Positions 1-64,000 of a DNA stretch of 64,000 nucleotides are shown here, piece by piece. The first letter of the stretch is position 1; each line of letters starts with the position of its first letter. The position numbers and the translations under genes are program-made. The notes below the pieces were generated by a model. The model did not search any database and had not been told where the DNA came from. It was given only the letters and a program-made list of their open reading frames with translations. This stretch comes from Pseudomonas nicosulfuronedens (lineage in GTDB: Bacteria; Pseudomonadota; Gammaproteobacteria; Pseudomonadales; Pseudomonadaceae): positions 1 through 64,000 of the forward strand of contig NZ_SWDV01000037.1 of assembly GCF_005877905.1 (NCBI RefSeq), read 5' to 3'.

Positions 1-2
1 GC

Positions 3-78
3 GTCCCCTTCGTCTAGTGGCCTAGGACACCGCCCTTTCACGGCGGTAACAGGGGTTCGAGTCCCCTAGGGGACGCCA
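3..78 (+). tRNA. tRNA-Glu (UUC)
   Basis: Complete cloverleaf with encoded CCA. The acceptor arm GTCCCCT (3-9) pairs with AGGGGAC (68-74), followed by discriminator G and CCA. The anticodon stem CCGCC/GGCGG encloses the loop CTTTCAC, so the anticodon is TTC at 37-39. It is probably the last gene of a tRNA cluster starting outside the window, since a strong terminator follows. Confidence 0.97.
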
Positions 79-103
79 TTTTTATCGCTCTGCGATGCCT
101 ATA

Positions 104-136
104 GGGCCACTGAGAATTTCAGTGGCCCTTTTGTTT
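104..136 (+). terminator. Rho-independent terminator after tRNA-Glu
   Basis: Inverted arms GGGCCACTGA (104-113) and TCAGTGGCCC (119-128) with a short loop, followed by a run of T interrupted by one G. It ends the tRNA transcript. Confidence 0.9.
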
Positions 137-196
137 TTTATCCCTCCAGAAAGTTGTCCTCCGACCAGTGGTCGCGCTTTCTGCTTGCTGATTTTT

Positions 197-224
197 ATTA
201 TGAGAATAATATTCTCTCCATAAT
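197..224. promoter_or_regulatory. Palindromic operator candidate upstream of the TetR gene
   Basis: GAGAATA (202-208), one base, then TATTCTC (210-216) form a perfect 7-bp dyad. An outer ATTATG...CATAAT pair (197-202 and 219-224) has a slightly shifted centre. The dyad lies 30 bases before the TetR start in an AT-rich stretch, the usual place for autoregulation. That TetR is the binder is inferred from position only. Confidence 0.5.
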
Positions 225-247
225 ATTTTTCGAGCGAGAGGCCAACC

Positions 248-787
248 ATGAGCGACAAGAAAGCCCAGACCCGTGAACGCATACTCTCCGCCGCCACCAG
301 TGCATTGCTGCAGCACGGGCCGGTCGGCCCCAGCGTGGGCGAGGTGATGTCGGCGGCGGGTCTGACGGTGGGCGGCTTCTATTCGCACTTCGAGAGCAAG
401 GACGCGCTGATGCTGGAGGCGTTCCGCCAATTGCTCGCCAAGCGCCGCGAGGGGCTCAAGCGTTTCGATCCGAAACTGAGCTTTGCCGAGCGTCGCGCGT
501 TGACCGCGCAGTTCTACCTGTCGCGCAAGCATCGCGATAGCGAAGAAGAGGGCTGTCCGATCCCCAGTTCGCTGAACGAAGTGGCGAATCTGCCGGAGGC
601 CTTTCGCCAGACCCTGGAAGAGCACGTGGAGTTGATGGTCGCGGCGCTGGCCGGCCGCCCCGAGGAAATCGACACCGTGCTCAGCGACATGGCCCTGATG
701 ATTGGTGGATTGGCGCTGGCCCGAGCCCTCGGCGACGGCGACCTGTCCGATCGTGTCCTGCGTGCCGCGAAGAAAGCGGTGATCTGA
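248..787 (+). CDS. TetR-family transcriptional regulator
   Basis: 179 residues. The N-terminal helix-turn-helix spans about residues 8-54, with the TetR recognition-helix pattern GLTVGGFYSHFESKDAL at 39-55. The C-terminal ligand domain contains GCPIPSSLNE with Cys103. In some relatives, such as the NemR and AcuR types, a cysteine near here senses electrophiles or acrylate-like ligands; whether that applies here is not known. The stop is 13 bases before the alpha/beta hydrolase start, so the two genes form an operon and the hydrolase is the obvious target. The AT-rich dyad at 202-216 is the probable operator. The ligand is unknown. Confidence 0.92.
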   Translation: MSDKKAQTRERILSAATSALLQHGPVGPSVGEVMSAAGLTVGGFYSHFESKDALMLEAFRQLLAKRREGLKRFDPKLSFAERRALTAQFYLSRKHRDSEEEGCPIPSSLNEVANLPEAFRQTLEEHVELMVAALAGRPEEIDTVLSDMALMIGGLALARALGDGDLSDRVLRAAKKAVI

Positions 788-800
788 GGAGGTACGTCGA

Positions 801-1640
801 ATGAGCAGTCTGAACTGGGTTCGAGGCATCAATGCCACCCTGGGCCGCGTCGCGCCTCAGTGGGCGGCGGGGCGCATGCAGCAACTGTTCGTGACGCCCA
901 ACGAGCATGCGCCGCGCGATTGGGAGTTGCCGCTGTTGGCCAGCTCCGAACGGGTCACCTTGCGCTTCGGCCTGTCGGCGCTGCGCTGGGGCGAAGGGCC
1001 TGCCGTGCTGCTGATGCATGGCTGGGAGGGGCGTCCGACCCAGTTCGCCACGCTGATCGAGCATCTGGTCGGCGCCGGTTATGGCGTGATCGCCCTCGAT
1101 GGGCCTGGCCACGGCCGCTCGCCGGGCCAGGAAGCGGACATCGTGCTGTTCGCACGCGCCCTACTCGAAGCGGCCGGCGAGCTGCCGCCGTTACGCGCCG
1201 TGATCGGCCATTCCATGGGCGGCGCCAGCGCCTTGCTGGCTACCCAGATGGGGCTGCGCACCGAGACCTTGGTGAGCATCGGCGCCCCGAGCAATGTGCT
1301 CGGCGTGCTGCGAGGTTTCTCCAAGGTGGTCGGTTTGCCGCCGGTCGCGCGCTCGCGCTTCATCCGTATGATCGAGAGCCGCGCGGGAATCGCCGCCAAG
1401 CAGCTGGATGTGTCGCGCTACCAGCTGGACTTCCCCGGCCTGGTGGTGCACGCCGAGGATGACCGGTACGTGCGGGTCAGCGAGGCGACGGCCATTCATG
1501 AGGCTTGGCCGCAGAGCCGGTTGCTGCATCTGGCCGAAGGCGGGCATCACCGCGTGCTGGCAGACCCTGCGGTCATCGATGCGATTCTGGAGTTGTTGGA
1601 GGCGGTCGAGGAGCCGCTACCGCTGGCGCTGGTCTCCTGA
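801..1640 (+). CDS. Alpha/beta-fold hydrolase
   Basis: 279 residues with a complete catalytic triad: nucleophile Ser138 in GHSMGG, acid Asp220 or Asp221 in HAEDDRYV, and His249 or His250 in GGHHRVL. The oxyanion region is LLMHGWEG at about 71-78. There is no signal peptide, so it is cytoplasmic. The start is supported by GAGGAGGT a few bases upstream. It follows the TetR gene by 13 bases and is probably repressed by it. The core resembles carboxylesterases and lysophospholipase-like enzymes, but substrate specificity cannot be told. A terminator follows at once. Confidence 0.9.
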   Translation: MSSLNWVRGINATLGRVAPQWAAGRMQQLFVTPNEHAPRDWELPLLASSERVTLRFGLSALRWGEGPAVLLMHGWEGRPTQFATLIEHLVGAGYGVIALDGPGHGRSPGQEADIVLFARALLEAAGELPPLRAVIGHSMGGASALLATQMGLRTETLVSIGAPSNVLGVLRGFSKVVGLPPVARSRFIRMIESRAGIAAKQLDVSRYQLDFPGLVVHAEDDRYVRVSEATAIHEAWPQSRLLHLAEGGHHRVLADPAVIDAILELLEAVEEPLPLALVS

Positions 1641-1659
1641 GTCATTCACCACCCTGATA

Positions 1660-1684
1660 ACGGCGGCCAGAGGCCGCCGTTTTC
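1660..1684 (+). terminator. Rho-independent terminator
   Basis: ACGGCGGCC (1660-1668), loop AGA, GGCCGCCGT (1672-1680), then a short T run. It ends the TetR-hydrolase operon. Confidence 0.85.
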
Positions 1685-1807
1685 GTTCCATGATGGCCCG
1701 TTGCGGGTCGTCAGGCCCGGCGCGCTGGCGTAGACTTTCGGGCATTTCCGGCCACCCCGGCCTGGGCGCGAGGTCTTGCGCACGCGGGTGGTCGATTGGG
1801 GGAAAGC

Positions 1808-2458
1808 ATGAATCTGTCGCTGGATTGGGTGCTGCAGAAGGCGCGCCCGGTCATGCCGGTATTGGTGATCGATGATGTGGCGCTGGCGGGTGACCTGGCT
1901 CGCGCCTTGTACGACGGCGGTGTGCGGGTGCTGGAAGTGACCCTGCGTACACCACAGGCGCTGGATGCGGTGGCCGAGATTCGCCGCGAGTTGCCGGAAA
2001 TGGTCGTGGGCGCCGGTACGCTGATCCACACCGAGCAGTTCCAGGAGGCCCGTGATGCCGGTGCGCAGTTCGCTGTCAGCCCTGGCTGCACGCCGCGGCT
2101 GGTGGCCGCCGCCGACGATGCGAAGCTGCCGTTCCTGCCGGGCGTGATGACGCCTTCCGAGGTGCTGGTGGCGCTGGAGTACGGTTACCGCTCGCTGAAG
2201 CTCTTCCCGGCCGACGGCAACGCCGCGATCAAGATGCTCAAGAGCCTCAAGGCGCCATTCGCCGGCATCCGCTTCTGCCCGACTGGCGGCATCACCCAGG
2301 AAAATCTGATCAACGTGCTGCGCCTGCCCAATGTCGCCTGCGTCGGCGGCACCTGGATCGCGCCGCCCAGCCTGGTTCGCGCTCGCGCCTGGGACCAGAT
2401 CACTCAATTGGCCAGCGAAGCCTGTGCGCTGGCCGCAAGCCTGGAGCATGCTTCATGA
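1808..2458 (+). CDS. eda: 2-dehydro-3-deoxy-phosphogluconate (KDPG) aldolase family protein
   Basis: 216 residues, the usual KDPG/KHG aldolase length. Schiff-base Lys131 sits in SLKLFPADGN and general base Glu43 in VLEVTLRTP; the phosphate-binding CPTGGI and the GGTWI loop are also present. The family cleaves KDPG to pyruvate and glyceraldehyde 3-phosphate in the Entner-Doudoroff pathway. The ATG at 1808 is preferred over an in-frame TTG at 1796 because GGGGGAAA lies directly before it. Pseudomonas normally has another eda in the zwf-pgl cluster, so this copy may serve KHG or another 2-keto-3-deoxy sugar acid. It overlaps the thioesterase gene by ATGA. Confidence 0.88.
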   Translation: MNLSLDWVLQKARPVMPVLVIDDVALAGDLARALYDGGVRVLEVTLRTPQALDAVAEIRRELPEMVVGAGTLIHTEQFQEARDAGAQFAVSPGCTPRLVAAADDAKLPFLPGVMTPSEVLVALEYGYRSLKLFPADGNAAIKMLKSLKAPFAGIRFCPTGGITQENLINVLRLPNVACVGGTWIAPPSLVRARAWDQITQLASEACALAASLEHAS

Positions 2459-2910
2459 GTTGGCAGTTGCCCGATCCGTTCGTCATCGACATCGAGGTCA
2501 AGTCCGAGGACATCGACGGCCTCGGCCATGCCAACAATGCCGTCTACGTCAGTTGGCTGGAGCGCTGCGCCTGGCGCCACTCCCAGAGCCTGGGGCTGGA
2601 CCTGGCCGAGTACCGCCGGCTGGATCGCGCCATGGCCGTGGTGCGCCACGAGGTGGACTACCTCGCCGCCGCCTACGAAGGTGAGCAGCTGCAACTGGCG
2701 ACCTGGATCGTCCAGTCCGATCAGCGCCTGAAGATGACTCGTCACTTCCAGCTGGTGCGTCCGGCGGATGCGCTGACCCTGCTGCGCGCACAGACCACCT
2801 TCGTCTGCATCGAGCTGTCCAGCGGCAGGCCCAAGCGCATGCCGGTGGAGTTCATCGAAGGCTACGGCCGCGCGTTGCTCTCCCCGGAAGCCGTGGCTGC
2901 TGGCGCGTGA
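2455..2910 (+). CDS. Acyl-CoA thioesterase, hotdog fold (4HBT/YbgC-like)
   Basis: 151 residues. The 4HBT signature [18 protein letters not shown] (about residues 19-36) has the catalytic Asp19/Asp21 region and the GHANN turn that begins the long hotdog helix. Members hydrolyse acyl-CoA or 4-hydroxybenzoyl-CoA thioesters in the cytoplasm, often as dimers or tetramers. The start codon overlaps the aldolase stop (ATGA), so translation is probably coupled. The chemical link to the aldolase is unclear and may be only positional. Substrate unknown. Confidence 0.88.
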
Positions 2911-2916
2911 TCCGTC

Positions 2917-2942
2917 GCGCCGCGCTTTTCCCGGCGCGGCGC
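2917..2942 (+). terminator. GC-rich hairpin between thioesterase and dusC
   Basis: Perfect 9-bp stem GCGCCGCGC (2917-2925)/GCGCGGCGC (2934-2942) with an 8-base loop and no T tract, so termination would be weak. A -10-like TACAAT lies just downstream at 2949, which may start the dusC transcript. Confidence 0.45.
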
Positions 2943-2986
2943 ATTCCCTACAATCCGCGGCCTTCTTCATTGCCCGAGATTCCTCC

Positions 2987-3946
2987 GTGCAGATCGCCCT
3001 GGCCCCGATGGAGGGGCTGGTAGATGACATCCTCCGCGATGTGCTGACCCGCGTCGGCGGCATCGACTGGTGCGTCACCGAATTCATCCGCATCAACGAC
3101 CGATTGCTGCCGCCGTCGTCGTTCCTGGCGCTCGCCCCGGAACTGGCCCATGGCAGCCGTACTCGTGCCGGCGTGCCGATGCGTGTGCAATTGCTCGGAT
3201 CGGACCCGCAACTGCTGGCGGAAAACGCCGTGCAGGCCTGTGAGCTGGGGGCTCCGGTGATCGACCTGAACTTCGGTTGCCCGGCCAAGACGGTGAATCG
3301 CTCCCGCGGCGGTGCCGTGCTGCTGAAGGAACCCGAGCTGATGTTCAGCATCATCGAGGCCGTGCGCCGCGCGGTGCCCGCGCATATCCCCGTGACCTCG
3401 AAAATGCGCCTGGGCTACGACAGCCCGGACGGCGCCATCGACTGTGCCCGCGCCTTGGCCGACGCCGGTTCCGCCCATGTGGTGGTGCATGCGCGGACCA
3501 AGGCCGACGGCTACAAGCCGCCGGCGCATTGGGAGTGGGTGGCAAAAGTCGCCGAGGCGGTGAAGGTTCCGGTATTCGCCAACGGCGAAGTTTGGACCCT
3601 CGAGGATTACCACCGTTGCCGTTCCATCAGCGGCGTGGCGGACATCATGCTCGGTCGCGGGCTGGTTTCCCGCCCGGACCTCGCCCGGCAGATCGCCGCC
3701 TGGCGCGATGGCCGCGAGGTGGTGCCGATGCCGTGGTCGGAGGTGCGTGTGCTGCTCGACGACTTCTGGCGTCAGGCTCGGCGCAAGCTGGCACCGCGTT
3801 ATGCGCCGGGGCGCCTGAAGCAATGGCTGGGCATGCTCACCCGCAGCTATCCCGAAGCCGTGGAATTGTTCGCCCAGGTGCGCCGCGAGCATGACTGCGA
3901 AGTGCTCGACCGGATGCTGCAGGTCGAGATCGAAGTCGCCGCCTGA
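2987..3946 (+). CDS. dusC: tRNA-dihydrouridine(16) synthase DusC
   Basis: 319 residues, GTG start. It is an FMN-dependent TIM-barrel enzyme that reduces uridine in the tRNA D-loop. It begins with the Dus motif LAPMEGLVD; catalytic Cys98 is in [15 protein letters not shown], followed by SKMRLGY and the FMN-binding VHARTK and FANGE segments. The [11 protein letters not shown] segment near residue 32 and the length of about 315 residues fit the DusC subgroup (position 16) better than DusA or DusB. It stands alone on the plus strand. Confidence 0.93.
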
Positions 3947-3974
3947 CTCCCATTGGCTGGAAACCGCTGAAACG

Positions 3975-4017
3975 CCCTCTCCCTAACCCTCTCCCTTCAG
4001 GGGGGTTAGGGAAAGGG
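3975..4017. repeat. CCCTCTCCCTAACCC inverted repeat
   Basis: CCCTCTCCCTAACCC (3975-3989) and GGGTTAGGGAAAGGG (4003-4017) are nearly perfect inverted arms. This kind of CCCTAACCC palindrome is a common intergenic repeat in GC-rich Pseudomonas. Here it sits between the convergent dusC and SDR genes and may help end transcription. Confidence 0.6.
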
Positions 4018-4045
4018 GCTCTGGCGGAGGCAGGGATCGGTGAGG

Positions 4046-4069
4046 TTCGCGAGCAAGCTCGCTCCTACA
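4046..4069 (+). repeat. Solitary REP element
   Basis: A 24-base copy of the Pseudomonas REP sequence with the internal palindrome GCGAGC-AA-GCTCGC. The same sequence occurs as inverted pairs at 32833, 52495, 56364 and 57785. This is the only unpaired copy I found. Confidence 0.9.
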
Positions 4070-4094
4070 AAATCGTGTTCCGTCACGCCGCGAA

Positions 4095-4841
4095 TCAGCG
4101 CCCGCCGCTGACGTCGACAAAGCTGCCGGTTGAGTAGCTGGACTCGTCCGAGGCCAGGAACAGGATGGCCCGCGCCACTTCTTCCGCCTCACCGCCGCGC
4201 CCCAGCGGGATCGCCGCTTGCAGGCGCTCCACGCGCCCCGGCTCGCCGCCGCTGGCGTGAATCTCGGTCTTGATCAGCCCCGGTCGCACGGCATTCACTC
4301 GAATGCCTTCGCCCGCCACTTCCTTGGCCAGGCCGATGGTCAGGCTGTCCACCGCGCCCTTGGCGGCGGCATAGTCGATGTACTCATTGGGTGAGCCCAG
4401 TCGTGAGGCCATGGACGAGACGTTGACGATGCTTCCGCCGTCGCCGCCATGTTTGTGCGCCATGCGTTTCACTGCTTCGCGACAGCAGAGGAAGGTGCCG
4501 GTGACGTTCACTGCGAACACCCGCTGCAGGCGTGCTACGTCCATGTCCTCCAGGAGCATCTGGCGTTCGAGGATGCCGGCGTTGTTCACCAGCACGTCGA
4601 GACGGCCGAAGGCTTTGTCGACTTCGCCGAACAGGCGCAGCACGTCGTTTTCGCACGACACATCAGCGGCAAAGGCGCGCGCAGTGCCACCGGCCGCCGA
4701 GATCTGCGCTACCAGCGCTGCCGCGGCCTCACGTTCGCGGCGGTAGGCGAGTGCCAGGGCATAGCCGCGCTCGGCGGCGAGCAGCGCGGTGGCGGCGCCG
4801 ATGCCGCGGCTGGCGCCGGTGATGAGCATGACGGGTTGCAT
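4095..4841 (-). CDS. SDR-family NAD(P)-dependent oxidoreductase
   Basis: 248 residues, classical short-chain dehydrogenase. The cofactor loop GASRGIG is at 9-15 and NNAG at 86-89. The catalytic residues are Ser142/143, Tyr157 and Lys161 (YAAAK), and the family C-terminus FVDVSGGR is present. The Arg-rich YRRERE after strand 2 (about 33-38) suggests NADP preference. It resembles 3-oxoacyl-ACP reductase and glucose-dehydrogenase-like SDRs, and the substrate is unknown. It is monocistronic and divergent from ibpA; its 5' end lies just across from the sigma-32 promoter of ibpA. Confidence 0.9.
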   Translation of the reverse strand: MQPVMLITGASRGIGAATALLAAERGYALALAYRREREAAAALVAQISAAGGTARAFAADVSCENDVLRLFGEVDKAFGRLDVLVNNAGILERQMLLEDMDVARLQRVFAVNVTGTFLCCREAVKRMAHKHGGDGGSIVNVSSMASRLGSPNEYIDYAAAKGAVDSLTIGLAKEVAGEGIRVNAVRPGLIKTEIHASGGEPGRVERLQAAIPLGRGGEAEEVARAILFLASDESSYSTGSFVDVSGGR

Positions 4842-4867
4842 GGGCGAATCCTTTTTGCGAGACGGGG

Positions 4868-4895
4868 CTTGAAACGGGTATTGCCATCCCTATCT
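4868..4895 (+). promoter_or_regulatory. Sigma-32 heat-shock promoter of ibpA
   Basis: The -35 CTTGAAA (4868-4874) matches the sigma-32 consensus exactly. After 13 bases comes CCCTATCT (4888-4895), close to the -10 consensus CCCCATNT. It lies 94 bases before the start codon, which leaves room for the thermometer leader. Confidence 0.85.
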
Positions 4896-4931
4896 ATGTC
4901 CCTGCGGGAGGCCGAAGACGGGTCCCGCGCC

Positions 4932-4991
4932 GGAGCTCTGAAGACAGGCTCCAAATCATACCTTGCTGAAATTTTCAGGAGATTCGCAATG
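4932..4991 (+). promoter_or_regulatory. ROSE-type RNA thermometer in the ibpA leader
   Basis: The last hairpin masks the ribosome-binding site. UUGCUGAA (4963-4970) pairs with UUCAGGAG (4974-4981), leaving the diagnostic G-G mismatch (G4965 with G4979) opposite the Shine-Dalgarno AGGAG, with a loop of three bases. U(U/C)GCU facing AGGAG is the signature of ROSE elements. A second hairpin lies upstream: GGAGC(U)CUG, loop AAGA, CAGGCUCC (4932-4952). At low temperature it should block translation; heat melts the weak A-U and G-G pairs. Confidence 0.88.
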
Positions 4992-5435
4992 AGCAACGTC
5001 CTTTCCCTCGCCCCGCTGTTCCGCCAGTCCGTCGGCTTCGATCGCTTCAACGATCTGTTCGAATCCGCCCTGCGCAGTGAAAGCGGCAGTTCCTACCCGC
5101 CCTACAACGTCGAGAAGCATGGTGACGACCAGTACCGCATCGTCATCGCCGCTGCCGGCCTGCAGGAGGAAGACCTGGAGCTGCAAGTGGAGCGCGGCGT
5201 GCTGACCGTCAACGGCGGCAAGCGCGAGAAGGCTTCCGAGAGTGTCACCTACCTGCACCAGGGCATCGCCCAGCGCGCCTTCAAGCTGTCGTTCCGCCTC
5301 GCCGACCACATCGAGGTCCAGGGCGCGTCGCTGAAGAACGGCCTGCTGAGCGTCGAGCTGGTACGTATCGTTCCGGAAGAGGCCAAGCCCAAGCGGATCG
5401 CCATCAACGGCCAGCGCCCGGCCATCGAAGGCTGA
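4989..5435 (+). CDS. ibpA: Small heat-shock protein IbpA (Hsp20)
   Basis: 148 residues. It has the alpha-crystallin domain at about 33-125, the conserved YPPYNVEK start of that domain near residue 37, and the GLLSVEL (GxLxVxL) motif before the C-terminal extension. It is an ATP-independent holdase that binds unfolded proteins in the cytoplasm. The ATG at 4989 is chosen because AGGAG is at 4977-4981. A much longer in-frame ORF extends upstream but has no coding character and crosses the promoter. Control is double: a sigma-32 promoter and a ROSE thermometer. Confidence 0.96.
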   Translation: MSNVLSLAPLFRQSVGFDRFNDLFESALRSESGSSYPPYNVEKHGDDQYRIVIAAAGLQEEDLELQVERGVLTVNGGKREKASESVTYLHQGIAQRAFKLSFRLADHIEVQGASLKNGLLSVELVRIVPEEAKPKRIAINGQRPAIEG

Positions 5436-5475
5436 GCAGCGTCCCGGCACTAGCCGGGAGGTAGCCGCAAACAAG

Positions 5476-5508
5476 AACGCCCGCCTCGAAAGAGGCGGGC
5501 GTTTTCTT
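5476..5508. terminator. Bidirectional Rho-independent terminator
   Basis: AACGCCCGCCTC (5476-5487), tetraloop GAAA, GAGGCGGGCGTT (5492-5503) and then T-rich sequence. A-rich bases on the other side also let it serve the convergent transporter gene. Confidence 0.9.
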
Positions 5509-5523
5509 ATTCAGATGGCCTGA

Positions 5524-6585
5524 TCAGGCGTTCTGGCCCATCGGTGCCGAGCGATTGCGCCACCAGGCGACGACGATGGCTGCCATCAGCACGAAACCCA
5601 GGTAGCCCATGGCTGGGTAGACCAGCCCCACCAGCTTGACGAAACCGACCTGGCTGGCGACGAAGGCGAGTACTACGGCGACCACGGTTGCCACGCGGAA
5701 GGGTACGCCGTAGGCGGCGCAGCGCGCGGCCAATGTATAGGCGAATCCGCTGGTGGTGCAGTACAGCTTCACCAGCAGCAGGGCGAGCATCACGTCGCCG
5801 AACCAGGGGGCGATGTTGTTGCTCAGCAGCAGGGTGGGGATGGCGCTGCCGCCGATCACGTCGATCTGCACCAGCATCACCAGGGCCATCGCAAGGATCA
5901 GCACGCCGACGCCGATGCCGCCGAATACACCGCCCAGCGCAGCCGTACGCAGGTTGGCCACGCTGCCGCCCATCACTACCACGGCAGCCGCAGTGGCGGC
6001 GACGTTGTAGGAAACATAGAGCAGCGCGCCGAGCAGCCAGTTGGGCGCCGGATGCGGCACGGCCAGGGCGATCTGCTCCAGCTCCGCCAGCGGCTTGTGA
6101 ATATGCGTCAGGGCGTAGATGGCGATGATCGCCACGATGATCATCAGCACCGGGGTGATCAGGCTCATCAGGGTGATCACCCGCTTCAGGCCCAGGCACA
6201 CGGTGATGATGGTCAGCACGCCGAGGACGATGCCGCCGATGGAGTGACCGATGCCCAGTTGCTGTTCGAAGGACGAATTCGCACCGGCGAACATGACCAC
6301 CATGGTGCCGAACAGGAAGAAGGTCAGCATCAGGTCGACCACGCGGCCCAGCGGCTTGCCACAGATGAACTCCATGGCTTCCTTGTGCGACTGGGTCTGC
6401 AGGCGGCTGCCGATCTGGTAGAGGTTCATCAGCAGGAAGGCGAACAGCGCCAGCGCCACCAGGGCACCGGCCAGGCCCATGATGCCGAAGCCGCCGAAGA
6501 ACTGGAGGATCTCCTGGCCCGAGGCGAAGCCGACGCCTACTACCAGGCCGATGTAGGCCCCGCCGAGCTTGAGACTGGTTTTCAT
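5524..6585 (-). CDS. YkvI-family membrane transporter (LeuT-fold type)
   Basis: 353 residues and very hydrophobic, with about ten membrane segments. The N-terminus GGAYIGLVVGVGFASGQEIL contains the unwound-helix glycine pattern typical of COG3949/YkvI proteins, which are distant relatives of LeuT-type amino-acid and sodium symporters. It is last in a three-gene run with the amino-acid dehydrogenase and RidA (58-base gap to RidA). That context suggests uptake of the amino acid or amine that the dehydrogenase oxidises. No YkvI substrate is well established, so this is inference. Confidence 0.85.
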   Translation of the reverse strand: MKTSLKLGGAYIGLVVGVGFASGQEILQFFGGFGIMGLAGALVALALFAFLLMNLYQIGSRLQTQSHKEAMEFICGKPLGRVVDLMLTFFLFGTMVVMFAGANSSFEQQLGIGHSIGGIVLGVLTIITVCLGLKRVITLMSLITPVLMIIVAIIAIYALTHIHKPLAELEQIALAVPHPAPNWLLGALLYVSYNVAATAAAVVVMGGSVANLRTAALGGVFGGIGVGVLILAMALVMLVQIDVIGGSAIPTLLLSNNIAPWFGDVMLALLLVKLYCTTSGFAYTLAARCAAYGVPFRVATVVAVVLAFVASQVGFVKLVGLVYPAMGYLGFVLMAAIVVAWWRNRSAPMGQNA

Positions 6586-6643
6586 GATCGAGACTCTGTT
6601 GTTGTTATGAGAGCGGCCCCGCTCGCGGCAGGGCCGAAAGGGG

Positions 6644-7018
6644 TCAGGCTTCGCCGACGTAGGCCTGGACTTCCACCTCGACGTCCACGCCCAGCGCCAG
6701 TGCCGACGCCACGCAGGAACGCACCGGCAGGCCCTGGTCGAAATAGCGCTTGTACACCTCGTTGAAGCCAGCGAAATGGGCCATGTCGGACAGCCACACG
6801 GTGGCCTTCACCACTTGGGAGTAGTTCGAGCCGCAGGCTTCCAGACTCTCGGCGATGCGGGTCATCACCGCTTCGGTCTGGGTCTGGATGTCGCCCTTTA
6901 CCACCTGGCCGTCCGCGGTCATCGGGATCTGCCCGGACAGGAACAGGAAACCGCCGGCCTTCACGGCGCGGGAGAAGGGGAAGGGCAGGGTGCTGGGGTA
7001 ACGCTGGATATCGCTCAT
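6644..7018 (-). CDS. RidA-family enamine/imine deaminase
   Basis: 124 residues, the normal YjgF/YER057c/UK114 length. The substrate-carboxylate-binding Arg100 is in LPVRSCVAS, and Cys102 and the C-terminal EVEVQAYVG strand are conserved. RidA proteins hydrolyse reactive 2-imino or enamine intermediates to keto acids and ammonia. It lies 20 bases downstream of a flavin amino-acid dehydrogenase that would make exactly such imines, so it probably clears its product. The start at 7018 has a GGAGA ribosome site; a longer upstream frame is the antisense shadow of the dehydrogenase. Confidence 0.93.
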   Translation of the reverse strand: MSDIQRYPSTLPFPFSRAVKAGGFLFLSGQIPMTADGQVVKGDIQTQTEAVMTRIAESLEACGSNYSQVVKATVWLSDMAHFAGFNEVYKRYFDQGLPVRSCVASALALGVDVEVEVQAYVGEA

Positions 7019-7038
7019 TCTAAGGTCTCCGGGGAAAC

Positions 7039-8151
7039 TCAACGCAGGCGCGCCGGGCTCAGGCGCTGGGGATCGACGCCTTCCTGGCGCAGGGGGTCGG
7101 GCAGTGGCTGGCCGAGCAGCAGCGATTGGGCCAGGCGCGAGACGCCATCGGCGGACTGGATGCCGTAGCCGCCCTGGGCGGCCAGCCAGAAGAACGCCGG
7201 GTTCTGCGCGTCCTGGCCGATCACCAGGTCGCCGTCGGCGACGAAGGAGCGCAGGCCGGCCCAGCTGTGGTTCGGTCGGCGAATCGCCAGGGTGGTGTGC
7301 TCTTCGATGTGGTACACGCCCAGGGCGATGTCGAGCTCCTCGGGCTGCACGTCCTGGGCTTGCACCGGATCGGCGTTGGCGGGTGAGCCGAGCAACTGGC
7401 CGGCGTCCGGCTTGAAGTAGAAGCTCTCGTCGATGCCGATCACCGCCGGCCAGCGGCTGATGTCCACACCATCGGGCGCCGGGAAGGTGAAGGCGGTGCG
7501 GCGACAAGGTTGCAGGCCGACCGGACGGATACCGCAGCGCTCGGCAACGTGATCGGCCCAGGCGCCGGCGGCGTTGACCAGTTGCGCGGCATGGACGGTT
7601 TCGCCCTGACTGAGTTCGAGCGTCCATGCGCCATCTGCATAGTCAGCGGACAGCAGCTCGCGGTTGCAACGTAGCTCGCCGCCGCTCTGGCGCAGCGCAC
7701 GCAGGTAGCCTTGGTGCAGGGCGTGCACGTCAAGGTCGCGGGCGTCCGGCTCGTAGAGGGCGCCGATGATGGCGTCGGCGCGAAGGCAGGGGAGGAACGC
7801 CAGCGCCTGTTCGGTGCTGATGCGTTCCACGCCGGGCGTGAACTGTGCCTGTCTGAGCAGTTCGACATGCTCCGGGCCGCCGACGTACAAGCAGCCGCGC
7901 GGGCTCAGGATCGGGTGTTCGCTGAAGCCCGCCGGCGGATTCTCGTAGAAGGCGCGGCTGGCACGGGTCAGCGCCTGGATCTGCGGCGTGCCGTAGGCCT
8001 CCATGAACATGGCGGCGGAGCGTCCGGTGGAGTGGTAGCCGGGCTGCTCTTCGCGCTCCAGCACCAGCACCTTGTGGGTCTCGCTCAGGCGGTAGGCGAG
8101 GGAGGTGCCGGCAATGCCGGCACCGATGATGACGAAATCGAAATGGCTCAC
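7039..8151 (-). CDS. FAD-dependent D-amino-acid dehydrogenase (DauA-like, DAO family)
   Basis: 370 residues. The Rossmann FAD motif GAGIAGTSLAYRL is at 10-22, followed by EREEQPGYHSTGRSAA at 32-47. By recall it is clearly homologous to Pseudomonas D-arginine dehydrogenase DauA (PA3863): the QPGYHSTGRSAA, NPPAGF.EHP, DESFY.KPDAG and WAGLRSFVADGDLV blocks match. Tyr53, the SFYFKP tyrosine and the GLRSF arginine (substrate carboxylate) are kept. DauA His48 is Met48 here, and DauA Glu87, which holds the guanidinium of D-Arg, is Cys87. The substrate is therefore probably not a basic D-amino acid. The product would be an imino acid, handled by RidA downstream. Confidence 0.88.
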   Translation of the reverse strand: MSHFDFVIIGAGIAGTSLAYRLSETHKVLVLEREEQPGYHSTGRSAAMFMEAYGTPQIQALTRASRAFYENPPAGFSEHPILSPRGCLYVGGPEHVELLRQAQFTPGVERISTEQALAFLPCLRADAIIGALYEPDARDLDVHALHQGYLRALRQSGGELRCNRELLSADYADGAWTLELSQGETVHAAQLVNAAGAWADHVAERCGIRPVGLQPCRRTAFTFPAPDGVDISRWPAVIGIDESFYFKPDAGQLLGSPANADPVQAQDVQPEELDIALGVYHIEEHTTLAIRRPNHSWAGLRSFVADGDLVIGQDAQNPAFFWLAAQGGYGIQSADGVSRLAQSLLLGQPLPDPLRQEGVDPQRLSPARLR

Positions 8152-8171
8152 TGCAAGGGCCTTCTGCAGAT

Positions 8172-8189
8172 TTTCTCGTATGTGAGAAA
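8172..8189. promoter_or_regulatory. Operator candidate in the dehydrogenase/XRE-cupin divergent promoter
   Basis: TTTCTC (8172-8177), six bases, GAGAAA (8184-8189). Another GAGAATT half-site-like stretch follows at 8210. It sits in the 111-base divergent intergenic region, about 20 bases upstream of the dehydrogenase start. The XRE-cupin protein is the likely binder. Confidence 0.5.
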
Positions 8190-8262
8190 TCTAAGATATG
8201 AGAATTTTTGCACCCAAGGCAAGGCCCGGTAAACTTTCGTCGGCCCCCTCACGAGATGTCCC

Positions 8263-8886
8263 ATGAGCGAAACCGCCCAAGTACTGCCCAAGCCCCAGCA
8301 ACTGGATCGAGACGAAGTCGGTGCGCGCCTGCGGGCGGTTCGCAAGCAGCAGAAGCTGACCCTGAAACAGCTCTCCGACCTGTCTGGTGTGGCGGTTTCC
8401 ACCCTGTCGAAGATGGAGCTGGCGCAGGTCGCGGTGAGCTACGACAAGTTGGCTGCCGCTGCCCGCGCGCTGCAGGTGGATATCGCCCAGTTGTTCCGAC
8501 CCTTGCCGTCCGTCGGCGGGCTGATGGGGCTGAAGACGTTCGTGAAGACCCGTGTGGATGATGCCGCCGGCTACGACACTGGCGGTTACGAGTACTACCC
8601 GATTGCCGGCGATTTCCCTCAACGCAATATGACGCCGCTGTACGCGCGTATCTTTGCCCGCGAGGTTGGCGAGTTCGACGACTACGTTCGCCATCCCGGA
8701 CAGGAGTTCGCCATGGTGCTGTCCGGCCGCGTGCGCATCCAGTTCGAGACGGGCGAGTCAGTGTGCATCGGCCTGCGCGAAACGGCCTACTTCGACAGCA
8801 GCGTCGGCCACCTCTACCTCAACGACGGCGACGCTGACGAGGCGCAGGTGATGGTGGTGATGTCGGAATCGCGGCCCGCCGAATAG
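8263..8886 (+). CDS. XRE-family regulator with C-terminal cupin sensor domain
   Basis: 207 residues. The XRE helix-turn-helix is at about 20-75 (RLRAVRKQQKLTLKQLSD, then GVAVSTLSKMELAQ). A cupin-2 domain follows at about 125-205, with the HPGQEFAMVLSGRVRI and SSVGHLYLN strands. In this architecture (PuuR and similar) the cupin usually senses the substrate of a catabolic operon. It is divergent from the dehydrogenase-RidA-transporter genes with a palindrome between, so it is probably their regulator. Its stop is only 6 bases from the convergent GGDEF/EAL gene. Confidence 0.92.
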   Translation: MSETAQVLPKPQQLDRDEVGARLRAVRKQQKLTLKQLSDLSGVAVSTLSKMELAQVAVSYDKLAAAARALQVDIAQLFRPLPSVGGLMGLKTFVKTRVDDAAGYDTGGYEYYPIAGDFPQRNMTPLYARIFAREVGEFDDYVRHPGQEFAMVLSGRVRIQFETGESVCIGLRETAYFDSSVGHLYLNDGDADEAQVMVVMSESRPAE

Positions 8887-8892
8887 CGAGCC

Positions 8893-11766
8893 TCAGGTCG
8901 CCTGTTGCTCGCGACCGGGCAGCAGCGCGATGAAGTCTTCCAGCGGCACCGGGCGGCTGAACAGGTAGCCCTGGTACAGATGGCAACCCTGCTCCGCCAG
9001 CAGCGCCAGCTGTTCCGGGGTTTCCACCCCTTCGGCCACCAGTTCCAGCCCGAGGCTGTGGCCCATGGCGACGATGGCGCGGACGATCTCCGCGTCGTTG
9101 CTGTCGTTGGGGGCATCGCGTACGAAGCTCTGGTCGATCTTCAGGCTGTCCACCGGCAGGCGTTTGAGATAGGTGAGCGATGAATAGCCAGTGCCAAAGT
9201 CGTCCATGGCGAACTGCACTCCGGCTTCGCGCAGGCGCTCCATGCGCGCGATGGTGTCGTCCAGCTGCTGGATCACGATGCCCTCGGTGATCTCCAGCTT
9301 CAGCAGGCTGGGCGGTAGCCTCGTCTTGTGCAGCAGCGCCAGCAGTCGCTCGACGAAGTCACTCTGGCGGAACTGCCGGGGGCTGATGTTCACGCTCAGG
9401 CTGAAGTTCTCAAGGTCGATTCGGCCCTCGGCGAGCAGGCGCGCGCCGGTGCGGCAGGCTTCCTCGAGCACCCACTGCCCGACTTCGACGATCAGCCCGC
9501 TGTCCTCCAGCACGCGGATGAAACTGGCCGGGGATTGCGGACCGCGAGTCGGGTGGCGCCAGCGCAGCAGCGCCTCGGCGCCGACGATACGCGAGTCGCG
9601 GGCGTCCACCTGCGGTTGGTAGTGCAGGTTGAATTCGCGACGGGCAAGGGCCATGCGCAGGCCGTTCTCCAGGCGCAGGCGCTCGCTGGCGGCCTGCTGC
9701 ATGGATTCGTGGAACAGCTGCACGGTGTTCCGTCCGGCGTCCTTGGCACGGTACATGGCGATATCGGCGCGTTTGAGCAGGTCGTCCGGGGTCGCGCCGT
9801 CGTCGGGTATCAATGCGATGCCGATGCTCGGGGTGATCTGCAGGCGATGGCCGTCCAGCAGCATCGGCTCGGCCAGCAGGTCGCGGAGTTTTTCCGCCAG
9901 CTGGCGCACTTGCTGGGCGGTTTCCAGGCGGCTTCCTTCGATACCGGTGAGCAGCACCACGAACTCGTCGCCACCCAGGCGCGCCACAGTGTCTTCCTGT
10001 CGCACGCTGGCCTCCAGGCGCGCGGTGACCATCTGCAGGATGGAGTCGCCGACGGAGTGGCCGAGCGAGTCGTTGATGTGCTTGAAGTGGTCGAGGTCGA
10101 GGAACAGCAGGGCGCCGCGCAGGCTGTGACGCTGCAGCAGGGCGATCTGCTGCTTGAGGCGGTCCATCAGCAGCGCGCGGTTGGGCAGGTCGGTCAGGGC
10201 GTCGTGGTACGCGAGGTGCTGGATGCGCGCCTCGGCCTCCCTCAGTTCGCTGGTGTCGCGGGCGGTGAGCAGCAGGCAGTTCACGCCGCCCAGCTCGATC
10301 GGCTCCACCGACACGTCCACCGTCTTGATCGTGCCGTCGCGGTGGCGGCCACGCATTTCCAGGTGGTGGACGAAGCCGTCGCGGTTCAGCGCAGCGATCA
10401 TGTTCAGGCGCTCGTCCGGGTCGGCCCAGATGTTGATGCCCAAGGCCGTCTGGCCGATCACCTCGTCGGTACGGTAGCCGGTAAGACGGTGGAAGCCTTC
10501 GTTGACCTCGATGTAGCGGCCGGTCTCGCGCTCGGTGATGGTGATGGCGTCGGGGCTGGAGTGGAACGCCTTGGCGAACTTCTCCTGGCTGGCCTTCAGT
10601 GCCGCCTCGGCCTGCAAGCGCCGGGTGACGTCGCGGAAGCTGGAGAGGATGCACAGTTGGCGATCGACCCAGATCAGCCGGCTGGCGACCATGCAGGTGA
10701 TGGTCTGGCCTTCGCGGGTGAGGAACTGCACTTCGACGTTCTGCAGCGAATGATCGCGCATCAGTTGCTCGAACAGCCGTGAGCGCTGGTGATGGTCGGC
10801 CCAGAAGGTCACCTGGTGGGACGAGCGGCCGATGATGTCCTCGGCGAGCCAGCCGAAGGTGCTGCAGAAGCTCGGGTTGACCTCGACGAACTCGCCGTCG
10901 CGCACCCGCGATACACAGATCGGGTCCGGGCTGCCCTGGAACAGGCTGGCAAACTTCTCCTCCGAGGCCTGCAGGCTGCGTTCACGCAGCACGCGCTCAG
11001 TGATGTCGAGCAGGGTGCCGGCCATGCGCAGCGGTTTGCCGTGGGAGTCGCGGTACAGCCGCGCACGGCTTTCCAGGTAGCGCACTTCACCGGAGTCGAG
11101 TTGGGCGCGGTAGGTGAACTGGTAGTCGTTCTCCGGCCCGCGGGCGAGCCGGGCATAGGCCTGGCGCATACGCTGGCGGTCGGTCTTGTCGACACAGGCG
11201 AAGAATTCGCCGAAGGGCCCGTGGAAGTCCCGGTCAGGTAATTCGTGCAGAACGGCGGCACGGGCCGAGCCGTAGAGCAGGCCGCTGGGGATATGCCAGT
11301 CCCAGATGCCCAGTTGCGCGGAATCCAGCGCCAGGTCCAGGCGCTCCTGGCTGTCGCGCAGGGCGCTCTCCTGGGCCCGCACACGGGTCATGTCGCGGAC
11401 GGTCAGCACGAGGCATGGGCGGCCGTCCTGTTCGATCTGGCAGCCATAGACGCGGGCGCTGCGGACTTCGCCGGCACGGGTGATGAGGGTAACGTCGAAG
11501 CCGTCGATCTGCCGTTCGGCGGTGATCTTGTCGAGCATCCGCTGGCGCTCGTCGAGGCTGCGCCACAGACCGAGTTGCACGGAGGTACGGCCGAGGGCTT
11601 CTTCACGGCTCCAGCCGAAGCGGTCGACGAAACTGGCATTGAGTTCGAGGAATTTTCCGCTGTCTCGGTCGGTGATGACCATGGCGTCGGGCGCGGTATG
11701 AAAGGCTTTGGCGAACTTGTCCTGTCCGTCGGAGGCGTGCGGGGGCGTGTGCGGATCGCGGCTCAT
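8893..11766 (-). CDS. Four-PAS GGDEF/EAL cyclic-di-GMP enzyme
   Basis: 957 residues with no membrane segments. There are four PAS domains at about 15-130, 140-258, 265-380 and 390-508. A GGDEF domain follows at about 520-680 with intact RLGGDEF and an upstream RQED inhibitory (I) site. The EAL domain is at about 695-945 and keeps EALLRW, NISPRQF, LEITEG, MDDFGTGYSS, SLKIDQSF, VAEGVET and YQGYLFS. Both c-di-GMP synthesis and hydrolysis are thus possible on motifs. PAS1 and PAS4 share KFAKAFH..PDA and related patterns, suggesting internal duplication. The ligand is unknown. The gene lies downstream of the LysR gene on the same strand, 112 bases away. Confidence 0.94.
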   Translation of the reverse strand: MSRDPHTPPHASDGQDKFAKAFHTAPDAMVITDRDSGKFLELNASFVDRFGWSREEALGRTSVQLGLWRSLDERQRMLDKITAERQIDGFDVTLITRAGEVRSARVYGCQIEQDGRPCLVLTVRDMTRVRAQESALRDSQERLDLALDSAQLGIWDWHIPSGLLYGSARAAVLHELPDRDFHGPFGEFFACVDKTDRQRMRQAYARLARGPENDYQFTYRAQLDSGEVRYLESRARLYRDSHGKPLRMAGTLLDITERVLRERSLQASEEKFASLFQGSPDPICVSRVRDGEFVEVNPSFCSTFGWLAEDIIGRSSHQVTFWADHHQRSRLFEQLMRDHSLQNVEVQFLTREGQTITCMVASRLIWVDRQLCILSSFRDVTRRLQAEAALKASQEKFAKAFHSSPDAITITERETGRYIEVNEGFHRLTGYRTDEVIGQTALGINIWADPDERLNMIAALNRDGFVHHLEMRGRHRDGTIKTVDVSVEPIELGGVNCLLLTARDTSELREAEARIQHLAYHDALTDLPNRALLMDRLKQQIALLQRHSLRGALLFLDLDHFKHINDSLGHSVGDSILQMVTARLEASVRQEDTVARLGGDEFVVLLTGIEGSRLETAQQVRQLAEKLRDLLAEPMLLDGHRLQITPSIGIALIPDDGATPDDLLKRADIAMYRAKDAGRNTVQLFHESMQQAASERLRLENGLRMALARREFNLHYQPQVDARDSRIVGAEALLRWRHPTRGPQSPASFIRVLEDSGLIVEVGQWVLEEACRTGARLLAEGRIDLENFSLSVNISPRQFRQSDFVERLLALLHKTRLPPSLLKLEITEGIVIQQLDDTIARMERLREAGVQFAMDDFGTGYSSLTYLKRLPVDSLKIDQSFVRDAPNDSNDAEIVRAIVAMGHSLGLELVAEGVETPEQLALLAEQGCHLYQGYLFSRPVPLEDFIALLPGREQQAT

Positions 11767-11878
11767 GCGGCGCTCCCCCTGTGTCTGGCAGCGCCGGCCA
11801 AGCGGGGCCGGCTAACGCGAGCGGGTGTGCGGACGGGCATTCGGGCCCCTTCTTCTAGTTCTGTCAGAACAATAGAGG

Positions 11879-12772
11879 TTAGGCCGCGACCGGCGCAAGC
11901 CCGGCCGCCTGGGCGTCGAGCAGGCGCATGAAGGCCCGCGCGGCGTTGGACAGCGTGCGCTCGGTATGCAGGATGTAACCCAGTTGCCGGCTGAGCTGAA
12001 TGTCCTGCAGCGGCAGGCGTACGACGCTGTCATCCAGCATCGTACGTGGCAGTACGCTCCAGGCCAGGCCGATGGAAACCATCATCTTGATGGTCTCCAT
12101 GTAGTTGGTGCTCATGCCGATATTCGGTGTCAGACCCTCGGCCTCGAACATGCGCCGCACGATGTGGTGGGTGAAGGTGTTCCCGCCGGGGAAAACCGCC
12201 GGGTGCCGCGCCACGTCGGCGAGGAACACCGGCCCCTGCACCGACAGGGGGTGCTCGGGGGCGGCAACGAAGTCCAGCGGATCGTCCCACACCGGCACGG
12301 CGCGCACCGGTTCGGCGGTTTCCGGGGCGAGGGTGATCACGGCCAACTCGGCACGGCCATGGAGAATCTCTTCGTAGGCCACTTCCGAGTCGCAGAACTG
12401 GATGTCCAGCGCCACCTGCGGGTGGGCCTTGGTGAAGGCACGCAGCAGCGGCGGCAGGCGGTGCAGGCCGATGTGGTGACTGGTGGCCAGGACCAGCCGG
12501 CCGCTCACTTCGCCGTTGAGGTTGGTCAGGGCGCGGCGGGTGTCGTCCAGCACGCTGAGGATCTGGTAGGCGCGCGGCAGCAGGGCACGACCGGACTCGG
12601 TCAGGGTCACCTCGCGGCCGACGCGGTCGAACAGGCGAACGCCCAGCTGGTTCTCCAGGGCGGCGATGCGCTTGCTTACCGCCGGCTGGGTCAGGTGCAG
12701 TCGCTCGCCGGCTTCGGAGAAGCTGCCGGATTCGGCGATGGCGAGGAAGGTGTTGAGGCTGGTCAGGTCCAT
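11879..12772 (-). CDS. LysR-family transcriptional regulator
   Basis: 297 residues. The N-terminal winged helix-turn-helix is at 1-60 (LNTFLAIAESGSFSEAGERL, then LTQPAVSKRIAALE), followed by the periplasmic-binding-protein-like effector domain. It is divergent from leuC, with a T-N11-A dyad in the shared intergenic region. The layout suggests it regulates leuCD and itself. From memory P. aeruginosa has a LysR gene (PA3122) at the same place. An effector such as 2-isopropylmalate would be reasonable but is not shown by the sequence. Confidence 0.93.
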   Translation of the reverse strand: MDLTSLNTFLAIAESGSFSEAGERLHLTQPAVSKRIAALENQLGVRLFDRVGREVTLTESGRALLPRAYQILSVLDDTRRALTNLNGEVSGRLVLATSHHIGLHRLPPLLRAFTKAHPQVALDIQFCDSEVAYEEILHGRAELAVITLAPETAEPVRAVPVWDDPLDFVAAPEHPLSVQGPVFLADVARHPAVFPGGNTFTHHIVRRMFEAEGLTPNIGMSTNYMETIKMMVSIGLAWSVLPRTMLDDSVVRLPLQDIQLSRQLGYILHTERTLSNAARAFMRLLDAQAAGLAPVAA

Positions 12773-12822
12773 GTCGACTCCCTGCGCTCTGGAAACGGCG
12801 CCGGACTTTTATAACGCACCGT

Positions 12823-12837
12823 ATTCCTCGTGGGAAT
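12823..12837. promoter_or_regulatory. LysR-type T-N11-A box in the leuC intergenic region
   Basis: ATTCC (12823-12827), five bases, GGAAT (12833-12837). This gives the LysR consensus T-N11-A (T12824 to A12836) inside a perfect 5-bp dyad, 50 bases upstream of the regulator start and 100 bases upstream of leuC. Confidence 0.65.
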
Positions 12838-12938
12838 CCTTTGGATAAAAAATATGAATTTGAGTTATTCAGTGCCTTTCCATAGGATCATCCCCACAAG
12901 CCCAAGGGGCATAGAAAGATGCTGATGAGGACTCTCTG

Positions 12939-14366
12939 ATGGCCGGCAAGACGCTCTACGACAAACTCTGGGAAATGCACGAGGTGAAGCGCCGTGACGA
13001 TGGTTCGTCGCTCATCTACATCGACCGTCACATCCTCCACGAAGTGACCTCGCCGCAGGCCTTCGAAGGTCTGCGCCTGGCCGGCCGCAAGCCGTGGCGC
13101 ATCGATGCGAACATCGCGACCCCGGACCACAACGTGCCGACCACCCAGGTCGAGCGCAAGGGCGGCCTCGCGGCCATCGCCGACGAAGTGTCGCGCATCC
13201 AGGTCCAGACCCTGGACGAGAACTGCGATGACTTCGGCATCCTCGAATTCAAGATGAACGACGTCCGCCAGGGCATCGTGCACGTGGTCGGCCCGGAGCA
13301 GGGCGCGACCCTGCCGGGGATGACCGTGGTCTGCGGCGACTCGCACACCTCGACCCACGGCGCCTTCGGCGCGCTGGCTCACGGCATCGGCACCTCCGAG
13401 GTGGAGCACGTGCTCGCCACCCAGTGCCTGGTCGCCAAGAAGATGAAGAACATGCAGGTCCGTGTGGAAGGCAAATTGCCCTTCGGCGTAACCGCCAAGG
13501 ACATCGTCCTCGCGGTGATCGGCAAGATCGGCACCGCGGGCGGCAACGGCCATGCCCTGGAGTTCGCCGGCAGCGCCATCCGTGACCTGTCCATGGAAGG
13601 CCGCATGACCATCTGCAACATGTCCATCGAAGCGGGCGCTCGCGTCGGCATGGTGGCGTGCGACCAGAAGACCGTCGATTACGTGAAGGGCCGCCCGTTC
13701 TCGCCGCAAGGCAGTGACTGGGACAAGGCCGTGGAAGCCTGGAGCGACCTGGTTTCCGACGCCGATGCGCACTTCGACACTATCGTCGAGCTGCGTGCCG
13801 AGGACATCAAGCCGCAGGTCAGCTGGGGCACTTCGCCCGAGATGGTCCTCGCAGTGGACCAGAACGTGCCGGACCCGGCGGCCGAAGCCGATGCGGTCAA
13901 GCGCGATTCCATCGTCCGCGCGCTGAAATACATGGGCCTGAATGCCAACCAGGCGATCACCGATATCCAGCTGGATCGCGTGTTCATCGGCTCCTGCACC
14001 AACTCGCGCATCGAAGACCTGCGCGCTGCCGCCGCCGTGGCCAAGGGCCGCAAGGTCGCTGCCACGGTGAAGCAGGCGCTGGTCGTGCCGGGTTCGGGCC
14101 TGGTGAAAGCCCAGGCCGAACAGGAAGGCCTGGACAAGATCTTCATCGAGGCCGGCTTCGAATGGCGTGAACCGGGCTGCTCCATGTGCCTGGCGATGAA
14201 CCCGGACCGCCTGGAGAGCGGCGAGCATTGTGCTTCCACCTCCAACCGCAACTTCGAAGGCCGCCAGGGCGCCGGTGGTCGTACCCACCTGGTGAGCCCG
14301 GCGATGGCCGCCGCGGCTGCCGTGACCGGTCGTTTCATCGACGTACGTGAATTGATGCAGGCCTGA
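12939..14366 (+). CDS. leuC: 3-isopropylmalate dehydratase large subunit LeuC
   Basis: 475 residues, full length. It is an aconitase-family enzyme that, with LeuD, isomerises 2-isopropylmalate to 3-isopropylmalate in leucine synthesis. The three [4Fe-4S] ligands are visible: Cys353 in GSCTNSR, then Cys414 and Cys417 in [20 protein letters not shown] and the substrate-loop sequences are also intact. The ribosome site is ATGAGGA about 9 bases before the ATG. A six-codon ORF ends in a TGATG overlap with this start. leuD follows after 11 bases. Confidence 0.98.
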
Positions 14367-14377
14367 GGAGACCGAAC

Positions 14378-15022
14378 ATGAAAGCCTTTACCCAGCACAC
14401 CGGTCTCGTTGCGCCGCTCGACCGCGCCAACGTCGACACCGACCAGATCATCCCCAAGCAGTTCCTCAAGTCGATCAAGCGCACCGGCTTCGGCCCGAAC
14501 CTGTTCGATGAGTGGCGTTACCTCGACGTGGGGCAGCCCAACCAGGACAACTCCAAGCGCCCGGTGAACAAGGATTTCGTCCTTAACTTCCCGCGCTTCC
14601 AGGGTGCCAGCGTGCTGCTGGCCCGTGAGAACTTCGGTTGCGGCTCCTCCCGCGAGCACGCGCCGTGGGCGCTGGACGAGTACGGCTTCCGCACCGTGAT
14701 CGCGCCGAGCTTCGCCGACATCTTCTTCAACAACAGCTTCAAGAACGGCTTGCTGCCGATCATCCTGAAGGATGAGGAAGTCGACGAGCTGTTCGCCCAG
14801 TGCGAAGCCACCGAGGGTTACCAACTGACCGTCGACCTCGCCGCGCAGACCGTGACCCGCCCGGACGGCAAGCAGTACAGCTTCGAAGTGGATGCATTCC
14901 GCAAGCACTGCCTGCTCAACGGTCTGGACGACATCGGCCTGACCCTGCAGGACGCCGAGGCCATTCGCAGTTTCGAGACCGGCTACAAGCAGAACCAGCC
15001 CTGGTTGTTCCGCGACGCCTGA
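14378..15022 (+). CDS. leuD: 3-isopropylmalate dehydratase small subunit LeuD
   Basis: 214 residues. It opens with [20 protein letters not shown] and has the [13 protein letters not shown] segment and the swivel-domain motif [15 protein letters not shown]. It completes the LeuCD heterodimer. It lies 11 bases after leuC and 32 bases before the methyltransferase gene, so all three are probably co-transcribed. Confidence 0.98.
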
Positions 15023-15054
15023 GCGGCGTCGCACCACTCTTCAAGGAGAGCACC

Positions 15055-15819
15055 ATGACCGAGAGTCGTCACGAGCAAGTGGTCCAGCGCCAGTTCGGCG
15101 CCCAGGCCAACGCTTACCTGACCAGCGCCGTACACGCCCAGGGTGAGGAATTCGCCCAACTGCGTGAGCGACTGTCGGCGACTACCGGTGCGCGCGTGCT
15201 GGACCTGGGTTGCGGGGCAGGGCATGTGAGCTTCAACGTAGCGCCGCTGGCTGGCGAAGTGGTGGCTTACGACCTGTCCCAGCAAATGCTCGACGTGGTG
15301 GCCGCGGCCGCCGCCGAGCGTGGTCTGGGCAACATTTCCACGCGTTGTGGCGCTGCCGAGCAGCTGCCGTTCGAGGGCGGCGAGTTCGATTTCGTCTTCA
15401 GCCGCTATTCCGCGCATCACTGGCGGGATGTCGGCCAGGCTCTGCGTGAAGTGCGCCGGGTGCTCAAGCCGGGCGGCGTGGTCTGCGTCATCGATGTCGC
15501 GGCACCGGGCTTGCCTCTGCTGGACACCTATCTGCAGACTGTCGAGGTCCTGCGTGACACCAGCCATGTGCGCGACTATTCCCCGTCGGAGTGGGCACGT
15601 CTGGTCGGCGAAGCGGGCCTCGCGGTGACTGCCGCCAAGCGCCAGCGCCTGCGCCTGGAGTTCACTTCCTGGGTCGAGCGCATGCGCACCCCTGATGTGA
15701 TGCGCCAGGCCATTCATGCCCTGCAGCTTTCGATGGGCGACGAGGTGCGTGAGTATTTCGAGATCGACGCCGAGGGCTCCTTCAGCACCGACGTGCTGGT
15801 GCTCTGGGCGGAGCGCTGA
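15055..15819 (+). CDS. Class I SAM-dependent methyltransferase
   Basis: 254 residues. SAM motif I VLDLGCGAGHVSF is at about residue 47, followed by VAYDLSQQML, a post-I acidic loop and the FSRYSAHHW segment. It belongs to the UbiE/Methyltransf_11 group. The start at 15055 has AAGGAGAG just upstream; the longer in-frame ORF to the left is a shadow of leuD. It is embedded between leuD and leuB, but no step of leucine synthesis needs a methyltransferase. A related trans-aconitate-type O-methyltransferase role is conceivable but unproven. Confidence 0.9.
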   Translation: MTESRHEQVVQRQFGAQANAYLTSAVHAQGEEFAQLRERLSATTGARVLDLGCGAGHVSFNVAPLAGEVVAYDLSQQMLDVVAAAAAERGLGNISTRCGAAEQLPFEGGEFDFVFSRYSAHHWRDVGQALREVRRVLKPGGVVCVIDVAAPGLPLLDTYLQTVEVLRDTSHVRDYSPSEWARLVGEAGLAVTAAKRQRLRLEFTSWVERMRTPDVMRQAIHALQLSMGDEVREYFEIDAEGSFSTDVLVLWAER

Positions 15820-15834
15820 TTTCAAGGTTCTGAC

Positions 15835-15864
15835 CGCCCCGGATGGCGCGAGCCATCCGGGGCG
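15835..15864 (+). terminator. Strong hairpin between methyltransferase and leuB
   Basis: Perfect 13-bp stem CGCCCCGGATGGC (15835-15847), loop GCGA, GCCATCCGGGGCG (15852-15864), then TTACGTTATTT, an imperfect U tract. It may terminate or attenuate transcription from leuCD into leuB. Confidence 0.7.
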
Positions 15865-15923
15865 TTACGTTATTTGCCAAGCGGCTTTATTGGCCAAGCG
15901 ACTTTCAAAGAGTGAGCAGAAAG

Positions 15924-17006
15924 ATGAGCAAACAGATTCTGGTTCTCCCCGGCGACGGTATCGGCCCGGAAATCATGGCCGAAGCGGTCAAGGTGCTGGA
16001 GCTGGCCAACGACAAGTTCGGCCTGGGCTTCGAGCTGACCGAAGACGTGATCGGCGGCGCGGCCATCGACAAGCACGGCGTACCGCTGGCCGACGAGACC
16101 CTGGAGCGAGCGCGCGCTTCCGACGCCGTGCTGCTGGGCGCCGTGGGTGGCCCGAAGTGGGACAAGATCGAGCGAGACATCCGTCCCGAGCGCGGCCTGC
16201 TGAAGATCCGCTCGCAACTGGGCCTGTTCGGCAACCTGCGTCCGGCCATCCTCTACCCGCAACTGGCCGATGCCTCCAGCCTGAAGCCTGAAGTGGTCGC
16301 CGGCCTGGACATCCTCATCGTCCGTGAGCTGACCGGCGGCATCTACTTCGGCCAACCGCGCGAGCAGCGCGTGCTGGAGAACGGCGAGCGCCAGGCCTAC
16401 GACACCCTGCCGTACAGCGAGGGCGAAATCCGCCGTATCGCCCGCGTCGGCTTCGACATGGCCCGCGTGCGCGGCAAGAAGCTGTGCTCGGTGGACAAGG
16501 CCAACGTCCTGGCTTCCAGCCAGCTGTGGCGTGAAGTGGTCGAGGAAGTCGCCAAGGACTACCCGGACATCGAGCTGTCGCACATGTACGTCGACAACGC
16601 CGCGATGCAACTGGTGCGCGCACCCAAGCAGTTCGACGTGATGGTCACCGACAACATGTTCGGCGACATCCTGTCGGATGAGGCTTCCATGCTCACCGGC
16701 TCCATCGGCATGCTGCCTTCCGCCTCGCTGGATTCGAACAACAAGGGCATGTACGAGCCCTGCCACGGTTCCGCGCCGGACATCGCCGGCAAGGGCATCG
16801 CCAACCCGCTGGCGACCATCCTCTCGGTCTCGATGATGCTGCGTTACACCTTCAATGAAGGCGCCGCCGCCGACGCCATCGAGAAGGCCGTGAGCCTGGT
16901 GCTCGACCAGGGCCTGCGTACCGGTGACATCTGGTCCGAAGGCTGCACCAAGGTCGGTACCCGCGAAATGGGCGATGCGGTAGTCGCGGCTCTGCGGAAT
17001 CTGTAA
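15924..17006 (+). CDS. leuB: 3-isopropylmalate dehydrogenase LeuB
   Basis: 360 residues, as usual. It oxidatively decarboxylates 3-isopropylmalate with NAD to 2-oxoisocaproate. It begins [12 protein letters not shown]; substrate Arg residues lie in [19 protein letters not shown], the catalytic Tyr in [10 protein letters not shown], the metal-binding Asp residues in [15 protein letters not shown], and the NAD loop in [13 protein letters not shown]. The start at 15924 is chosen over a longer ORF that runs through the hairpin at 15835. A dyad separates it from asd. Confidence 0.98.
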
Positions 17007-17021
17007 TCTGTTCGGCTCGCT

Positions 17022-17053
17022 CGTTCCCGTGCTCTTGTAGGAAAGCGGGAACG
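17022..17053 (+). other. Hairpin in the leuB-asd intergenic region
   Basis: CGTTCCCG (17022-17029) and CGGGAACG (17046-17053) with a 16-base loop. There is no U tract. It may be an mRNA processing or attenuation structure; function unknown. Confidence 0.4.
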
Positions 17054-17086
17054 ACGGCCCTCTAAATATATGAAGGTGTAGTAGCG

Positions 17087-18199
17087 ATGAAGCGTGTAGG
17101 TCTGATCGGTTGGCGTGGCATGGTGGGTTCGGTGCTCATGCAGCGGATGCTGGAAGAGCGGGACTTCGACCTGATCGAGCCGGTGTTCTTCACTACCTCC
17201 AACGTGGGTGGCGAAGGTCCGTCCATTGGCAAGGACATTGCCCCCCTCAAAGACGCCTACAGCATCGAGGAACTGAAAACCCTCGACGTCATCCTGACCT
17301 GCCAGGGCGGCGACTACACCAGCGAAGTCTTCCCCAAGCTGCGCGAAGCCGGCTGGCAGGGCTACTGGATCGACGCCGCCTCCAGCCTGCGCATGCAGGA
17401 TGACGCGGTGATCGTCCTCGATCCGGTGAACCGCAAGGTCATCGACAACTCGCTGGACGCCGGCACCAAGAACTACATCGGCGGCAACTGCACCGTCAGC
17501 CTGATGCTGATGGCCCTGGGCGGCCTGTTCGAAGCCGGCCTGGTCGAGTGGATGAGCGCGATGACCTATCAGGCGGCCTCGGGCGCCGGTGCGCAGAACA
17601 TGCGCGAGCTGATCAAGCAGATGGGCGCCATCAACGCTTCCGTCGCCGATGACCTGGCCAACCCGTCCAGCGCCATCCTCGACATCGATCGCAAGGTCGC
17701 CGAAGCCATCCGCAGCGACGCCATGCCCACCGAGAACTTCGGTGCGCCGCTGGCCGGCAGCCTGATCCCGTGGATCGACAAGGAACTGCCCAACGGCCAG
17801 AGCCGCGAAGAGTGGAAAGGCCAAGCGGAGACCAACAAGATCCTCGGCCGCTTCAAGAACCCGATCCCGGTTGACGGCATCTGCGTGCGCATCGGCGCCA
17901 TGCGCTGCCACAGCCAGGCGCTGACCATCAAGCTGAACAAGGATGTGCCCATTGCGGACATCGAAGGCCTGATCAGCCAGCACAACCCCTGGGTCAAGCT
18001 GATCCCGAACCAGCGCGAAATCAGCATGCGCGAACTGACTCCGGCGGCCGTCACCGGCACCCTGAGCGTTCCGGTCGGCCGTCTGCGCAAGCTCAACATG
18101 GGTACTCAGTACCTGGGCGCTTTCACCGTCGGCGACCAACTGCTGTGGGGGGCTGCCGAGCCGCTGCGCCGCATGCTGCGCATCCTGCTCGAGCGTTGA
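17087..18199 (+). CDS. asd: Aspartate-semialdehyde dehydrogenase Asd
   Basis: 370 residues, gamma-proteobacterial ASADH. It reduces aspartyl phosphate with NADPH to the semialdehyde, the branch point to lysine/diaminopimelate, threonine and methionine. The NADP loop [13 protein letters not shown] starts at about residue 4. The catalytic cysteine is Cys135 in GGNCTVSLM, and the catalytic histidine lies in the [10 protein letters not shown] region. A strong terminator follows, so asd is separated from the fimV-like gene. A Cys-less paralogue lies at 19756. Confidence 0.97.
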
Positions 18200-18230
18200 T
18201 TCCCTCCTGAGTGCTGCTGCTCCCTGGAGC

Positions 18231-18264
18231 GCACAACGCCGGCCTTGAGCCGGCGTTGTGCTTT
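18231..18264 (+). terminator. Rho-independent terminator after asd
   Basis: 13-bp perfect stem GCACAACGCCGGC (18231-18243), loop CTTGA, GCCGGCGTTGTGC (18249-18261), then TTTC. Confidence 0.88.
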
Positions 18265-18472
18265 CTGGCGCATGAGAAGTTCCCGGTGTGTAGGTGAACC
18301 GCCGCACAAAAACGTCAGTCCGTCGAGCTGTCGGCTCTTTGGCGCCGGTTTCTGTGACGCACCCGGAAAAGCCACCGGGAACCAGTCGCTATCCTCGCAG
18401 CCCGTCCATGGGGACAGGTTTCGGTGCGCCTTTTCGCGCCGGCCGACGGCAAGCAAGCAGCGGGGGGAGACA

Positions 18473-19660
18473 ATGGCTCGGTTACACAGATTGTGGTTGG
18501 CAACGGCGGTGGCCGCGGCTTTCATGCCGGGCATGGCAGGCGCCCTGGAACTGGGCGACATTTCCTCGCGAGCAGCGCTGGGGCAGACCCTCTCGGCCAA
18601 CATCGACCTGCGCGGCGTGGCTGACCTGAGCTCCGAGGAGGTCGTGGTCAGCCTGGCCTCGGCGGAAGACTTCGAACGTCTGGGCGTGGACCGCAATGTG
18701 GTCGCCAGCGGGCTGAAGTTCACCCCTGACGTCGGCAAGAACGGTCGTGGCGTCATTCGCGTCAGCTCGTCCAAGCCCATTCGCGAGCCCTACGTGAACT
18801 TTGTTCTCCAGGTTGTCTGGCCGCAGGGGCGCCTGGTGCGTGAATTCACCCTGCTGCTGGACCCGCCAACCTATGTGGCCAGCCCGGTGACGCCGCCGGC
18901 TATCGCGCCGGTGGCTGCGGTTCGCCCGCCGCAAGCGCAACCGCTGGCGCCGTCGATGGCCAATGCGCCGGCTGACAGCTATCGCATCCAGCGCAACGAT
19001 GCGCTGTGGGACATCGCTTCGCGCAATCGTCCGTCCAGCAGCGTATCGGTCATGCAGACCATGGCGGCGATGCAGCGGATGAATCCCGATGCCTTCGTCG
19101 ACGGCAACATCAATCGCCTGAAGGTCGGCCAGGTGCTGCGCCTGCCCAGCGAACAGCAGGTTCGCGAGCAAAGCCATGCTCAGGCAGTGGCCCATGTGGA
19201 AACCCAGAATTCGCAGTGGAAGGCCAAGCGCAATCCGCAACTGGCCCAGCAGGGCCGCCAGCTCGACGCCACCCACAAGGCAGAGGCGGGGAGCGCGCCG
19301 GCAAAGGCCGAAGAGCGCGACAACCTGCGGCTGATCTCCGGCCAGCCTGGCAAGGACAAGGGTAAGGTTGAGGCCGAGCAACTGGCGGTAGCCCAGGAAG
19401 GCCTGGACAGCGCACGCCGTGACGGCGATGAACTGCGCAGCCGGATCTCTGACCTGGAAAGCCAGACCCAGAAACTCAACAAGCTGATCGAGCTGAAGGA
19501 CTCGCAGATCGCCGGCCTGATCGCGCGTCTGGCCGAGCAGGATCGCGCCAGGACTCAGGGTGCTGCGCCGGCGGGCAATCCGCAGGCAGCGGCCGGGGAG
19601 GTCGCCCAGGTGGCCGCGCCATTGACCGCCCAGGCAACGGACGGTGCGCCGCGCCCCTGA
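18473..19660 (+). CDS. Short FimV-like protein, N-terminal half only
   Basis: 395 residues, clearly a paralogue of FimV at 20935. It has a signal peptide ending near GMAGA (about residue 24) and the FimV N-terminal domain (ELGDISSRAALGQ, then LVREFTLLLDPP near residue 135). A LysM-like segment follows (YRIQRNDALWDIASRNRP at about 172-189, then INRLKVGQVLRLP), and last a coiled coil (about 320-355). It stops where FimV continues into its Pro/Ala linker, so it lacks the membrane helix and the cytoplasmic TPR part. The product should be periplasmic and peptidoglycan-binding. GGGGGGAGA just before the ATG at 18473 sets the start. I know of no assigned role. Confidence 0.88.
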   Translation: MARLHRLWLATAVAAAFMPGMAGALELGDISSRAALGQTLSANIDLRGVADLSSEEVVVSLASAEDFERLGVDRNVVASGLKFTPDVGKNGRGVIRVSSSKPIREPYVNFVLQVVWPQGRLVREFTLLLDPPTYVASPVTPPAIAPVAAVRPPQAQPLAPSMANAPADSYRIQRNDALWDIASRNRPSSSVSVMQTMAAMQRMNPDAFVDGNINRLKVGQVLRLPSEQQVREQSHAQAVAHVETQNSQWKAKRNPQLAQQGRQLDATHKAEAGSAPAKAEERDNLRLISGQPGKDKGKVEAEQLAVAQEGLDSARRDGDELRSRISDLESQTQKLNKLIELKDSQIAGLIARLAEQDRARTQGAAPAGNPQAAAGEVAQVAAPLTAQATDGAPRP

Positions 19661-19755
19661 GCTGCGGCGATAGGCGGCGGAGCCCTCGATTGCTTCGCCG
19701 CCGGTGGGAGCAGTAAAGTGCTGCGCTACTTTTCCCACCGATTGTGAGACCCCGG

Positions 19756-20766
19756 ATGCCTGAAACACTCGACATCGCCGTTGTAGGCGCCACAGGACTC
19801 GTTGGCGAGGCTTTGGTCGAACTGCTGGACGAGCGCGACTTCCCTGTCGCCAACCTGTATCTGCTGGCCAGCGGCGAATCCGCCGGCAAGTCGGTGGCCT
19901 TCCGTGGGCGCAACATCCGGGTCGGCAAGCTCGATGATTTCGACTTTGCCAAGGTGCGCCTGGCCTTCCTCTCCGTGGGTGCCGAAGCCGCTGTCGACTG
20001 CGCCGCGCGAGCCGTCGCGGCTGGCTGCAGTGTGATCGATCTCAGTGGTGCATCACTGAACAATGCCGCCGCGCTGCTGGCCCAGGCCTGCGTGAATGGC
20101 GATGCCGTCGAAACCCTGCAACTTCCTGCGCTGATTGCTGCTCCGGCGGCGCCGGCGGCCGAAGTTGCTGAAGTGCTTGCCGCGCTGCGTGGCGTGCTGG
20201 AGCTTCGCCAGGTCACTGTGAGTGCCTGCCTGTCTGCTTCCGCGCTGGGGCGAGAGGGCGTGCAGGAGCTGGCGCGGCAGACCGCCGAGCTGCTCAATGC
20301 GCGTCCGCTGGAGCCGCGACTGGTGGATCGCCAATTCGCCTTCAACATGCTGGCGCAACTGGGCGGCGTCGATGAGCAGGGGTATTCCGTGGTCGAGCGC
20401 CGCGTCGCGGCAGAGCTCGCGGTGCTGTTCCCCGAGCTGAAGAGCGGTCTGAGCGTGACCTGCAGCCTGGCGCCGGTATTCTTTGGCGATACTCTGATGC
20501 TTTCCATCAAGGCGGCGGCGCCGGTTTCCCTGGCGACTGTCAGCGCCGCCCTGGACGCGGCCGAGGGCATCGAGCTGGTGGAAGACGATTACCCGACTGT
20601 CATTGGCGATGCACAGGGGCAGGATAGTGTTTACGTCGGTCGCCTACGTACCGGTCTGACAGATTCGTGCGAACTGAATTTGTGGATTGCGTCAGATAAT
20701 GTGAGAAAAGGCGCAGCCCTAAATGCTGTGAACTTGGGCGAATTGTTGATAAAACACTATCTGTAA
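19756..20766 (+). CDS. Usg-like aspartate-semialdehyde dehydrogenase paralogue, catalytic Cys missing
   Basis: 336 residues. The Rossmann start is IAVVGATGLVGEALVELL (about residues 6-23), and the ASADH C-terminal fold is present with FNMLAQLG and the final DNVRKGAALNAVNLGELL. The N-C-S/T motif that carries the catalytic cysteine in true ASADHs reads IAAPAAPAAE here, so it should be inactive as a dehydrogenase. The same loss is known in USG-1 proteins. The start at 19756 is taken instead of one four codons upstream. It lies between the short FimV-like gene and fimV; a structural or regulatory role is possible. Confidence 0.88.
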   Translation: MPETLDIAVVGATGLVGEALVELLDERDFPVANLYLLASGESAGKSVAFRGRNIRVGKLDDFDFAKVRLAFLSVGAEAAVDCAARAVAAGCSVIDLSGASLNNAAALLAQACVNGDAVETLQLPALIAAPAAPAAEVAEVLAALRGVLELRQVTVSACLSASALGREGVQELARQTAELLNARPLEPRLVDRQFAFNMLAQLGGVDEQGYSVVERRVAAELAVLFPELKSGLSVTCSLAPVFFGDTLMLSIKAAAPVSLATVSAALDAAEGIELVEDDYPTVIGDAQGQDSVYVGRLRTGLTDSCELNLWIASDNVRKGAALNAVNLGELLIKHYL

Positions 20767-20784
20767 AAGATACTTACCGAATAT

Positions 20785-20813
20785 TTGAAGAAGTATTCTA
20801 GCTTGGCAATACT
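20785..20813 (+). promoter_or_regulatory. Sigma-70-like promoter candidate for fimV
   Basis: TTGAAG (20785-20790), 17 bases, AATACT (20808-20813), in an AT-rich patch right after usg. It would give a leader of about 115 bases before fimV. Confidence 0.4.
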
Positions 20814-20934
20814 GGCCGGGAACGTCGCTGACAGGGGAAAGCACCATCCTGAAAACGGAAGGTGTAGTGGGCAGCGGCGCCCGTTAGACGTTGTTCTAAT
20901 CCAGAAAAAAGCTATTAAAACAAGGGATTAATAT

Positions 20935-23826
20935 ATGGTCCGGCTTCGCAAACTGGTGCAGGCAATCGCAGCTGCTTCGGCACTGACCTCCGGCATGGCG
21001 CATGCGCTGGGGTTGGGGGATATCCACCTGCGTTCGGCGCTGAACCAGCCGCTGGATGCCGAAATCGAGCTGGTCGAAGTTCGTGACCTGTCCGCGGCCG
21101 AGGTCATCCCGAAGCTGGCTTCGCCGGAAGACTTCAACAAGGCCGGCGTCGACCGTCAGTACTTCCTGACCGGGCTGAAGTTCACTCCCATCGTCAAGCC
21201 GAACGGCAAGAGCGTCATCCGCGTGACCTCCGACCGGCCGGTACAGGAACCCTACCTGAACTTCCTCGTGGAAGTGCTCTGGCCCAATGGCCGTCTGCTG
21301 CGCGAGTACACCGTGCTGCTGGACCCGCCACTGTATTCGCCGCAGACCGCTGCTGCCGTGCCGCGTGCGCCGATGGCCGTTCCCGCTCCGGTGGTGCGCC
21401 CGTCCGCCACTGCCGCGCCGCGTGCGACTCCCGCTCCGAGCTCCGCTCCGGCTGCCCCGTCTCGCCGCCTGGAAGGCAATGAGTACCGCACCGGCAAGAA
21501 CGACACCCTCTGGGAAATCGCCGCCCGTGCGCGCCCGGATGGCAGCGTTTCCGTCCAGCAGACCATGCTGGCGATCCAGGACCTCAACCCCGATGCCTTC
21601 CTCGGCGGCAACATCAACCGCCTGAAGAGCGGCCAGGTGCTGCGCCTGCCCGATGCCGAGCAGATCAAGGCGCGTACCCAGCCGGCTGCCGTGGCCGAAG
21701 TCAACCAGCAGTACACCGCCTGGCGTGAAGGTCGCAGCCTGCCCACCGGCGGCGCCCGTCAGCTGGATGCCACCCAGCGCGCCAACGCCGGTAACGCTCC
21801 GGCCCAGGCCGAGACCAAGGACAGCCTGCGTCTGCTTTCCGGCGAGAACGGCAAGGCCAAGGGGGGGGACAAGGGCAGCAAAGACGGCCAGGCCGTCGCT
21901 GACAAGCTGGCCGTCACCAAGGAAAGCCTCGACAGCACCCGTCGCGAGAACGACGAGCTGAGCAGCCGCATGACCGATCTGCAGAGCCAGATGGACAAGC
22001 TGCAGAAGCTCATCGCGCTGAAGGATGCACAGCTGGCCAAGCTGCAGAGCGAGCTGGGCAACGACAAGACTGTCGCCACCAATGGCGCCGCCGCCGTTCT
22101 GGCTCCCGTGCCGGGCGCCGAGTCGGCTGCCCAGCCGGCGGCTCCGGCGGTAGCAGATCAACCGGCCGCAGCGGCTCCGAGTGGCGATGCAGGCACCCCG
22201 CCGGCTCCTGCTGCCGAGGCGCAGCCGGCTCCGGCACCCGCTCCGGCACCCGCTCCGGCTCCTGCCGCAGCGGTCCCCGCGCCCGAGGCGCAGAAGCCGC
22301 AACCGGCTCCGGCTCCCGTTGTTGCACCGGTCGAGCAGGCCGAGACCAGCATCGTCGACGAGATTCTCGCCAATCCGATCTGGCTGGGCGCCATCGCCGG
22401 CAGCGCCTTGCTGGCCCTGCTGGTGCTGCTGATGATCATTTCCCGCCGTCGCGCCGCCAAGGAGCAGGAAAGCCTCGCTGCCTATGCCGGTGATGACGAG
22501 CCGCACCTCGACGACGACCTGACCCTCGCCGGCAGCGAGCTGGACACCCTGGACGTGCCGCAGGCCGCCGAGGTTGCCGCTCCGGCGCAAGCGGCGCCCG
22601 AGCGTGTTGCCGCGCAGACCAGCGATGCGCTGGGCGAGGCGGATATCTACATCGCCTACGGCCGCTTCAACCAGGCTGCCGAACTGCTGCAGGGCGCCAT
22701 CTACGACGAACCGCAGCGCACCGACCTGCGTCTGAAGCTGATGGAGGTCTATGCCGAGATTGGTGATCGCGAAGGTTTCGCCCGTCAGGAAAACGAACTG
22801 CGTGAGATCGGCGGCGCCGAACCCCAGGTCGAGCAGCTGAAGTCCCGTTACCCGGGCATGGTTACCCTGGCTGCCGTGGGTGGTGGACTGGCCGCTGCCG
22901 CGGCGGCTTCCGACGATGATCTCGATGGGTTCAGCCTGGACGACTTCACTATCGACAGCCCGTCTACTGATAGTCCGGCCGCCACTGTGGAATCCGCAGC
23001 TCAGCCCCACGGCGACCTTGACGACGCCTTCGATCTGGCGCTGGACGATCTGGAGCTGGGTGACGACAAACCCGCCGCTCCGGCCTCGCAGCAGGATGAC
23101 GAACTGTCCTTCGGCAGCTTCGACCTGGACGACGATCTGAGCCTGGGCGGCTCGCCGGCCGAGGCGCCGAGCGCCAAGGCCGAGGACGACTTCGCCTTCG
23201 ATCTGGACCTGCCGGAAGAGCCGGCTGCCAAGGTCGAGGCTCCGTCGCTGGCCGGCGATCTGGGTGACTTCTCCCTGGACCTGGACAAGGACCTGGAGAA
23301 AGACTCCCACTCCGCCCTGACTTCGGTAGAAGACGACTTCCTGCTGGGTCTGGACGATGACACCGCTTCGCTGTCCGGTGTGAGCCCCGAGGAGTTCAGC
23401 CTGGATATCGAGAGCAAGGCGCCGCAAGCCGACGACCTGCCGGATGACTTCGATCTGTCCCTCGCGGATGACGAGCCGGCACCGGCCAAGGCCGATGACA
23501 GCTTCGCCGCCCAACTGGACGAAGTCAGTGCCGAGCTCGACCGTATTTCCGCACACAACGACGAGCCGCAGGCTCCCGTCGAGTCGCTGGCAGAGGAGAG
23601 CTTCTCCGCCAGTGAACTGGATCTGCCGGGCGAGGGTGCCGACGACGAAGACGATTTCGACTTCCTCTCCGGTGCCGACGAAGCGGCCACCAAGCTCGAC
23701 CTGGCGCGTGCCTACATCGACATGGGCGACACTGAAGGCGCCCGCGACATCCTCGATGAAGTCATCACCGAGGGTAACGACAACCAGCAGCAGGAAGCTC
23801 GCGAACTGCTCGGGCGTATCGCCTGA
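20935..23826 (+). CDS. fimV: FimV/HubP polar landmark protein
   Basis: 963 residues. The order is signal peptide (1-24), FimV N-terminal domain (25-135), and LysM (about 183-236, YRTGKNDTLWEIAAR). A coiled coil (about 325-370) is followed by a Pro/Ala linker with APAPAPAPAP repeats (about 390-460). One membrane helix lies at about 482-502 before RRRAAKEQ. The long acidic cytoplasmic region has DDFSLDLD-like repeats, and the C-terminal TPR motif is KLDLARAYIDMGDTEGARDIL (about 920-963). FimV binds peptidoglycan, marks the cell pole, and is needed for type IV pilus assembly and cAMP signalling in P. aeruginosa. AAGGGAT precedes the ATG. Confidence 0.96.
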   Translation: MVRLRKLVQAIAAASALTSGMAHALGLGDIHLRSALNQPLDAEIELVEVRDLSAAEVIPKLASPEDFNKAGVDRQYFLTGLKFTPIVKPNGKSVIRVTSDRPVQEPYLNFLVEVLWPNGRLLREYTVLLDPPLYSPQTAAAVPRAPMAVPAPVVRPSATAAPRATPAPSSAPAAPSRRLEGNEYRTGKNDTLWEIAARARPDGSVSVQQTMLAIQDLNPDAFLGGNINRLKSGQVLRLPDAEQIKARTQPAAVAEVNQQYTAWREGRSLPTGGARQLDATQRANAGNAPAQAETKDSLRLLSGENGKAKGGDKGSKDGQAVADKLAVTKESLDSTRRENDELSSRMTDLQSQMDKLQKLIALKDAQLAKLQSELGNDKTVATNGAAAVLAPVPGAESAAQPAAPAVADQPAAAAPSGDAGTPPAPAAEAQPAPAPAPAPAPAPAAAVPAPEAQKPQPAPAPVVAPVEQAETSIVDEILANPIWLGAIAGSALLALLVLLMIISRRRAAKEQESLAAYAGDDEPHLDDDLTLAGSELDTLDVPQAAEVAAPAQAAPERVAAQTSDALGEADIYIAYGRFNQAAELLQGAIYDEPQRTDLRLKLMEVYAEIGDREGFARQENELREIGGAEPQVEQLKSRYPGMVTLAAVGGGLAAAAAASDDDLDGFSLDDFTIDSPSTDSPAATVESAAQPHGDLDDAFDLALDDLELGDDKPAAPASQQDDELSFGSFDLDDDLSLGGSPAEAPSAKAEDDFAFDLDLPEEPAAKVEAPSLAGDLGDFSLDLDKDLEKDSHSALTSVEDDFLLGLDDDTASLSGVSPEEFSLDIESKAPQADDLPDDFDLSLADDEPAPAKADDSFAAQLDEVSAELDRISAHNDEPQAPVESLAEESFSASELDLPGEGADDEDDFDFLSGADEAATKLDLARAYIDMGDTEGARDILDEVITEGNDNQQQEARELLGRIA

Positions 23827-23845
23827 GCCGGAAGGCTCCAGATAG

Positions 23846-24703
23846 ATGATTGAAGCAGTACCCTCAGCGGCGGCCGAATCGGCCGCCGTTGGCGTTTCCA
23901 GGATTGCCCTGGGCGTCGAATTCAAAGGCTCGCGATATCGCGGTTGGCAGCGCCAGGAAAATGGCGTGCCGACCGTGCAGGGCGCGCTGGAAAAAGCCCT
24001 GTCCCGAGTGGCTGATCACCCGGTCTCGCTGATGTGCGCAGGCCGTACCGATGCGCTGGTGCACGCGAGCGGCCAGGTGGTGCATTTCGATACCACCGCC
24101 GAGCGCTCGCTCATCGCCTGGGTCATGGGCACCAATGCCAACCTGCCCAACGACATCAGCGTGACCTGGGCCAAGGTGATGCCCGCGCATTTCCATGCGC
24201 GCTTCACCGCCATGGCGCGGCGCTATCGCTATGTGATCTACAACGACCAGATCCGCCCGGCGCACATGGCCGAGGAGGTCACCTGGAACCACCGTCCGCT
24301 GGATGTCTCGCGCATGCGCGAGGCGGCTCGCGCGCTGGTCGGCACCCACGACTTCACCTCGTTCCGTGCGGTGCAGTGCCAGGCCAAGTCGGCAGTGAAG
24401 ACAGTGCATCACCTGGAGGTGATCGAGCACGGGCGTTTCATCGTGCTGGACGTCCGCGCCAACGCCTTCCTGCATCACATGGTGCGCAACTTTGCCGGGA
24501 TGTTGATGACCATCGGTGCCGGTGAGCGCCCGGTGGAATGGGCGGCCGAAGCGCTGGCCGCGCGCGATCGGCGTGCCAGCGGTATTACTGCGCATCCTTA
24601 TGGGCTGTACCTGGTGAGCGTGGAATACCCGGAGGAATTCGTCTTGCCCCAGCGCTACCTGGGGCCACATTTCCTTTCAAGTTTGCCGGATATCGTCGGC
24701 TGA
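23846..24703 (+). CDS. truA: tRNA pseudouridine(38-40) synthase TruA
   Basis: 285 residues. It isomerises uridines 38-40 in the anticodon arm. The N-terminal GSRYRGWQRQENGVPTVQ and the motif around catalytic Asp69 (AGRTDALVHASGQVVHF) are present. Later come HARFTAMARRYRYVI and the NAFLHHMVRN block. In the catalytic motif the usual GRTDAGVHA glycine is Leu here; I recall some Pseudomonas variation at this site but cannot verify it. It follows fimV by 19 bases, with GGAAGG as ribosome site. Confidence 0.95.
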   Translation: MIEAVPSAAAESAAVGVSRIALGVEFKGSRYRGWQRQENGVPTVQGALEKALSRVADHPVSLMCAGRTDALVHASGQVVHFDTTAERSLIAWVMGTNANLPNDISVTWAKVMPAHFHARFTAMARRYRYVIYNDQIRPAHMAEEVTWNHRPLDVSRMREAARALVGTHDFTSFRAVQCQAKSAVKTVHHLEVIEHGRFIVLDVRANAFLHHMVRNFAGMLMTIGAGERPVEWAAEALAARDRRASGITAHPYGLYLVSVEYPEEFVLPQRYLGPHFLSSLPDIVG

Positions 24704-24760
24704 CGATGCCAGGGGCATTTGCTACCATCGATCGATCACTTGCCTGAAGGTTGCTGCATC

Positions 24761-25384
24761 TTGTCCGCCGTTCGCATCAAAATCTGCGGTATTACCCGAG
24801 TCGAGGATGCCCTGGCCGCCGCCGAGGCGGGCGCCGACGCCATCGGCCTGGTGTTCTACGCCAAGAGTCCGCGCGCGGTGAGCATCCAGCAAGCGCGGGC
24901 GATAGTCGCTGCGCTACCGCCCTTCGTCAGTACCGTCGGCCTGTTCGTGGACGCCAGCCGCTGCGAGTTGGGGGAGATTCTCGATGCGGTGCCGCTGGAT
25001 GTCCTGCAGTTCCATGGCGACGAGACGCCCGAGGCCTGCTCCGGCTGGCACAAGCGCTACCTCAAGGCCCTGCGGGTGAAGCCGGGTGACGACGTGGCAG
25101 CGCAGATTGCGAAATATCCACAGGCCAGCGGATTCCTCCTCGATACCTATGTGGAGGGTGTTCCTGGCGGAACCGGGCTGGCTTTCGACTGGACCCTGGT
25201 GCCGAAGGATGTGCAGCGTCCGCTGATCCTGGCAGGGGGGCTGACGGTCGCAAACGTGGCCGATGCCATTGCCCAGGTGCGCCCTTATGCCGTGGATGTG
25301 AGCGGCGGGGTGGAGGCGAGCAAGGGCATCAAGGATGCGCAGAAGATCCGCGATTTCATTGCGCAATGTCGTTCGGCGGCTTGA
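24761..25384 (+). CDS. trpF: Phosphoribosylanthranilate isomerase TrpF
   Basis: 207 residues. It is the TIM-barrel enzyme of tryptophan synthesis that performs the Amadori rearrangement of phosphoribosylanthranilate. Catalytic Cys is in VRIKICGIT and catalytic Asp in [15 protein letters not shown]; the phosphate-binding LAGGL and [14 protein letters not shown] are present. The start is taken as TTG 24761, with GAAGG upstream and the family N-terminus [11 protein letters not shown]. An earlier TTG at 24719 would add 14 residues unlike the family. No attenuator is visible upstream. Confidence 0.94.
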
Positions 25385-25579
25385 CGCGGAATCTTCATGT
25401 GACGACGAGCGGCCTGCCGCCGTCCACTACCCAATCGCTGCCCTTGGGGAGCGCTGGGAGTCGTCGCAGCAGGAACAGCTGCCTGCCGACGGTCCGTATC
25501 GAATGCTGTATCCGTGGCGACGCCCCTGGCGGCGCCTTTGTTTGCGAGGGGTTCCGGCCTTGAGGTTGGAACCGCGACG

Positions 25580-25645
25580 ATGAATTTGCTCAGCGGCACG
25601 CGCAACCCATCGCGCCGTGTCACTGCACTGGAGACGAGAGCATGA
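25580..25645 (+). CDS. Possible 21-codon leader ORF coupled to accD
   Basis: ATG at 25580 opens a 21-residue frame starting [10 protein letters not shown]. Its stop TGA (25643-25645) overlaps the accD start in an ATGA arrangement. A weak GGTTGGA ribosome site precedes it. The product has no recognisable domain and is basic. It may be chance, or a leader whose translation feeds accD initiation. The rest of the 257-base trpF-accD gap shows no other gene. Confidence 0.25.
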
Positions 25646-26517
25646 GCAACTGGCTGGTAGACAAGCTGATCCCTTCCATCATGCGTTCCGAGGCGAAGAA
25701 GAGCTCGGTACCGGAAGGCCTGTGGCACAAGTGCCCGTCCTGCGAGGCGGTGCTGTACCGTCCGGAGCTGGAAAAGACCCTCGACGTCTGCCCCAAGTGC
25801 GATCACCACATGCGTATCGGCGCCCGTGCGCGCATCGATATCTTCCTCGATGAGGAAGGCCGCGAGGAGCTGGGTGCCGAGCTGGAGCCGGTGGATCGCC
25901 TGAAGTTCCGCGACAGCAAGAAGTACAAGGACCGCCTGACTGCTGCGCAGAAAGACACCGGCGAGAAGGACGCGCTGATCTCCATGAGCGGCAAGCTGAT
26001 GGGCATGCCGGTCGTGGTCAGTGCCTTCGAGTTCTCCTTCATGGGCGGCTCCATGGGTTCCATCGTTGGTGAGCGCTTCGTGCGCGCCGCCAACTACGCC
26101 CTGGAAAACCGTTGCCCGATGATCTGCTTCTCCGCCTCGGGTGGCGCGCGCATGCAGGAAGCGCTGATTTCCCTGATGCAGATGGCCAAGACCTCCGCCG
26201 CGCTGGCCCGTCTGCGCGAAGAAGGCATCCCGTTCATCTCCGTGCTGACCGATCCGGTCTATGGCGGCGTATCCGCGAGCCTGGCGATGCTCGGCGATGT
26301 GATCGTCGGCGAGCCACGCGCCCTGATCGGCTTCGCCGGGCCGCGCGTGATCGAGCAGACCGTGCGCGAGAAGCTGCCGGAAGGCTTCCAGCGCAGCGAG
26401 TTCCTGCTGGAGCACGGCGCCATCGACATGATCGTCCACCGTGCCGAGCTGCGCCCGCGTCTGGCGAAGGTTCTGGCCAAGTTCACCCACACTCCCAGCG
26501 CCGCACTCGCAGGATGA
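25642..26517 (+). CDS. accD: Acetyl-CoA carboxylase carboxyltransferase subunit beta AccD
   Basis: 291 residues. The N-terminal zinc ribbon has CPSC and CPKC pairs spaced as in AccD (about residues 33-55). The crotonase-fold carboxyltransferase domain has [12 protein letters not shown], the oxyanion-hole ASGGARMQE and the YGGVSAS glycine block. With AccA it transfers CO2 from carboxybiotin to acetyl-CoA, the first step of fatty-acid synthesis. Its stop overlaps the folC start (ATGA), a conserved accD-folC coupling. A small upstream ORF overlaps its start. Confidence 0.98.
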
Positions 26518-27794
26518 CCCAACGTACCCTTGCCGACTGGCTCAGCTATCTCGAACAACTCCACCCCACGGCAATCGACATGGGGCTGGATCGCTCCCGT
26601 GAAGTAGCTGGCCGGCTTGGCCTGGGGCGCCCCGCCTCCCGCGTGGTGACCGTCACGGGCACCAACGGCAAGGGTTCCACCTGTGCCTTCCTCGCCGCCC
26701 TGCTGGGTGAGCAGGAACAGCGTGTCGGCGTCTACAGCTCGCCGCACCTGCTGCGCTACAACGAGCGCGTGCTCATCGATGGCGTCGAAGCCAGCGATGA
26801 GGCGCTCTGCGAAGCCTTCGCCGCTGTTGAGGCGGCTCGTGGCGAAATTTCCCTGACCTACTTCGAAATGGGCACCCTCGCGGCCTTCTGGCTGTTCGAG
26901 CGAGCCAACCTCGATGCCGTGGTACTGGAAGTCGGCCTGGGCGGTCGTCTGGATGCGGTCAACCTGATCGACTCCGACGTTGCCGTGGTCACCAGTATCG
27001 GCATCGACCACGCCGACTGGCTGGGTGACACGCGCGAAAGCGTGGCTTTCGAGAAGGCCGGTATCTTCCGCGCCGGCAAGCCTGCCGTCTGTGGTGACCT
27101 GGAACCGCCGACGCCGATTCTGGAACAGGCGCGCAAGCTCGGGTCACCACTGGTCCTGCGCGGCCGGGATTTCGACCTGGCGTTGGGCGAGGGCGACTGG
27201 CACTGGCGTGGTCGCTCCTCCACTGGCGAGGCGCTGAGCCTGCACAACCTGCCGTTGCTCGACCTGCCAATGGAGAATGCCGCACTGGCCTTGCAGGTCT
27301 ATGCCTTGCTGGGCCTGCCATGGCAGCGCGAGCAGCTGGTCGCCGCACTTCAGCGCACCCGTGTGACCGGGCGCCTGGATCGTCGCACTGTGCAATGGCA
27401 TGGCGAAGAGCGCCACTTGCTGCTCGACGTCGGGCATAATCCGCACGCAGCGCAATACCTCGCCAGCCGCCTGCGCGCAGCGCCGCCCAAGGGTGTGCGC
27501 CACGCAGTGTTCGGTCTGCTGGCGGACAAGGACCTCGACGGCGTACTGGAACCCGTGCTCGGCTTGGTGCAGGATTGGGCCGTCGCGCCGCTGCCCACCG
27601 GTCGCAGTCGTCCGGCCGCAGAGCTGGAGGCTGCGCTGCAGGCTCGCGGGGCGCAGGTCAGTTGCCATGGCGATATCGCTGCGGCGCTGGTGGCACAGTG
27701 CGATGCAGCGGGCACCGATGACGAGATTCTGGTGTTTGGTTCGTTCTACAGCGTGGCGGATGCCCTGGAGTGGCTCGCCAAGGCTGCTCAATAA
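26514..27794 (+). CDS. folC: Bifunctional folylpolyglutamate/dihydrofolate synthase FolC
   Basis: 426 residues, Mur-ligase fold. The ATP P-loop TGTNGKGST is at about 48-56. The central region has [27 protein letters not shown] and [12 protein letters not shown], then [11 protein letters not shown]. The C-terminal ligase domain has [14 protein letters not shown]. It adds glutamate to dihydropteroate and to folates. The ATG at 26514 overlaps the accD stop. Confidence 0.96.
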
Positions 27795-27829
27795 GCTGCT
27801 CAATGAAGTACACCTAAGGGGAGTTGTGC

Positions 27830-28492
27830 ATGGCGTTGCTCGATAAGGGGCTCAAGCAGCGGGTAGTCGGAGCGCTGGTGCTGTTGGCACTGGCCGTGAT
27901 CTTCCTGCCGATGCTGTTCTCCCGCGAGGATGATGTACGCCAGGTGGTGGTCGAAGCGCCGGTGATGCCCAAGCCACCGGCCATGCCCACCGTCGAAGTA
28001 CAGCCTACCGAGGTTCCCGAGCCCCAGGCCGAGGATGCGGACAACGCCGTGCCGCCGGCCGAAGCGGCCCCGGCGCAGACGCCTTCCGCCCCCATCGCCA
28101 GCCTGCCGACCCAGCAGGCCCAGCCGGCACAGCCCAAGGCTGCGGCCCCGCAACCGGTCGCTCCCAAGTCGGCTGCGCCTGCCCAGGTTCAGGCTAGCGC
28201 CGCTCCTGTCGCTCCGGCGCAACAGCCGGCCCAGCGCCTGGACAGCAACAACCTGCCGGTGAGCTGGTCGGTGCAGTTGGCCAGCCTGTCCAACCGTGCA
28301 CGCGCCGACGAATTGCAGAAGTCCCTGCGCAGTCAGGGCTACAACGCCTATGTGCGCAGCTTCGACGGCATGAACCGGGTATTCGTCGGTCCGGTGGTCG
28401 AGCGCGCCGAGGCAGATCGCCTGCGCGACCAACTGGGCAAGCAGCAGAAGCTCAATGGCTTCGTGGTGCGTTTCCAGCCTGAGCGTGGCTGA
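27830..28492 (+). CDS. SPOR-domain cell-division protein (DedD-like)
   Basis: 220 residues. A short cytoplasmic N-terminus MALLDKGLKQR precedes a membrane helix at about 12-30. A long Pro/Ala-rich periplasmic linker follows, then a C-terminal SPOR domain (about 143-218, WSVQLASLSNRARADELQKS). SPOR domains bind denuded glycan at the septum, and DedD takes part in constriction. The start at 27830 has AAGGGGAG six bases upstream. It is part of the accD-folC-dedD-cvpA-purF order found across gamma-proteobacteria. Confidence 0.9.
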   Translation: MALLDKGLKQRVVGALVLLALAVIFLPMLFSREDDVRQVVVEAPVMPKPPAMPTVEVQPTEVPEPQAEDADNAVPPAEAAPAQTPSAPIASLPTQQAQPAQPKAAAPQPVAPKSAAPAQVQASAAPVAPAQQPAQRLDSNNLPVSWSVQLASLSNRARADELQKSLRSQGYNAYVRSFDGMNRVFVGPVVERAEADRLRDQLGKQQKLNGFVVRFQPERG

Positions 28493-28517
28493 GCCCGTTC
28501 GTTAGCTTCTCTCAATC

Positions 28518-28543
28518 AGCCCCATGTCAAACTGGGGCTCTTC
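28518..28543 (+). terminator. Hairpin between the SPOR gene and cvpA
   Basis: AGCCCCA (28518-28524), 8-base loop, TGGGGCT (28533-28539), then CTTCT. Short stem and weak U tract. A TAAAAT -10-like element just after it (28562-28567) could start the cvpA-purF transcript. Confidence 0.5.
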
Positions 28544-28596
28544 TAAATCGAAGGCCTCTGCTAAAATGCGGGGCCTTTCCGTTTCTGGGCCGCAAC

Positions 28597-29139
28597 GTGG
28601 CATTTACCTGGGTCGATTGGACGATGATCGGCATCATCGTCATTTCCAGCCTGATCAGCTTGAGCCGTGGTTTCGTCAAGGAAGCCCTGTCGCTGGTCAC
28701 CTGGATCGTAGCCGGTGCGGTCGCCTGGATGTTCGGCGGCGCCCTGGCCGAGCATCTCGCACCCTACATTCAGCTGCCCTCGGGGCGTGTCATCGCCGCT
28801 TGCGCTCTTCTTTTCGTCGTCACGCTGCTGCTGGGCGCACTGGTCAACTTCCTCATCAGCGAGCTGGTGCGGGTGACCGGAATGTCCGGCACCGACCGTG
28901 TGCTCGGCATGGTATTCGGCGGCGCCCGTGGTGTGCTGCTGGTGGTTCTGCTGGTCGGTCTGCTGAGCCTTGCGCCGGTGCAGCAGGATCCGTGGTGGCA
29001 GCAGTCGGTGCTGATGCCGCATTTCCTGATGGTCGCCGACTGGTCGAAGAACTTCATCCTGACTTTTGCCGGGCAGTGGATGTCCGGCGTTACCATCACT
29101 CCGCCATCCGGAGTGGGGTCTTTGCTGCCGGCCCAGTGA
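28597..29139 (+). CDS. cvpA: CvpA-family inner-membrane protein
   Basis: 180 residues, GTG start. It has four membrane segments; the first is DWTMIGIIVISSLISLSRGF (about 7-26), including the conserved SLSRGFVKEALSL. CvpA was named for colicin V production, but its core role is unclear (envelope homeostasis, bile or peptide resistance). It directly precedes purF, as in most gamma-proteobacteria, with a 106-base gap. Confidence 0.93.
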   Translation: MAFTWVDWTMIGIIVISSLISLSRGFVKEALSLVTWIVAGAVAWMFGGALAEHLAPYIQLPSGRVIAACALLFVVTLLLGALVNFLISELVRVTGMSGTDRVLGMVFGGARGVLLVVLLVGLLSLAPVQQDPWWQQSVLMPHFLMVADWSKNFILTFAGQWMSGVTITPPSGVGSLLPAQ

Positions 29140-29245
29140 CGGGCGGGCGGAGGCGACGGGTAGCCGTCGCCGCTATGGCAGGTCCGGTGGATACTGCCGA
29201 ATACGGAATTGTTTTAGCCTGAACACCAACTAGGGGTTGCGTCGC

Positions 29246-30751
29246 ATGTGTGGCATCGTCGGTATCGTGGGCAAGTCGAACGTCAATCAGGCGCTGTATG
29301 ACGCCCTCACCGTTCTCCAGCATCGTGGCCAGGACGCTGCGGGGATCGTCACCTGTCAGGACGACCGTCTGTACCTGCGCAAGGACAACGGCCTGGTCCG
29401 TGACGTCTTCCAGCAGCGTCACATGCAGCGCCTGGTCGGCAAGATCGGCATCGGTCATGTGCGCTACCCGACTGCGGGCAGCTCCAGCTCCGCCGAGGCG
29501 CAGCCGTTCTACGTCAACTCGCCGTACGGCATCACCCTGGCGCACAACGGCAACCTGACCAACGTCGAGCAGTTGGCCAAGGAAATCTACGAATCCGACC
29601 TGCGTCACGTGAACACCAACTCCGACTCGGAAGTGCTGCTCAACGTGTTCGCCCATGAACTGGCGGTGCGCAACAAGCTGCAGCCCACCGAGGAAGACGT
29701 GTTCGCCGCCGTTGCCGGCGTGCACGCTCGCTGCGTGGGTGGCTACGCTGTGGTGGCGATGATCACCGGCTACGGTATCGTCGGCTTCCGCGACCCCCAT
29801 GCGATCCGCCCGATCGTCTTCGGTCAGCGTCACACCGAGAACGGCGTGGAGTACATGATCGCTTCGGAAAGCGTTGCCCTGGACGTCCTCGGCTTCACCC
29901 TGATCCGTGACCTGGCCCCGGGCGAAGCGGTGTACATCACCGAAGACGGCAAGCTCTACACCCGTCAGTGCGCGGCCAACCCGCAGTACGCGCCGTGCAT
30001 CTTCGAGCACGTCTACCTGGCTCGTCCGGACTCCATCATCGATGGCATCTCGGTCTACAAGGCGCGCTTGCGCATGGGCGAGAAGCTGGCCGACAAGATC
30101 CTCCGCGAGCGTCCGGACCACGACATCGACGTGGTCATCCCGATCCCGGACACCAGCCGCACCGCTGCGCTGGAACTGGCCAACCGCCTGGGCGTGAAGT
30201 TCCGCGAAGGCTTCGTGAAGAACCGCTACATCGGCCGTACCTTCATCATGCCCGGCCAGGCCGCGCGCAAGAAGTCGGTTCGCCAGAAGCTCAACGCCAT
30301 CGAGCTGGAATTCCGCGGCAAAAACGTGATGCTGGTGGACGACTCCATCGTTCGCGGCACCACCTGCAAGCAGATTATCCAGATGGCCCGCGAGGCTGGC
30401 GCGAAGAACGTCTACTTCTGCTCCGCCGCCCCGGCGGTGCGCTACCCCAACGTCTACGGCATCGACATGCCGAGCGCCCACGAGCTGATCGCACACAACC
30501 GCAGCACCGAGGAAGTCGGCGAGCTGATCGGAGCCGACTGGCTGGTGTATCAGGACCTGCAGGACCTGATCGAATCCACCGAGGGCGGCAAGATCAAGAT
30601 CGAACACTTCGACTGCGCCGTGTTCAACGGTGAATACGTCACCGGCGACGTCGACGAAGCCTATCTGAACAAGATCGAGCAGGCGCGCAACGACGCGACC
30701 AAGACCAAGGGTGCCGCGGTCAGCGCCATCATCGATCTGTATAACGACTGA
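29246..30751 (+). CDS. purF: Amidophosphoribosyltransferase PurF
   Basis: 501 residues. This is the first committed enzyme of purine synthesis. The N-terminal Ntn glutaminase begins with Cys2 ([12 protein letters not shown]), which becomes the nucleophile after Met removal, so ATG 29246 must be the start and not the TTG three codons upstream. The phosphoribosyltransferase part carries the PRPP loop [12 protein letters not shown]. Glutaminase motifs GHVRYPTAG and LAHNGNLTN are present. metZ follows after 27 bases. Confidence 0.97.
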
Positions 30752-30778
30752 CTTAGAAACGAATAGGGAGAGCAGGGC

Positions 30779-31990
30779 ATGGCTCAGGATTGGGAAGCCG
30801 GCCGGCTGGACAGCGACCTGGAGGGCGTCGGTTTCGACACCCTCGCAGTGCGCGCCGGGCAACGCCGCACCCCGGAAGGCGAACATGGCGAAGGCCTGTT
30901 CACCACTTCCAGTTATGTGTTCCGCAGCGCCGCCGATGCTGCCGCGCGCTTCGCCGGTGAAGTGCCGGGCAATGTCTACTCGCGCTACACCAACCCTACG
31001 GTGCGCACCTTCGAGGAGCGCATCGCTGCGCTGGAAGGCGCCGAGCAGGCGGTGGCCACGTCCACCGGCATGTCGGCCATCCTTTCCCTGGTGATGAGCC
31101 TGTGTAGCGCTGGTGACCACGTGCTGGTCTCGCGCAGTGTGTTCGGCTCGACCATCAGCCTGTTCGAGAAGTACTTCAAACGCTTCGGCATCGAGGTGGA
31201 CTACCCGCCACTGAGCGACCTGAAAGCCTGGGAAGCAGCCTGCAAGCCGAACACTAAGCTGTTCTTCGTCGAGTCGCCGTCCAATCCGCTGGCCGAGCTG
31301 GTCGACATTGCCGCACTGGCTGAAATCGCTCACGCCAAGGGCGCGTTGCTGGCGGTGGATAACTGCTTCTGCACCCCGGCGCTGCAGCAGCCGCTGAAGC
31401 TGGGCGCGGATGTGGTGATCCACTCCGCGACCAAGTACATCGACGGCCAAGGCCGCACCATGGGTGGTGTAGTCGCCGGTCGCCGTGCGCAGATGGAGCC
31501 AGTTGTCGGCTTCCTGCGTACCGCTGGCCCGACCCTCAGCCCGTTCAACGCCTGGATCTTCATCAAGGGGCTGGAAACCTTGCGCGTGCGCATGCAGGCC
31601 CACAGCGCCTCGGCCCAGTTGGTCGCGCAGTGGCTGGAGCAGCAGCCGGGGGTAGAGCGTGTGTACTACGCAGGTCTCACCAGTCATCCGCAGCACGAAC
31701 TGGCCAAGCGTCAGCAGAAGGGCTTCGGCGCGGTGGTGAGCTTCGAGGTGAAGGGCGGCAAGGAGGCGGCCTGGCGCTGCATCGATGCCACCCGGATGAT
31801 CTCCATCACCACCAACCTGGGTGACACCAAGACCACCATCGCCCATCCGGCCACCACCTCCCACGGTCGCCTGTCGCCGGCCGAGCGCGAGAACGCCGGC
31901 ATCCGTGACAACCTGATCCGCGTCGCCGTGGGCCTGGAAGATGTCGACGACATCAAGGCCGACCTGGCGCGAGGCCTGGCGGCACTGTGA
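30779..31990 (+). CDS. metZ: O-succinylhomoserine sulfhydrylase MetZ
   Basis: 403 residues, Cys/Met metabolism PLP family. It makes homocysteine from O-succinylhomoserine and sulfide, the direct-sulfhydrylation route used by Pseudomonas. The PLP lysine is in [11 protein letters not shown], with [17 protein letters not shown] and the phosphate-binding STGMSA present. The start has GGGAGAGCAGGGC upstream. The stop overlaps the GTG start of the next SDR (GTGA). Confidence 0.95.
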
Positions 31991-32754
31991 GCGTGATGGA
32001 CGCCCTGGGTAACGGCCAGGTGGTGCTGGTCACCGGTGCGGCACACGGCATCGGCCTGGGCGTCGCTGCCTGGCTGGTCGCCGAGGGCTGGCAGGTGGTG
32101 CTGGCGGATATCGATCGTGAGCGCGGTCCGAAGGTGGCGGCGGCGCTGGGCGAGCGCGCCAGCTTCATCGCGCTGGACGTGGCCAGCGAAGGGCAGGTCG
32201 CTGCGGCTGTGGCCGAGCTGATCGGCCAGTTCGGCCGCCTGGATGCGCTGGTGAGCAATGCCGCCATCGCCCGGCCGCACAATACGGCGCTGGAAAGCCT
32301 CGGCCTGAACGAGTGGAACCGTACCCTGGCGGTGAACCTCACCGGCCCGATGCTGCTGGCCAAGCACTGCGCGCCGTACCTGCGCGCTCACAGCGGTGCC
32401 ATCGTCAACATCGCCTCCACTCGCGCGCACCAGTCCGAGCCGAATTCCGAAGCCTACGCGGCGAGCAAGGGTGGGCTGCTGTCGCTGACCCATGCCCTGG
32501 CCAGCAGTCTGGGGCCGGAAATCCGTGTCAACGCGATTTCCCCCGGCTGGATCGACGCCCGCGACCTGCGCGAGCGCGAAGCCGAGCCGCTGACCGAGTT
32601 GGACCATGACCAGCACCTGGTCGGCCGTGTCGGTACGGTCGAGGACATTGCCTCGGCGGTGGCCTGGCTGATCGGCGACAGTGCCGGCTTCGTCACCGGC
32701 CAGGAGCTGGTGATCGATGGCGGCATGACGCGCAAGATGATCTACCTCGACTGA
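31987..32754 (+). CDS. SDR-family oxidoreductase
   Basis: 255 residues if started at GTG 31987, which overlaps the metZ stop; an ATG three codons later is an alternative. It has the Rossmann motif [16 protein letters not shown], and a catalytic [20 protein letters not shown] with Tyr and Lys. The C-terminus INGLVIDGG-like block reads [11 protein letters not shown]. Coupling to metZ suggests co-expression; its substrate is unknown. A terminator follows. Confidence 0.9.
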
Positions 32755-32773
32755 TCGTCGAACGTGGATGAGG

Positions 32774-32803
32774 AGGGCGGCCGGAGGGTCGCCCTTTTTC
32801 TTT
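32774..32803 (+). terminator. Rho-independent terminator after the metZ-SDR operon
   Basis: AGGGCGGCC...GGGTCGCCCT imperfect stem followed by TTTTTCTTTT. Confidence 0.75.
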
Positions 32804-32832
32804 TGTGCCTCTCCGACTCCGGGCGTGGGCTG

Positions 32833-32902
32833 TTCGCGAGCAAGCTCGCTCCTACAAGAGCGCTCGCTAGGTTGACTCTGTAGGAGCGAGCTTGCTCGCG
32901 AA
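32833..32902. repeat. REP pair (REPIN)
   Basis: Two 24-base REP copies in inverted orientation, 32833-32856 and 32879-32902, separated by 22 bases. The CTACA ends face each other. The pair lies in the gap between the SDR terminator and the tRNA-Val promoter. Confidence 0.92.
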
Positions 32903-32978
32903 TCTGGAGCCGCACCGAGGTCATTAACCGCACGCCGAACTTTTTTCGCGGAAAATGAAAAAAAGTTCAATCAGGGCA

Positions 32979-33006
32979 TTGACTTAGGTTCTGCCGGCTG
33001 TAGAAT
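32979..33006 (+). promoter_or_regulatory. Sigma-70 promoter of the tRNA-Val/Asp operon
   Basis: TTGACT (32979-32984), 16 bases, TAGAAT (33001-33006), about 20 bases before tRNA-Val. A GC-rich discriminator (GCGCCCC) follows, as expected for stringently controlled stable-RNA promoters. An A-rich UP-like stretch lies upstream at 32950-32965. Confidence 0.85.
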
Positions 33007-33026
33007 GCGCCCCACTTCGAGACGAA

Positions 33027-33102
33027 GGGTGATTAGCTCAGCTGGGAGAGCATCTGCCTTACAAGCAGAGGGTCGGCGGTTCGATCCCGTCATCACCCAC
33101 CA
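33027..33102 (+). tRNA. tRNA-Val (UAC)
   Basis: Acceptor GGGTGAT pairs with ATCACCC (33092-33098); discriminator A and CCA are encoded. The loop CTTACAA in the stem TCTGC/GCAGA gives anticodon TAC at 33060-33062. Confidence 0.97.
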
Positions 33103-33118
33103 CTCTCGCAAGTTACGC

Positions 33119-33195
33119 GCAGCGGTAGTTCAGTCGGTTAGAATACCGGCCTGTCACGCCGGGGGTCGCGGGTTCGAGTCCCGTCCGCTGCGCCA
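33119..33195 (+). tRNA. tRNA-Asp (GUC), copy 1
   Basis: 77 bases. Acceptor GCAGCGG pairs with CCGCTGC (33185-33191), then G and CCA. Anticodon GTC is at 33153-33155 in loop CTGTCAC. It lies 16 bases after tRNA-Val. Confidence 0.97.
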
Positions 33196-33291
33196 TTTTC
33201 CCCTCCTTGGTTCCTACCCCGAACCGGCTTGTCGAGTGATTCACTCCAGGCGCAAGGAGGTTGCTGTACCGGACGAAAGTCCAACCGACAC

Positions 33292-33368
33292 GCAGCGGTA
33301 GTTCAGTCGGTTAGAATACCGGCCTGTCACGCCGGGGGTCGCGGGTTCGAGTCCCGTCCGCTGCGCCA
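33292..33368 (+). tRNA. tRNA-Asp (GUC), copy 2
   Basis: Identical over its 77 bases to copy 1 at 33119. The 96-base spacer between the copies has no recognised feature. A strong terminator follows at 33379. Confidence 0.97.
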
Positions 33369-33378
33369 TATTCGAAAG

Positions 33379-33408
33379 CCCTCAGGTAGCAATACCTGAG
33401 GGTTTTTT
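33379..33408 (+). terminator. Rho-independent terminator of the tRNA operon
   Basis: CCCTCAGGTA (33379-33388), loop GCAA, TACCTGAGGG (33393-33402), then six T. Confidence 0.95.
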
Positions 33409-33532
33409 CGTTTCCGTCCGAAAGCTCTACCGTCGCACTGTAAGACGCTGTCACAGGTCGTTCACCTTTGGCGTCTAGCTTTTTCCCCATGGTCTTTGCT
33501 AAAACCGGATCGAACGGTCAGGAGAAAAGCCA

Positions 33533-33619
33533 ATGGACGACTATCAGGAAGAACTGCTCGAACTGCACGCCGTGGAACAGGATCTGCCGGAACCGGCCGA
33601 CGACGCCACGGAGATGTGA
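33533..33619 (+). CDS. 28-residue acidic small protein (candidate)
   Basis: The ATG is preceded by a strong AGGAG (33520-33524) at 8 bases. It encodes 28 residues starting MDDYQEELLELHAVEQDL, with 11 Asp/Glu and no Lys or Arg. It is amphipathic in the first half and ends exactly next to the convergent AraC gene's stop (33620). It has no signal peptide or known domain. The quality of the ribosome site and the clean end argue for a real gene; being so short, it could still be chance. The 124 bases between the tRNA terminator and this ORF show no clear promoter. Confidence 0.55.
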   Translation: MDDYQEELLELHAVEQDLPEPADDATEM

Positions 33620-34657
33620 TCAGGCGCTGTGGCGCTGGGCGCGGCGGAACTCCCCGGGCGTCTGCCCGCTCCAGCGCTTGAAGGCGCGCTGGAAGGCCTC
33701 GGCGGAGGCGAAGCCGAGCAGGTAGGCAATCTCGCCGAACGCCAGGTCGGTGTCGCGGATGTAGATCATCGCCAGGTCGCGGCGGGTGTCGTTGAGGATG
33801 CTGCGGAACTGTGTGCCTTCTTCCGCCAGCTTGCGGCGTAGCGTCCAGGTCGGCAGCTTGAGCCGCGCGGCCACTTCCTCCAGGTCCGGCTCGCGACCAT
33901 TGAGCATCGGGCCCAGCAGCTGGGCAACGCGCTCGCGCAGGCTGCGTGTTCGAGTCTGTTGTTCAAGTTCCTTTTCGCAGATATCCAGCAATTGCCGCCA
34001 GGTGCTCGGGCAGTGGTCCGGGTTGGCGCGCGCCAGCGCTGCCTGGTCCAGACGCAGCTGGTTGTGCTCGGCGCCGAACTCCACCGCGCAGCCAAGCATC
34101 TCTTCGAAGCGCGACGCCCAGGCAGGCGCCGGATACTCGATCTCGACCTTCTCCGGGCGCAGCGGCTGCGCGCCGATGCTGCCGAGCATGCTCACCCAGC
34201 CGGCCAGCACCGAATCCACCACGAAACGGTTGTAGGCGTTGTACGGGCTGATGGAGTAGAAACGCAGCCAGGCGCCGCTGGCGTCCTCGATGAAGCTGCT
34301 CTGGCCGCGGTAGTTCTGCGCGTAGAGCGGCTCGAAACGGATCAGCGCGCGGGCGGCGGCGCGCAGGTTCGGTGCCTGGGCGGCGGTGACACCCGCCAGA
34401 CCGCTCTGGCCCGGTCGGCTCAACTGGCCCATGCGCAGGCCAAGGGCCGGGTCGCCGCTCTGCTGGATGGCCGCGTGGCCCAGACGCATGTAGCGGGGGA
34501 TCGACAGGCGTGCGCCGGGCTCGCCCAGGCGTGCCGCGTCCAGTCCGTATTGTTGAAGCAGGGCTTGTGGAGCGACGCCGCTCTCCGCCAGCGCATCGGC
34601 GAGGCTGTGGACAAAACCCACCGAAAGGTCGCCGAGCCGCATGGTCGGGCGGTTCAT
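33620..34657 (-). CDS. AraC-family transcriptional regulator
   Basis: 345 residues. The N-terminal 'arabinose-binding' domain of the ArgR/OruR/GadX-like type is at about 20-200. The C-terminal double helix-turn-helix is at about 245-340 and includes LEEVAARLKLPTWTLRRKLAEEG and FGEIAYLLGFASAEAFQRAFKRW. Its start overlaps the nitrilase-like gene's stop by four bases, so they are coupled and the regulator is second. From memory P. aeruginosa PA3094 is the counterpart. The inducer is unknown. Confidence 0.93.
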   Translation of the reverse strand: MNRPTMRLGDLSVGFVHSLADALAESGVAPQALLQQYGLDAARLGEPGARLSIPRYMRLGHAAIQQSGDPALGLRMGQLSRPGQSGLAGVTAAQAPNLRAAARALIRFEPLYAQNYRGQSSFIEDASGAWLRFYSISPYNAYNRFVVDSVLAGWVSMLGSIGAQPLRPEKVEIEYPAPAWASRFEEMLGCAVEFGAEHNQLRLDQAALARANPDHCPSTWRQLLDICEKELEQQTRTRSLRERVAQLLGPMLNGREPDLEEVAARLKLPTWTLRRKLAEEGTQFRSILNDTRRDLAMIYIRDTDLAFGEIAYLLGFASAEAFQRAFKRWSGQTPGEFRRAQRHSA

Positions 34658-35772
34658 AGCCAGAGGTTGATCAGGCGTGCGCCGGGGCCGTCGGGCGCCA
34701 GGGTATGGCCGTTGCCATTGATCACCAGGCTGCGACCGTCGCTGCCCAGGTCCCAGAGATGGCCGCGGAAGAACACAGTGATCCCGGCGTGAGCGCCGCT
34801 TTCGCCGAGACGGCCGGCCAGGGCCAGGCGTTCCCAGGCTTCACCTTCGGAAAGCGCACCGGGCTTGAGGGTCACGTCGCTCGGTGTCGCACCGCCGTTG
34901 TACCCCTTCCACGGCTTGCTCCAGCTGCCGTTGCCAGTAAGAAAGGCGGGCACCGCGATGATGTCGGGTTTGTTCGCCGCCAGCGCGGCGTAGCTCGTCG
35001 GATACCAGCTGTCGGCGCAGGCCAGTACGCCCAGGCGCCCGGCTGGGGTCTGCAGGACCTGCAGGTCGTCCGCATCGCCGCTGCCGGTGAAGCCTTTCTC
35101 GTCGTCGATGGGGAACAGCTTGCGCTGCGGTTTGCCCAGGGGCAGGCCGTCGCTGCCGAAGACCTGGCTGACGTTGTAGAGGCGACCGTTGCCGGTGCGA
35201 ATCTGTCCTTCGACGATGCGCGGGTTGGGCAGCACAATGGAGCCGGCGACTATGGTCACGCCGAATTCCTTTGCCAGCGAGCCGAACAGCGTCTGGTAGT
35301 CGTGGGCCATGTCCACGGCCTTCATGCGGAACAGGGCGTCGGCCATGCGGTCCTCGCCCTTGGCACCGAGCCAGCCGCGCGCCAGTTTCAGCGGGTTGCT
35401 GGCGGCCATCCATTCCATGGCCTCGGCGATGTGCTCGGTCTGGTAGACCTCGGGCTTCTCACCGGCGGCCACCAGCCAGGTGCCGATGTGCTCGGGGAAG
35501 ACCACCACGGTGCGAGGGTTGATCAGCCCTTCGTCTCGGGCCTTGGCCAGGTAGGCGCGGAACTTCAGGTGCAGGCGCTCGACGCTCTGGTAGTCCTGGG
35601 TGAACAGCTCCGGCTGCACGCCCAGCAGGTTGCCGCGCTCGGACGGCTGGCCCTGGTTGAGCGAGACCTCACTGCGCAGGTCGGACAGGTAGTGGCCTAC
35701 CGGGCGACGCTCCGCCCAGCCGGCATAGCCGGCGAAGAGGATCACCAGGACGAGGAAGATCAGCTTGCGCAT
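34654..35772 (-). CDS. Membrane-anchored carbon-nitrogen hydrolase (nitrilase superfamily)
   Basis: 372 residues from ATG 35772. The N-terminal helix KLIFLVLVILFAGYAGWA (3-20) is a signal anchor, so the catalytic domain is periplasmic. The nitrilase triad is visible: Glu94 in VFPEHIG, Lys218 in PQRKLFP and Cys252 in LACADSWYP. An ATG at 35874 would add 34 residues in front of the anchor; I prefer 35772, though neither has a clear ribosome site. Family members cleave amides or nitriles, or transfer acyl groups. The substrate is unknown. It is coupled to the AraC regulator downstream and divergent from fadH. Confidence 0.85.
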   Translation of the reverse strand: MRKLIFLVLVILFAGYAGWAERRPVGHYLSDLRSEVSLNQGQPSERGNLLGVQPELFTQDYQSVERLHLKFRAYLAKARDEGLINPRTVVVFPEHIGTWLVAAGEKPEVYQTEHIAEAMEWMAASNPLKLARGWLGAKGEDRMADALFRMKAVDMAHDYQTLFGSLAKEFGVTIVAGSIVLPNPRIVEGQIRTGNGRLYNVSQVFGSDGLPLGKPQRKLFPIDDEKGFTGSGDADDLQVLQTPAGRLGVLACADSWYPTSYAALAANKPDIIAVPAFLTGNGSWSKPWKGYNGGATPSDVTLKPGALSEGEAWERLALAGRLGESGAHAGITVFFRGHLWDLGSDGRSLVINGNGHTLAPDGPGARLINLWL

Positions 35773-35949
35773 AAACGACGGGTACTCATGGGATGCCTCA
35801 CAGGGTAGGGCTTGGGCCGGGCGTTGCCAAGGCGGGGTGTCATCTTTGGTCAGTAACTTGTCATTTTCGATCATTGAGCGGTGGAGGTGCGCTCCTTAGA
35901 GTCAGCCCCATACCGACCGCGCCCCATGCCGAGCCGTTCCGCAGGCTGA

Positions 35950-38016
<2,067 letters not shown>

Positions 38017-38057
38017 GTTGGCGGTAACCTGGGTCGATTGAGATTCAGGTCACAAAG

Positions 38058-38089
38058 CCGGGCCCGGAAAAGTTCCCTTCCGGGCCCGG
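38058..38089. terminator. Large hairpin after fadH
   Basis: 12-bp perfect stem CCGGGCCCGGAA (38058-38069)/TTCCGGGCCCGG (38078-38089), with an 8-base loop and no U tract. The remaining 215 bases up to the next gene hold no recognisable promoter or gene. Confidence 0.6.
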
Positions 38090-38304
38090 AAACCCTTTCG
38101 AAAATCCAACCGCGTCACAGAATTATCCAGCCGGTTAACCGCTTGGCCTGACCGCCGGGACGGGTGCCAACCGAGTCACATTGCCTGCGACATTAATTCC
38201 CCTAGACTTGCTCGGATGTCGGGATTTTCCCGCTGTCTGGGTGCTGCTTTTCTGACAGACCCTTTTCTCCAGACTTCCTCCCGCACCAGCCCAGAGGTCA
38301 ATCG

Positions 38305-39765
38305 ATGAGCATGCAGAAGAAGCCTCAAATGGTGGAAGCCGTGGTCTTCTTCAACGACCGTGGCGTCTGCAGGGAAATGCTCTACCCCGAATTCGAGGCG
38401 CTGCTCGACAACGTCGTGCAGATGCCGGAATACGCCGATCAGCAGATGCAGCTCGCCTATGTGCTGATCAACCCACGCCTGCTGGTCAAGGCGGTGGTGT
38501 TCTTCTATCTGGACTTCGACGAGAAGGGCGAAGCCGACAGAGGCTGGAACCTGCCACTGCGCAACCTGGCCGACCGCGCTGGCCGTGGTCCCGACATGGG
38601 CGCCGGGCCTATCCGCCTGGCCTGCCGCAGCCAGTGCCCGGTGTCCTGGCACCAGATGCACCTCTGGGACCCGACCCTGGAGGCGAGCCAGAACCATCTG
38701 GTGCAACTGCGCGAGTCCATCAAGCGCAACAACCTCGGGGTGCTGGTGGAAGAAGAACCGGCCGCCGTGGAGCTCGCGCGCCTGCAGATGGCAGACGAAC
38801 ACCAGTGGTACGCGCCCGCCGAGGAGTCCCGCGAGGAGGCCGAAAAGCTGGCCCGCGCGATGCTCGAGGAGCACCAACAGAAGACCGCCGAGTTGCTCGG
38901 CCAGCATGAAACCCGCCTGTCGCAGATCAGCCAGCAGCATGAGCAGGAGCTCGGCCGCCTGAAGCTCGGCGCGCAGGAGCAGGTCAAGGTGCTGCAGGCC
39001 GAACTGGCCGCGCTGCGCGAAGGCCTCAAGCGCGAGGAAGAGATCAATGCCGGCCTTCGCCGTGAACTGGACGGCCAGGCCAATGGCTTCCAGCGCGGAC
39101 GCGAGGAGCTGACCGCACAGTTGCGCCACATCGAACAGAGTGGTCGCGATGAACTGGAGCAGCTGCGCCAGCAGATCGAGGACGAATCCCGCACACGCCT
39201 GGCCAGCCTGGAAGCTCGCTACAAGGAGCAGATTTCCGTCCGTGACGTCGAACTGGGCTACCGCAACGAGCTCGACCAGCAGCTGCAGCAGGAGAACCAG
39301 CAGCTGCGCAAGGAGGCCGAGCAACTGCGCGAGGAAACCGCACAGCTACGCCAGCTCGCCACACAACTGCAGCAGGGTGCGGAAGGCCTGCGCCTGGAAC
39401 TCGATACCCTGTCGGCCAAGGCGGCCGATGGCTCGGTACTGGAGCGCCTGGCGGGCATGGGCGTGATCTTCGTGGTGTACCATCCCGGCGCCGGTCATCT
39501 GACCCTGTCGCTGCAGGATGTCGCCCGTTACCAGGAAAACCCCATGGCTTACGCCGCGGCCAAGTGCTTCGTCGCCGAAGACCAGTACCGCAGCTGGCTG
39601 GCCCATTATCAGCAACCCGCCTGCGAAGGACGACTGTCCAACGGCGAGCGTTGCGCCATGCCCATCGACCGCGTGGAAACTCCCGGCCGCTTTGTCGAAG
39701 GCGACAGCAACTGCTGCTCCCGACACAAGACCGCCGGCCGACTGCGTAGTGTCACCACCGGCTGA
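38305..39765 (+). CDS. Uncharacterised coiled-coil protein with C-terminal Cys/His motif
   Basis: 486 residues. The conserved globular N-terminus (about 1-165) has VEAVVFFNDRGVCREMLYPEFEALLD and a CRSQCPVSWHQMHLWDP segment. Next is a long charged coiled coil (about 170-385, rich in Glu, Gln, Leu and Arg). The globular C-terminus (about 390-486) has CEGRLSNGERC, then NCCSRHK, together a possible zinc site. There are no signal peptide or membrane helices, so it is cytoplasmic. From memory it matches P. aeruginosa PA3091 by position, a protein of unknown function. The coiled coil resembles SMC-like arms only in composition; no ATPase motif is present. Confidence 0.88.
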   Translation: MSMQKKPQMVEAVVFFNDRGVCREMLYPEFEALLDNVVQMPEYADQQMQLAYVLINPRLLVKAVVFFYLDFDEKGEADRGWNLPLRNLADRAGRGPDMGAGPIRLACRSQCPVSWHQMHLWDPTLEASQNHLVQLRESIKRNNLGVLVEEEPAAVELARLQMADEHQWYAPAEESREEAEKLARAMLEEHQQKTAELLGQHETRLSQISQQHEQELGRLKLGAQEQVKVLQAELAALREGLKREEEINAGLRRELDGQANGFQRGREELTAQLRHIEQSGRDELEQLRQQIEDESRTRLASLEARYKEQISVRDVELGYRNELDQQLQQENQQLRKEAEQLREETAQLRQLATQLQQGAEGLRLELDTLSAKAADGSVLERLAGMGVIFVVYHPGAGHLTLSLQDVARYQENPMAYAAAKCFVAEDQYRSWLAHYQQPACEGRLSNGERCAMPIDRVETPGRFVEGDSNCCSRHKTAGRLRSVTTG

Positions 39766-39775
39766 CCGGGGTGCC

Positions 39776-40720
39776 GTGCCGTTTCCCGACTGGCGCCCTG
39801 AAGCTCCCCTGCAACGCATCCACCTGGATTGGCTCGATCGCGCCGGCGTCGAGCTGGCGTTGTTGCGCCTGGATCGGGTGGATTCGCTGGTCTCAGGCAA
39901 CAAGTGGTTCAAACTCGCACCCTATCTGCAGCAGGCTGCCGACCTCGGCCTAGCCGGCGTGATGACCTTGGGCGGCGCCCATTCCAATCACCTGCACGCG
40001 GTAGCGGCGGCCGGCGCGCGGTTCGGTTTCGAGACCGTCGGACTGCTGCGCGGAGAAGAGCAGGACAATCCCACGGTTACCGACCTGCGCCAGCTCGGCA
40101 TGCGGCTGCACTGGCTTGGCTACGGTGGCTATCGTCGGCGTCACGAAGCCGAATTCTGGGAGCCCTGGCGTCGGTGCTATCCCCAGTTGCTGGCGGTCGG
40201 CGAGGGCGGCGGCGGACTCCCTGGCGCACAAGGTTGCTCGCCACTGATCGAGCAAATTCGCCAACAGCTCGGCGCCCTTGGTTGGGAGGACTACCAGCAG
40301 CTCTGGGTGGCTTGCGGCACCGGCACGACCCTGGCCGGCCTGGTGCTCGGCGAGGGCGGTGCGCATCCGGTGGTCGGTGCCCTGGCGGTGCCGCAGGGGC
40401 ATGGCGTCGAAGCGCAGGTGCCGGAACTGCTGAGGGAGAGTGGCACGGGCGATAACGGATACCGCCTGCTGGATGCCAGCCGTGGCGGCTTCGCGCGGAT
40501 CGACGTGACGCTGGCGCGCTTCATCCTCGCGACTGAAGCCGAGTGTGGCGTGCCGCTGGAGCCGCTATACACCGGGAAATTGCTGCTGGCGCTGCACGAT
40601 GAGGTCGCGGCGGGGCGCGTCGCGCGCGGTACTCGCATCGTCGCGGTCCACAGTGGTGGCCTGCAGGGACGGCGAGCGCTGGAAGAGAAGTTGAAGACCC
40701 TGGCCGCTCAGCGCGAATAG
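39776..40720 (+). CDS. PLP-dependent ACC deaminase/D-cysteine desulfhydrase family protein
   Basis: 314 residues from GTG 39776 (an upstream GTG at 39749 overlaps the previous gene). The fold type II PLP lysine is in SGNKWFKL (about residue 41), with the TLGGAHSNHLHA loop and the phosphate-binding CGTGTTLAG. It ends with IVAVHSGGLQG, typical of the ACC deaminase/D-cysteine desulfhydrase (DcyD) group. The reaction would release ammonia, pyruvate or 2-oxobutyrate, and possibly sulfide. It follows the coiled-coil gene by 10 bases. Its end overlaps the convergent DUF1853 gene by 13 bases. Confidence 0.88.
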   Translation: MPFPDWRPEAPLQRIHLDWLDRAGVELALLRLDRVDSLVSGNKWFKLAPYLQQAADLGLAGVMTLGGAHSNHLHAVAAAGARFGFETVGLLRGEEQDNPTVTDLRQLGMRLHWLGYGGYRRRHEAEFWEPWRRCYPQLLAVGEGGGGLPGAQGCSPLIEQIRQQLGALGWEDYQQLWVACGTGTTLAGLVLGEGGAHPVVGALAVPQGHGVEAQVPELLRESGTGDNGYRLLDASRGGFARIDVTLARFILATEAECGVPLEPLYTGKLLLALHDEVAAGRVARGTRIVAVHSGGLQGRRALEEKLKTLAAQRE

Positions 40721-41646
40721 CCGCTATGCACCCTTGGCCAGCGGTCACCCACCAGGAACAGGCGCTCCTGCTCCCGCCAGCGTCCTTCGTGGAACGCCAT
40801 TCGCACCAGCATCTGCGGGAAGCCGTCTTCCGGCAGTTCTGCCAGCCAGGTGGCGAAGCGCTCCGTGCCCCAGCTTTCATCTTCGGCGGCCGGGGATAGC
40901 CAGCCCTTGCGGGACAGAGCCTGCCAGCCGTGCGGGTGTTCTGCCTGGTAGGCAGGCCAGGCATGCCGGTGCAGCCAGCGGCCGCGCTGATGGTTGTCGC
41001 TGGCCCCCGCGGGTGGCGGGCAGGGCGTAGGCCAGGAATAGAACAGGTAGCCGCCGAGCCAGAGGCCGGGGGCCGGATCGGCGTCACTGTGCTCGCGCAC
41101 CACGGCAAGCCCCTCGACGGTGGATGAGAGGGGTAACTGATGCTGGTAGAAGTGCTCGATCTTGCGCAGCAGATGGTCTTCGGCGCCCGGCCCGAGCCAG
41201 GAGTCGGGGCCGTCGTCGCTGGGGCCGAGGTAGAGCTTGATGGCCAGCTCCAGGTGATGCAGGCCGTCGTCGTCCTCCAGCAGCAGGTCCAGTTCGCCGA
41301 GGGTCTGGCCGTTGTCGCGCACCGGCAGGTTGGCGGCCAGCAGGCGCAGGTCCGGGGCGCGCTCCAGGGCGTATTGCCAGAGCCGTTCGTAGTAGCGGCC
41401 CAGGCGCTGGTGCGGTGCGGACTCGAGCTGCGCCAGCAGTTCGCCCGGTGACTGTTCCTGGGCGCGCAGCCAGTCGGCCAGCAAGGCCGGTTGCAAGTAC
41501 CAACGACTGGCAGTCAGTGGATGGCGTAGCGCCGGGCTGTCGGGTTGCAGCAGGGGTGGGGAGAGCAATGTCCAGGCGAGGTCGCGGACCTGCGGCTGGC
41601 GCAGGTCGATCAGCAGCTCGTCGAGCAGGGCGGTGAAGTCGGTCAT
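40708..41646 (-). CDS. DUF1853 family protein
   Basis: 312 residues, without signal peptide or membrane segments. The segment LGELDLLLEDDDGLHHLELA with following IKLYL (about 117-141) has Asp in one strand and Glu/Lys in the next. This recalls the core of PD-(D/E)XK nuclease-like folds; the resemblance is by eye. I recognise the family by sequence style and by its place next to nadK (PA3089 position, from memory). Function unknown. It is divergent from nadK, with 112 bases between. Confidence 0.8.
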   Translation of the reverse strand: MTDFTALLDELLIDLRQPQVRDLAWTLLSPPLLQPDSPALRHPLTASRWYLQPALLADWLRAQEQSPGELLAQLESAPHQRLGRYYERLWQYALERAPDLRLLAANLPVRDNGQTLGELDLLLEDDDGLHHLELAIKLYLGPSDDGPDSWLGPGAEDHLLRKIEHFYQHQLPLSSTVEGLAVVREHSDADPAPGLWLGGYLFYSWPTPCPPPAGASDNHQRGRWLHRHAWPAYQAEHPHGWQALSRKGWLSPAAEDESWGTERFATWLAELPEDGFPQMLVRMAFHEGRWREQERLFLVGDRWPRVHSGYSR

Positions 41647-41758
41647 GCCCCAAGCCTAGCTGCTACACCCTTGCTCCGGCCACGCTGCGGTTTGCCGCTG
41701 CTTGGGCCTTTCGCCCATAATTCCGCCATTCGAGTAGCGCAACGCCGTCCGGAGTCCC

Positions 41759-42646
41759 ATGGAACCCTTTCGCAATATCGGCATCATCGGCCGCCTGGGC
41801 AGCACCCAGGTGCTGGAAACCATCCGTCGGCTGAAGAAATTCCTCACTGAGCGCCACCTGCACGTGATCCTCGAGGACACCATCGCCGAGGTCCTGCCGG
41901 GGCACGGTCTACAGACCTGCTCACGGAAGATCATGGGCGAGATCTGCGACCTGGTGATCGTGGTCGGCGGCGACGGCAGCATGCTCGGCGCGGCGCGCGC
42001 TCTGGCGCGGCACAAGGTGCCGGTGCTGGGGATCAACCGTGGCAGCCTGGGCTTCCTCACCGATATCCGCCCCGACGAGCTGGAAACCAAGGTCGCCGAA
42101 GTGCTCGGCGGCCAGTACATCGTCGAGAGTCGTTTCCTGCTCGACGCCCTGGTGCGCCGCCACGGTGAATCCATTGGCCAGGGCGACGCGCTGAACGACG
42201 TGGTGCTGCACCCCGGCAAGTCCACGCGGATGATCGAGTTCGAGCTGTATATCGACGGCCAGTTCGTCTGCAGCCAGAAGGCCGACGGCCTGATCGTCGC
42301 CACGCCGACCGGCTCCACCGCCTACGCGCTGTCCGCCGGCGGGCCGATCATGCATCCCAAGCTGGATGCCATCGTGGTGGTGCCGATGTACCCGCACATG
42401 CTGTCCAGCCGGCCCATCGTGGTGGACGGCAACAGCGAGCTGAAGATCGTCGTCTCGCCGAACATGCAGATCTACCCGCAGGTGTCCTGTGACGGCCAGA
42501 ACCACTTCACCTGCGCGCCGGGCGACACCGTCACGGTGAGCAAGAAGCCACAGAAGCTGCGCCTGATCCACCCCATCGACCACAACTACTACGAGGTCTG
42601 CCGGACCAAGCTGGGCTGGGGCAGCCGCCTCGGGAGCAGTGAGTGA
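41759..42646 (+). CDS. nadK: NAD kinase NadK
   Basis: 295 residues. It phosphorylates NAD to NADP using ATP. The signature GGDGSMLGAAR is at about 73-83, with GINRGSLGFLTDI, the TPTGSTAYALSAGGPI block and the C-terminal VSCDGQ. The stop overlaps the next start (TGATG), and the following metallophosphatase and rhomboid genes overlap in the same way, so the three form one operon. Confidence 0.97.
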   Translation: MEPFRNIGIIGRLGSTQVLETIRRLKKFLTERHLHVILEDTIAEVLPGHGLQTCSRKIMGEICDLVIVVGGDGSMLGAARALARHKVPVLGINRGSLGFLTDIRPDELETKVAEVLGGQYIVESRFLLDALVRRHGESIGQGDALNDVVLHPGKSTRMIEFELYIDGQFVCSQKADGLIVATPTGSTAYALSAGGPIMHPKLDAIVVVPMYPHMLSSRPIVVDGNSELKIVVSPNMQIYPQVSCDGQNHFTCAPGDTVTVSKKPQKLRLIHPIDHNYYEVCRTKLGWGSRLGSSE

Positions 42647-43626
42647 TGGAACTCGACCCCGCACGTGGCTATGACCTGATTGGCGACATCCACGGCTGCG
42701 CGCACACCCTCGACCATCTGCTGGAGCGCCTGGGTTATCGCTCTCAGGGCGGTGTATGGCGGCACCCGCGGCGCCAGGCGCTGTTCCTGGGCGATATCAT
42801 CGACCGTGGCCCGCGAATCCGAGAAGCGCTGCACCGGGTGCACGACATGGTCGCCGCCCGCGAGGCGCTGTGCATCATGGGCAATCACGAATTCAACGCC
42901 CTGGGCTGGTCGATGCCTGCCGCGCCCGGCAGCGGTCGCCAGTACGTGCGCGAGCACACGCCACGCCACGCCCGGCTGATCAAGGAGACGCTGGAGCAGT
43001 TCGAAGGCCACCCGGCGGACTGGCGCGACTTTCTCGGCTGGTTCCAGGAGATGCCGCTGTTCCTCGACTCGGGGCGCTTCCGCATGGTCCATGCCTGCTG
43101 GGACCACGACGTGATCGAGACGCTGCGCCGACAGTTCCCGGATGGGCGCATCGACGAAGCCTTCGTCATGTCTACCGCCGAACCCGGCAGCTTTGCCCAG
43201 CAAGCCTGCGATCGCCTGCTGCGCGGCACCGACATGCGCCTGCCCAACGGCATGACCCTGACCGGTAGTGACGGCTTCACCCGTTCGGCCTTCCGCACCA
43301 AGTTCTGGGAAGAGGACCGCGCGCCGGAAACCTATGGCGATATCGTGTTCCAGCCCGACGCGCTGCCCGACGAAGTGGCCAGCGAACGCCTGAGCGAGGA
43401 GCAGAAGTCACGCCTGCTGACCTACGGCGCCGACGAGCCGCTGCTGTTCGTCGGCCACTACTGGCGGCGTGGCACCCCGGCGCCGATCCGCCCGAACCTC
43501 GCCTGCCTGGACTACAGCGCGGTGATGTACGGCAAGCTCGCGGCCTACCGGTTGGACGAGGAAACGCGGCTGGACCGCAATAAGTTCGTTTGGGTGGATG
43601 TGAAGCGTCCGGAGGGCGATGAGTGA
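42646..43626 (+). CDS. Metallophosphoesterase (PP2A-like, Calcineurin family)
   Basis: 326 residues. Metal-binding motifs in order are GDIHGC (about 10-15), GDIIDRG (about 47-53), and GNHEFN (about 79-84). A later VHACWDHD and VGHYWRRG supply the histidines. It resembles symmetrical Ap4A hydrolases and diadenosine/serine-threonine phosphatases; the substrate is not determined. It is translationally coupled to nadK upstream and to the rhomboid gene downstream (GTGA). Confidence 0.9.
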   Translation: MELDPARGYDLIGDIHGCAHTLDHLLERLGYRSQGGVWRHPRRQALFLGDIIDRGPRIREALHRVHDMVAAREALCIMGNHEFNALGWSMPAAPGSGRQYVREHTPRHARLIKETLEQFEGHPADWRDFLGWFQEMPLFLDSGRFRMVHACWDHDVIETLRRQFPDGRIDEAFVMSTAEPGSFAQQACDRLLRGTDMRLPNGMTLTGSDGFTRSAFRTKFWEEDRAPETYGDIVFQPDALPDEVASERLSEEQKSRLLTYGADEPLLFVGHYWRRGTPAPIRPNLACLDYSAVMYGKLAAYRLDEETRLDRNKFVWVDVKRPEGDE

Positions 43627-44495
43627 GCGCAGTTGAAGCGATGCGGTTGCCGGCGGCAGTCGACCTGGGAGCGTTTGTCGGCCTGCTGCGTCGGTTGAAC
43701 GTACCGTTCCGGGTCAGCGAGGAATCCGGCGAGCAGGTGCTCTGGGTGCCCAATGCCCAGCTGGCCGAGCAGGTTCGCAGCCTGTATGAGCGTTATCCGC
43801 AGGGTGATCCGGAGTTCACCGTGCAGGCCGAGCCGCAGCGCCGCGGGCCAGGCTTCGTGCAGCAGTTGAAGATGAGCCGGATGACCGCCGCGGTGCTGCT
43901 GGTGACCTTCGTGGTGGCGGCCATCACCACGCTGGGCACTACCCCGGAAACGCTACGCTGGTTCACCTTCCAGAACTTCCAGATGGTCGGCCAGGACCGT
44001 GCGCTGTTCTATCCGCTGGCCGACTCGCTGGCGCAGGGGCAGTGGTGGCGCCTGTTCACGCCCATGCTGATCCACTTCGGCTGGCTGCACCTGGCGATGA
44101 ACGCCATGTGGTACTGGGAGCTGGGGCGGCGCATCGAATACCGCCAGGGGCCCTGGCTGCTGCTGGGGCTGAGCCTGGGCTTCGGGCTGGTCTCCAACGT
44201 CGTGCAGTACGGCGTCAGTGGGCCGAGCCTGTTCGGTGGTCTGTCCGGTGTGCTCTATGGCCTGCTCGGCCACTGTTGGATCTTCCAGCGCATGGCGCCG
44301 ACGCCGGCCTATCAGCTGCCCAAGGGCGTGGTGGCGATGATGCTGATCTGGTTGCTGGTTTGCCTGTCGGGGGTAATCGACCTGCTCGGCTTCGGCTCCA
44401 TTGCCAACGGCGCCCATGTCGGTGGACTGGTTGCGGGTTGCCTGAGTGGCCTGATCGGCGGGCTGCTGGCGCGGCGGAAAAACGGCTCCCCGTAG
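43623..44495 (+). CDS. Rhomboid-family intramembrane serine protease
   Basis: 290 residues from GTG 43623, which overlaps the previous stop; ATG 43641 is an alternative. A cytoplasmic N-terminal domain (about 1-80, GlpG-like) precedes six membrane helices. The catalytic dyad is Ser208 in GGLSGVLYG and His265 in NGAHVGGL. The loop-1 motif HFGWLHLAMNAMWYWELGRR (151-170) is intact. It cleaves membrane proteins within the bilayer; substrates are unknown. It is the last gene of the nadK operon, and an inverted repeat starts right at its stop codon. Confidence 0.93.
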   Translation: MSAVEAMRLPAAVDLGAFVGLLRRLNVPFRVSEESGEQVLWVPNAQLAEQVRSLYERYPQGDPEFTVQAEPQRRGPGFVQQLKMSRMTAAVLLVTFVVAAITTLGTTPETLRWFTFQNFQMVGQDRALFYPLADSLAQGQWWRLFTPMLIHFGWLHLAMNAMWYWELGRRIEYRQGPWLLLGLSLGFGLVSNVVQYGVSGPSLFGGLSGVLYGLLGHCWIFQRMAPTPAYQLPKGVVAMMLIWLLVCLSGVIDLLGFGSIANGAHVGGLVAGCLSGLIGGLLARRKNGSP

Positions 44496-44569
44496 GATGG
44501 GTGGAGCCTAGGCGATACCCATGCTGTCGCTGCAGGGATCGATGGGTATCGCTTCGCTCCACGCCATCC
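44495..44569. repeat. Long imperfect inverted repeat after the rhomboid gene
   Basis: The left arm GGATGGGTGGAGCCTAGGCG continues to ATACCCAT (44495-44522). The right arm from about 44542 to 44569 is its near-perfect inverse complement. The motif GGATGG.GTGGAGCGAAGCGATACCCAT is a recurrent intergenic repeat in this group, unrelated to the REP family here. It could fold into a long hairpin and end the operon. Confidence 0.75.
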
Positions 44570-44687
44570 TGCGAAAGCACCCTCTACGCCGAGCGGAAGC
44601 TGCGCAACCGATTGACCGGCGTTCGTGCGCGCGAGGCTTTCGCCCGGTAGAATGCCGGCTTCGTTTTTCCCCTGCAGGAGCCGGCCC

Positions 44688-44948
44688 ATGTCGTCCTTCG
44701 CCGAAATGATCGAGAACATCACCCCCGAAATCTACGAGAGCCTCAAGCTGGCCGTGGAAATCGGCAAGTGGCCAGACGGCCGCAAGCTGTCCCAGGAACA
44801 GAAGGAACTGTCGCTGCAGGCCATGATCGCCTGGGAGATGGACAACCTGCCCGAGGATCAGCGCACCGGCTACATGGGCCCGCAGGAATGCGCCTCCCAC
44901 GCCGAGCCGATCCCGAACATGATCTTCTCCTCCAACTCCCTGCACTGA
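44688..44948 (+). CDS. YeaC-like DUF1315 protein
   Basis: 86 residues, small and cytoplasmic. The core LSQEQKELSLQAMIAWE (about 36-52) is typical of DUF1315/YeaC. Function unknown. The start at 44688 has CAGGAG eight bases before it; the longer in-frame ORF upstream lacks support. The stop overlaps the start of the DUF2797 gene (TGATG), a fixed pairing that suggests a shared role. Confidence 0.88.
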   Translation: MSSFAEMIENITPEIYESLKLAVEIGKWPDGRKLSQEQKELSLQAMIAWEMDNLPEDQRTGYMGPQECASHAEPIPNMIFSSNSLH

Positions 44949-45775
44949 TGCAAGAGATCGGACGCGGCGCCCTGGACAAGATGTCGGCGCGCCTGGAAAG
45001 CCCCGTGCAGTACGCCTTCCGCTTGGGCGATTCGCAGGTGCCGGTCAACCCGCTGATCGGCAAGACCGTGCGCCTGGAGTACCTGGGCGAGATCAACTGC
45101 TGCCACTGCGGACGCAAGACCAAGAAGAGCTTCGCCCAGGGCTACTGCTACCCATGCTTCACCAAGCTCGCGCAATGCGACAGCTGCATCATGAGCCCGG
45201 AGAAGTGCCACTACGAAGACGGCTCCTGCCGCGAGCCTGAGTGGGGCGAGCGCTTTTGCATGACCGACCACGTGGTCTACCTGGCCAACTCCTCGGGGGC
45301 CAAGGTGGGCATCACCCGCGCCACCCAGGTGCCGACCCGCTGGATCGACCAGGGCGCGCGCCAGGCGCTGCCGATCATGCGTGTGGCGACCCGCCAGCAG
45401 TCGGGCTTCGTCGAGGACCTGCTGCGTAGCCAGGTCACCGACCGCACCAACTGGCGCGCGCTGCTCAAGGGCGAGGCCGAGCCACTGGATCTGGTAGCTA
45501 TCCGCGAGCAGATCTTCGACGCCTGTGCCGAGGGCCTCGTCGCCCTGCAGCAGCGCTTCGGCCTGCAGGCGATCCAGCCGGTGATTGACATGGACCCCAT
45601 CGAGATCAAGTACCCGGTGGAGGCCTACCTGGCCAAGATCACCAGCTTCGATCTGGACAAGACGCCGGTGGTCGAGGGTACCCTGCAGGGTATCAAGGGC
45701 CAGTACCTGATCTTCGATACCGGTGTGATCAACGTACGCAAGTTCACCGCGTACCAGCTGGCCATCAGCGCCTGA
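44948..45775 (+). CDS. DUF2797 zinc-ribbon protein with GIY-YIG-like segment
   Basis: 275 residues. Ten cysteines lie between residues 51 and 104 (51, 52, 54, 67, 70, 77, 80, 87, 94, 104), arranged as CxxC-type pairs, so two zinc or Fe-S sites are likely. Right after them, VVYLANSSGAKVGITRATQV (109-128) followed by TRWIDQGA looks like a GIY-YIG nuclease core. The rest has a beta-rich C-terminus. The family is known only as DUF2797; nucleic-acid binding or cutting is inference. It is coupled to the YeaC-like gene. Confidence 0.88.
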   Translation: MQEIGRGALDKMSARLESPVQYAFRLGDSQVPVNPLIGKTVRLEYLGEINCCHCGRKTKKSFAQGYCYPCFTKLAQCDSCIMSPEKCHYEDGSCREPEWGERFCMTDHVVYLANSSGAKVGITRATQVPTRWIDQGARQALPIMRVATRQQSGFVEDLLRSQVTDRTNWRALLKGEAEPLDLVAIREQIFDACAEGLVALQQRFGLQAIQPVIDMDPIEIKYPVEAYLAKITSFDLDKTPVVEGTLQGIKGQYLIFDTGVINVRKFTAYQLAISA

Positions 45776-45806
45776 TCGAATCCGCATTGAATTTCTGGTT
45801 CGTGGC

Positions 45807-45828
45807 ACGCATCTAGGGATAGATGCGT
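45807..45828. other. Hairpin upstream of pepN
   Basis: ACGCATCT (45807-45814), AGGGAT, AGATGCGT (45821-45828): a perfect 8-bp dyad in the 149-base gap before pepN. It has no U tract and may be an operator or a weak terminator. Confidence 0.4.
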
Positions 45829-45924
45829 CCCCGACTCGCCCGCTGCGTTCCAGATCGCTAGAGTCAGTACCAGATTCCTCCGGCCGGCCGATTCCGCCTG
45901 CCGCCTTCCAAGGGGCCAAAAGCC

Positions 45925-48597
45925 ATGCGTACCGAGCAACCGAAAGTCATCTACCTCAAGGATTATCAGGCGCCCGAGTACCTGATCGACGAGACCAACC
46001 TGACCTTCGAGCTGTACGAGGACCACACCTTGGTCCACGCCCAGCTGGTGATGCGCCGCAACCCGGAGCGCGGCGATGGTCTGCCGCCGCTGGTGCTCGA
46101 CGGCCAACAGCTGGAGCTGCTGTCGGTGGCGCTGGATGACCAGGCCCTTGAAGCCGGCCAGTACCAGCTCGATGAGAACCACCTGACGCTGCAACCGACG
46201 GCGAAGACCTTCACCGTCGACAGCACCGTGCGCATCCACCCGGAAAGCAACACCGCGCTGGAAGGCCTGTACAAGTCCGGCAAGATGTTCTGCACCCAGT
46301 GCGAGGCCGAAGGCTTCCGCAAGATCACTTACTACCTCGACCGCCCGGACGTGATGAGCAGCTTCACCACCACGCTGTCGGCCGAGCAGCACCAGTACCC
46401 GGTGCTTCTGTCCAACGGCAACCCGGTGGCCAGCGGTTCGGAAGAGGGCGGCCGCCACTGGGCGACCTGGCAGGACCCGTTCAAGAAGCCGGCCTACCTG
46501 TTCGCCCTCGTTGCCGGTGACCTCTGGTGCGTGGAAGACCAGTTCACCACCATGAGCGAGCGCGAAGTCACCCTGCGCATCTATGTCGAGCCGGAGAACA
46601 TCGACAAGGTCCAGCACGCCATGGACAGCCTGAAGAACTCGATGCGCTGGGACGAGAAGGTCTACGGCCGCGAGTACGACCTGGACATCTTCATGATCGT
46701 CGCGGTCAACGACTTCAACATGGGTGCCATGGAGAACAAGGGCCTCAACATCTTCAACTCCAGCTGCGTGCTGGCCAAGGCCGAGACCGCCACCGACGCC
46801 GCGCACCAGCGCGTCGAAGGCGTAGTGGCGCATGAGTACTTCCACAACTGGTCGGGTAACCGCGTGACCTGCCGCGACTGGTTCCAGCTGTCGCTCAAGG
46901 AAGGCTTCACCGTGTTCCGAGACAGCGAGTTCTCCGCCGACATGAACTCGCGCACCGTCAAGCGCGTCGAGGACGTGGCCTTCCTGCGTACCAACCAGTT
47001 CGCCGAGGACGCGGGCCCCATGGCGCACCCGGTGCGCCCGGACTCCTTCATCGAGATTTCCAACTTCTACACCCTGACCGTCTACGAGAAGGGGTCGGAA
47101 GTGGTGCGCATGATCCACACCCTGCTGGGCGCCGACGGCTTCCGCAAGGGCACCGACCTGTACTTCGAGCGCCATGACGGCCAGGCCGTGACCTGCGACG
47201 ACTTCGTCAAGGCCATGGAAGACGCCAACGGCGTCGACCTCACCCAGTTCAAGCGCTGGTACAGCCAGTCCGGCACCCCGCGCCTGGCGGTCGAGGAGAG
47301 CTACGACGCTGCCGCGCAGAGCTACACCCTGACCTTCCGCCAGAGCTGCCCGGCCACGCCGGGGCAGAGCGAGAAGCAGCCTTTCGTCATTCCGGTGCAG
47401 ATGGGCCTGATCGACAAGCTCGGCAACGCCTTGTCGCTGCGCCTGCAGGGCGAAGAGCACGCCCACGGCAGCGACCGTGTACTGCAGGTCACCGAGGCCG
47501 AGCAGTCCTTCACTTTCGTCGGTCTTGCCGATAAGCCGCTGCCGTCGCTGCTGCGTGGATTCTCCGCGCCGGTGAAGCTGAGCTTCCCCTACGACCGCGA
47601 CCAGCTGATGTTCCTCATGCAGCACGACGAGGACGGTTTCAACCGCTGGGAAGCCGGCCAGCAGCTGTCCGTGCAGGTCCTGCAGGAGCTGATCGGCCAG
47701 CACCAGCGTGGCGAGAAGCTTGTCCTGGATGAGCGTCTGATCACCGCTTTCCGTACCCTGCTGCTGGATACCGGTCTGGACCAGGCCATGGTTGCCGAGA
47801 TGCTCTCGCTGCCCAGCGAGGCGTATCTCGCCGAGATCAGCGAAGTGGCTGATGTCGAGGCGATCCACGTGGCCCGCGAATTCGCCCGCCAGCAGATCGG
47901 TGCAGCGCTGCACGAGCAGCTGTGGGAGCGTTACCAGGCCAACCGCAAGCAGTCCCGCGAGACTGCCTACGTCGCTGAGGCTTCGCACATAGCCCGTCGC
48001 AGCCTGCAGAACATTTCCCTGTCCTACCTGATGCAGAGCGGCAAGGCTGAAGTGCTCGCCGCCTGCCAGGAGCAGTACAAGGATTGCGACAACATGACCG
48101 AGCGCCTGACTGCACTCGCGGTGCTGGTCAACTCTTCATCCCAAAGCGGGTCCTTCGACAGTGCGAAGGCCGAGGCGCTGGCAATGTTCGCCGACTACTT
48201 CAAGGAAGACCCGCTGGTGATGGACCAGTGGTTCAGCGTCCAGGCCGGCTGTACCCTGCCGGGCGGGCTGGAGCGCGTGCAGGCGCTGATGAGTCATCCG
48301 GCCTTCACCCTGAAGAACCCGAACAAGATCCGCGCCCTGATCGGCGCCTTCGCCAACCAGAACGCCGTGAACTTCCATCGCGCGGACGGTGCCGGCTACC
48401 GTTTCCTGGCTGACCAGATCATCACCCTCAACGCACTCAACCCGCAGATCGCCTCGCGCCTGCTGACCCCGCTGACCCGCTGGCGCAAGTACGCACCGGC
48501 GCGCCAGGCGCAGATGAAGGCCGAGCTGGAACGCATCCTGGCGTCCGGCGAGCTGTCCAGCGATGTATACGAAGTGGTCAGCAAGAGTCTCGCGTAA
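45925..48597 (+). CDS. pepN: Aminopeptidase N (PepN, M1 family)
   Basis: 890 residues. It is the major cytoplasmic zinc aminopeptidase. The exopeptidase motif GAMEN starts at residue 267, and the zinc site HEYFHNW begins at residue 303 with the second Glu in LKEGFTVFRD. A long helical C-terminal domain follows. CCAAGGGG precedes the ATG. A perfect 15-bp terminator follows. Confidence 0.97.
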   Translation: MRTEQPKVIYLKDYQAPEYLIDETNLTFELYEDHTLVHAQLVMRRNPERGDGLPPLVLDGQQLELLSVALDDQALEAGQYQLDENHLTLQPTAKTFTVDSTVRIHPESNTALEGLYKSGKMFCTQCEAEGFRKITYYLDRPDVMSSFTTTLSAEQHQYPVLLSNGNPVASGSEEGGRHWATWQDPFKKPAYLFALVAGDLWCVEDQFTTMSEREVTLRIYVEPENIDKVQHAMDSLKNSMRWDEKVYGREYDLDIFMIVAVNDFNMGAMENKGLNIFNSSCVLAKAETATDAAHQRVEGVVAHEYFHNWSGNRVTCRDWFQLSLKEGFTVFRDSEFSADMNSRTVKRVEDVAFLRTNQFAEDAGPMAHPVRPDSFIEISNFYTLTVYEKGSEVVRMIHTLLGADGFRKGTDLYFERHDGQAVTCDDFVKAMEDANGVDLTQFKRWYSQSGTPRLAVEESYDAAAQSYTLTFRQSCPATPGQSEKQPFVIPVQMGLIDKLGNALSLRLQGEEHAHGSDRVLQVTEAEQSFTFVGLADKPLPSLLRGFSAPVKLSFPYDRDQLMFLMQHDEDGFNRWEAGQQLSVQVLQELIGQHQRGEKLVLDERLITAFRTLLLDTGLDQAMVAEMLSLPSEAYLAEISEVADVEAIHVAREFARQQIGAALHEQLWERYQANRKQSRETAYVAEASHIARRSLQNISLSYLMQSGKAEVLAACQEQYKDCDNMTERLTALAVLVNSSSQSGSFDSAKAEALAMFADYFKEDPLVMDQWFSVQAGCTLPGGLERVQALMSHPAFTLKNPNKIRALIGAFANQNAVNFHRADGAGYRFLADQIITLNALNPQIASRLLTPLTRWRKYAPARQAQMKAELERILASGELSSDVYEVVSKSLA

Positions 48598-48640
48598 CAC
48601 ACCCGCCGCGCCCCGTCCCAGGGGCGCAATGTCCTGTCGA

Positions 48641-48676
48641 AAAGGTGTTACCAACTTTTGTTGGTAACACCTTTTT
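48641..48676 (+). terminator. Rho-independent terminator after pepN
   Basis: 15-bp perfect stem AAAGGTGTTACCAAC (48641-48655), loop TTTT, GTTGGTAACACCTTT (48660-48674), with the T run continuing to 48676. Confidence 0.95.
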
Positions 48677-48767
48677 GTTACCTATCGAAATTAACCGATA
48701 TCATTCTTATCGCTTTGTGGTATTGGGCGAAAAACGCCGATGTGTCTGCGTCGCACCTTCAGGGGCA

Positions 48768-48801
48768 GATTGCGCCATCAGGGGTGGTAAATGGCGCAAT
48801 C
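48768..48801. promoter_or_regulatory. Inverted repeat, candidate enhancer site for the sigma-54 promoter
   Basis: GATTGCGCCAT (48768-48778) and ATGGCGCAATC (48791-48801) are perfect 11-bp inverted arms, 12 bases apart. The centre lies about 110 bases upstream of the -24 element, a normal distance for a sigma-54 enhancer-binding activator. The arms could also form an RNA hairpin if transcribed. No activator gene is adjacent. Confidence 0.55.
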
Positions 48802-48894
48802 GGCCACCTGATTTGATCAGTGAACGACCAGTCACAAAAAGTAGCGCGCAGATTCTTTATTTTTTGTAAGCAGAATCCGATACATCGGTGCTGT

Positions 48895-48910
48895 TGGCAC
48901 TGGGGTTGCA
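48895..48910 (+). promoter_or_regulatory. Sigma-54 (RpoN) -24/-12 promoter of the DUF1302-DUF1329 operon
   Basis: TGGCAC (48895-48900), TGGGG, TTGCA (48906-48910) matches the RpoN consensus exactly, with GG and GC separated by 10 bases. The start of transcription would be near 48921, leaving a leader of about 160 bases. The 485-base gap between pepN and the DUF1302 gene thus holds the pepN terminator, the inverted repeat at 48768, an AT-richer stretch (48680-48890), this promoter and the leader. I see no gene in it. Confidence 0.82.
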
Positions 48911-49082
48911 CCGACGGACCCCGCTTAGCCTTTGCCCGTCCATTGGGACGGGAGGCGTGTCGAGCACCTTGGGGGAGTTTCCTTCAGATCGACGACAACA
49001 AGGCCGTGGAATAACGGCTGACAAGGCGTACCGCGCACTGGCGGCGCCGCTAAAGAATGATCAGTCCATGGAGTGAGTCCTA

Positions 49083-51050
49083 ATGGAAATCCCAGTTCGC
49101 AAGCCCGTCTTGCGTTATGCGCCTGCTCGTGCCGGTTTCGCCCTGGCCGGCATCCTGCCTCTGCTGATGTCTGCCCAGGCAACGGCGGTCGAGTTCAGCT
49201 TCCTCGACAACGAAGTCACCGGCTCGCTGGACAGCACCGTGTCCTACGGCGCCCTTTGGCGCGTGCAGGGCCAGGACAAGACCAACAACGACATCAACGG
49301 CAACGACGGCAACCGTAACTTCGACACTGGCCTGGTTTCCGAGGTGTACAAGATCACTTCCGACCTGGAAGCGACCTACAAGAACTACGGTCTGTTCGTC
49401 CGTGGCTCGGCTTTCTATGACACCCAGATCATGGACAAGCGCAACGACTACTACGACAACAACCATCCGGCGCAGCCGAGCCAGACCTACCCCAACAGCG
49501 ATCGCTTCACCAGCGAGACCCGCGATGCCGCCGGCAATCGCGCCGAGATCCTCGATGCCTACGTCTACGGCAACTGGGACGTGGCCGACCACCCGCTGAC
49601 CGCACGCCTGGGCCGCCAGGTGTTCAACTGGGGGGAGGGCATCTTCTACCGTGGTGGCGTGAACACCACCAACCCGGTGGACGCCGCCAAGTTCCGCCTG
49701 CCGGGCTCCGAGCTGAAGGAAGTGTTGATGCCGGTGGAAGCTGCAAGCTTCAACATCGGTTTGACCGACAACCTGTCGATGGACGCCTTCTACCAGTGGA
49801 ACTGGAAAGAGACCCGCATCGACCCGGTCGGCACCTTCTTCTCCGAGACCGATCTGTTCGCCGATGGTGGCAACACCGCCTACACCACCGTGGGCGCGCT
49901 CTCCAACCCGCTGTTCCAGAGCCTCTACCCGCAGCTGTCCGCAGCCCATGTGGGCGGCCTGCAGGGTACCCAGTACCTGGACTCCAACGGTGTGTTCAAG
50001 GTTGCCAACGTCGGCAAGGACATCAACGCCAAGAACGATGGTCAGTTCGGCGTGGCCTTCCACTACGTGGCCGAAGAACTGAACTCCACCGAGTTCGGCT
50101 TCTACTTCGTGAACTACCACTCGAAGGAACCGACCATCTACGCCGACCTGAACAGCGACTACGCTGGCGTGGATCTCGATCAGCTCGCCGGCGTCGGCGG
50201 CTTCACCTCCTACGACCAGCTGGTCTCGGCGGCCGGCAGCGGCAACGCCCTGGCCGGCCAGGTGCTGAGCCTGGTCAATGGTGCGACCTCCGTGGACGTG
50301 GCCAACCAGGTCAACGCCCGCCGCGAGTACGTCGAGAACATCCGCATGTACGGCTTCAGCTTCAACACCACCGTGGGCGACGCCTCGGTGTTCGGTGAGC
50401 TGGCCTACCGCCCGAACCTGCCGATCGGCATCGCCACCACCAACGACCTGCTCGGCGATCTGCTGGTGCAGGCCCCGGCGCTGGCCAGCGGCAAGACCGT
50501 GAACATCGGTGGCGGTGACGTCTCGATTCGCGACCAGATCCACAACTACGAGCGCGTCGAGGCCTTCAACACCTCGTTGGGCACCATCTACAACTTCGGC
50601 CCGTCGCTGTCCTTCGACTCGCTGATGGGCGTGGCGGAACTGGCCTCCGAACACCTGCGCGGCAGCGACCTGCAGTACACCGCGTATGACGGCAGTACCC
50701 GCTACTACTCCGGCCGTGGCAACGGCGCCTACATCTCCGGCTACGACCGCGACGATCAGGTGAACAAGAACGCCTACGGCTACACCCTGCTGCTGTCGGG
50801 CACCTGGAACGACGTCTTCGCCGGCGTGAACATCTCGCCCTACGCCGTCTACAAGGACGACTTCGAAGGCAACTCCTACCAGACCGGCAACTTCATCGAA
50901 GGCCGCAAGGCCTACACTCTCGGCGTCAAGGCTACCTACCTGAACGCCCTGGAGGCCGAGCTGCAGTACACCGAGTTCTACGGCGCCGGGCAGAACAACG
51001 CCAGCCGCGACCGCGACAACGTCGGCTTCAACGTCAAGTACTCCTTCTGA
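49083..51050 (+). CDS. DUF1302 outer-membrane beta-barrel-like protein
   Basis: 655 residues. The signal peptide runs to about residue 35 (LLMSAQATA). The mature part is rich in alternating aromatic and polar strands with Asn/Asp/Tyr loops, and ends in VKYSF with C-terminal Phe, the signature of an outer-membrane barrel. RLGRQVFNWGEGIFYRGG (about 178-195) is characteristic of DUF1302. The family accompanies DUF1329 proteins in many proteobacteria that grow on hydrophobic compounds. A channel or receptor for such a compound is inference. It is first in a sigma-54 operon, followed by the DUF1329 gene after 62 bases. Confidence 0.88.
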   Translation: MEIPVRKPVLRYAPARAGFALAGILPLLMSAQATAVEFSFLDNEVTGSLDSTVSYGALWRVQGQDKTNNDINGNDGNRNFDTGLVSEVYKITSDLEATYKNYGLFVRGSAFYDTQIMDKRNDYYDNNHPAQPSQTYPNSDRFTSETRDAAGNRAEILDAYVYGNWDVADHPLTARLGRQVFNWGEGIFYRGGVNTTNPVDAAKFRLPGSELKEVLMPVEAASFNIGLTDNLSMDAFYQWNWKETRIDPVGTFFSETDLFADGGNTAYTTVGALSNPLFQSLYPQLSAAHVGGLQGTQYLDSNGVFKVANVGKDINAKNDGQFGVAFHYVAEELNSTEFGFYFVNYHSKEPTIYADLNSDYAGVDLDQLAGVGGFTSYDQLVSAAGSGNALAGQVLSLVNGATSVDVANQVNARREYVENIRMYGFSFNTTVGDASVFGELAYRPNLPIGIATTNDLLGDLLVQAPALASGKTVNIGGGDVSIRDQIHNYERVEAFNTSLGTIYNFGPSLSFDSLMGVAELASEHLRGSDLQYTAYDGSTRYYSGRGNGAYISGYDRDDQVNKNAYGYTLLLSGTWNDVFAGVNISPYAVYKDDFEGNSYQTGNFIEGRKAYTLGVKATYLNALEAELQYTEFYGAGQNNASRDRDNVGFNVKYSF

Positions 51051-51112
51051 TAACGACAAGTGTGCGGCGGGCTTCAGAAGTGCCTGCCGCACGCCCCTCA
51101 CGGAGAAGCAAC

Positions 51113-52480
51113 ATGCGCAACATGCGTACCCTGGTCGGCGCTGCCGTGGCTCTGGCCCTGTCCGCCGGCAGCGCCCTGGCGGCGGTTTCCCCGCAGGATG
51201 CGGCCAAGCTGCAGTCGAGCCTGACCCCGCTGGGCGCGGAAAAGGCCGGCAACGCCGCCGGCACCATCCCGGCCTGGACCGGTGGCATCACCCAGGCACC
51301 GGCCGGCTACAAGCCGGGCCAGCACCACATCGACCCGTTCGCCGCCGACAAGCCGCTGTACACCATTACCAAGGCGAACCTGGACCAGTACAAGGCCAAC
51401 CTGACCCCGGGCACCCTGGCGCTGTTCGCCACCTACCCGGACACCTTCCAGATGCCGGTGTACCCGAGCCGCCGCAGTGGTTCGGCACCGCAGTGGGTGT
51501 ATGACAACACCCTGAAGAACGCCACCAGCGCCAAGCTGGCCGAGGGCGGCAACGGTTTCGTCGATGCCTTTGGCGGCATTCCGTTCCCGATCCCGCAGAA
51601 CGGCGTGGAAGCGGTGTGGAACCACATCGCCCGCTACCGCGGCACCTACATCGTGCGTCGCGCGTCCGAAGTGGCCGTGCAGCGCAATGGTGACTACTCG
51701 CTGGTGACCTCGCAGCAGGAGGCGCTGTTCAAGTACTACATCCAGGGCAAGAGCTTCTCGGACCTGAACAACCTGCTGTTCTACTACCTGTCGTTCACCA
51801 AGAGCCCGGCTCGCCTGGCCGGTGGTGCCGCACTGGTCCACGAGACCCTCGATCAGGTGAAGGAGCCGCGTCAGGCCTGGGGCTACAACGCCGGTCAGCG
51901 CCGTGTGCGCCGCGCGCCGAACCTGGCCTACGACACCCCGATCGCTGCCGCCGACGGCCTGCGTACCGCCGACGACACCGACATGTTCAACGGCTCGCCG
52001 GACCGCTACGACTGGAAGCTGATCGGCAAGAAGGAAATGTACATCCCGTACAACAACTACAAGGTCTCCAGCCCTGAGGTTAAGTACAAGGATCTGCTGA
52101 CCCCGAACCACCTGAACCCGAAATACACCCGCTACGAACTGCACCGCGTGTGGGTCGTCGAAGGCACCCTGAAGCCGGGCTCGCGCCACATCTATTCCAA
52201 GCGCGTGCTGTTCCTGGACGAGGACAGCTGGGGCGCCGCCGAAGTCGACCAGTACGACGGTCGCGGCGAGCTGTGGCGTGTATCGCTGGCCTACCTGAAG
52301 AACTACTACGAGCTGCCCACCACCTGGACCGCTCTGGATACCTTCCACGACCTGCAGGCCCGTCGTTACCACGTACAGAACCTGGACAACGAAGAGCCGA
52401 GCACCATCGACTTCGGCCAGGCTGTACCGGACGACTCCTACTTCAGCCCGTCCGCACTGCGTCGCCGCGGCACCCGCTGA
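51113..52480 (+). CDS. DUF1329 periplasmic protein
   Basis: 455 residues. It has a signal peptide cut after SALA (about residue 23). The mature start VSPQDAAKLQSSLTPLGAEK and AGTIPAWTGGI are typical DUF1329 features. The family is thought to have a lipoprotein-carrier-like (LolA/LolB-type) beta fold able to hold a lipid-like ligand; I recall this but cannot check it here. The start at 51113 has CGGAGAAG upstream, and the frame extends further without support. It is second in the operon with DUF1302, and a REP pair and terminator follow. Confidence 0.88.
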   Translation: MRNMRTLVGAAVALALSAGSALAAVSPQDAAKLQSSLTPLGAEKAGNAAGTIPAWTGGITQAPAGYKPGQHHIDPFAADKPLYTITKANLDQYKANLTPGTLALFATYPDTFQMPVYPSRRSGSAPQWVYDNTLKNATSAKLAEGGNGFVDAFGGIPFPIPQNGVEAVWNHIARYRGTYIVRRASEVAVQRNGDYSLVTSQQEALFKYYIQGKSFSDLNNLLFYYLSFTKSPARLAGGAALVHETLDQVKEPRQAWGYNAGQRRVRRAPNLAYDTPIAAADGLRTADDTDMFNGSPDRYDWKLIGKKEMYIPYNNYKVSSPEVKYKDLLTPNHLNPKYTRYELHRVWVVEGTLKPGSRHIYSKRVLFLDEDSWGAAEVDQYDGRGELWRVSLAYLKNYYELPTTWTALDTFHDLQARRYHVQNLDNEEPSTIDFGQAVPDDSYFSPSALRRRGTR

Positions 52481-52494
52481 GTTCGCCGTAGGCG

Positions 52495-52574
52495 TGTAGG
52501 AGCGAGCTTGCTCGCGAACCCGCCCAGCACCGTTGCTGCCGGCTGACACATTTGCGAGCAAGCTCGCTCCTACG
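52495..52574. repeat. REP pair (REPIN)
   Basis: REP copies 52495-52518 and 52551-52574 are inverted with the GCGAA ends facing inward, the opposite arrangement to the pair at 32833. It sits directly after the DUF1329 gene and before its terminator. Confidence 0.92.
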
Positions 52575-52603
52575 AAAAGAGCCCCGCCTCGGCGGGGCTT
52601 TTC
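52575..52603 (+). terminator. Rho-independent terminator between DUF1329 and YCF48 genes
   Basis: AGCCCCGC (52580-52587), loop CTCG, GCGGGGCT (52592-52599) with A-rich and T-rich flanks. It splits the four-gene cluster into two transcription units. The 349-base gap here also holds the REP pair and the promoter candidate at 52754; no gene is seen. Confidence 0.88.
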
Positions 52604-52753
52604 ATTGCCCGGGCAAAACCTCGAGGGAGCAAAAGTGTTACCGCACAACCCGCTGGAAGCCCGCGGCCGCGCGCCTTTCGGCTGAGATGGCAAAACGCAG
52701 TCATCCTTTCGAGTGAGGCGGCTGGGGCTTAACAAAAGATAACGTGCCGTCAA

Positions 52754-52783
52754 TTGTCAGCCCCGGAAAAGGCTGGCTATATA
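52754..52783 (+). promoter_or_regulatory. Sigma-70-like promoter candidate for the YCF48-MMPL unit
   Basis: TTGTCA (52754-52759), 18 bases, TATATA (52778-52783), about 40 bases before the ribosome site of the YCF48 gene. Confidence 0.5.
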
Positions 52784-52829
52784 GCTCCAAACTACATACC
52801 GCCTGCATAAGAAAAAGAGGTAAAGGCAT

Positions 52830-53912
52830 ATGCGTGAGCCCCTGTGGCGCACTTCGAGCGAGCAGCCCATATCGGGAGTGCGAAGCTCCTTCCCGATGTC
52901 GCGCAAGTCGGTTTCCCTGCTCGGCGCGTTTTCCTTCCTGATGATGTCCCTGGCTCCGCTGCATGCCGTTGCCGCAACGGACGCCGCCAGCGATGCCAAC
53001 TCGATCATTTCCGCCAAGGCTTCCAGCAGCCTGCTGCTGAGCATCGCCCATGCCGGCAAGCGCCTGGTCGCGGTGGGGGATCACGGGCACATCCTCTATT
53101 CCGACGACGCAGGCAAGAGCTGGACCCAGGCCACCGTGCCGACCCGCCAGCTGCTGACTTCGGTGTTCTTCGTCAACGACAAGAAAGGCTGGGCCGTCGG
53201 CCATGATGCCCAGGTCCTGGCCACCACCGATGGCGGCACTACCTGGGTGCGCCAGTTCGAGGACCTCAAGCGCGAAGCGCCGCTGCTGGACATCTGGTTC
53301 CAGGACGAGAACCACGGCGTGGCCGTGGGCGCTTATGGCGCGCTGCTGGAAACCACCGACGGCGGCAAGAGCTGGGAAGACGTCAGCGACCGCCTGGACA
53401 ACGAAGACCAGTTCCACCTCAACGCCATCACGGCGGTGAAGGATTCCGGCCTGTTCGTGGTCGGCGAAGCAGGCAGCATGTTCCGCTCCAAGGACTGGGG
53501 CGAGACCTGGGAAAAACTCCAGGGCCCTTATGAAGGCTCGCTGTTCGGCGCCACCGGTACCACCCACGCCGGCACCGTCCTGGCCTATGGCCTGCGCGGC
53601 CACCTGTTCCGCTCCACCGATTTCGGCGACACCTGGCAGCAGGTCAGCCTGCCCACCGCCAATGGCGGCGAGCTGGAGTTCGGCCTCTCTGAAGGCAGCC
53701 TGCTGGATGACGGCACCATCGTCGTCGTCGGCCATGGCGGCAGCGTGCTGGAGAGCAAGGACGACGGCGTGAGCTTCAGTGTCGTCAACCGTCCGGACCG
53801 CCTGTCCCTTGCGGGCGTGAGCGCGGCCGGCAATGGCAACCTGGTCCTGGTCGGCCAGGGCGGTATCCACCTGGCTACGGCGACCGGCGCCGAGCTGACA
53901 GAACAACAATAA
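52830..53912 (+). CDS. Exported YCF48/BNR-type beta-propeller protein
   Basis: 360 residues from ATG 52830, which has AGAGGTAAAG at a good distance. ATG 52896 (residue 23) would give a cleaner signal peptide, MSRKSVSLLGAFSFLMMS and on to HAVA, but lacks a ribosome site. The mature protein has repeated Asp-box-like blades: YSDDAGKSW, ATTDGGTTW, ETTDGGKSW, RSKDWGETW, RSTDFGDTW. YCF48-family propellers act as assembly factors (photosystem II HCF136) and recur next to MMPL transporters in proteobacteria. It lies 14 bases before the transporter gene, and is probably its periplasmic partner. Confidence 0.88.
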   Translation: MREPLWRTSSEQPISGVRSSFPMSRKSVSLLGAFSFLMMSLAPLHAVAATDAASDANSIISAKASSSLLLSIAHAGKRLVAVGDHGHILYSDDAGKSWTQATVPTRQLLTSVFFVNDKKGWAVGHDAQVLATTDGGTTWVRQFEDLKREAPLLDIWFQDENHGVAVGAYGALLETTDGGKSWEDVSDRLDNEDQFHLNAITAVKDSGLFVVGEAGSMFRSKDWGETWEKLQGPYEGSLFGATGTTHAGTVLAYGLRGHLFRSTDFGDTWQQVSLPTANGGELEFGLSEGSLLDDGTIVVVGHGGSVLESKDDGVSFSVVNRPDRLSLAGVSAAGNGNLVLVGQGGIHLATATGAELTEQQ

Positions 53913-53926
53913 GCCGGGGAGCCGCA

Positions 53927-56308
53927 ATGAACGCTCTGAACAAGCATCAACAGGACAAGGCGACTTTCCTGGAACGCATCATCTTCACCCACCGGCCGTT
54001 CGTGATCATCGCGTGCCTGCTGGTGACCATTTTCCTCGGCTGGTCGGCTACGCAGGTGCGCCCATCCACCAGCTTCGAGAAGATGATCCCGCTGCAGCAC
54101 CCGTTCATCCAGAACATGCTGGAGCACCGCAACGACCTGGCCAACCTCGGCAACACCGTGCGCATCTCGGTGGAAGCGGTGAATGGCGACATCTTCACCA
54201 AGGAGTACATGGAGACGCTGCGGCAGATCCATGACGAGGTGTTCTACATCCCCGGCGTCGACCGCTCCGGCATGAAGTCGCTGTGGAGCCCGAGCGTGCG
54301 CTGGACCGAGGTGACCGAGGAAGGCTTCGCCGGAGGCGAAGTGATCCCGCAGACCTACGACGGTTCCGCCAAGGCCCTGGACCTGCTGCGCAACAACGTG
54401 CTCAAGTCCGGCCAGATCGGCCGCCTGGTGGCCAACAACTTCAAGTCGAGCATCGTCGACGTGCCGCTGCTGGAGGTCTACCCGGACCCGAAGGACCAGG
54501 GCAAGCTGATGAAGCTGGACTACCGCCAGTTCTCCCATGAGCTGGAAGAGAAGATCCGCGACAAGTACCAGCTGCAGAACCCCAACGTGAAGATCCACAT
54601 CACCGGCTTCGCCAAGAAGGTCGGTGACCTGATCGACGGCCTGCTGATGGTGGTCGGCTTCTTCGGCATCTGCTTCGTCATCACCCTGGTGCTGCTGCTG
54701 TGGTTCACCAAGTGCGTGCGCTCCACCATCGCCGTGCTGTCCACCACCCTGGTGGCGGTGATCTGGCAGCTGGGCCTGCTGCACATCATCGGCTTTGGGC
54801 TGGACCCGTACTCGATGCTGGTGCCGTTCCTCATCTTCGCCATCGGTATTTCCCACGGCGTGCAGAAGATCAACGGTATCGCCCTGCAGTCCAGTGACGC
54901 GGAGACCCCGCTGCTGGCCGCCCGCCGCACCTTCCGCCAGCTGTTCCTGCCGGGCATGATCGCGATCCTCGCGGACGCCGTCGGCTTCATCACCCTGCTG
55001 GTGATCGACATCGGCGTGATCCGCGAACTGGCCATCGGCGCCTCCATCGGCGTGGCGGTGATCGTGTTCACCAACCTGATCCTGCTGCCGGTTGCGATCT
55101 CCTACATCGGCATCAGCAAGAAGGCAGTGCAGCGCAGCAAGGAAGACGCCGTGCGCGACCATCCCTTCTGGCGTGCCCTGTCCAACTTCGCCAGCCCGTC
55201 CGTGGCGCCGATCTCCGTGGTCATCGCCCTGGCGATGTTCGCCGGCGGCCTGTGGCAGGGCCATCACCTGAAGATCGGCGACCTCGACCAGGGCGCGCCG
55301 GAACTGCGTCCGGACTCGCGCTACAACCTGGACAACGACTTCATCATCCGCAACTACTCGACCAGCTCCGACGTGCTGGTGGTGATGGTGGCGTCCGAAG
55401 CCGAAGGCTGCTCCACCCACAAGACCCTGTCCGCCATCGACGAGCTGGCCTGGCGCCTGGAGAACACCCAGGGCGTGCAGTCGGCCATCTCCCTGGTCAC
55501 TGTCTCCAAGCAGATGATCAAGGGCATGAACGAAGGCAACCTGAAGTGGGAGTCGCTGTCGCGCAACCAGGACGTGCTGAACAACTCCATCAGCCGCGCC
55601 GAAGGCCTGTTCAACAGCAACTGCTCGCTGGCGCCCCTGCTGGTGTTCCTCAACGACCACAAGGCCGAGACCCTCGACCGCGCGGTGGCGGTCGTGCAGG
55701 ACTTCGCCAAGGCCAACGAGAAGGATGACCTGAAGTTCAAGCTCGCCGCTGGTAACGCCGGTATCGAGGCCGCCACCAACGACGTGATCAAGCACTCGGA
55801 ACTGACCATCCTGATCCTGGTGTACATCTGCGTCGCGCTGATGTGCCTGATCACCTTCCGCTCCTTCGCCGCGACCCTGTGCATCGTGCTGCCGCTGATC
55901 CTCACCTCGGTGCTGGGCAACGCGCTGATGGCCACCCTGGGTATCGGCGTGAAAGTGGCGACCCTGCCGGTGATCGCACTGGGCGTGGGGATCGGCGTGG
56001 ACTACGGCATCTACATCTACACCCGCCTGGAGTCCTTCCTGCGCCAGGGCCTGTCCCTGCAGGAGGCCTACTACGAGACCCTGAAGTCCACGGGTAAAGC
56101 GGTGCTGTTCACCGGCCTGTGCCTGGCCATCGGCGTCGCCACCTGGATCTTCTCGGCGATCAAGTTCCAGGCCGACATGGGCCTGATGCTGACCTTCATG
56201 CTCCTCTGGAACATGTTCGGTGCGCTGTGGCTGCTGCCGGCACTGGCGCGCTTCCTGATCAATCCGGAGAAGGTGCGTCAGAAGAAGGCTTCGATCCTGG
56301 TTCACTGA
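53927..56308 (+). CDS. MMPL/RND-family inner-membrane transporter
   Basis: 793 residues with twelve predicted helices: one near residues 24-44, five at about 225-405, one at about 425-447, and five at about 625-770. These form two similar halves, each with a periplasmic domain. The second half carries GVGIGVDYGIYIYTRL with the Asp-Tyr pair of proton-driven MMPL/HpnN proteins. The first half has AIGISHGVQKING at the same place, without the Asp. The family moves lipids or hydrophobic molecules. There is no MFP or TolC partner, unlike drug-type RND pumps. GGGGAG precedes the ATG. It forms a unit with the YCF48 gene. Confidence 0.92.
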   Translation: MNALNKHQQDKATFLERIIFTHRPFVIIACLLVTIFLGWSATQVRPSTSFEKMIPLQHPFIQNMLEHRNDLANLGNTVRISVEAVNGDIFTKEYMETLRQIHDEVFYIPGVDRSGMKSLWSPSVRWTEVTEEGFAGGEVIPQTYDGSAKALDLLRNNVLKSGQIGRLVANNFKSSIVDVPLLEVYPDPKDQGKLMKLDYRQFSHELEEKIRDKYQLQNPNVKIHITGFAKKVGDLIDGLLMVVGFFGICFVITLVLLLWFTKCVRSTIAVLSTTLVAVIWQLGLLHIIGFGLDPYSMLVPFLIFAIGISHGVQKINGIALQSSDAETPLLAARRTFRQLFLPGMIAILADAVGFITLLVIDIGVIRELAIGASIGVAVIVFTNLILLPVAISYIGISKKAVQRSKEDAVRDHPFWRALSNFASPSVAPISVVIALAMFAGGLWQGHHLKIGDLDQGAPELRPDSRYNLDNDFIIRNYSTSSDVLVVMVASEAEGCSTHKTLSAIDELAWRLENTQGVQSAISLVTVSKQMIKGMNEGNLKWESLSRNQDVLNNSISRAEGLFNSNCSLAPLLVFLNDHKAETLDRAVAVVQDFAKANEKDDLKFKLAAGNAGIEAATNDVIKHSELTILILVYICVALMCLITFRSFAATLCIVLPLILTSVLGNALMATLGIGVKVATLPVIALGVGIGVDYGIYIYTRLESFLRQGLSLQEAYYETLKSTGKAVLFTGLCLAIGVATWIFSAIKFQADMGLMLTFMLLWNMFGALWLLPALARFLINPEKVRQKKASILVH

Positions 56309-56324
56309 TCGACGCTCAAGCCAT

Positions 56325-56355
56325 AAAAAACGCGGCCCTCGGGCCGCGTTTTTTT
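56325..56355 (+). terminator. Rho-independent terminator after the MMPL gene
   Basis: AAAAAACGCGGCCC, TC, GGGCCGCG followed by seven T (56349-56355). It can also work from the minus strand for the convergent cyclase gene. Confidence 0.95.
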
Positions 56356-56363
56356 ATGCTCTT

Positions 56364-56432
56364 CGTAGGAGCGAGCTTGCTCGCGAACAGCATCGCGCAG
56401 GAGCCTGGTTCGCGAGCAAGCTCGCTCCTACA
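56364..56432. repeat. REP pair (REPIN)
   Basis: REP copies 56364-56387 and 56409-56432 with the GCGAA ends facing inward, 21 bases apart. It lies between the convergent MMPL and cyclase genes. Confidence 0.92.
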
Positions 56433-56452
56433 GGTTCTGCCGCCGTTCTGGC

Positions 56453-57250
56453 TTAAGGCAGGATCGCAAACACCCGCGCCGGGAAGCCGGTGCCTTCGGC
56501 TATCTTCGGGAAGCTCACCACCGCCAGCGCGCCGGCTTCGGGCACCTTGTCGAGGTTGGCGAGCAGTTCGATCTGGTAGTGGTTGGTGCCCAGGATGTAG
56601 GACTCCAGCGAGTAATCGTCCTTGCTGGTGGCGATGCCCGGATCGGTGTCGGTGGTCTCGTGGCCGGAGGCGGTGATCTTGCGCGTCTCGTAGAGGTACA
56701 CCAGCGCTTCCTTGCTCCAACCCGGATAGTGCGCCACGCCCTTGGCGTCCTGGTTCTGCATCTTCGCCTGGTCCGGCCAGCGCTGCGACCAGTCGGTGCG
56801 CAACGCTGCGAAGGAGCCTTCCGGTACTGCCCCGTGCTTGGCCTCCCAGGCCTTCACATCGACGAGGGTGAGCACGTAGTCCGGGTTCTTCGCCACCTGC
56901 TCGTGGATGTCGAACACCACCAGTGGCAGGAACTGCTCCTTCACCTCCAACTGGTCGACGCTGCGCAGGCCCTTGTGGAAGTGCACCGGCGGGTCGACGT
57001 GGGTACCCCATTGGCCAACGTGGCTGTACAACTCCACCTGGAAACCGTCCTTGTCCACGGTATAGAGCGTCTTGCGACCCATCGGCTCGAAGCCTTTCCA
57101 GTGCGGCGTGTTGCTGTCGAATGAGTGGGTCAGGTCGACCCAGTCATGCTGCTTGAGGCTGGCGTAGGTGTCCCACAGGCCGGGCTGGGCGGCCTGGCTC
57201 GCGGCAGGCAACAAGGCAGCGGCGAAGAGCAGGGCGGGAAGGCGTTGCAT
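56453..57250 (-). CDS. Exported cyclase-family (kynurenine-formamidase-like) hydrolase
   Basis: 265 residues with a signal peptide cut near SQA (about residue 20). The metal-binding motif of the cyclase/KynB fold is complete: WGTHVDPPVHFHKG (81-94) with His84, Asp86 and His90. A later ASGHETTDTDPG holds the second His/Glu. Family members hydrolyse amides, lactones or cyclic diketones. An exported form is unusual next to cytoplasmic KynB. It is divergent from the AhpD-like gene with 112 bases between. Confidence 0.88.
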   Translation of the reverse strand: MQRLPALLFAAALLPAASQAAQPGLWDTYASLKQHDWVDLTHSFDSNTPHWKGFEPMGRKTLYTVDKDGFQVELYSHVGQWGTHVDPPVHFHKGLRSVDQLEVKEQFLPLVVFDIHEQVAKNPDYVLTLVDVKAWEAKHGAVPEGSFAALRTDWSQRWPDQAKMQNQDAKGVAHYPGWSKEALVYLYETRKITASGHETTDTDPGIATSKDDYSLESYILGTNHYQIELLANLDKVPEAGALAVVSFPKIAEGTGFPARVFAILP

Positions 57251-57362
57251 GGGTCTGATTCCTTGACGGGGATGGGAGAAAGCGCCTTATCTTTCTCCAT
57301 CGCCCGTTCCGTCATCCAATTCTGAATTCTGCTTTTCTTATTCCCTTTCGTTAGGAGACCCC

Positions 57363-57779
57363 ATGTCCTTCCAGCTCATCGAGTACGCCGAAGCCAGCCC
57401 TGAAGTCCGTGCCGTCTATGAGGACATCATGGCGACCCGCAAGATCGACTGGGTGAACAACTTCTGGAAGGCTCTGGCCAACCACCCGCAGACCCTGAAG
57501 CGCACCTGGGAAAGCCTCAAGGAAGTCATGGGGCCGGGACAGCTCGACCCGTTGATGAAGGAGCTGATCTACGTCGCCGTCAGCGTCACCAACAACTGCA
57601 ACTACTGCATCGGCTCCCACGGTGCGGCGGCGCGCAAGGCCGGGATGGACGACAGCATGCTCGGCGAGTTGATGGCGGTGGTGGCCATGGCCAACGAGAC
57701 CAACCGACTCGCCATTGGCTACCAGGTGCCGCTGGACGATGTGTTCAAGGGCGCGGCGATGGAGAGCAGCGGCAGCTGA
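57363..57779 (+). CDS. Carboxymuconolactone decarboxylase/AhpD-like protein
   Basis: 138 residues, all helical. The AhpD-type redox site is NCNYCIGSH (78-86) with Cys79, Cys82 and His86, which fits peroxidase or disulfide chemistry better than lactone decarboxylation. GTTAGGAGACCCC gives a good ribosome site for ATG 57363. It is monocistronic and divergent from the exported cyclase gene. A REP pair follows. Confidence 0.88.
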   Translation: MSFQLIEYAEASPEVRAVYEDIMATRKIDWVNNFWKALANHPQTLKRTWESLKEVMGPGQLDPLMKELIYVAVSVTNNCNYCIGSHGAAARKAGMDDSMLGELMAVVAMANETNRLAIGYQVPLDDVFKGAAMESSGS

Positions 57780-57784
57780 GACTG

Positions 57785-57852
57785 TTCGCGAGCAAGCTCG
57801 CTCCTACAAAAACGCACCGGCGCGGCTCTGTAGGAGCGAGCTTGCTCGCGAA
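57785..57852. repeat. REP pair (REPIN)
   Basis: REP copies 57785-57808 and 57829-57852 with CTACA ends facing inward, 20 bases apart, as in the pair at 32833. It separates the AhpD-like gene from the convergent hydrolase gene. Confidence 0.92.
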
Positions 57853-57872
57853 CCTGGACCGGCGACGGATTC

Positions 57873-58958
57873 TCAGGGCGCTGGCGTGGACAAGCGCAGG
57901 ATCGCCTTCACTGGCGTTCCGTCGCTCCAGCGACCCATGGACAGCTGCGCCGGCCCGCCGCCCAGGGCGTAATCGCGGTCCTGGCCATGGAAGGCTGCAT
58001 CGCACAGCGCGTCGAACAGCTTCCACGGTCCGAACCAGTCCATCGCATCGGTCGCCAGCGCGTTGTGCGCCGAGGGCTGCCCCTGCTTGAGCCGCTGCTT
58101 CACTCGTTCCTGCACGCGATTGAGCAGCCAGCTGGAAGAGTCGCTGGGCGGGTAGCGCGGATCGAAGCGCGGCGCGGTCGGAGCCGCGTGGTTGGCCAGC
58201 AGAGGCGGGCTGCCGTGGCGGTCACTGCGCAGCAGGAGCAGGTCCTTGTCGCGCGGCGCGATCTGGGTACTTTCTCCGTAGATGCGTCGCGCGTCATCGC
58301 AGCCGGCGCGTTCGTCCTCGTCACCACACACAGCCAGCAGCAAGGTGCCGGCGGGAATGTTCGCCAGCGGCTCCAACGGCACCTGCCGCCAGCGCGGGCC
58401 GCTGCTCTTGCCCGGCTCAACCGCCATCAGCGCCCGAGGCCTCGGTACACCCAGCCGTTGCCAGGAGGCTGCCAAGCCGCTGGCGATCAGCCCACCCGCC
58501 GAATGGCCGACATAGGCGACGTGCTCCAGTTCTGGCCTCACCTCCAGCTTGCCCGCCTGCAGATCGGCGAGGGCGCGGCGCACGGAGTCGGCCGCATTGG
58601 GCAGGAACTCCGCCGCCGGCGTCTTCAGCGTCGCCTGGTAGCGCGGGTAGATGAGGATGGCGCCGCGTCGGACGATGTGCTCGATCCAGGCGCGGTAGAG
58701 GTCGGGTTGCATGACGCTCCAGCCGTGGGTGAAGACCACGATGGGAGCGCTGGACGGTACGGGCCGGTCCGGGGTGAAGACCCAGTATTCGTTGCCTTCG
58801 GTGGTGAAGTGCCACTGACGCACGTCGGCGTGGGCGTAGTTCGATCCGCCGGGACCCTGTAGTGGCTGGGTTGGCGGCAGGATGTCGGCCGCAGACAGCG
58901 CATTGGAAATCAGCAGCAGGCCGGCGGCCAGCGCCGGAATCAGCCGTTGGGCGGACAT
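57873..58958 (-). CDS. Exported alpha/beta hydrolase
   Basis: 361 residues from ATG 58958, with AGAGG upstream in the reading direction. The signal peptide runs to about residue 24 (LLLISNALSAA). The nucleophile is Ser153 in VGHSAGGLIA and the oxyanion segment VVFTHGWSV is at about 74-82. It resembles the dienelactone-hydrolase/chlorophyllase/PET-hydrolase-like group; the substrate is unknown. The frame continues upstream as a shadow of BatD and is not used. It lies 37 bases downstream of the BatD stop on the same strand, so it may be read through from the Bat operon. Confidence 0.87.
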   Translation of the reverse strand: MSAQRLIPALAAGLLLISNALSAADILPPTQPLQGPGGSNYAHADVRQWHFTTEGNEYWVFTPDRPVPSSAPIVVFTHGWSVMQPDLYRAWIEHIVRRGAILIYPRYQATLKTPAAEFLPNAADSVRRALADLQAGKLEVRPELEHVAYVGHSAGGLIASGLAASWQRLGVPRPRALMAVEPGKSSGPRWRQVPLEPLANIPAGTLLLAVCGDEDERAGCDDARRIYGESTQIAPRDKDLLLLRSDRHGSPPLLANHAAPTAPRFDPRYPPSDSSSWLLNRVQERVKQRLKQGQPSAHNALATDAMDWFGPWKLFDALCDAAFHGQDRDYALGGGPAQLSMGRWSDGTPVKAILRLSTPAP

Positions 58959-58995
58959 GGAGGCACCTCTGGCGGAGATGCAACCAGCATAGCTG

Positions 58996-60642
58996 TCAAC
59001 GTGGATAGAGCGGCGGCAGGCTGCTGGCTTCCGCTGCCGGCGGTGCATCCGGATCGGCACCGGGCAGGGTGCGAATGGCGCGCCAGAGGTCTTCGCCCTG
59101 CCAGTTGCGACCGCCCTCGCTGTCGCTGTAGAGCGCACCGTTGAGGCCGTCCAGCGCGTCTGACAAGGGCACGAAGCGCGCCGCCATGTCGGCCAGGGTT
59201 TCCGGCTGCTGGCGGGCCCAGGCATCCAGCGCCTGGCGGGTGGCATGGGAGTCGTTGGCCTGGCAGGCGCGGCGCAGTTCGTCGAGCAGCGTGCGGGTAC
59301 TCGGCCCCGCTTGCGCCACACGGATCACAGCCGGCTGGCTGCGGGCACGCCACCACAGGCCGAAGCCGAGCAGGGTGGTCAGGCTGAGCAGCGCGCAGGC
59401 GAGTTGCCAGGGCCACAGCAGCGCATCGCTGATGACCGTTTCGCCGGGGGCGGCAGGAGGCTCGGCGTGCTCTTCCAATTGCGAGTTGGCGGCGACCTGC
59501 AGCGTGCGCGCCGGCAGGCTGGTGCGCTCGACGCGGCGCTCCTGGGTGTTCCACCAGACGATTTCCACCGGCGGAAGCTCCACGGGGCCGGCCTTGTCGG
59601 CGATCAGAGCCTCGCGTTCCTCGCGACTGCCGATCATGCCCTGGTCACTGCTTTCGTTGGCCAGTTGCGGCTGGTCCGGGTAGTGGCGCAGGCCTTCGGG
59701 AAGAGGGATCGGCAATGGTGGTAGCTGGGCGCCGGAAAGGCCCTCCACGCGCAGCATGATGTTGCGGGTCAGCGCCTCGCCGGCCTTGGCTTCCTCCGGC
59801 TGCGGGCTCCAGGTCTCGGTCAGGCTGAGCGAGCGGGCGGGCAGCCAGGGTGCGTCCTTCGGATAGTCGGCGGGCTTGGGATCGATCTGCAGCGGGATGC
59901 TCGGTGAGGTGACCAGCACCTGCTTGCCTGGCTGCGGGCCGAACGGGTTGAGGTCATCGCTGTTGCGGCGCTGGGCCACCTGGGTGGCCTTGAAGGTCTG
60001 GCCGGGTATCTCCAGGTCGCCGCTCTTCTGCGGGAAGATCGCGTAGCGCACTTCGATCACGCCGTGGCGAACGCCGTTGATGTCCTTCTCGTAGGTACGC
60101 GGTTCGCCCAATTGTTCGACGCGGGCGTCGTTCATGCGCAACGGGCTGAGGCTGCTGTCGTCGTACAGCGATACCGAGTGGTAGATGCGAAGGGTGAGGA
60201 TCACCTGGGCCTGCACCCAGCTTTCCTCGCGGTCGACGCTGGCGTCGATGAACACCGGGGCGAGCTTCTGGCCTTCTGCGCTGTCTTCGGCCTTGAGCAC
60301 GTCGAGGCTGATCGGTTCGCTGGCGTTGCCGCCTAGATGGATCGGGGGGATTTCCACCTTGCCTTCGTTGCGCGGCTGCAGGGTGATGATCCAGCGCGTG
60401 GTGGCCTGGGCCTTGCCGTTGAGTGTGGTGAGGCGGTTGACCTGGCGAGTGCCGAGCACCACGAACTGATCGTCCAGCGGTTTCAGGTCGGGTTTGCCGA
60501 ACAGCGTGGGGTCGTCGGACTCCAGCGTCAGTTCGACGCTCTCGCCGGCCGTCAGGCGCGCACGGTCGACGCTGGCGGTGAAGCTGGCCTCGGCGCGGAA
60601 GGCGGCGAGGCAGAGCAGGGTCAGGCAAATCAGCCTTTTCAT
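58996..60642 (-). CDS. BatD-family (BatD/aerotolerance) protein
   Basis: 548 residues. It has a signal peptide to about residue 19 (CLAAFRAEA). Repeated immunoglobulin-like beta domains start SFTASVDRARLTAGESVELTL and contain the family block ESWVQAQVILTLRIYHS. A membrane helix near residue 440 precedes a short cytoplasmic tail. BatD proteins work with the MoxR-DUF58-BatA-BatB set in stress tolerance; the exact role is unsettled. It overlaps the BatB/C gene by four bases and is the last Bat gene. Confidence 0.9.
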   Translation of the reverse strand: MKRLICLTLLCLAAFRAEASFTASVDRARLTAGESVELTLESDDPTLFGKPDLKPLDDQFVVLGTRQVNRLTTLNGKAQATTRWIITLQPRNEGKVEIPPIHLGGNASEPISLDVLKAEDSAEGQKLAPVFIDASVDREESWVQAQVILTLRIYHSVSLYDDSSLSPLRMNDARVEQLGEPRTYEKDINGVRHGVIEVRYAIFPQKSGDLEIPGQTFKATQVAQRRNSDDLNPFGPQPGKQVLVTSPSIPLQIDPKPADYPKDAPWLPARSLSLTETWSPQPEEAKAGEALTRNIMLRVEGLSGAQLPPLPIPLPEGLRHYPDQPQLANESSDQGMIGSREEREALIADKAGPVELPPVEIVWWNTQERRVERTSLPARTLQVAANSQLEEHAEPPAAPGETVISDALLWPWQLACALLSLTTLLGFGLWWRARSQPAVIRVAQAGPSTRTLLDELRRACQANDSHATRQALDAWARQQPETLADMAARFVPLSDALDGLNGALYSDSEGGRNWQGEDLWRAIRTLPGADPDAPPAAEASSLPPLYPR

Positions 60643-62399
60643 GGGTTGGGTTCCTGGCGCTGCTGCTGTTGCTGGTACCAGAACTTGCGGCGCAACAGCT
60701 CGGACGGATCGTCGGGAATCTGCCGCAGCCACTGTTCCAGGGCCTGACGGCGCTCGTCTCCCAGTGGACCGGCATCTTCCGGGTTGGTTTCCTGTTCTTC
60801 GCGGGTGTTCTCGCCGGGCTTGTCGCTCTGGCTGGCGGAGGGACGGTCGGCTTCCTGCGAAGGATTCTTCGCCGCCGGTGCTGGCTGCGAGTCGCGCTCG
60901 GACGAGTGCTCTTCCTCGTGCTGCTGGTCCTGCGGCTTGGCGGCCTGGGGATCGCTGCTCTGGGCGGGTTCCTGGTTCTGCTGCGGTGGCTGGTCGGTAC
61001 CGTCGCCAGCGGGGTTCTCCTTGCGCTGGCGCAGCAGGTCTTCGAGCAACGCCTTGTTGCGCTTGGCGACGTCCAGCTCGGGGTCGCGCTCCAGTGCCTG
61101 ATCGTAGGCGTCGATGGCCGCTTCCAGTTCGTTCTGTTTTGCCAGGGCATTGCCGCGGTTGTAGTGATCGGCTGCCGCGTCGCCCTGGGCGAAGGCCTGG
61201 GCGGCGTCGACATAGTCGCCGGCGCGATACAACGCCAGGCCTTTCCAGCGGAAATCGTCGAAACGCTCGGCAGCTTCGGCAGGGCGCGCGGCGTCGAGCA
61301 GACGCTGGCCCTGCTGGTCCGGCCGCAGCCAGAGGTCGCTGAACTCGAAGGCATTGGCATCCTGCGGCGGCGCCCACAGCAGCGGCAGCAACAGCGGGAG
61401 GCTGAACAACCAGCCGCGACGGCCGGCACAGGCAGCCAGCAGCAGTAACGGCAACAGCAGCCAGTAGCCCTGGTCGGCCCAGCGTTGCAGGCGCAGCAGG
61501 GCATCCTCTTCGCTCACCTGCAGGCCCTGGGTGCTGTCCAGCAGACCGAGCGAACGCAGGTCGCTGCTGCTGGCGCGCAGGCGCTGGAAGCGTCCGCCCA
61601 TGTCGGTGGCGAACGCGCGCAGCGAGCCTTCGTCGAGGCGCGGCACCAGGATGTTGCCCTGGTCATCCTTGAGGAAGGTCCCGTCTTCCTGGGCGATGGG
61701 CGCGCCGCCAGGGGTGCCGACGGCGAGCAGCAGCAGATCCTTGCCCTTGCCTTTGAGCGCCTGGCGGATGCCCTGGCGCTCGCGGGCGTCCAGTGCGCTG
61801 GTGATCAGCAGGATTCGGCCGTTGCCCTCAGCGCCGTTGTCCAGCAGACGGCGCGCCTGGGCCACGGCAAGGTCGGCGCGCTCCCCTGGTTCGGGCATGA
61901 TCGACGGTTTGAGGGCGTCGAGCAGGTTGCGCGCGGTGCCCAGGTCATTGGACAGCGGCACCAGCGTGTGGGCGCTGCCGGCGTAGACGACGATGGCGGT
62001 CTGTGCGTCGCTGCGGCTCTGCAGCAGGTCGAGCAGTTTGTGCCGGGCCTGCTCCAGACGGGTCGGCTTGAGGTCGGTGGCGAGCATCTGCGGAGTGAGT
62101 TCCAGCACCACCACCAGCGGGTCGCTGCGCTCCAGGGTCGGTTGTTCAACCTGCTCCCAGCTCGGGCCAAGCAGCGCGAGCACGGCCAGCAGCCAGGCAA
62201 TACCGAGGTAGATCCACGGGCGGCGCTCATGGCGACCGTTGCCGCCGGACAGCAACCACGGATGGAAGGCCTGGGGCAGCAGCAATTGCCAGCGGCCGGC
62301 TCGGCGCTCGCGATGCCAGAGCTTCCACAGCAGCCAGCCGAGCGGCAGCAGCAGGATCAGCCACAGCGGGTGCAGCAGGTGCGGCCAGAGGTGGCTCAT
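60639..62399 (-). CDS. BatB/BatC fusion: membrane VWA domain plus TPR domain
   Basis: 586 residues. There are two N-terminal helices (about 8-25 and 62-78), a VWA domain at about 92-290, helices at about 315-355, and one or two TPR motifs (about 385-445, DHYNRGNALAKQNELEAAIDAY). A Gln/Glu/Pro-rich disordered tail follows. The VWA metal site is altered: where BatA has DVSGS, this protein has ELTPQ (Glu100, Thr102, Gln104), so divalent-metal binding is doubtful. ATG 62399 overlaps the BatA stop. Confidence 0.9.
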   Translation of the reverse strand: MSHLWPHLLHPLWLILLLPLGWLLWKLWHRERRAGRWQLLLPQAFHPWLLSGGNGRHERRPWIYLGIAWLLAVLALLGPSWEQVEQPTLERSDPLVVVLELTPQMLATDLKPTRLEQARHKLLDLLQSRSDAQTAIVVYAGSAHTLVPLSNDLGTARNLLDALKPSIMPEPGERADLAVAQARRLLDNGAEGNGRILLITSALDARERQGIRQALKGKGKDLLLLAVGTPGGAPIAQEDGTFLKDDQGNILVPRLDEGSLRAFATDMGGRFQRLRASSSDLRSLGLLDSTQGLQVSEEDALLRLQRWADQGYWLLLPLLLLAACAGRRGWLFSLPLLLPLLWAPPQDANAFEFSDLWLRPDQQGQRLLDAARPAEAAERFDDFRWKGLALYRAGDYVDAAQAFAQGDAAADHYNRGNALAKQNELEAAIDAYDQALERDPELDVAKRNKALLEDLLRQRKENPAGDGTDQPPQQNQEPAQSSDPQAAKPQDQQHEEEHSSERDSQPAPAAKNPSQEADRPSASQSDKPGENTREEQETNPEDAGPLGDERRQALEQWLRQIPDDPSELLRRKFWYQQQQQRQEPNP

Positions 62400-63430
62400 G
62401 GTCGGCGCTCCTTCTGCAGGCGCGCCATCCAGGCCGGCCAGCGCCAGTCTTCGGGCGGCCACAGGGTGCCGACGACCAGCGCCGCGCTGATCAGCAGGGC
62501 CAGCAGCAGTGGCCAGCGGTACAGCGCAATGGCCGGGCGCGCCTGGGTCGGCTTCTGCTCCACCGGCTCCAGTTGATCGAGGCTGTCGGAGATGCGCTGC
62601 AGCTCCTCGCCGTTGCGCGCGCGGAAGTACTCCCCGCCGGTGCTTTCGGCGATGGCCTTGAGGGCCGGCTCGTCCAGGTCCAGCCCCGGATTGAGGCCGA
62701 ACAGCCCGGCGACGCCGCCCTGCTTGGGATCGGCGCCGATGCCGATGGTGTAGACCTTCACCTGTTCTTCGGCGGCGAGCTTGGCAGCGGTTTGTGGGGA
62801 AATCTCGCCGGCGGTGTTGGCGCCGTCGGTGATCAGCACCAGTACGCGGCTCTCGGCCGGGCGCTGGCGCAGGCGCTTGACCGCCAGGCCAATGGCGTCG
62901 CCCAGGGCGGTGTCCTTGCCGGCGATGCCGATCAGCGCCTCGTCCAGCCAGATGCGCACGGTGTGGCGGTCGAAGGTCAGCGGCGCCTGCAGGTAGGCGC
63001 GGGTGCCGAACAGGATCAGCCCGACACGGTCACCCCGGCGACCTTCGATGAAATCACCGAACAGTTTCTGCACGGCGTGCAGGCGGCTGACCTCTGCGCC
63101 GTCCCACGTCATGTCGGCGTAATCCATGGAGCCTGAGACATCCACCGCCACCAGCAGGTCGCGGCCAGTGGCCGGGATCGGTAGCGGCTCGCCAACCCAT
63201 TGCGGACGCGCAGCGGCCAGCAGCAAGCAGAGCCAGAGCAGTGCGAAGGGGGCCTGCTGGCGCCATGCCGGCAGGCGTGCGCGGGCACGGCGGCCGGCGA
63301 GGCCTTCGAGTTCCTTGAGGAAACTGACCTTGATCGCCGCCTCGCCGTTGTCGGCCGGCGGCAGGATGAAGCGCATCACCCAGGGCAGCGGGGCGAGCAG
63401 GAAGATCCACAGCCAGGCGAACTCAAACAT
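62396..63430 (-). CDS. BatA: membrane-anchored von Willebrand A protein
   Basis: 344 residues. The first helix is at about 5-22 and the second near 61-75. The VWA domain has an intact MIDAS, DVSGS (Asp97, Ser99, Ser101), with TDGAN further on. A C-terminal helix lies at about 305-325. It works with a MoxR AAA+ ATPase, normally encoded just upstream in this operon and here outside the window. It overlaps DUF4381 by eight bases and BatB/C by four. Confidence 0.92.
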   Translation of the reverse strand: MFEFAWLWIFLLAPLPWVMRFILPPADNGEAAIKVSFLKELEGLAGRRARARLPAWRQQAPFALLWLCLLLAAARPQWVGEPLPIPATGRDLLVAVDVSGSMDYADMTWDGAEVSRLHAVQKLFGDFIEGRRGDRVGLILFGTRAYLQAPLTFDRHTVRIWLDEALIGIAGKDTALGDAIGLAVKRLRQRPAESRVLVLITDGANTAGEISPQTAAKLAAEEQVKVYTIGIGADPKQGGVAGLFGLNPGLDLDEPALKAIAESTGGEYFRARNGEELQRISDSLDQLEPVEQKPTQARPAIALYRWPLLLALLISAALVVGTLWPPEDWRWPAWMARLQKERRP

Positions 63431-63920
63431 GCTTGCGCACCCAGGTCTCCACTGCGGCGGCGAGGCCGTCAATGGCCTTGTCGTCCAGCTTGCACTCGGC
63501 GCGGTAGCCGCCTTCCACTAGGATCATCCAGCGGGTCAGGCCGGCGGCCGGGCAACGGGTGTCGAGGAAGGCGAGCCAGGCGCGACCGCTCAGGGTGTGG
63601 CTGTGGCTCTCCGGCCAGCGGGCGCGGGACAGGCGTTTGAGCAGACCGTTGAGCGATTGCAGCCAGGGGCCGGCCGGTGCGCGATCGTAGGGGCGCGGCA
63701 GGCGTTTGAGCTCTTCCAGCGCGGCTTCGCGCAACGGGTCCAACGGAGCCTCTGCGACGACTTTTGCCTTGCGCCTGGGCAGCCAGCGCTGGCGGTTTCG
63801 CCACAGCAGCCAGAGCAGCAGTGGCATCAGTGCGGCGAGCAGCCACCAGCCTGGCGCCGGCGGCCACCAGGGTACTGCGGCCGGTTCGATCAGCGGTTGC
63901 AGCTGGTCGAGGGGATTCAT
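63423..63920 (-). CDS. DUF4381 protein of the Bat operon
   Basis: 165 residues. A Pro/Trp-rich N-terminus PAAVPWWPPAPGWWLLAAL leads into one membrane helix (about 25-42), followed by a basic patch NRQRWLPRRK and a cytoplasmic helical domain. DUF4381 is a constant member between DUF58 and BatA. Its start overlaps the upstream stop (ATGA). Confidence 0.9.
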   Translation of the reverse strand: MNPLDQLQPLIEPAAVPWWPPAPGWWLLAALMPLLLWLLWRNRQRWLPRRKAKVVAEAPLDPLREAALEELKRLPRPYDRAPAGPWLQSLNGLLKRLSRARWPESHSHTLSGRAWLAFLDTRCPAAGLTRWMILVEGGYRAECKLDDKAIDGLAAAVETWVRKHV

Positions 63921-64000
63921 TTGGCGTATCCCGGTTGGTGCTGTTCCAGCAGGTTGCGCAGCTGCTCCACCAGTTCTTCCTGGGTGGTCAGTGGCAGCAG
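63917..64000 (-). CDS. C-terminal end of the preceding Bat-operon gene (probably DUF58), cut by the window
   Basis: The last 27 codons and stop of a minus-strand frame, ending LVEQLRNLLEQHQPGYAK. The stop overlaps the DUF4381 start. The fragment is too short to identify; DUF58 is inferred from conserved operon order. Confidence 0.65.
   Translation of the reverse strand: MLPLTTQEELVEQLRNLLEQHQPGYAK

What the first reader, a model, noticed from the sequence alone, without database searches (positions are those of the whole stretch)
48895..56355. Four-protein trans-envelope system: DUF1302, DUF1329, YCF48 propeller and MMPL transporter
Seen: consecutive genes for a predicted outer-membrane barrel (C-terminal Phe), an exported DUF1329 protein, an exported YCF48-type propeller and a 12-helix MMPL/RND transporter without the usual fusion-protein or TolC partners. 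Known: MMPL proteins move lipids or hydrophobic molecules, and DUF1302/DUF1329 pairs occur in bacteria using hydrophobic substrates. Inference: together they form one pathway across both membranes for a hydrophobic ligand. This could be import for catabolism or export to the outer membrane. It is the best candidate in the window for an under-described system.
Basis: partly seen in the sequence, partly recalled or inferred. Interest (0 to 1): 0.75.

Follow-up and report, generated by a model that had tools for sequence, protein, structure and literature searches.

The report
Possible shared pump, many membrane gates
A four-protein set that probably moves oily molecules between the two membranes of a Pseudomonas is real, and its kind was already published, but the genomes suggest that one inner-membrane pump may serve many exchangeable outer-membrane gate-and-carrier pairs, which would be a new way of organising such transport.

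Summary
The four genes are real: DUF1302 barrel (49083-51050), DUF1329 carrier (51113-52480), YCF48 propeller (52830-53912), 12-helix MMPL/RND protein (53927-56308). They look like two units: a repeat, a terminator-like hairpin and a conserved promoter-like block (52729-52783) separate the DUF1302-DUF1329 pair from the YCF48-MMPL "engine". The kind is known: AmeABCD of Castellaniella (2018) has these four families, and betaproteobacterial operons with all four were described in 2019. Strong matches co-occur: of 150 Pseudomonadota genomes the same 19 hold all four; of 309 class genomes all 45 with the MMPL have DUF1329, 3 have DUF1329 without a found MMPL. New here is the copy number. This genome has 16 pairs but 4 engines; another has 9 DUF1329 and 1 engine. 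In 54 of 69 Pseudomonas loci with enough upstream sequence, the engine has no pair beside it. Pair-only modules occur on plasmids, and the window pair's nearest own-genome relative (84% in DUF1329) has no engine. Best reading: one proton-driven engine shared by interchangeable gate/carrier modules that bring hydrophobic substrates in. Sharing and direction are inferred; published AmeABCD data were read as export.

The parts
48640..48676 (+). hairpin with T-run after pepN (terminator-like), separates pepN from the DUF1302 gene
   Evidence: read directly from the sequence; not listed by the consensus scan
49083..51050 (+). DUF1302 outer-membrane beta-barrel candidate (AmeA-type gate)
   Evidence: PF06980 554 bits; C-terminal Phe; 15 further DUF1302 genes in the genome
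51113..52480 (+). DUF1329 exported LolA-like periplasmic carrier candidate (AmeB-type)
   Evidence: PF07044 555 bits and PF17131 LolA_like over cut-off; start at 51113 from orthologues
52496..52573 (.). REP-like inverted repeat in the gap between pair and engine
   Evidence: two exact copies, opposite strands, of a 20-mer found 9 times in the window
52580..52602 (.). terminator-like G+C-rich hairpin with T-run
   Evidence: the scan found 8 sites against 6.5 expected, so the consensus match alone is weak
52729..52783 (+). conserved promoter-like block of the engine: TTAACAAAAGATAACG (52729-52744), then TTGTCA-18-TATATA (52754-52783)
   Evidence: alignment of 20 of 78 available Pseudomonas upstream regions, with and without the pair upstream; coordinates; not listed by the sigma-70 consensus scan
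52830..53912 (+). YCF48/BNR propeller, exported (AmeC-type), engine subunit
   Evidence: PSII_BNR 98 bits; best solved matches are Ycf48 proteins; directly upstream of the MMPL in 80 of 80 named loci
53927..56308 (+). MMPL/RND inner-membrane transporter (AmeD-type), engine subunit; TM4 Ser309-His310, TM10 Asp692-Tyr693
   Evidence: PF03176 110 bits, 12 hydrophobic segments, SH/DY in 46 of 46 distinct strong relatives

Best explanation
The window holds a complete AmeABCD-type trans-envelope system for hydrophobic compounds, made of two separable units. Unit 1, the 'engine', is YCF48 plus MMPL: a proton-driven RND-fold protein with a propeller docked on its periplasmic side, in Pseudomonas usually near pepN and with its own promoter-like region. 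Unit 2, the 'module', is a DUF1302 barrel (gate in the outer membrane) plus a DUF1329 LolA-like carrier (ferry through the periplasm). One engine serves many modules: ligand enters through a DUF1302 gate, is bound by the cognate DUF1329, and is handed over at the YCF48-MMPL complex, which uses the proton gradient to put it into the inner membrane and free the carrier. The layout resembles NPC2 handing sterol to NPC1, with an outer-membrane gate in front (my analogy, recalled). Shown: families, gene order, co-occurrence, copy-number imbalance, conserved block before the engine, TM4/TM10 signature. Inferred: the shared engine, the inward direction, the docking and the handover. My estimates: one functional four-protein system 0.9; engine shared by several modules 0.6; net flow inward for catabolism 0.6.
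For: Co-occurrence: the same 19 of 150 genomes hold strong matches to all four families; in 309 genomes all 45 with the MMPL have DUF1329. Imbalance: own genome 16 DUF1302, 17 DUF1329, 4 MMPL, 4 YCF48; 11 pairs have no engine on the fetched stretch and a twelfth is cut by a contig end. Other genomes show 9:1, 6:1, 11:3 DUF1329 to MMPL; 63 of 93 DUF1329 lie more than 8 kb from, or on another contig than, any MMPL over 900 bits. All 7 of the 19 genomes with a single DUF1329 have it beside their single engine. One locus has two DUF1302, three DUF1329 and one engine in a row (L191). Engine alone: 54 of 69 Pseudomonas loci with enough upstream sequence have YCF48-MMPL but no DUF1329. Mobility: plasmids pUM505 and p2017-45-169_2 carry a pair with no engine annotated within 7 kb, and neither record is among the 40 of 46 MMPL records listed. 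Paralogy: the window pair's nearest own-genome relative, 84% (DUF1329) and 81% (DUF1302), is a pair without engine. Published: in P. putida, PP_0765/PP_0766 (DUF1302/DUF1329) correlate in fitness with PP_2018/PP_2019 for growth on Tween 20, with a strong predicted PP_2018-PP_2019 contact and weak ones of PP_0766 to PP_0765 and PP_2019. Neighbours of engine-less pairs tested against family libraries: two acyl-CoA ligases, an acyltransferase, a lipid-transfer thiolase, MalT/LuxR regulators.
Against: No experiment shows that an unlinked pair needs the engine beyond the published fitness correlation. Two related MAGs (G265, G349; one genus, 270-330 contigs) hold a DUF1302-DUF1329 pair with no engine found, and G069 holds a DUF1302 alone. 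The own genome has four engines, so dedicated pairing is possible. Eight engine-less DUF1329 form one supported group, and the 'beside an engine' label is more clustered than in most shuffles (14-36 of 500 as low for DUF1329; 151-158 of 500 for DUF1302), so an engine-independent subfamily is possible. On plasmids the system is mostly complete: 37 of the 40 listed DUF1329 records are also among the 40 listed MMPL records. Direction: the AmeABCD authors read their data as export (lower monoterpene tolerance, slightly more Nile Red in CCCP-treated mutant cells), and characterised RND/MMPL proteins are mostly exporters (recalled). The LolA-like fold of DUF1329 rests on profile matches only; a PDB sequence search with DUF1329 found nothing convincing, and no model could be made.
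Confidence: 0.5

Rival explanations
1. Dedicated exporter. The four proteins form a tetrapartite RND efflux pump (AmeABCD as published): MMPL takes toxic hydrophobic substrate, DUF1329 and YCF48 act as adaptors, DUF1302 is the exit duct; engine-less pairs do something else.
For: ameABCD deletion lowers monoterpene tolerance and raises Nile Red slightly in CCCP-treated cells; betaproteobacterial operons with these four families were interpreted as coping with toxic aromatics and solvent stress; RND precedent (recalled).
Against: [quoted passage not shown] PP_0765 and PP_0766 are required for metabolism of Tween 20; some engine-less pairs sit with acyl-CoA ligases and thiolases; in the passages read the Nile Red influx difference is reported for de-energised cells.
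Confidence: 0.25
2. Two independent systems that often sit together: DUF1302-DUF1329 alone bring hydrophobic substrates across the outer membrane and periplasm; YCF48-MMPL exports or recycles an envelope lipid.
For: Conserved promoter-like block before the engine; engine without adjacent pair in 54 of 69 loci; engine-less DUF1329 outnumber linked ones (63 to 30); two MAGs with a pair and no engine found.
Against: Near-perfect genome-level co-occurrence of strong matches, shared Tween 20 phenotype and fitness correlation in P. putida, linkage in all 7 genomes with one DUF1329.
Confidence: 0.2
3. DUF1302/DUF1329 are secreted or surface hydrolases (esterases) and not transport parts.
For: The Foldy paper says that PP_0765 and PP_0766 were previously suspected of hydrolase activity.
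Against: DUF1302 ends in Phe in 15 of 15 own-genome paralogues called and in the window gene, as outer-membrane barrels do (recalled); DUF1329 matches LolA_like and no hydrolase family; linkage to an RND protein.
Confidence: 0.05

Closest known systems
AmeABCD of Castellaniella defragrans (PMC6394551; passages and section 11 read)
   Same: AmeA DUF1302, AmeB DUF1329, AmeC COG4447 (YCF48-like), AmeD COG1033 RND of 787 aa; same four families in the same order.
   Different: Published as an exporter, with all members of the AmeD lineage said to lie in four-gene cassettes. Here pair and engine look like two units, the engine mostly stands without a pair in the Pseudomonas loci seen, and pairs outnumber engines. 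Whether the Pseudomonas engine falls in the authors' AmeD lineage was not tested directly.
PP_0765/PP_0766 with PP_2018/PP_2019 of Pseudomonas putida (PMC10866462; passages read)
   Same: DUF1302 and DUF1329 with a periplasmic protein and an efflux transporter, unlinked; Tween 20 phenotype; predicted contacts; proposed as a novel substrate transport system.
   Different: One pair; no survey of copy number and no shared-engine proposal in the passages read. That PP_2018 and PP_2019 are YCF48 and MMPL, and are the pepN-linked engine, is recalled, not tested.
AphR/AphS/AphT-regulated operons in Betaproteobacteria (PMC6449761; passages read)
   Same: COG4447, COG1033, PF07044 and DUF1302 together under regulators of aromatic catabolism.
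   Different: Interpreted as coping with toxic aromatics or solvent stress.
Gene run DBX28_14745-14760 in Pseudomonas aeruginosa from crude oil (PMC7145413; one passage read)
   Same: 'Glycosyl hydrolase', RND transporter, DUF1302 and DUF1329 side by side, among phytanoyl-CoA dioxygenase genes.
   Different: Listed in a table only; different gene order, like own locus L107.
'Nanopod' cluster of ORM2a (PMC13101534; passages read)
   Same: DUF1329, YCF48-related and MMPL proteins in one cluster with a porin-like protein; proposed benzene transport.
   Different: Methanogenic benzene-degrading consortium member (Desulfobacterota); extra genes between; DUF1302 not named.
HpnN, MmpL3/4/5 (solved RND/MMPL proteins)
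   Same: MMPL/RND relationship by sequence.
   Different: MmpL5 has Asp-Tyr in both halves; AmeD-type has Ser-His in TM4 and Asp-Tyr in TM10; no YCF48 partner known to me.
LolA_like + MMPL + short DUF1302-like barrel loci in other Pseudomonadota (L183, L184; partly L185, L192)
   Same: Same three functional layers in one locus.
   Different: No YCF48 seen; TM4 Asp in 8 of 10 divergent MMPL; the carrier is a 265-276 aa LolA_like protein, and one (L184) has solved relatives 9tp6, 3bk5, 4z48.

Membership tests
AmeABCD-type tetrapartite system | DUF1302, DUF1329, COG4447/YCF48 and HAE3-like RND genes side by side in this order | tested here: met
   order as described in PMC6394551
AmeABCD-type tetrapartite system | one co-transcribed cassette | tested here: inconclusive
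   349 bp gap with REP-like repeat and terminator-like hairpin, conserved block before YCF48 speak against; consensus scans give no support; transcription not measured
AmeABCD-type tetrapartite system | direct sequence relation of the four proteins to AmeA-D | not tested
   Castellaniella sequences were not fetched; relation inferred from family names, order and lengths
AmeABCD-type tetrapartite system | efflux of monoterpenes or dye | not testable with these tools
   needs mutants
HAE3 (NCBIfam TIGR00921) | score above the curated cut-off of 351.9 bits | tested here: not met
   153 bits, partial match; HAE3-like, but outside NCBI's model
MMPL (Pfam PF03176) | score above gathering cut-off, 12 TM segments | tested here: met
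   110 bits against 20.5; 12 hydrophobic segments
HpnN / MmpL3 equivalogs | NCBIfam cut-offs | tested here: not met
   73.7 of 751.85 bits and 19.2 of 1400 bits
LolA superfamily (for DUF1329) | profile match over cut-off | tested here: met
   PF17131 32 bits against 30, a narrow pass; reciprocal: three of three LolA_like proteins tested match PF07044 at 37-57 bits, cut-off 23.1
LolA superfamily (for DUF1329) | LolA fold with hydrophobic cavity | not testable with these tools
   structure prediction switched off
PSII assembly factor Ycf48 (NCBIfam NF010237) | equivalog cut-off of 326 bits | tested here: not met
   91.4 bits: related by sequence, not the photosystem factor
HAE1 tripartite efflux pump | membrane fusion protein and TolC-type channel beside it | tested here: not met
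   none among the four flanking proteins tested

The most novel reading that the evidence does not exclude
YCF48-MMPL is a general energy-transducing hub for hydrophobic compounds, comparable in logic to TonB-ExbB-ExbD: one inner-membrane engine drives inward flow through a dozen or more interchangeable, partly plasmid-borne DUF1302-DUF1329 gate/carrier modules, each tied to its own catabolic cluster. It would be an RND-superfamily machine working for uptake, with a His-for-Asp exchange in TM4 that marks the lineage.
Probability: 0.4. Interest if true: 0.8.

Novelty: new variant of a known kind. Interest (0 to 1): 0.55.

Why it matters
How Gram-negative bacteria bring very hydrophobic growth substrates (terpenes, long-chain esters, polyaromatics) past two membranes is poorly understood beyond FadL-like channels (recalled). 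If one engine drives many gate/carrier modules, a single deletion would remove growth on many such substrates, module content would help to predict substrate range, and the use of an RND-family machine for uptake becomes directly testable in P. putida KT2440.

Tried and rejected
Considered and rejected. (1) Chance neighbourhood: rejected by co-occurrence (Fisher P 2e-24 and 5e-51, which ignore relatedness; the 19 positives fall in 14 of 94 genera by my count, and strong matches are present in one and absent from another member of genus g12 and of families f2 and f9). (2) One four-gene operon: made unlikely by the conserved block before YCF48, not disproved. (3) HpnN, MmpL3 or Ycf48 identity: far below curated cut-offs. 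(4) C13 copy of MMPL as a pseudogene ('1 TGA'): the profile search gives an 815-aa frame with no stop inside the match.

Led nowhere. Structure predictions of DUF1329 and DUF1302 (tool switched off for all sessions). The P. putida RB-TnSeq paper by DOI (not held). The ICA paper PMC10949508 names a 'Possible Tween-20 catabolism' module but none of the four locus tags in its main text. PMC3958437 holds none of the searched terms, so the Delftia DUF1329 deletion is known to me only through its citation in PMC13101534. PDB sequence search gives no convincing relative of DUF1329 or DUF1302.

Literature limits. That the shared-engine reading is not in print rests on the searches (10 of 10 used) of open-access papers only; 10 papers hold 'DUF1302' and 13 'DUF1329'. 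Of these I read passages of PMC10866462, PMC6394551 (plus its section 11), PMC3110197, PMC13101534, PMC6449761, PMC6890786, PMC7145413 and PMC2817675; the others only as search listings. Subscription papers were not seen.

Thresholds and rows dropped. In the phylum sample the bit-score limits for 'strong' were chosen after seeing the gaps; at the searches' own limits 35 (MMPL, E 1e-20), 49 (DUF1329, E 1e-3), 41 (DUF1302, E 1e-3) and 22 (YCF48, E 1e-5) of 150 genomes match, 7 of 38 rows were left out (four G032 MMPL at 409-431 bits, one G132 at 162, G069 at 113, G284 at 79); two DUF1329 counted as unlinked lie beside such weaker G032 MMPL genes. From the G265, G284 and G349 rows were left out. 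From the rows of 7 genomes already in the phylum sample and the second pieces of split matches were left out; the 58 MMPL and 84 DUF1329 places that remain give 44 MMPL with a DUF1329 within 8 kb and 14 without. Searches scored at most 3 MMPL and 6 DUF1329 candidates a genome, so copy counts there are lower bounds. The alignment used 20 of 78 upstream regions, chosen by me for spread.

Full report
1. What is there. The window lies in a Pseudomonas near P. nitroreducens (MMPL 99% identical in L009-L013; the genome itself is unnamed). The four genes are present as described: DUF1302 at 49083-51050, DUF1329 at 51113-52480, YCF48 at 52830-53912 and MMPL at 53927-56308. YCF48 and MMPL are 14 bases apart; DUF1302 and DUF1329 are 62 bases apart, counting from the ATG that most orthologues use. 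MMPL has 12 hydrophobic segments, YCF48 six Asp-boxes, DUF1302 a C-terminal Phe. DUF1329 also matches the Pfam LolA_like family narrowly over its cut-off, and three of three LolA_like proteins tested from other loci match DUF1329 in return.

2. Probably two units. pepN ends in a hairpin with a T-run at 48640-48676. The 349-base gap after DUF1329 holds two opposed copies of a 20-base repeat that occurs nine times in the window (0.01 expected) and a terminator-like hairpin. Upstream of YCF48, an alignment of 20 Pseudomonas loci (of 78 available) shows a block TTAACAAAAGATAACG followed, in the window, by TTGTCA, 18 bases and TATATA; others have TAGGAT at the last place. The block is conserved in loci with and without the pair upstream. 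The consensus scan listed no promoter there and found terminator-like sites at about the chance rate, so the case rests on conservation; transcription was not measured. In many more distant genomes the genes are close together.

3. Linkage elsewhere. Among the best 80 of 584 confirmed relatives in the genome collection (all Pseudomonas), YCF48 lies directly upstream of MMPL in 80 of 80, and pepN lies on the fetched stretch in 59 of 80. Of the 69 loci with at least 4.5 kb upstream of YCF48, 15 have DUF1329, 13 of them also DUF1302, and 54 have neither. None of 11 divergent MMPL loci (L139-L149) has it.

4. Co-occurrence. In 150 Pseudomonadota genomes a strong MMPL match (over 200 bits) and a strong DUF1329 match (over 170 bits) occur in the same 19 genomes; the best scores in any other genome are 121 and 55 bits. 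YCF48 at E below 1e-20 occurs in the same 19, with weak hits in three more; DUF1302 over 380 bits occurs in these 19 plus one (G069). These limits were chosen after seeing the gaps; at the searches' own limits 35, 49, 41 and 22 genomes match MMPL, DUF1329, DUF1302 and YCF48, the extra ones mostly with the divergent layout of paragraph 9. In 309 genomes of the class (330 asked for; 7 shared with the first sample) MMPL at E 1e-40 or better occurs in 45 and DUF1329 in 48, and all 45 are among the 48. Six of the 45 carry only 25-29% identical MMPL, and in one (G295) the match is cut. Of the three exceptions, G284 is cut by a contig end inside DUF1329, while G265 and G349 (one genus, 270-330 contigs) have a DUF1302-DUF1329 pair and no engine found even with the profile. 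Fisher tests ignore relatedness; as a weaker guard, strong matches are present in one and absent from another member of genus g12 and of families f2 and f9.

5. Copy numbers. The own genome has 16 DUF1302, 17 DUF1329 plus one cut by a contig end, and four MMPL of this type (599-1762 bits; six others at 25 bits or less), each with a YCF48. All four engines have a DUF1302-DUF1329 pair beside them; of the other 12 pairs, 11 have no engine on the fetched stretch and one (L120) is cut by a contig end. Full counts in the 19 genomes: 93 DUF1329 and 31 MMPL over 900 bits. 27 of 31 MMPL have a DUF1329 within 8 kb, but only 30 of 93 DUF1329 lie that near such an MMPL (two of the other 63 lie beside weaker G032 MMPL genes). 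Ratios reach 9:1 (G054), 6:1 (G082) and 12:2 (G032, which has four weaker MMPL genes besides). In all seven genomes with one DUF1329 it sits beside the single engine. In the class sample, with capped counts, 44 of 58 MMPL have a DUF1329 within 8 kb. One locus (L191) reads DUF1302, DUF1329, DUF1329, DUF1302, DUF1329, YCF48, MMPL, and the own C48 locus has two DUF1329 around one engine. L017 keeps DUF1329-YCF48-MMPL with no room for DUF1302, and L186 also lacks DUF1302 in the cassette, so the gate may be supplied from elsewhere.

6. Modules move and duplicate. In trees of 26 DUF1329 and 24 DUF1302 proteins the label 'beside an engine' needs six changes and fits one origin in none of 200 bootstrap trees (G284 is labelled engine-less although its contig ends there). 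The nearest own relative of the window pair (L115; 84% and 81%) has no engine. Against this, eight engine-less DUF1329 of the own genome form one supported group, and the label is more clustered than in most shuffles for DUF1329 (14-36 of 500 as low) though not for DUF1302 (151-158 of 500). On plasmids, 41 records hold DUF1329 and 46 this MMPL; 37 of the 40 listed DUF1329 records are also among the 40 listed MMPL records. Two Pseudomonas aeruginosa plasmids carry a pair with no engine annotated within 7 kb: pUM505 (AraC, DUF1302, DUF1329, DUF1254) and p2017-45-169_2 (thiolase, fatty acid-CoA ligase, DUF1302, DUF1329, regulator). The latter's ligase, DUF1302, DUF1329 and regulator are 75-87% identical to the own L109 cluster. 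A third record without listed MMPL, an Acidovorax plasmid, has the pair and YCF48. P. aeruginosa PA7 has the engine in its chromosome (L021).

7. Substrate context. Neighbours of 5 of the 12 engine-less pairs were tested against family libraries: two AMP-binding acyl-CoA ligases (L109, L117), an acyltransferase (L109), a lipid-transfer thiolase (L113), MalT/LuxR-type regulators (L108, L109; the MalT match is below its cut-off), and one protein without a match (L111). By eye from sequence starts only: AraC-like regulators, a sulfatase-like and enoyl-CoA hydratase-like proteins. This fits catabolism of hydrophobic acids and esters. Published data: metabolism of Tween 20 needs PP_0765, PP_0766, PP_2018 and PP_2019 in P. 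putida; [quoted passage not shown] an ameABCD deletion lowers monoterpene tolerance and raises Nile Red slightly in CCCP-treated cells.

8. Engine signature. Among 46 distinct AmeD-type proteins (over 800 bits to the own-genome profile) TM4 reads Ser-His and TM10 Asp-Tyr in 46 of 46. Of 10 divergent MMPL proteins eight have Ala-Asp in TM4, one Gly-His and one Thr-Glu. MmpL5 aligns with Asp-Tyr in both halves. His in place of the TM4 Asp, with the TM10 Asp kept, marks the lineage and suggests an asymmetric proton path (inference).

9. Mechanism and comparison. The best reading is given in the explanation section: gate, soluble carrier, shared proton-driven acceptor. By family content and gene order it belongs with AmeABCD; direct comparison with the Castellaniella proteins was not made. 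Those authors state that all members of their AmeD lineage lie in four-gene cassettes; if the Pseudomonas engine is of that lineage, 54 of 69 loci here do not fit. A simpler layout, LolA_like carrier, MMPL and short DUF1302-like barrel without YCF48, occurs in other Pseudomonadota (L183, L184) and supports the gate-carrier-pump logic. The shared-engine idea is my inference; I found it in none of the papers read, within the limits told under Tried and rejected. Direction is unsettled: growth phenotypes favour import, Nile Red and tolerance data favour export.

10. Verdict. Observation confirmed; interpretation partly supported. The system is of a known kind; its organisation as one engine with many modules is a new variant worth a direct test.

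Noticed in passing
window 4049-4068, 32836-32899, 52496-52573, 56365-56431, 57788-57849: Nine exact copies of a 20-base REP-like sequence, eight of them as four inverted pairs, against 0.01 expected by chance.
   Followed up: partly
window 56453-57779: PF04199 cyclase and CMD-family genes follow the cassette; both were found in only 7 of 80 named loci (L009-L014, L017; some loci are cut short), so they are probably not part of the system.
   Followed up: partly
L183, L184, L185, L192: Other Pseudomonadota carry MMPL with a short DUF1302-like barrel and, in L183 and L184, a LolA_like carrier, without YCF48 seen (L192: MMPL, LolA_like and a barrel-sized ORF without Pfam match); possibly a simpler parent layout. 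The L184 carrier has solved relatives (9tp6, 3bk5, 4z48).
   Followed up: partly
L119 (own genome C1:19705-20793): A lone DUF1329 gene with no DUF1302 or engine on the fetched stretch, among what look by eye like housekeeping genes.
   Followed up: no
L017, L186: DUF1329-YCF48-MMPL cassettes without DUF1302; in L017 pepN and DUF1329 leave no room for it.
   Followed up: partly
L197 (plasmid pPAMH19): A complete four-gene cassette lies directly beside a mercury-resistance operon on a Pseudomonas aeruginosa plasmid.
   Followed up: no
L196 (plasmid pBHB of Comamonas sp. 7D-2): An AmeD-type MMPL with the Ser-His signature and no annotated DUF1302, DUF1329 or YCF48 nearby, among transposases (the plasmid gene table is incomplete).
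   Followed up: no
window 52830-52895: YCF48 starts with an ATG followed by GTGAGC in nearly all of 20 aligned loci, with an N-terminal extension before the signal-peptide core.
   Followed up: no
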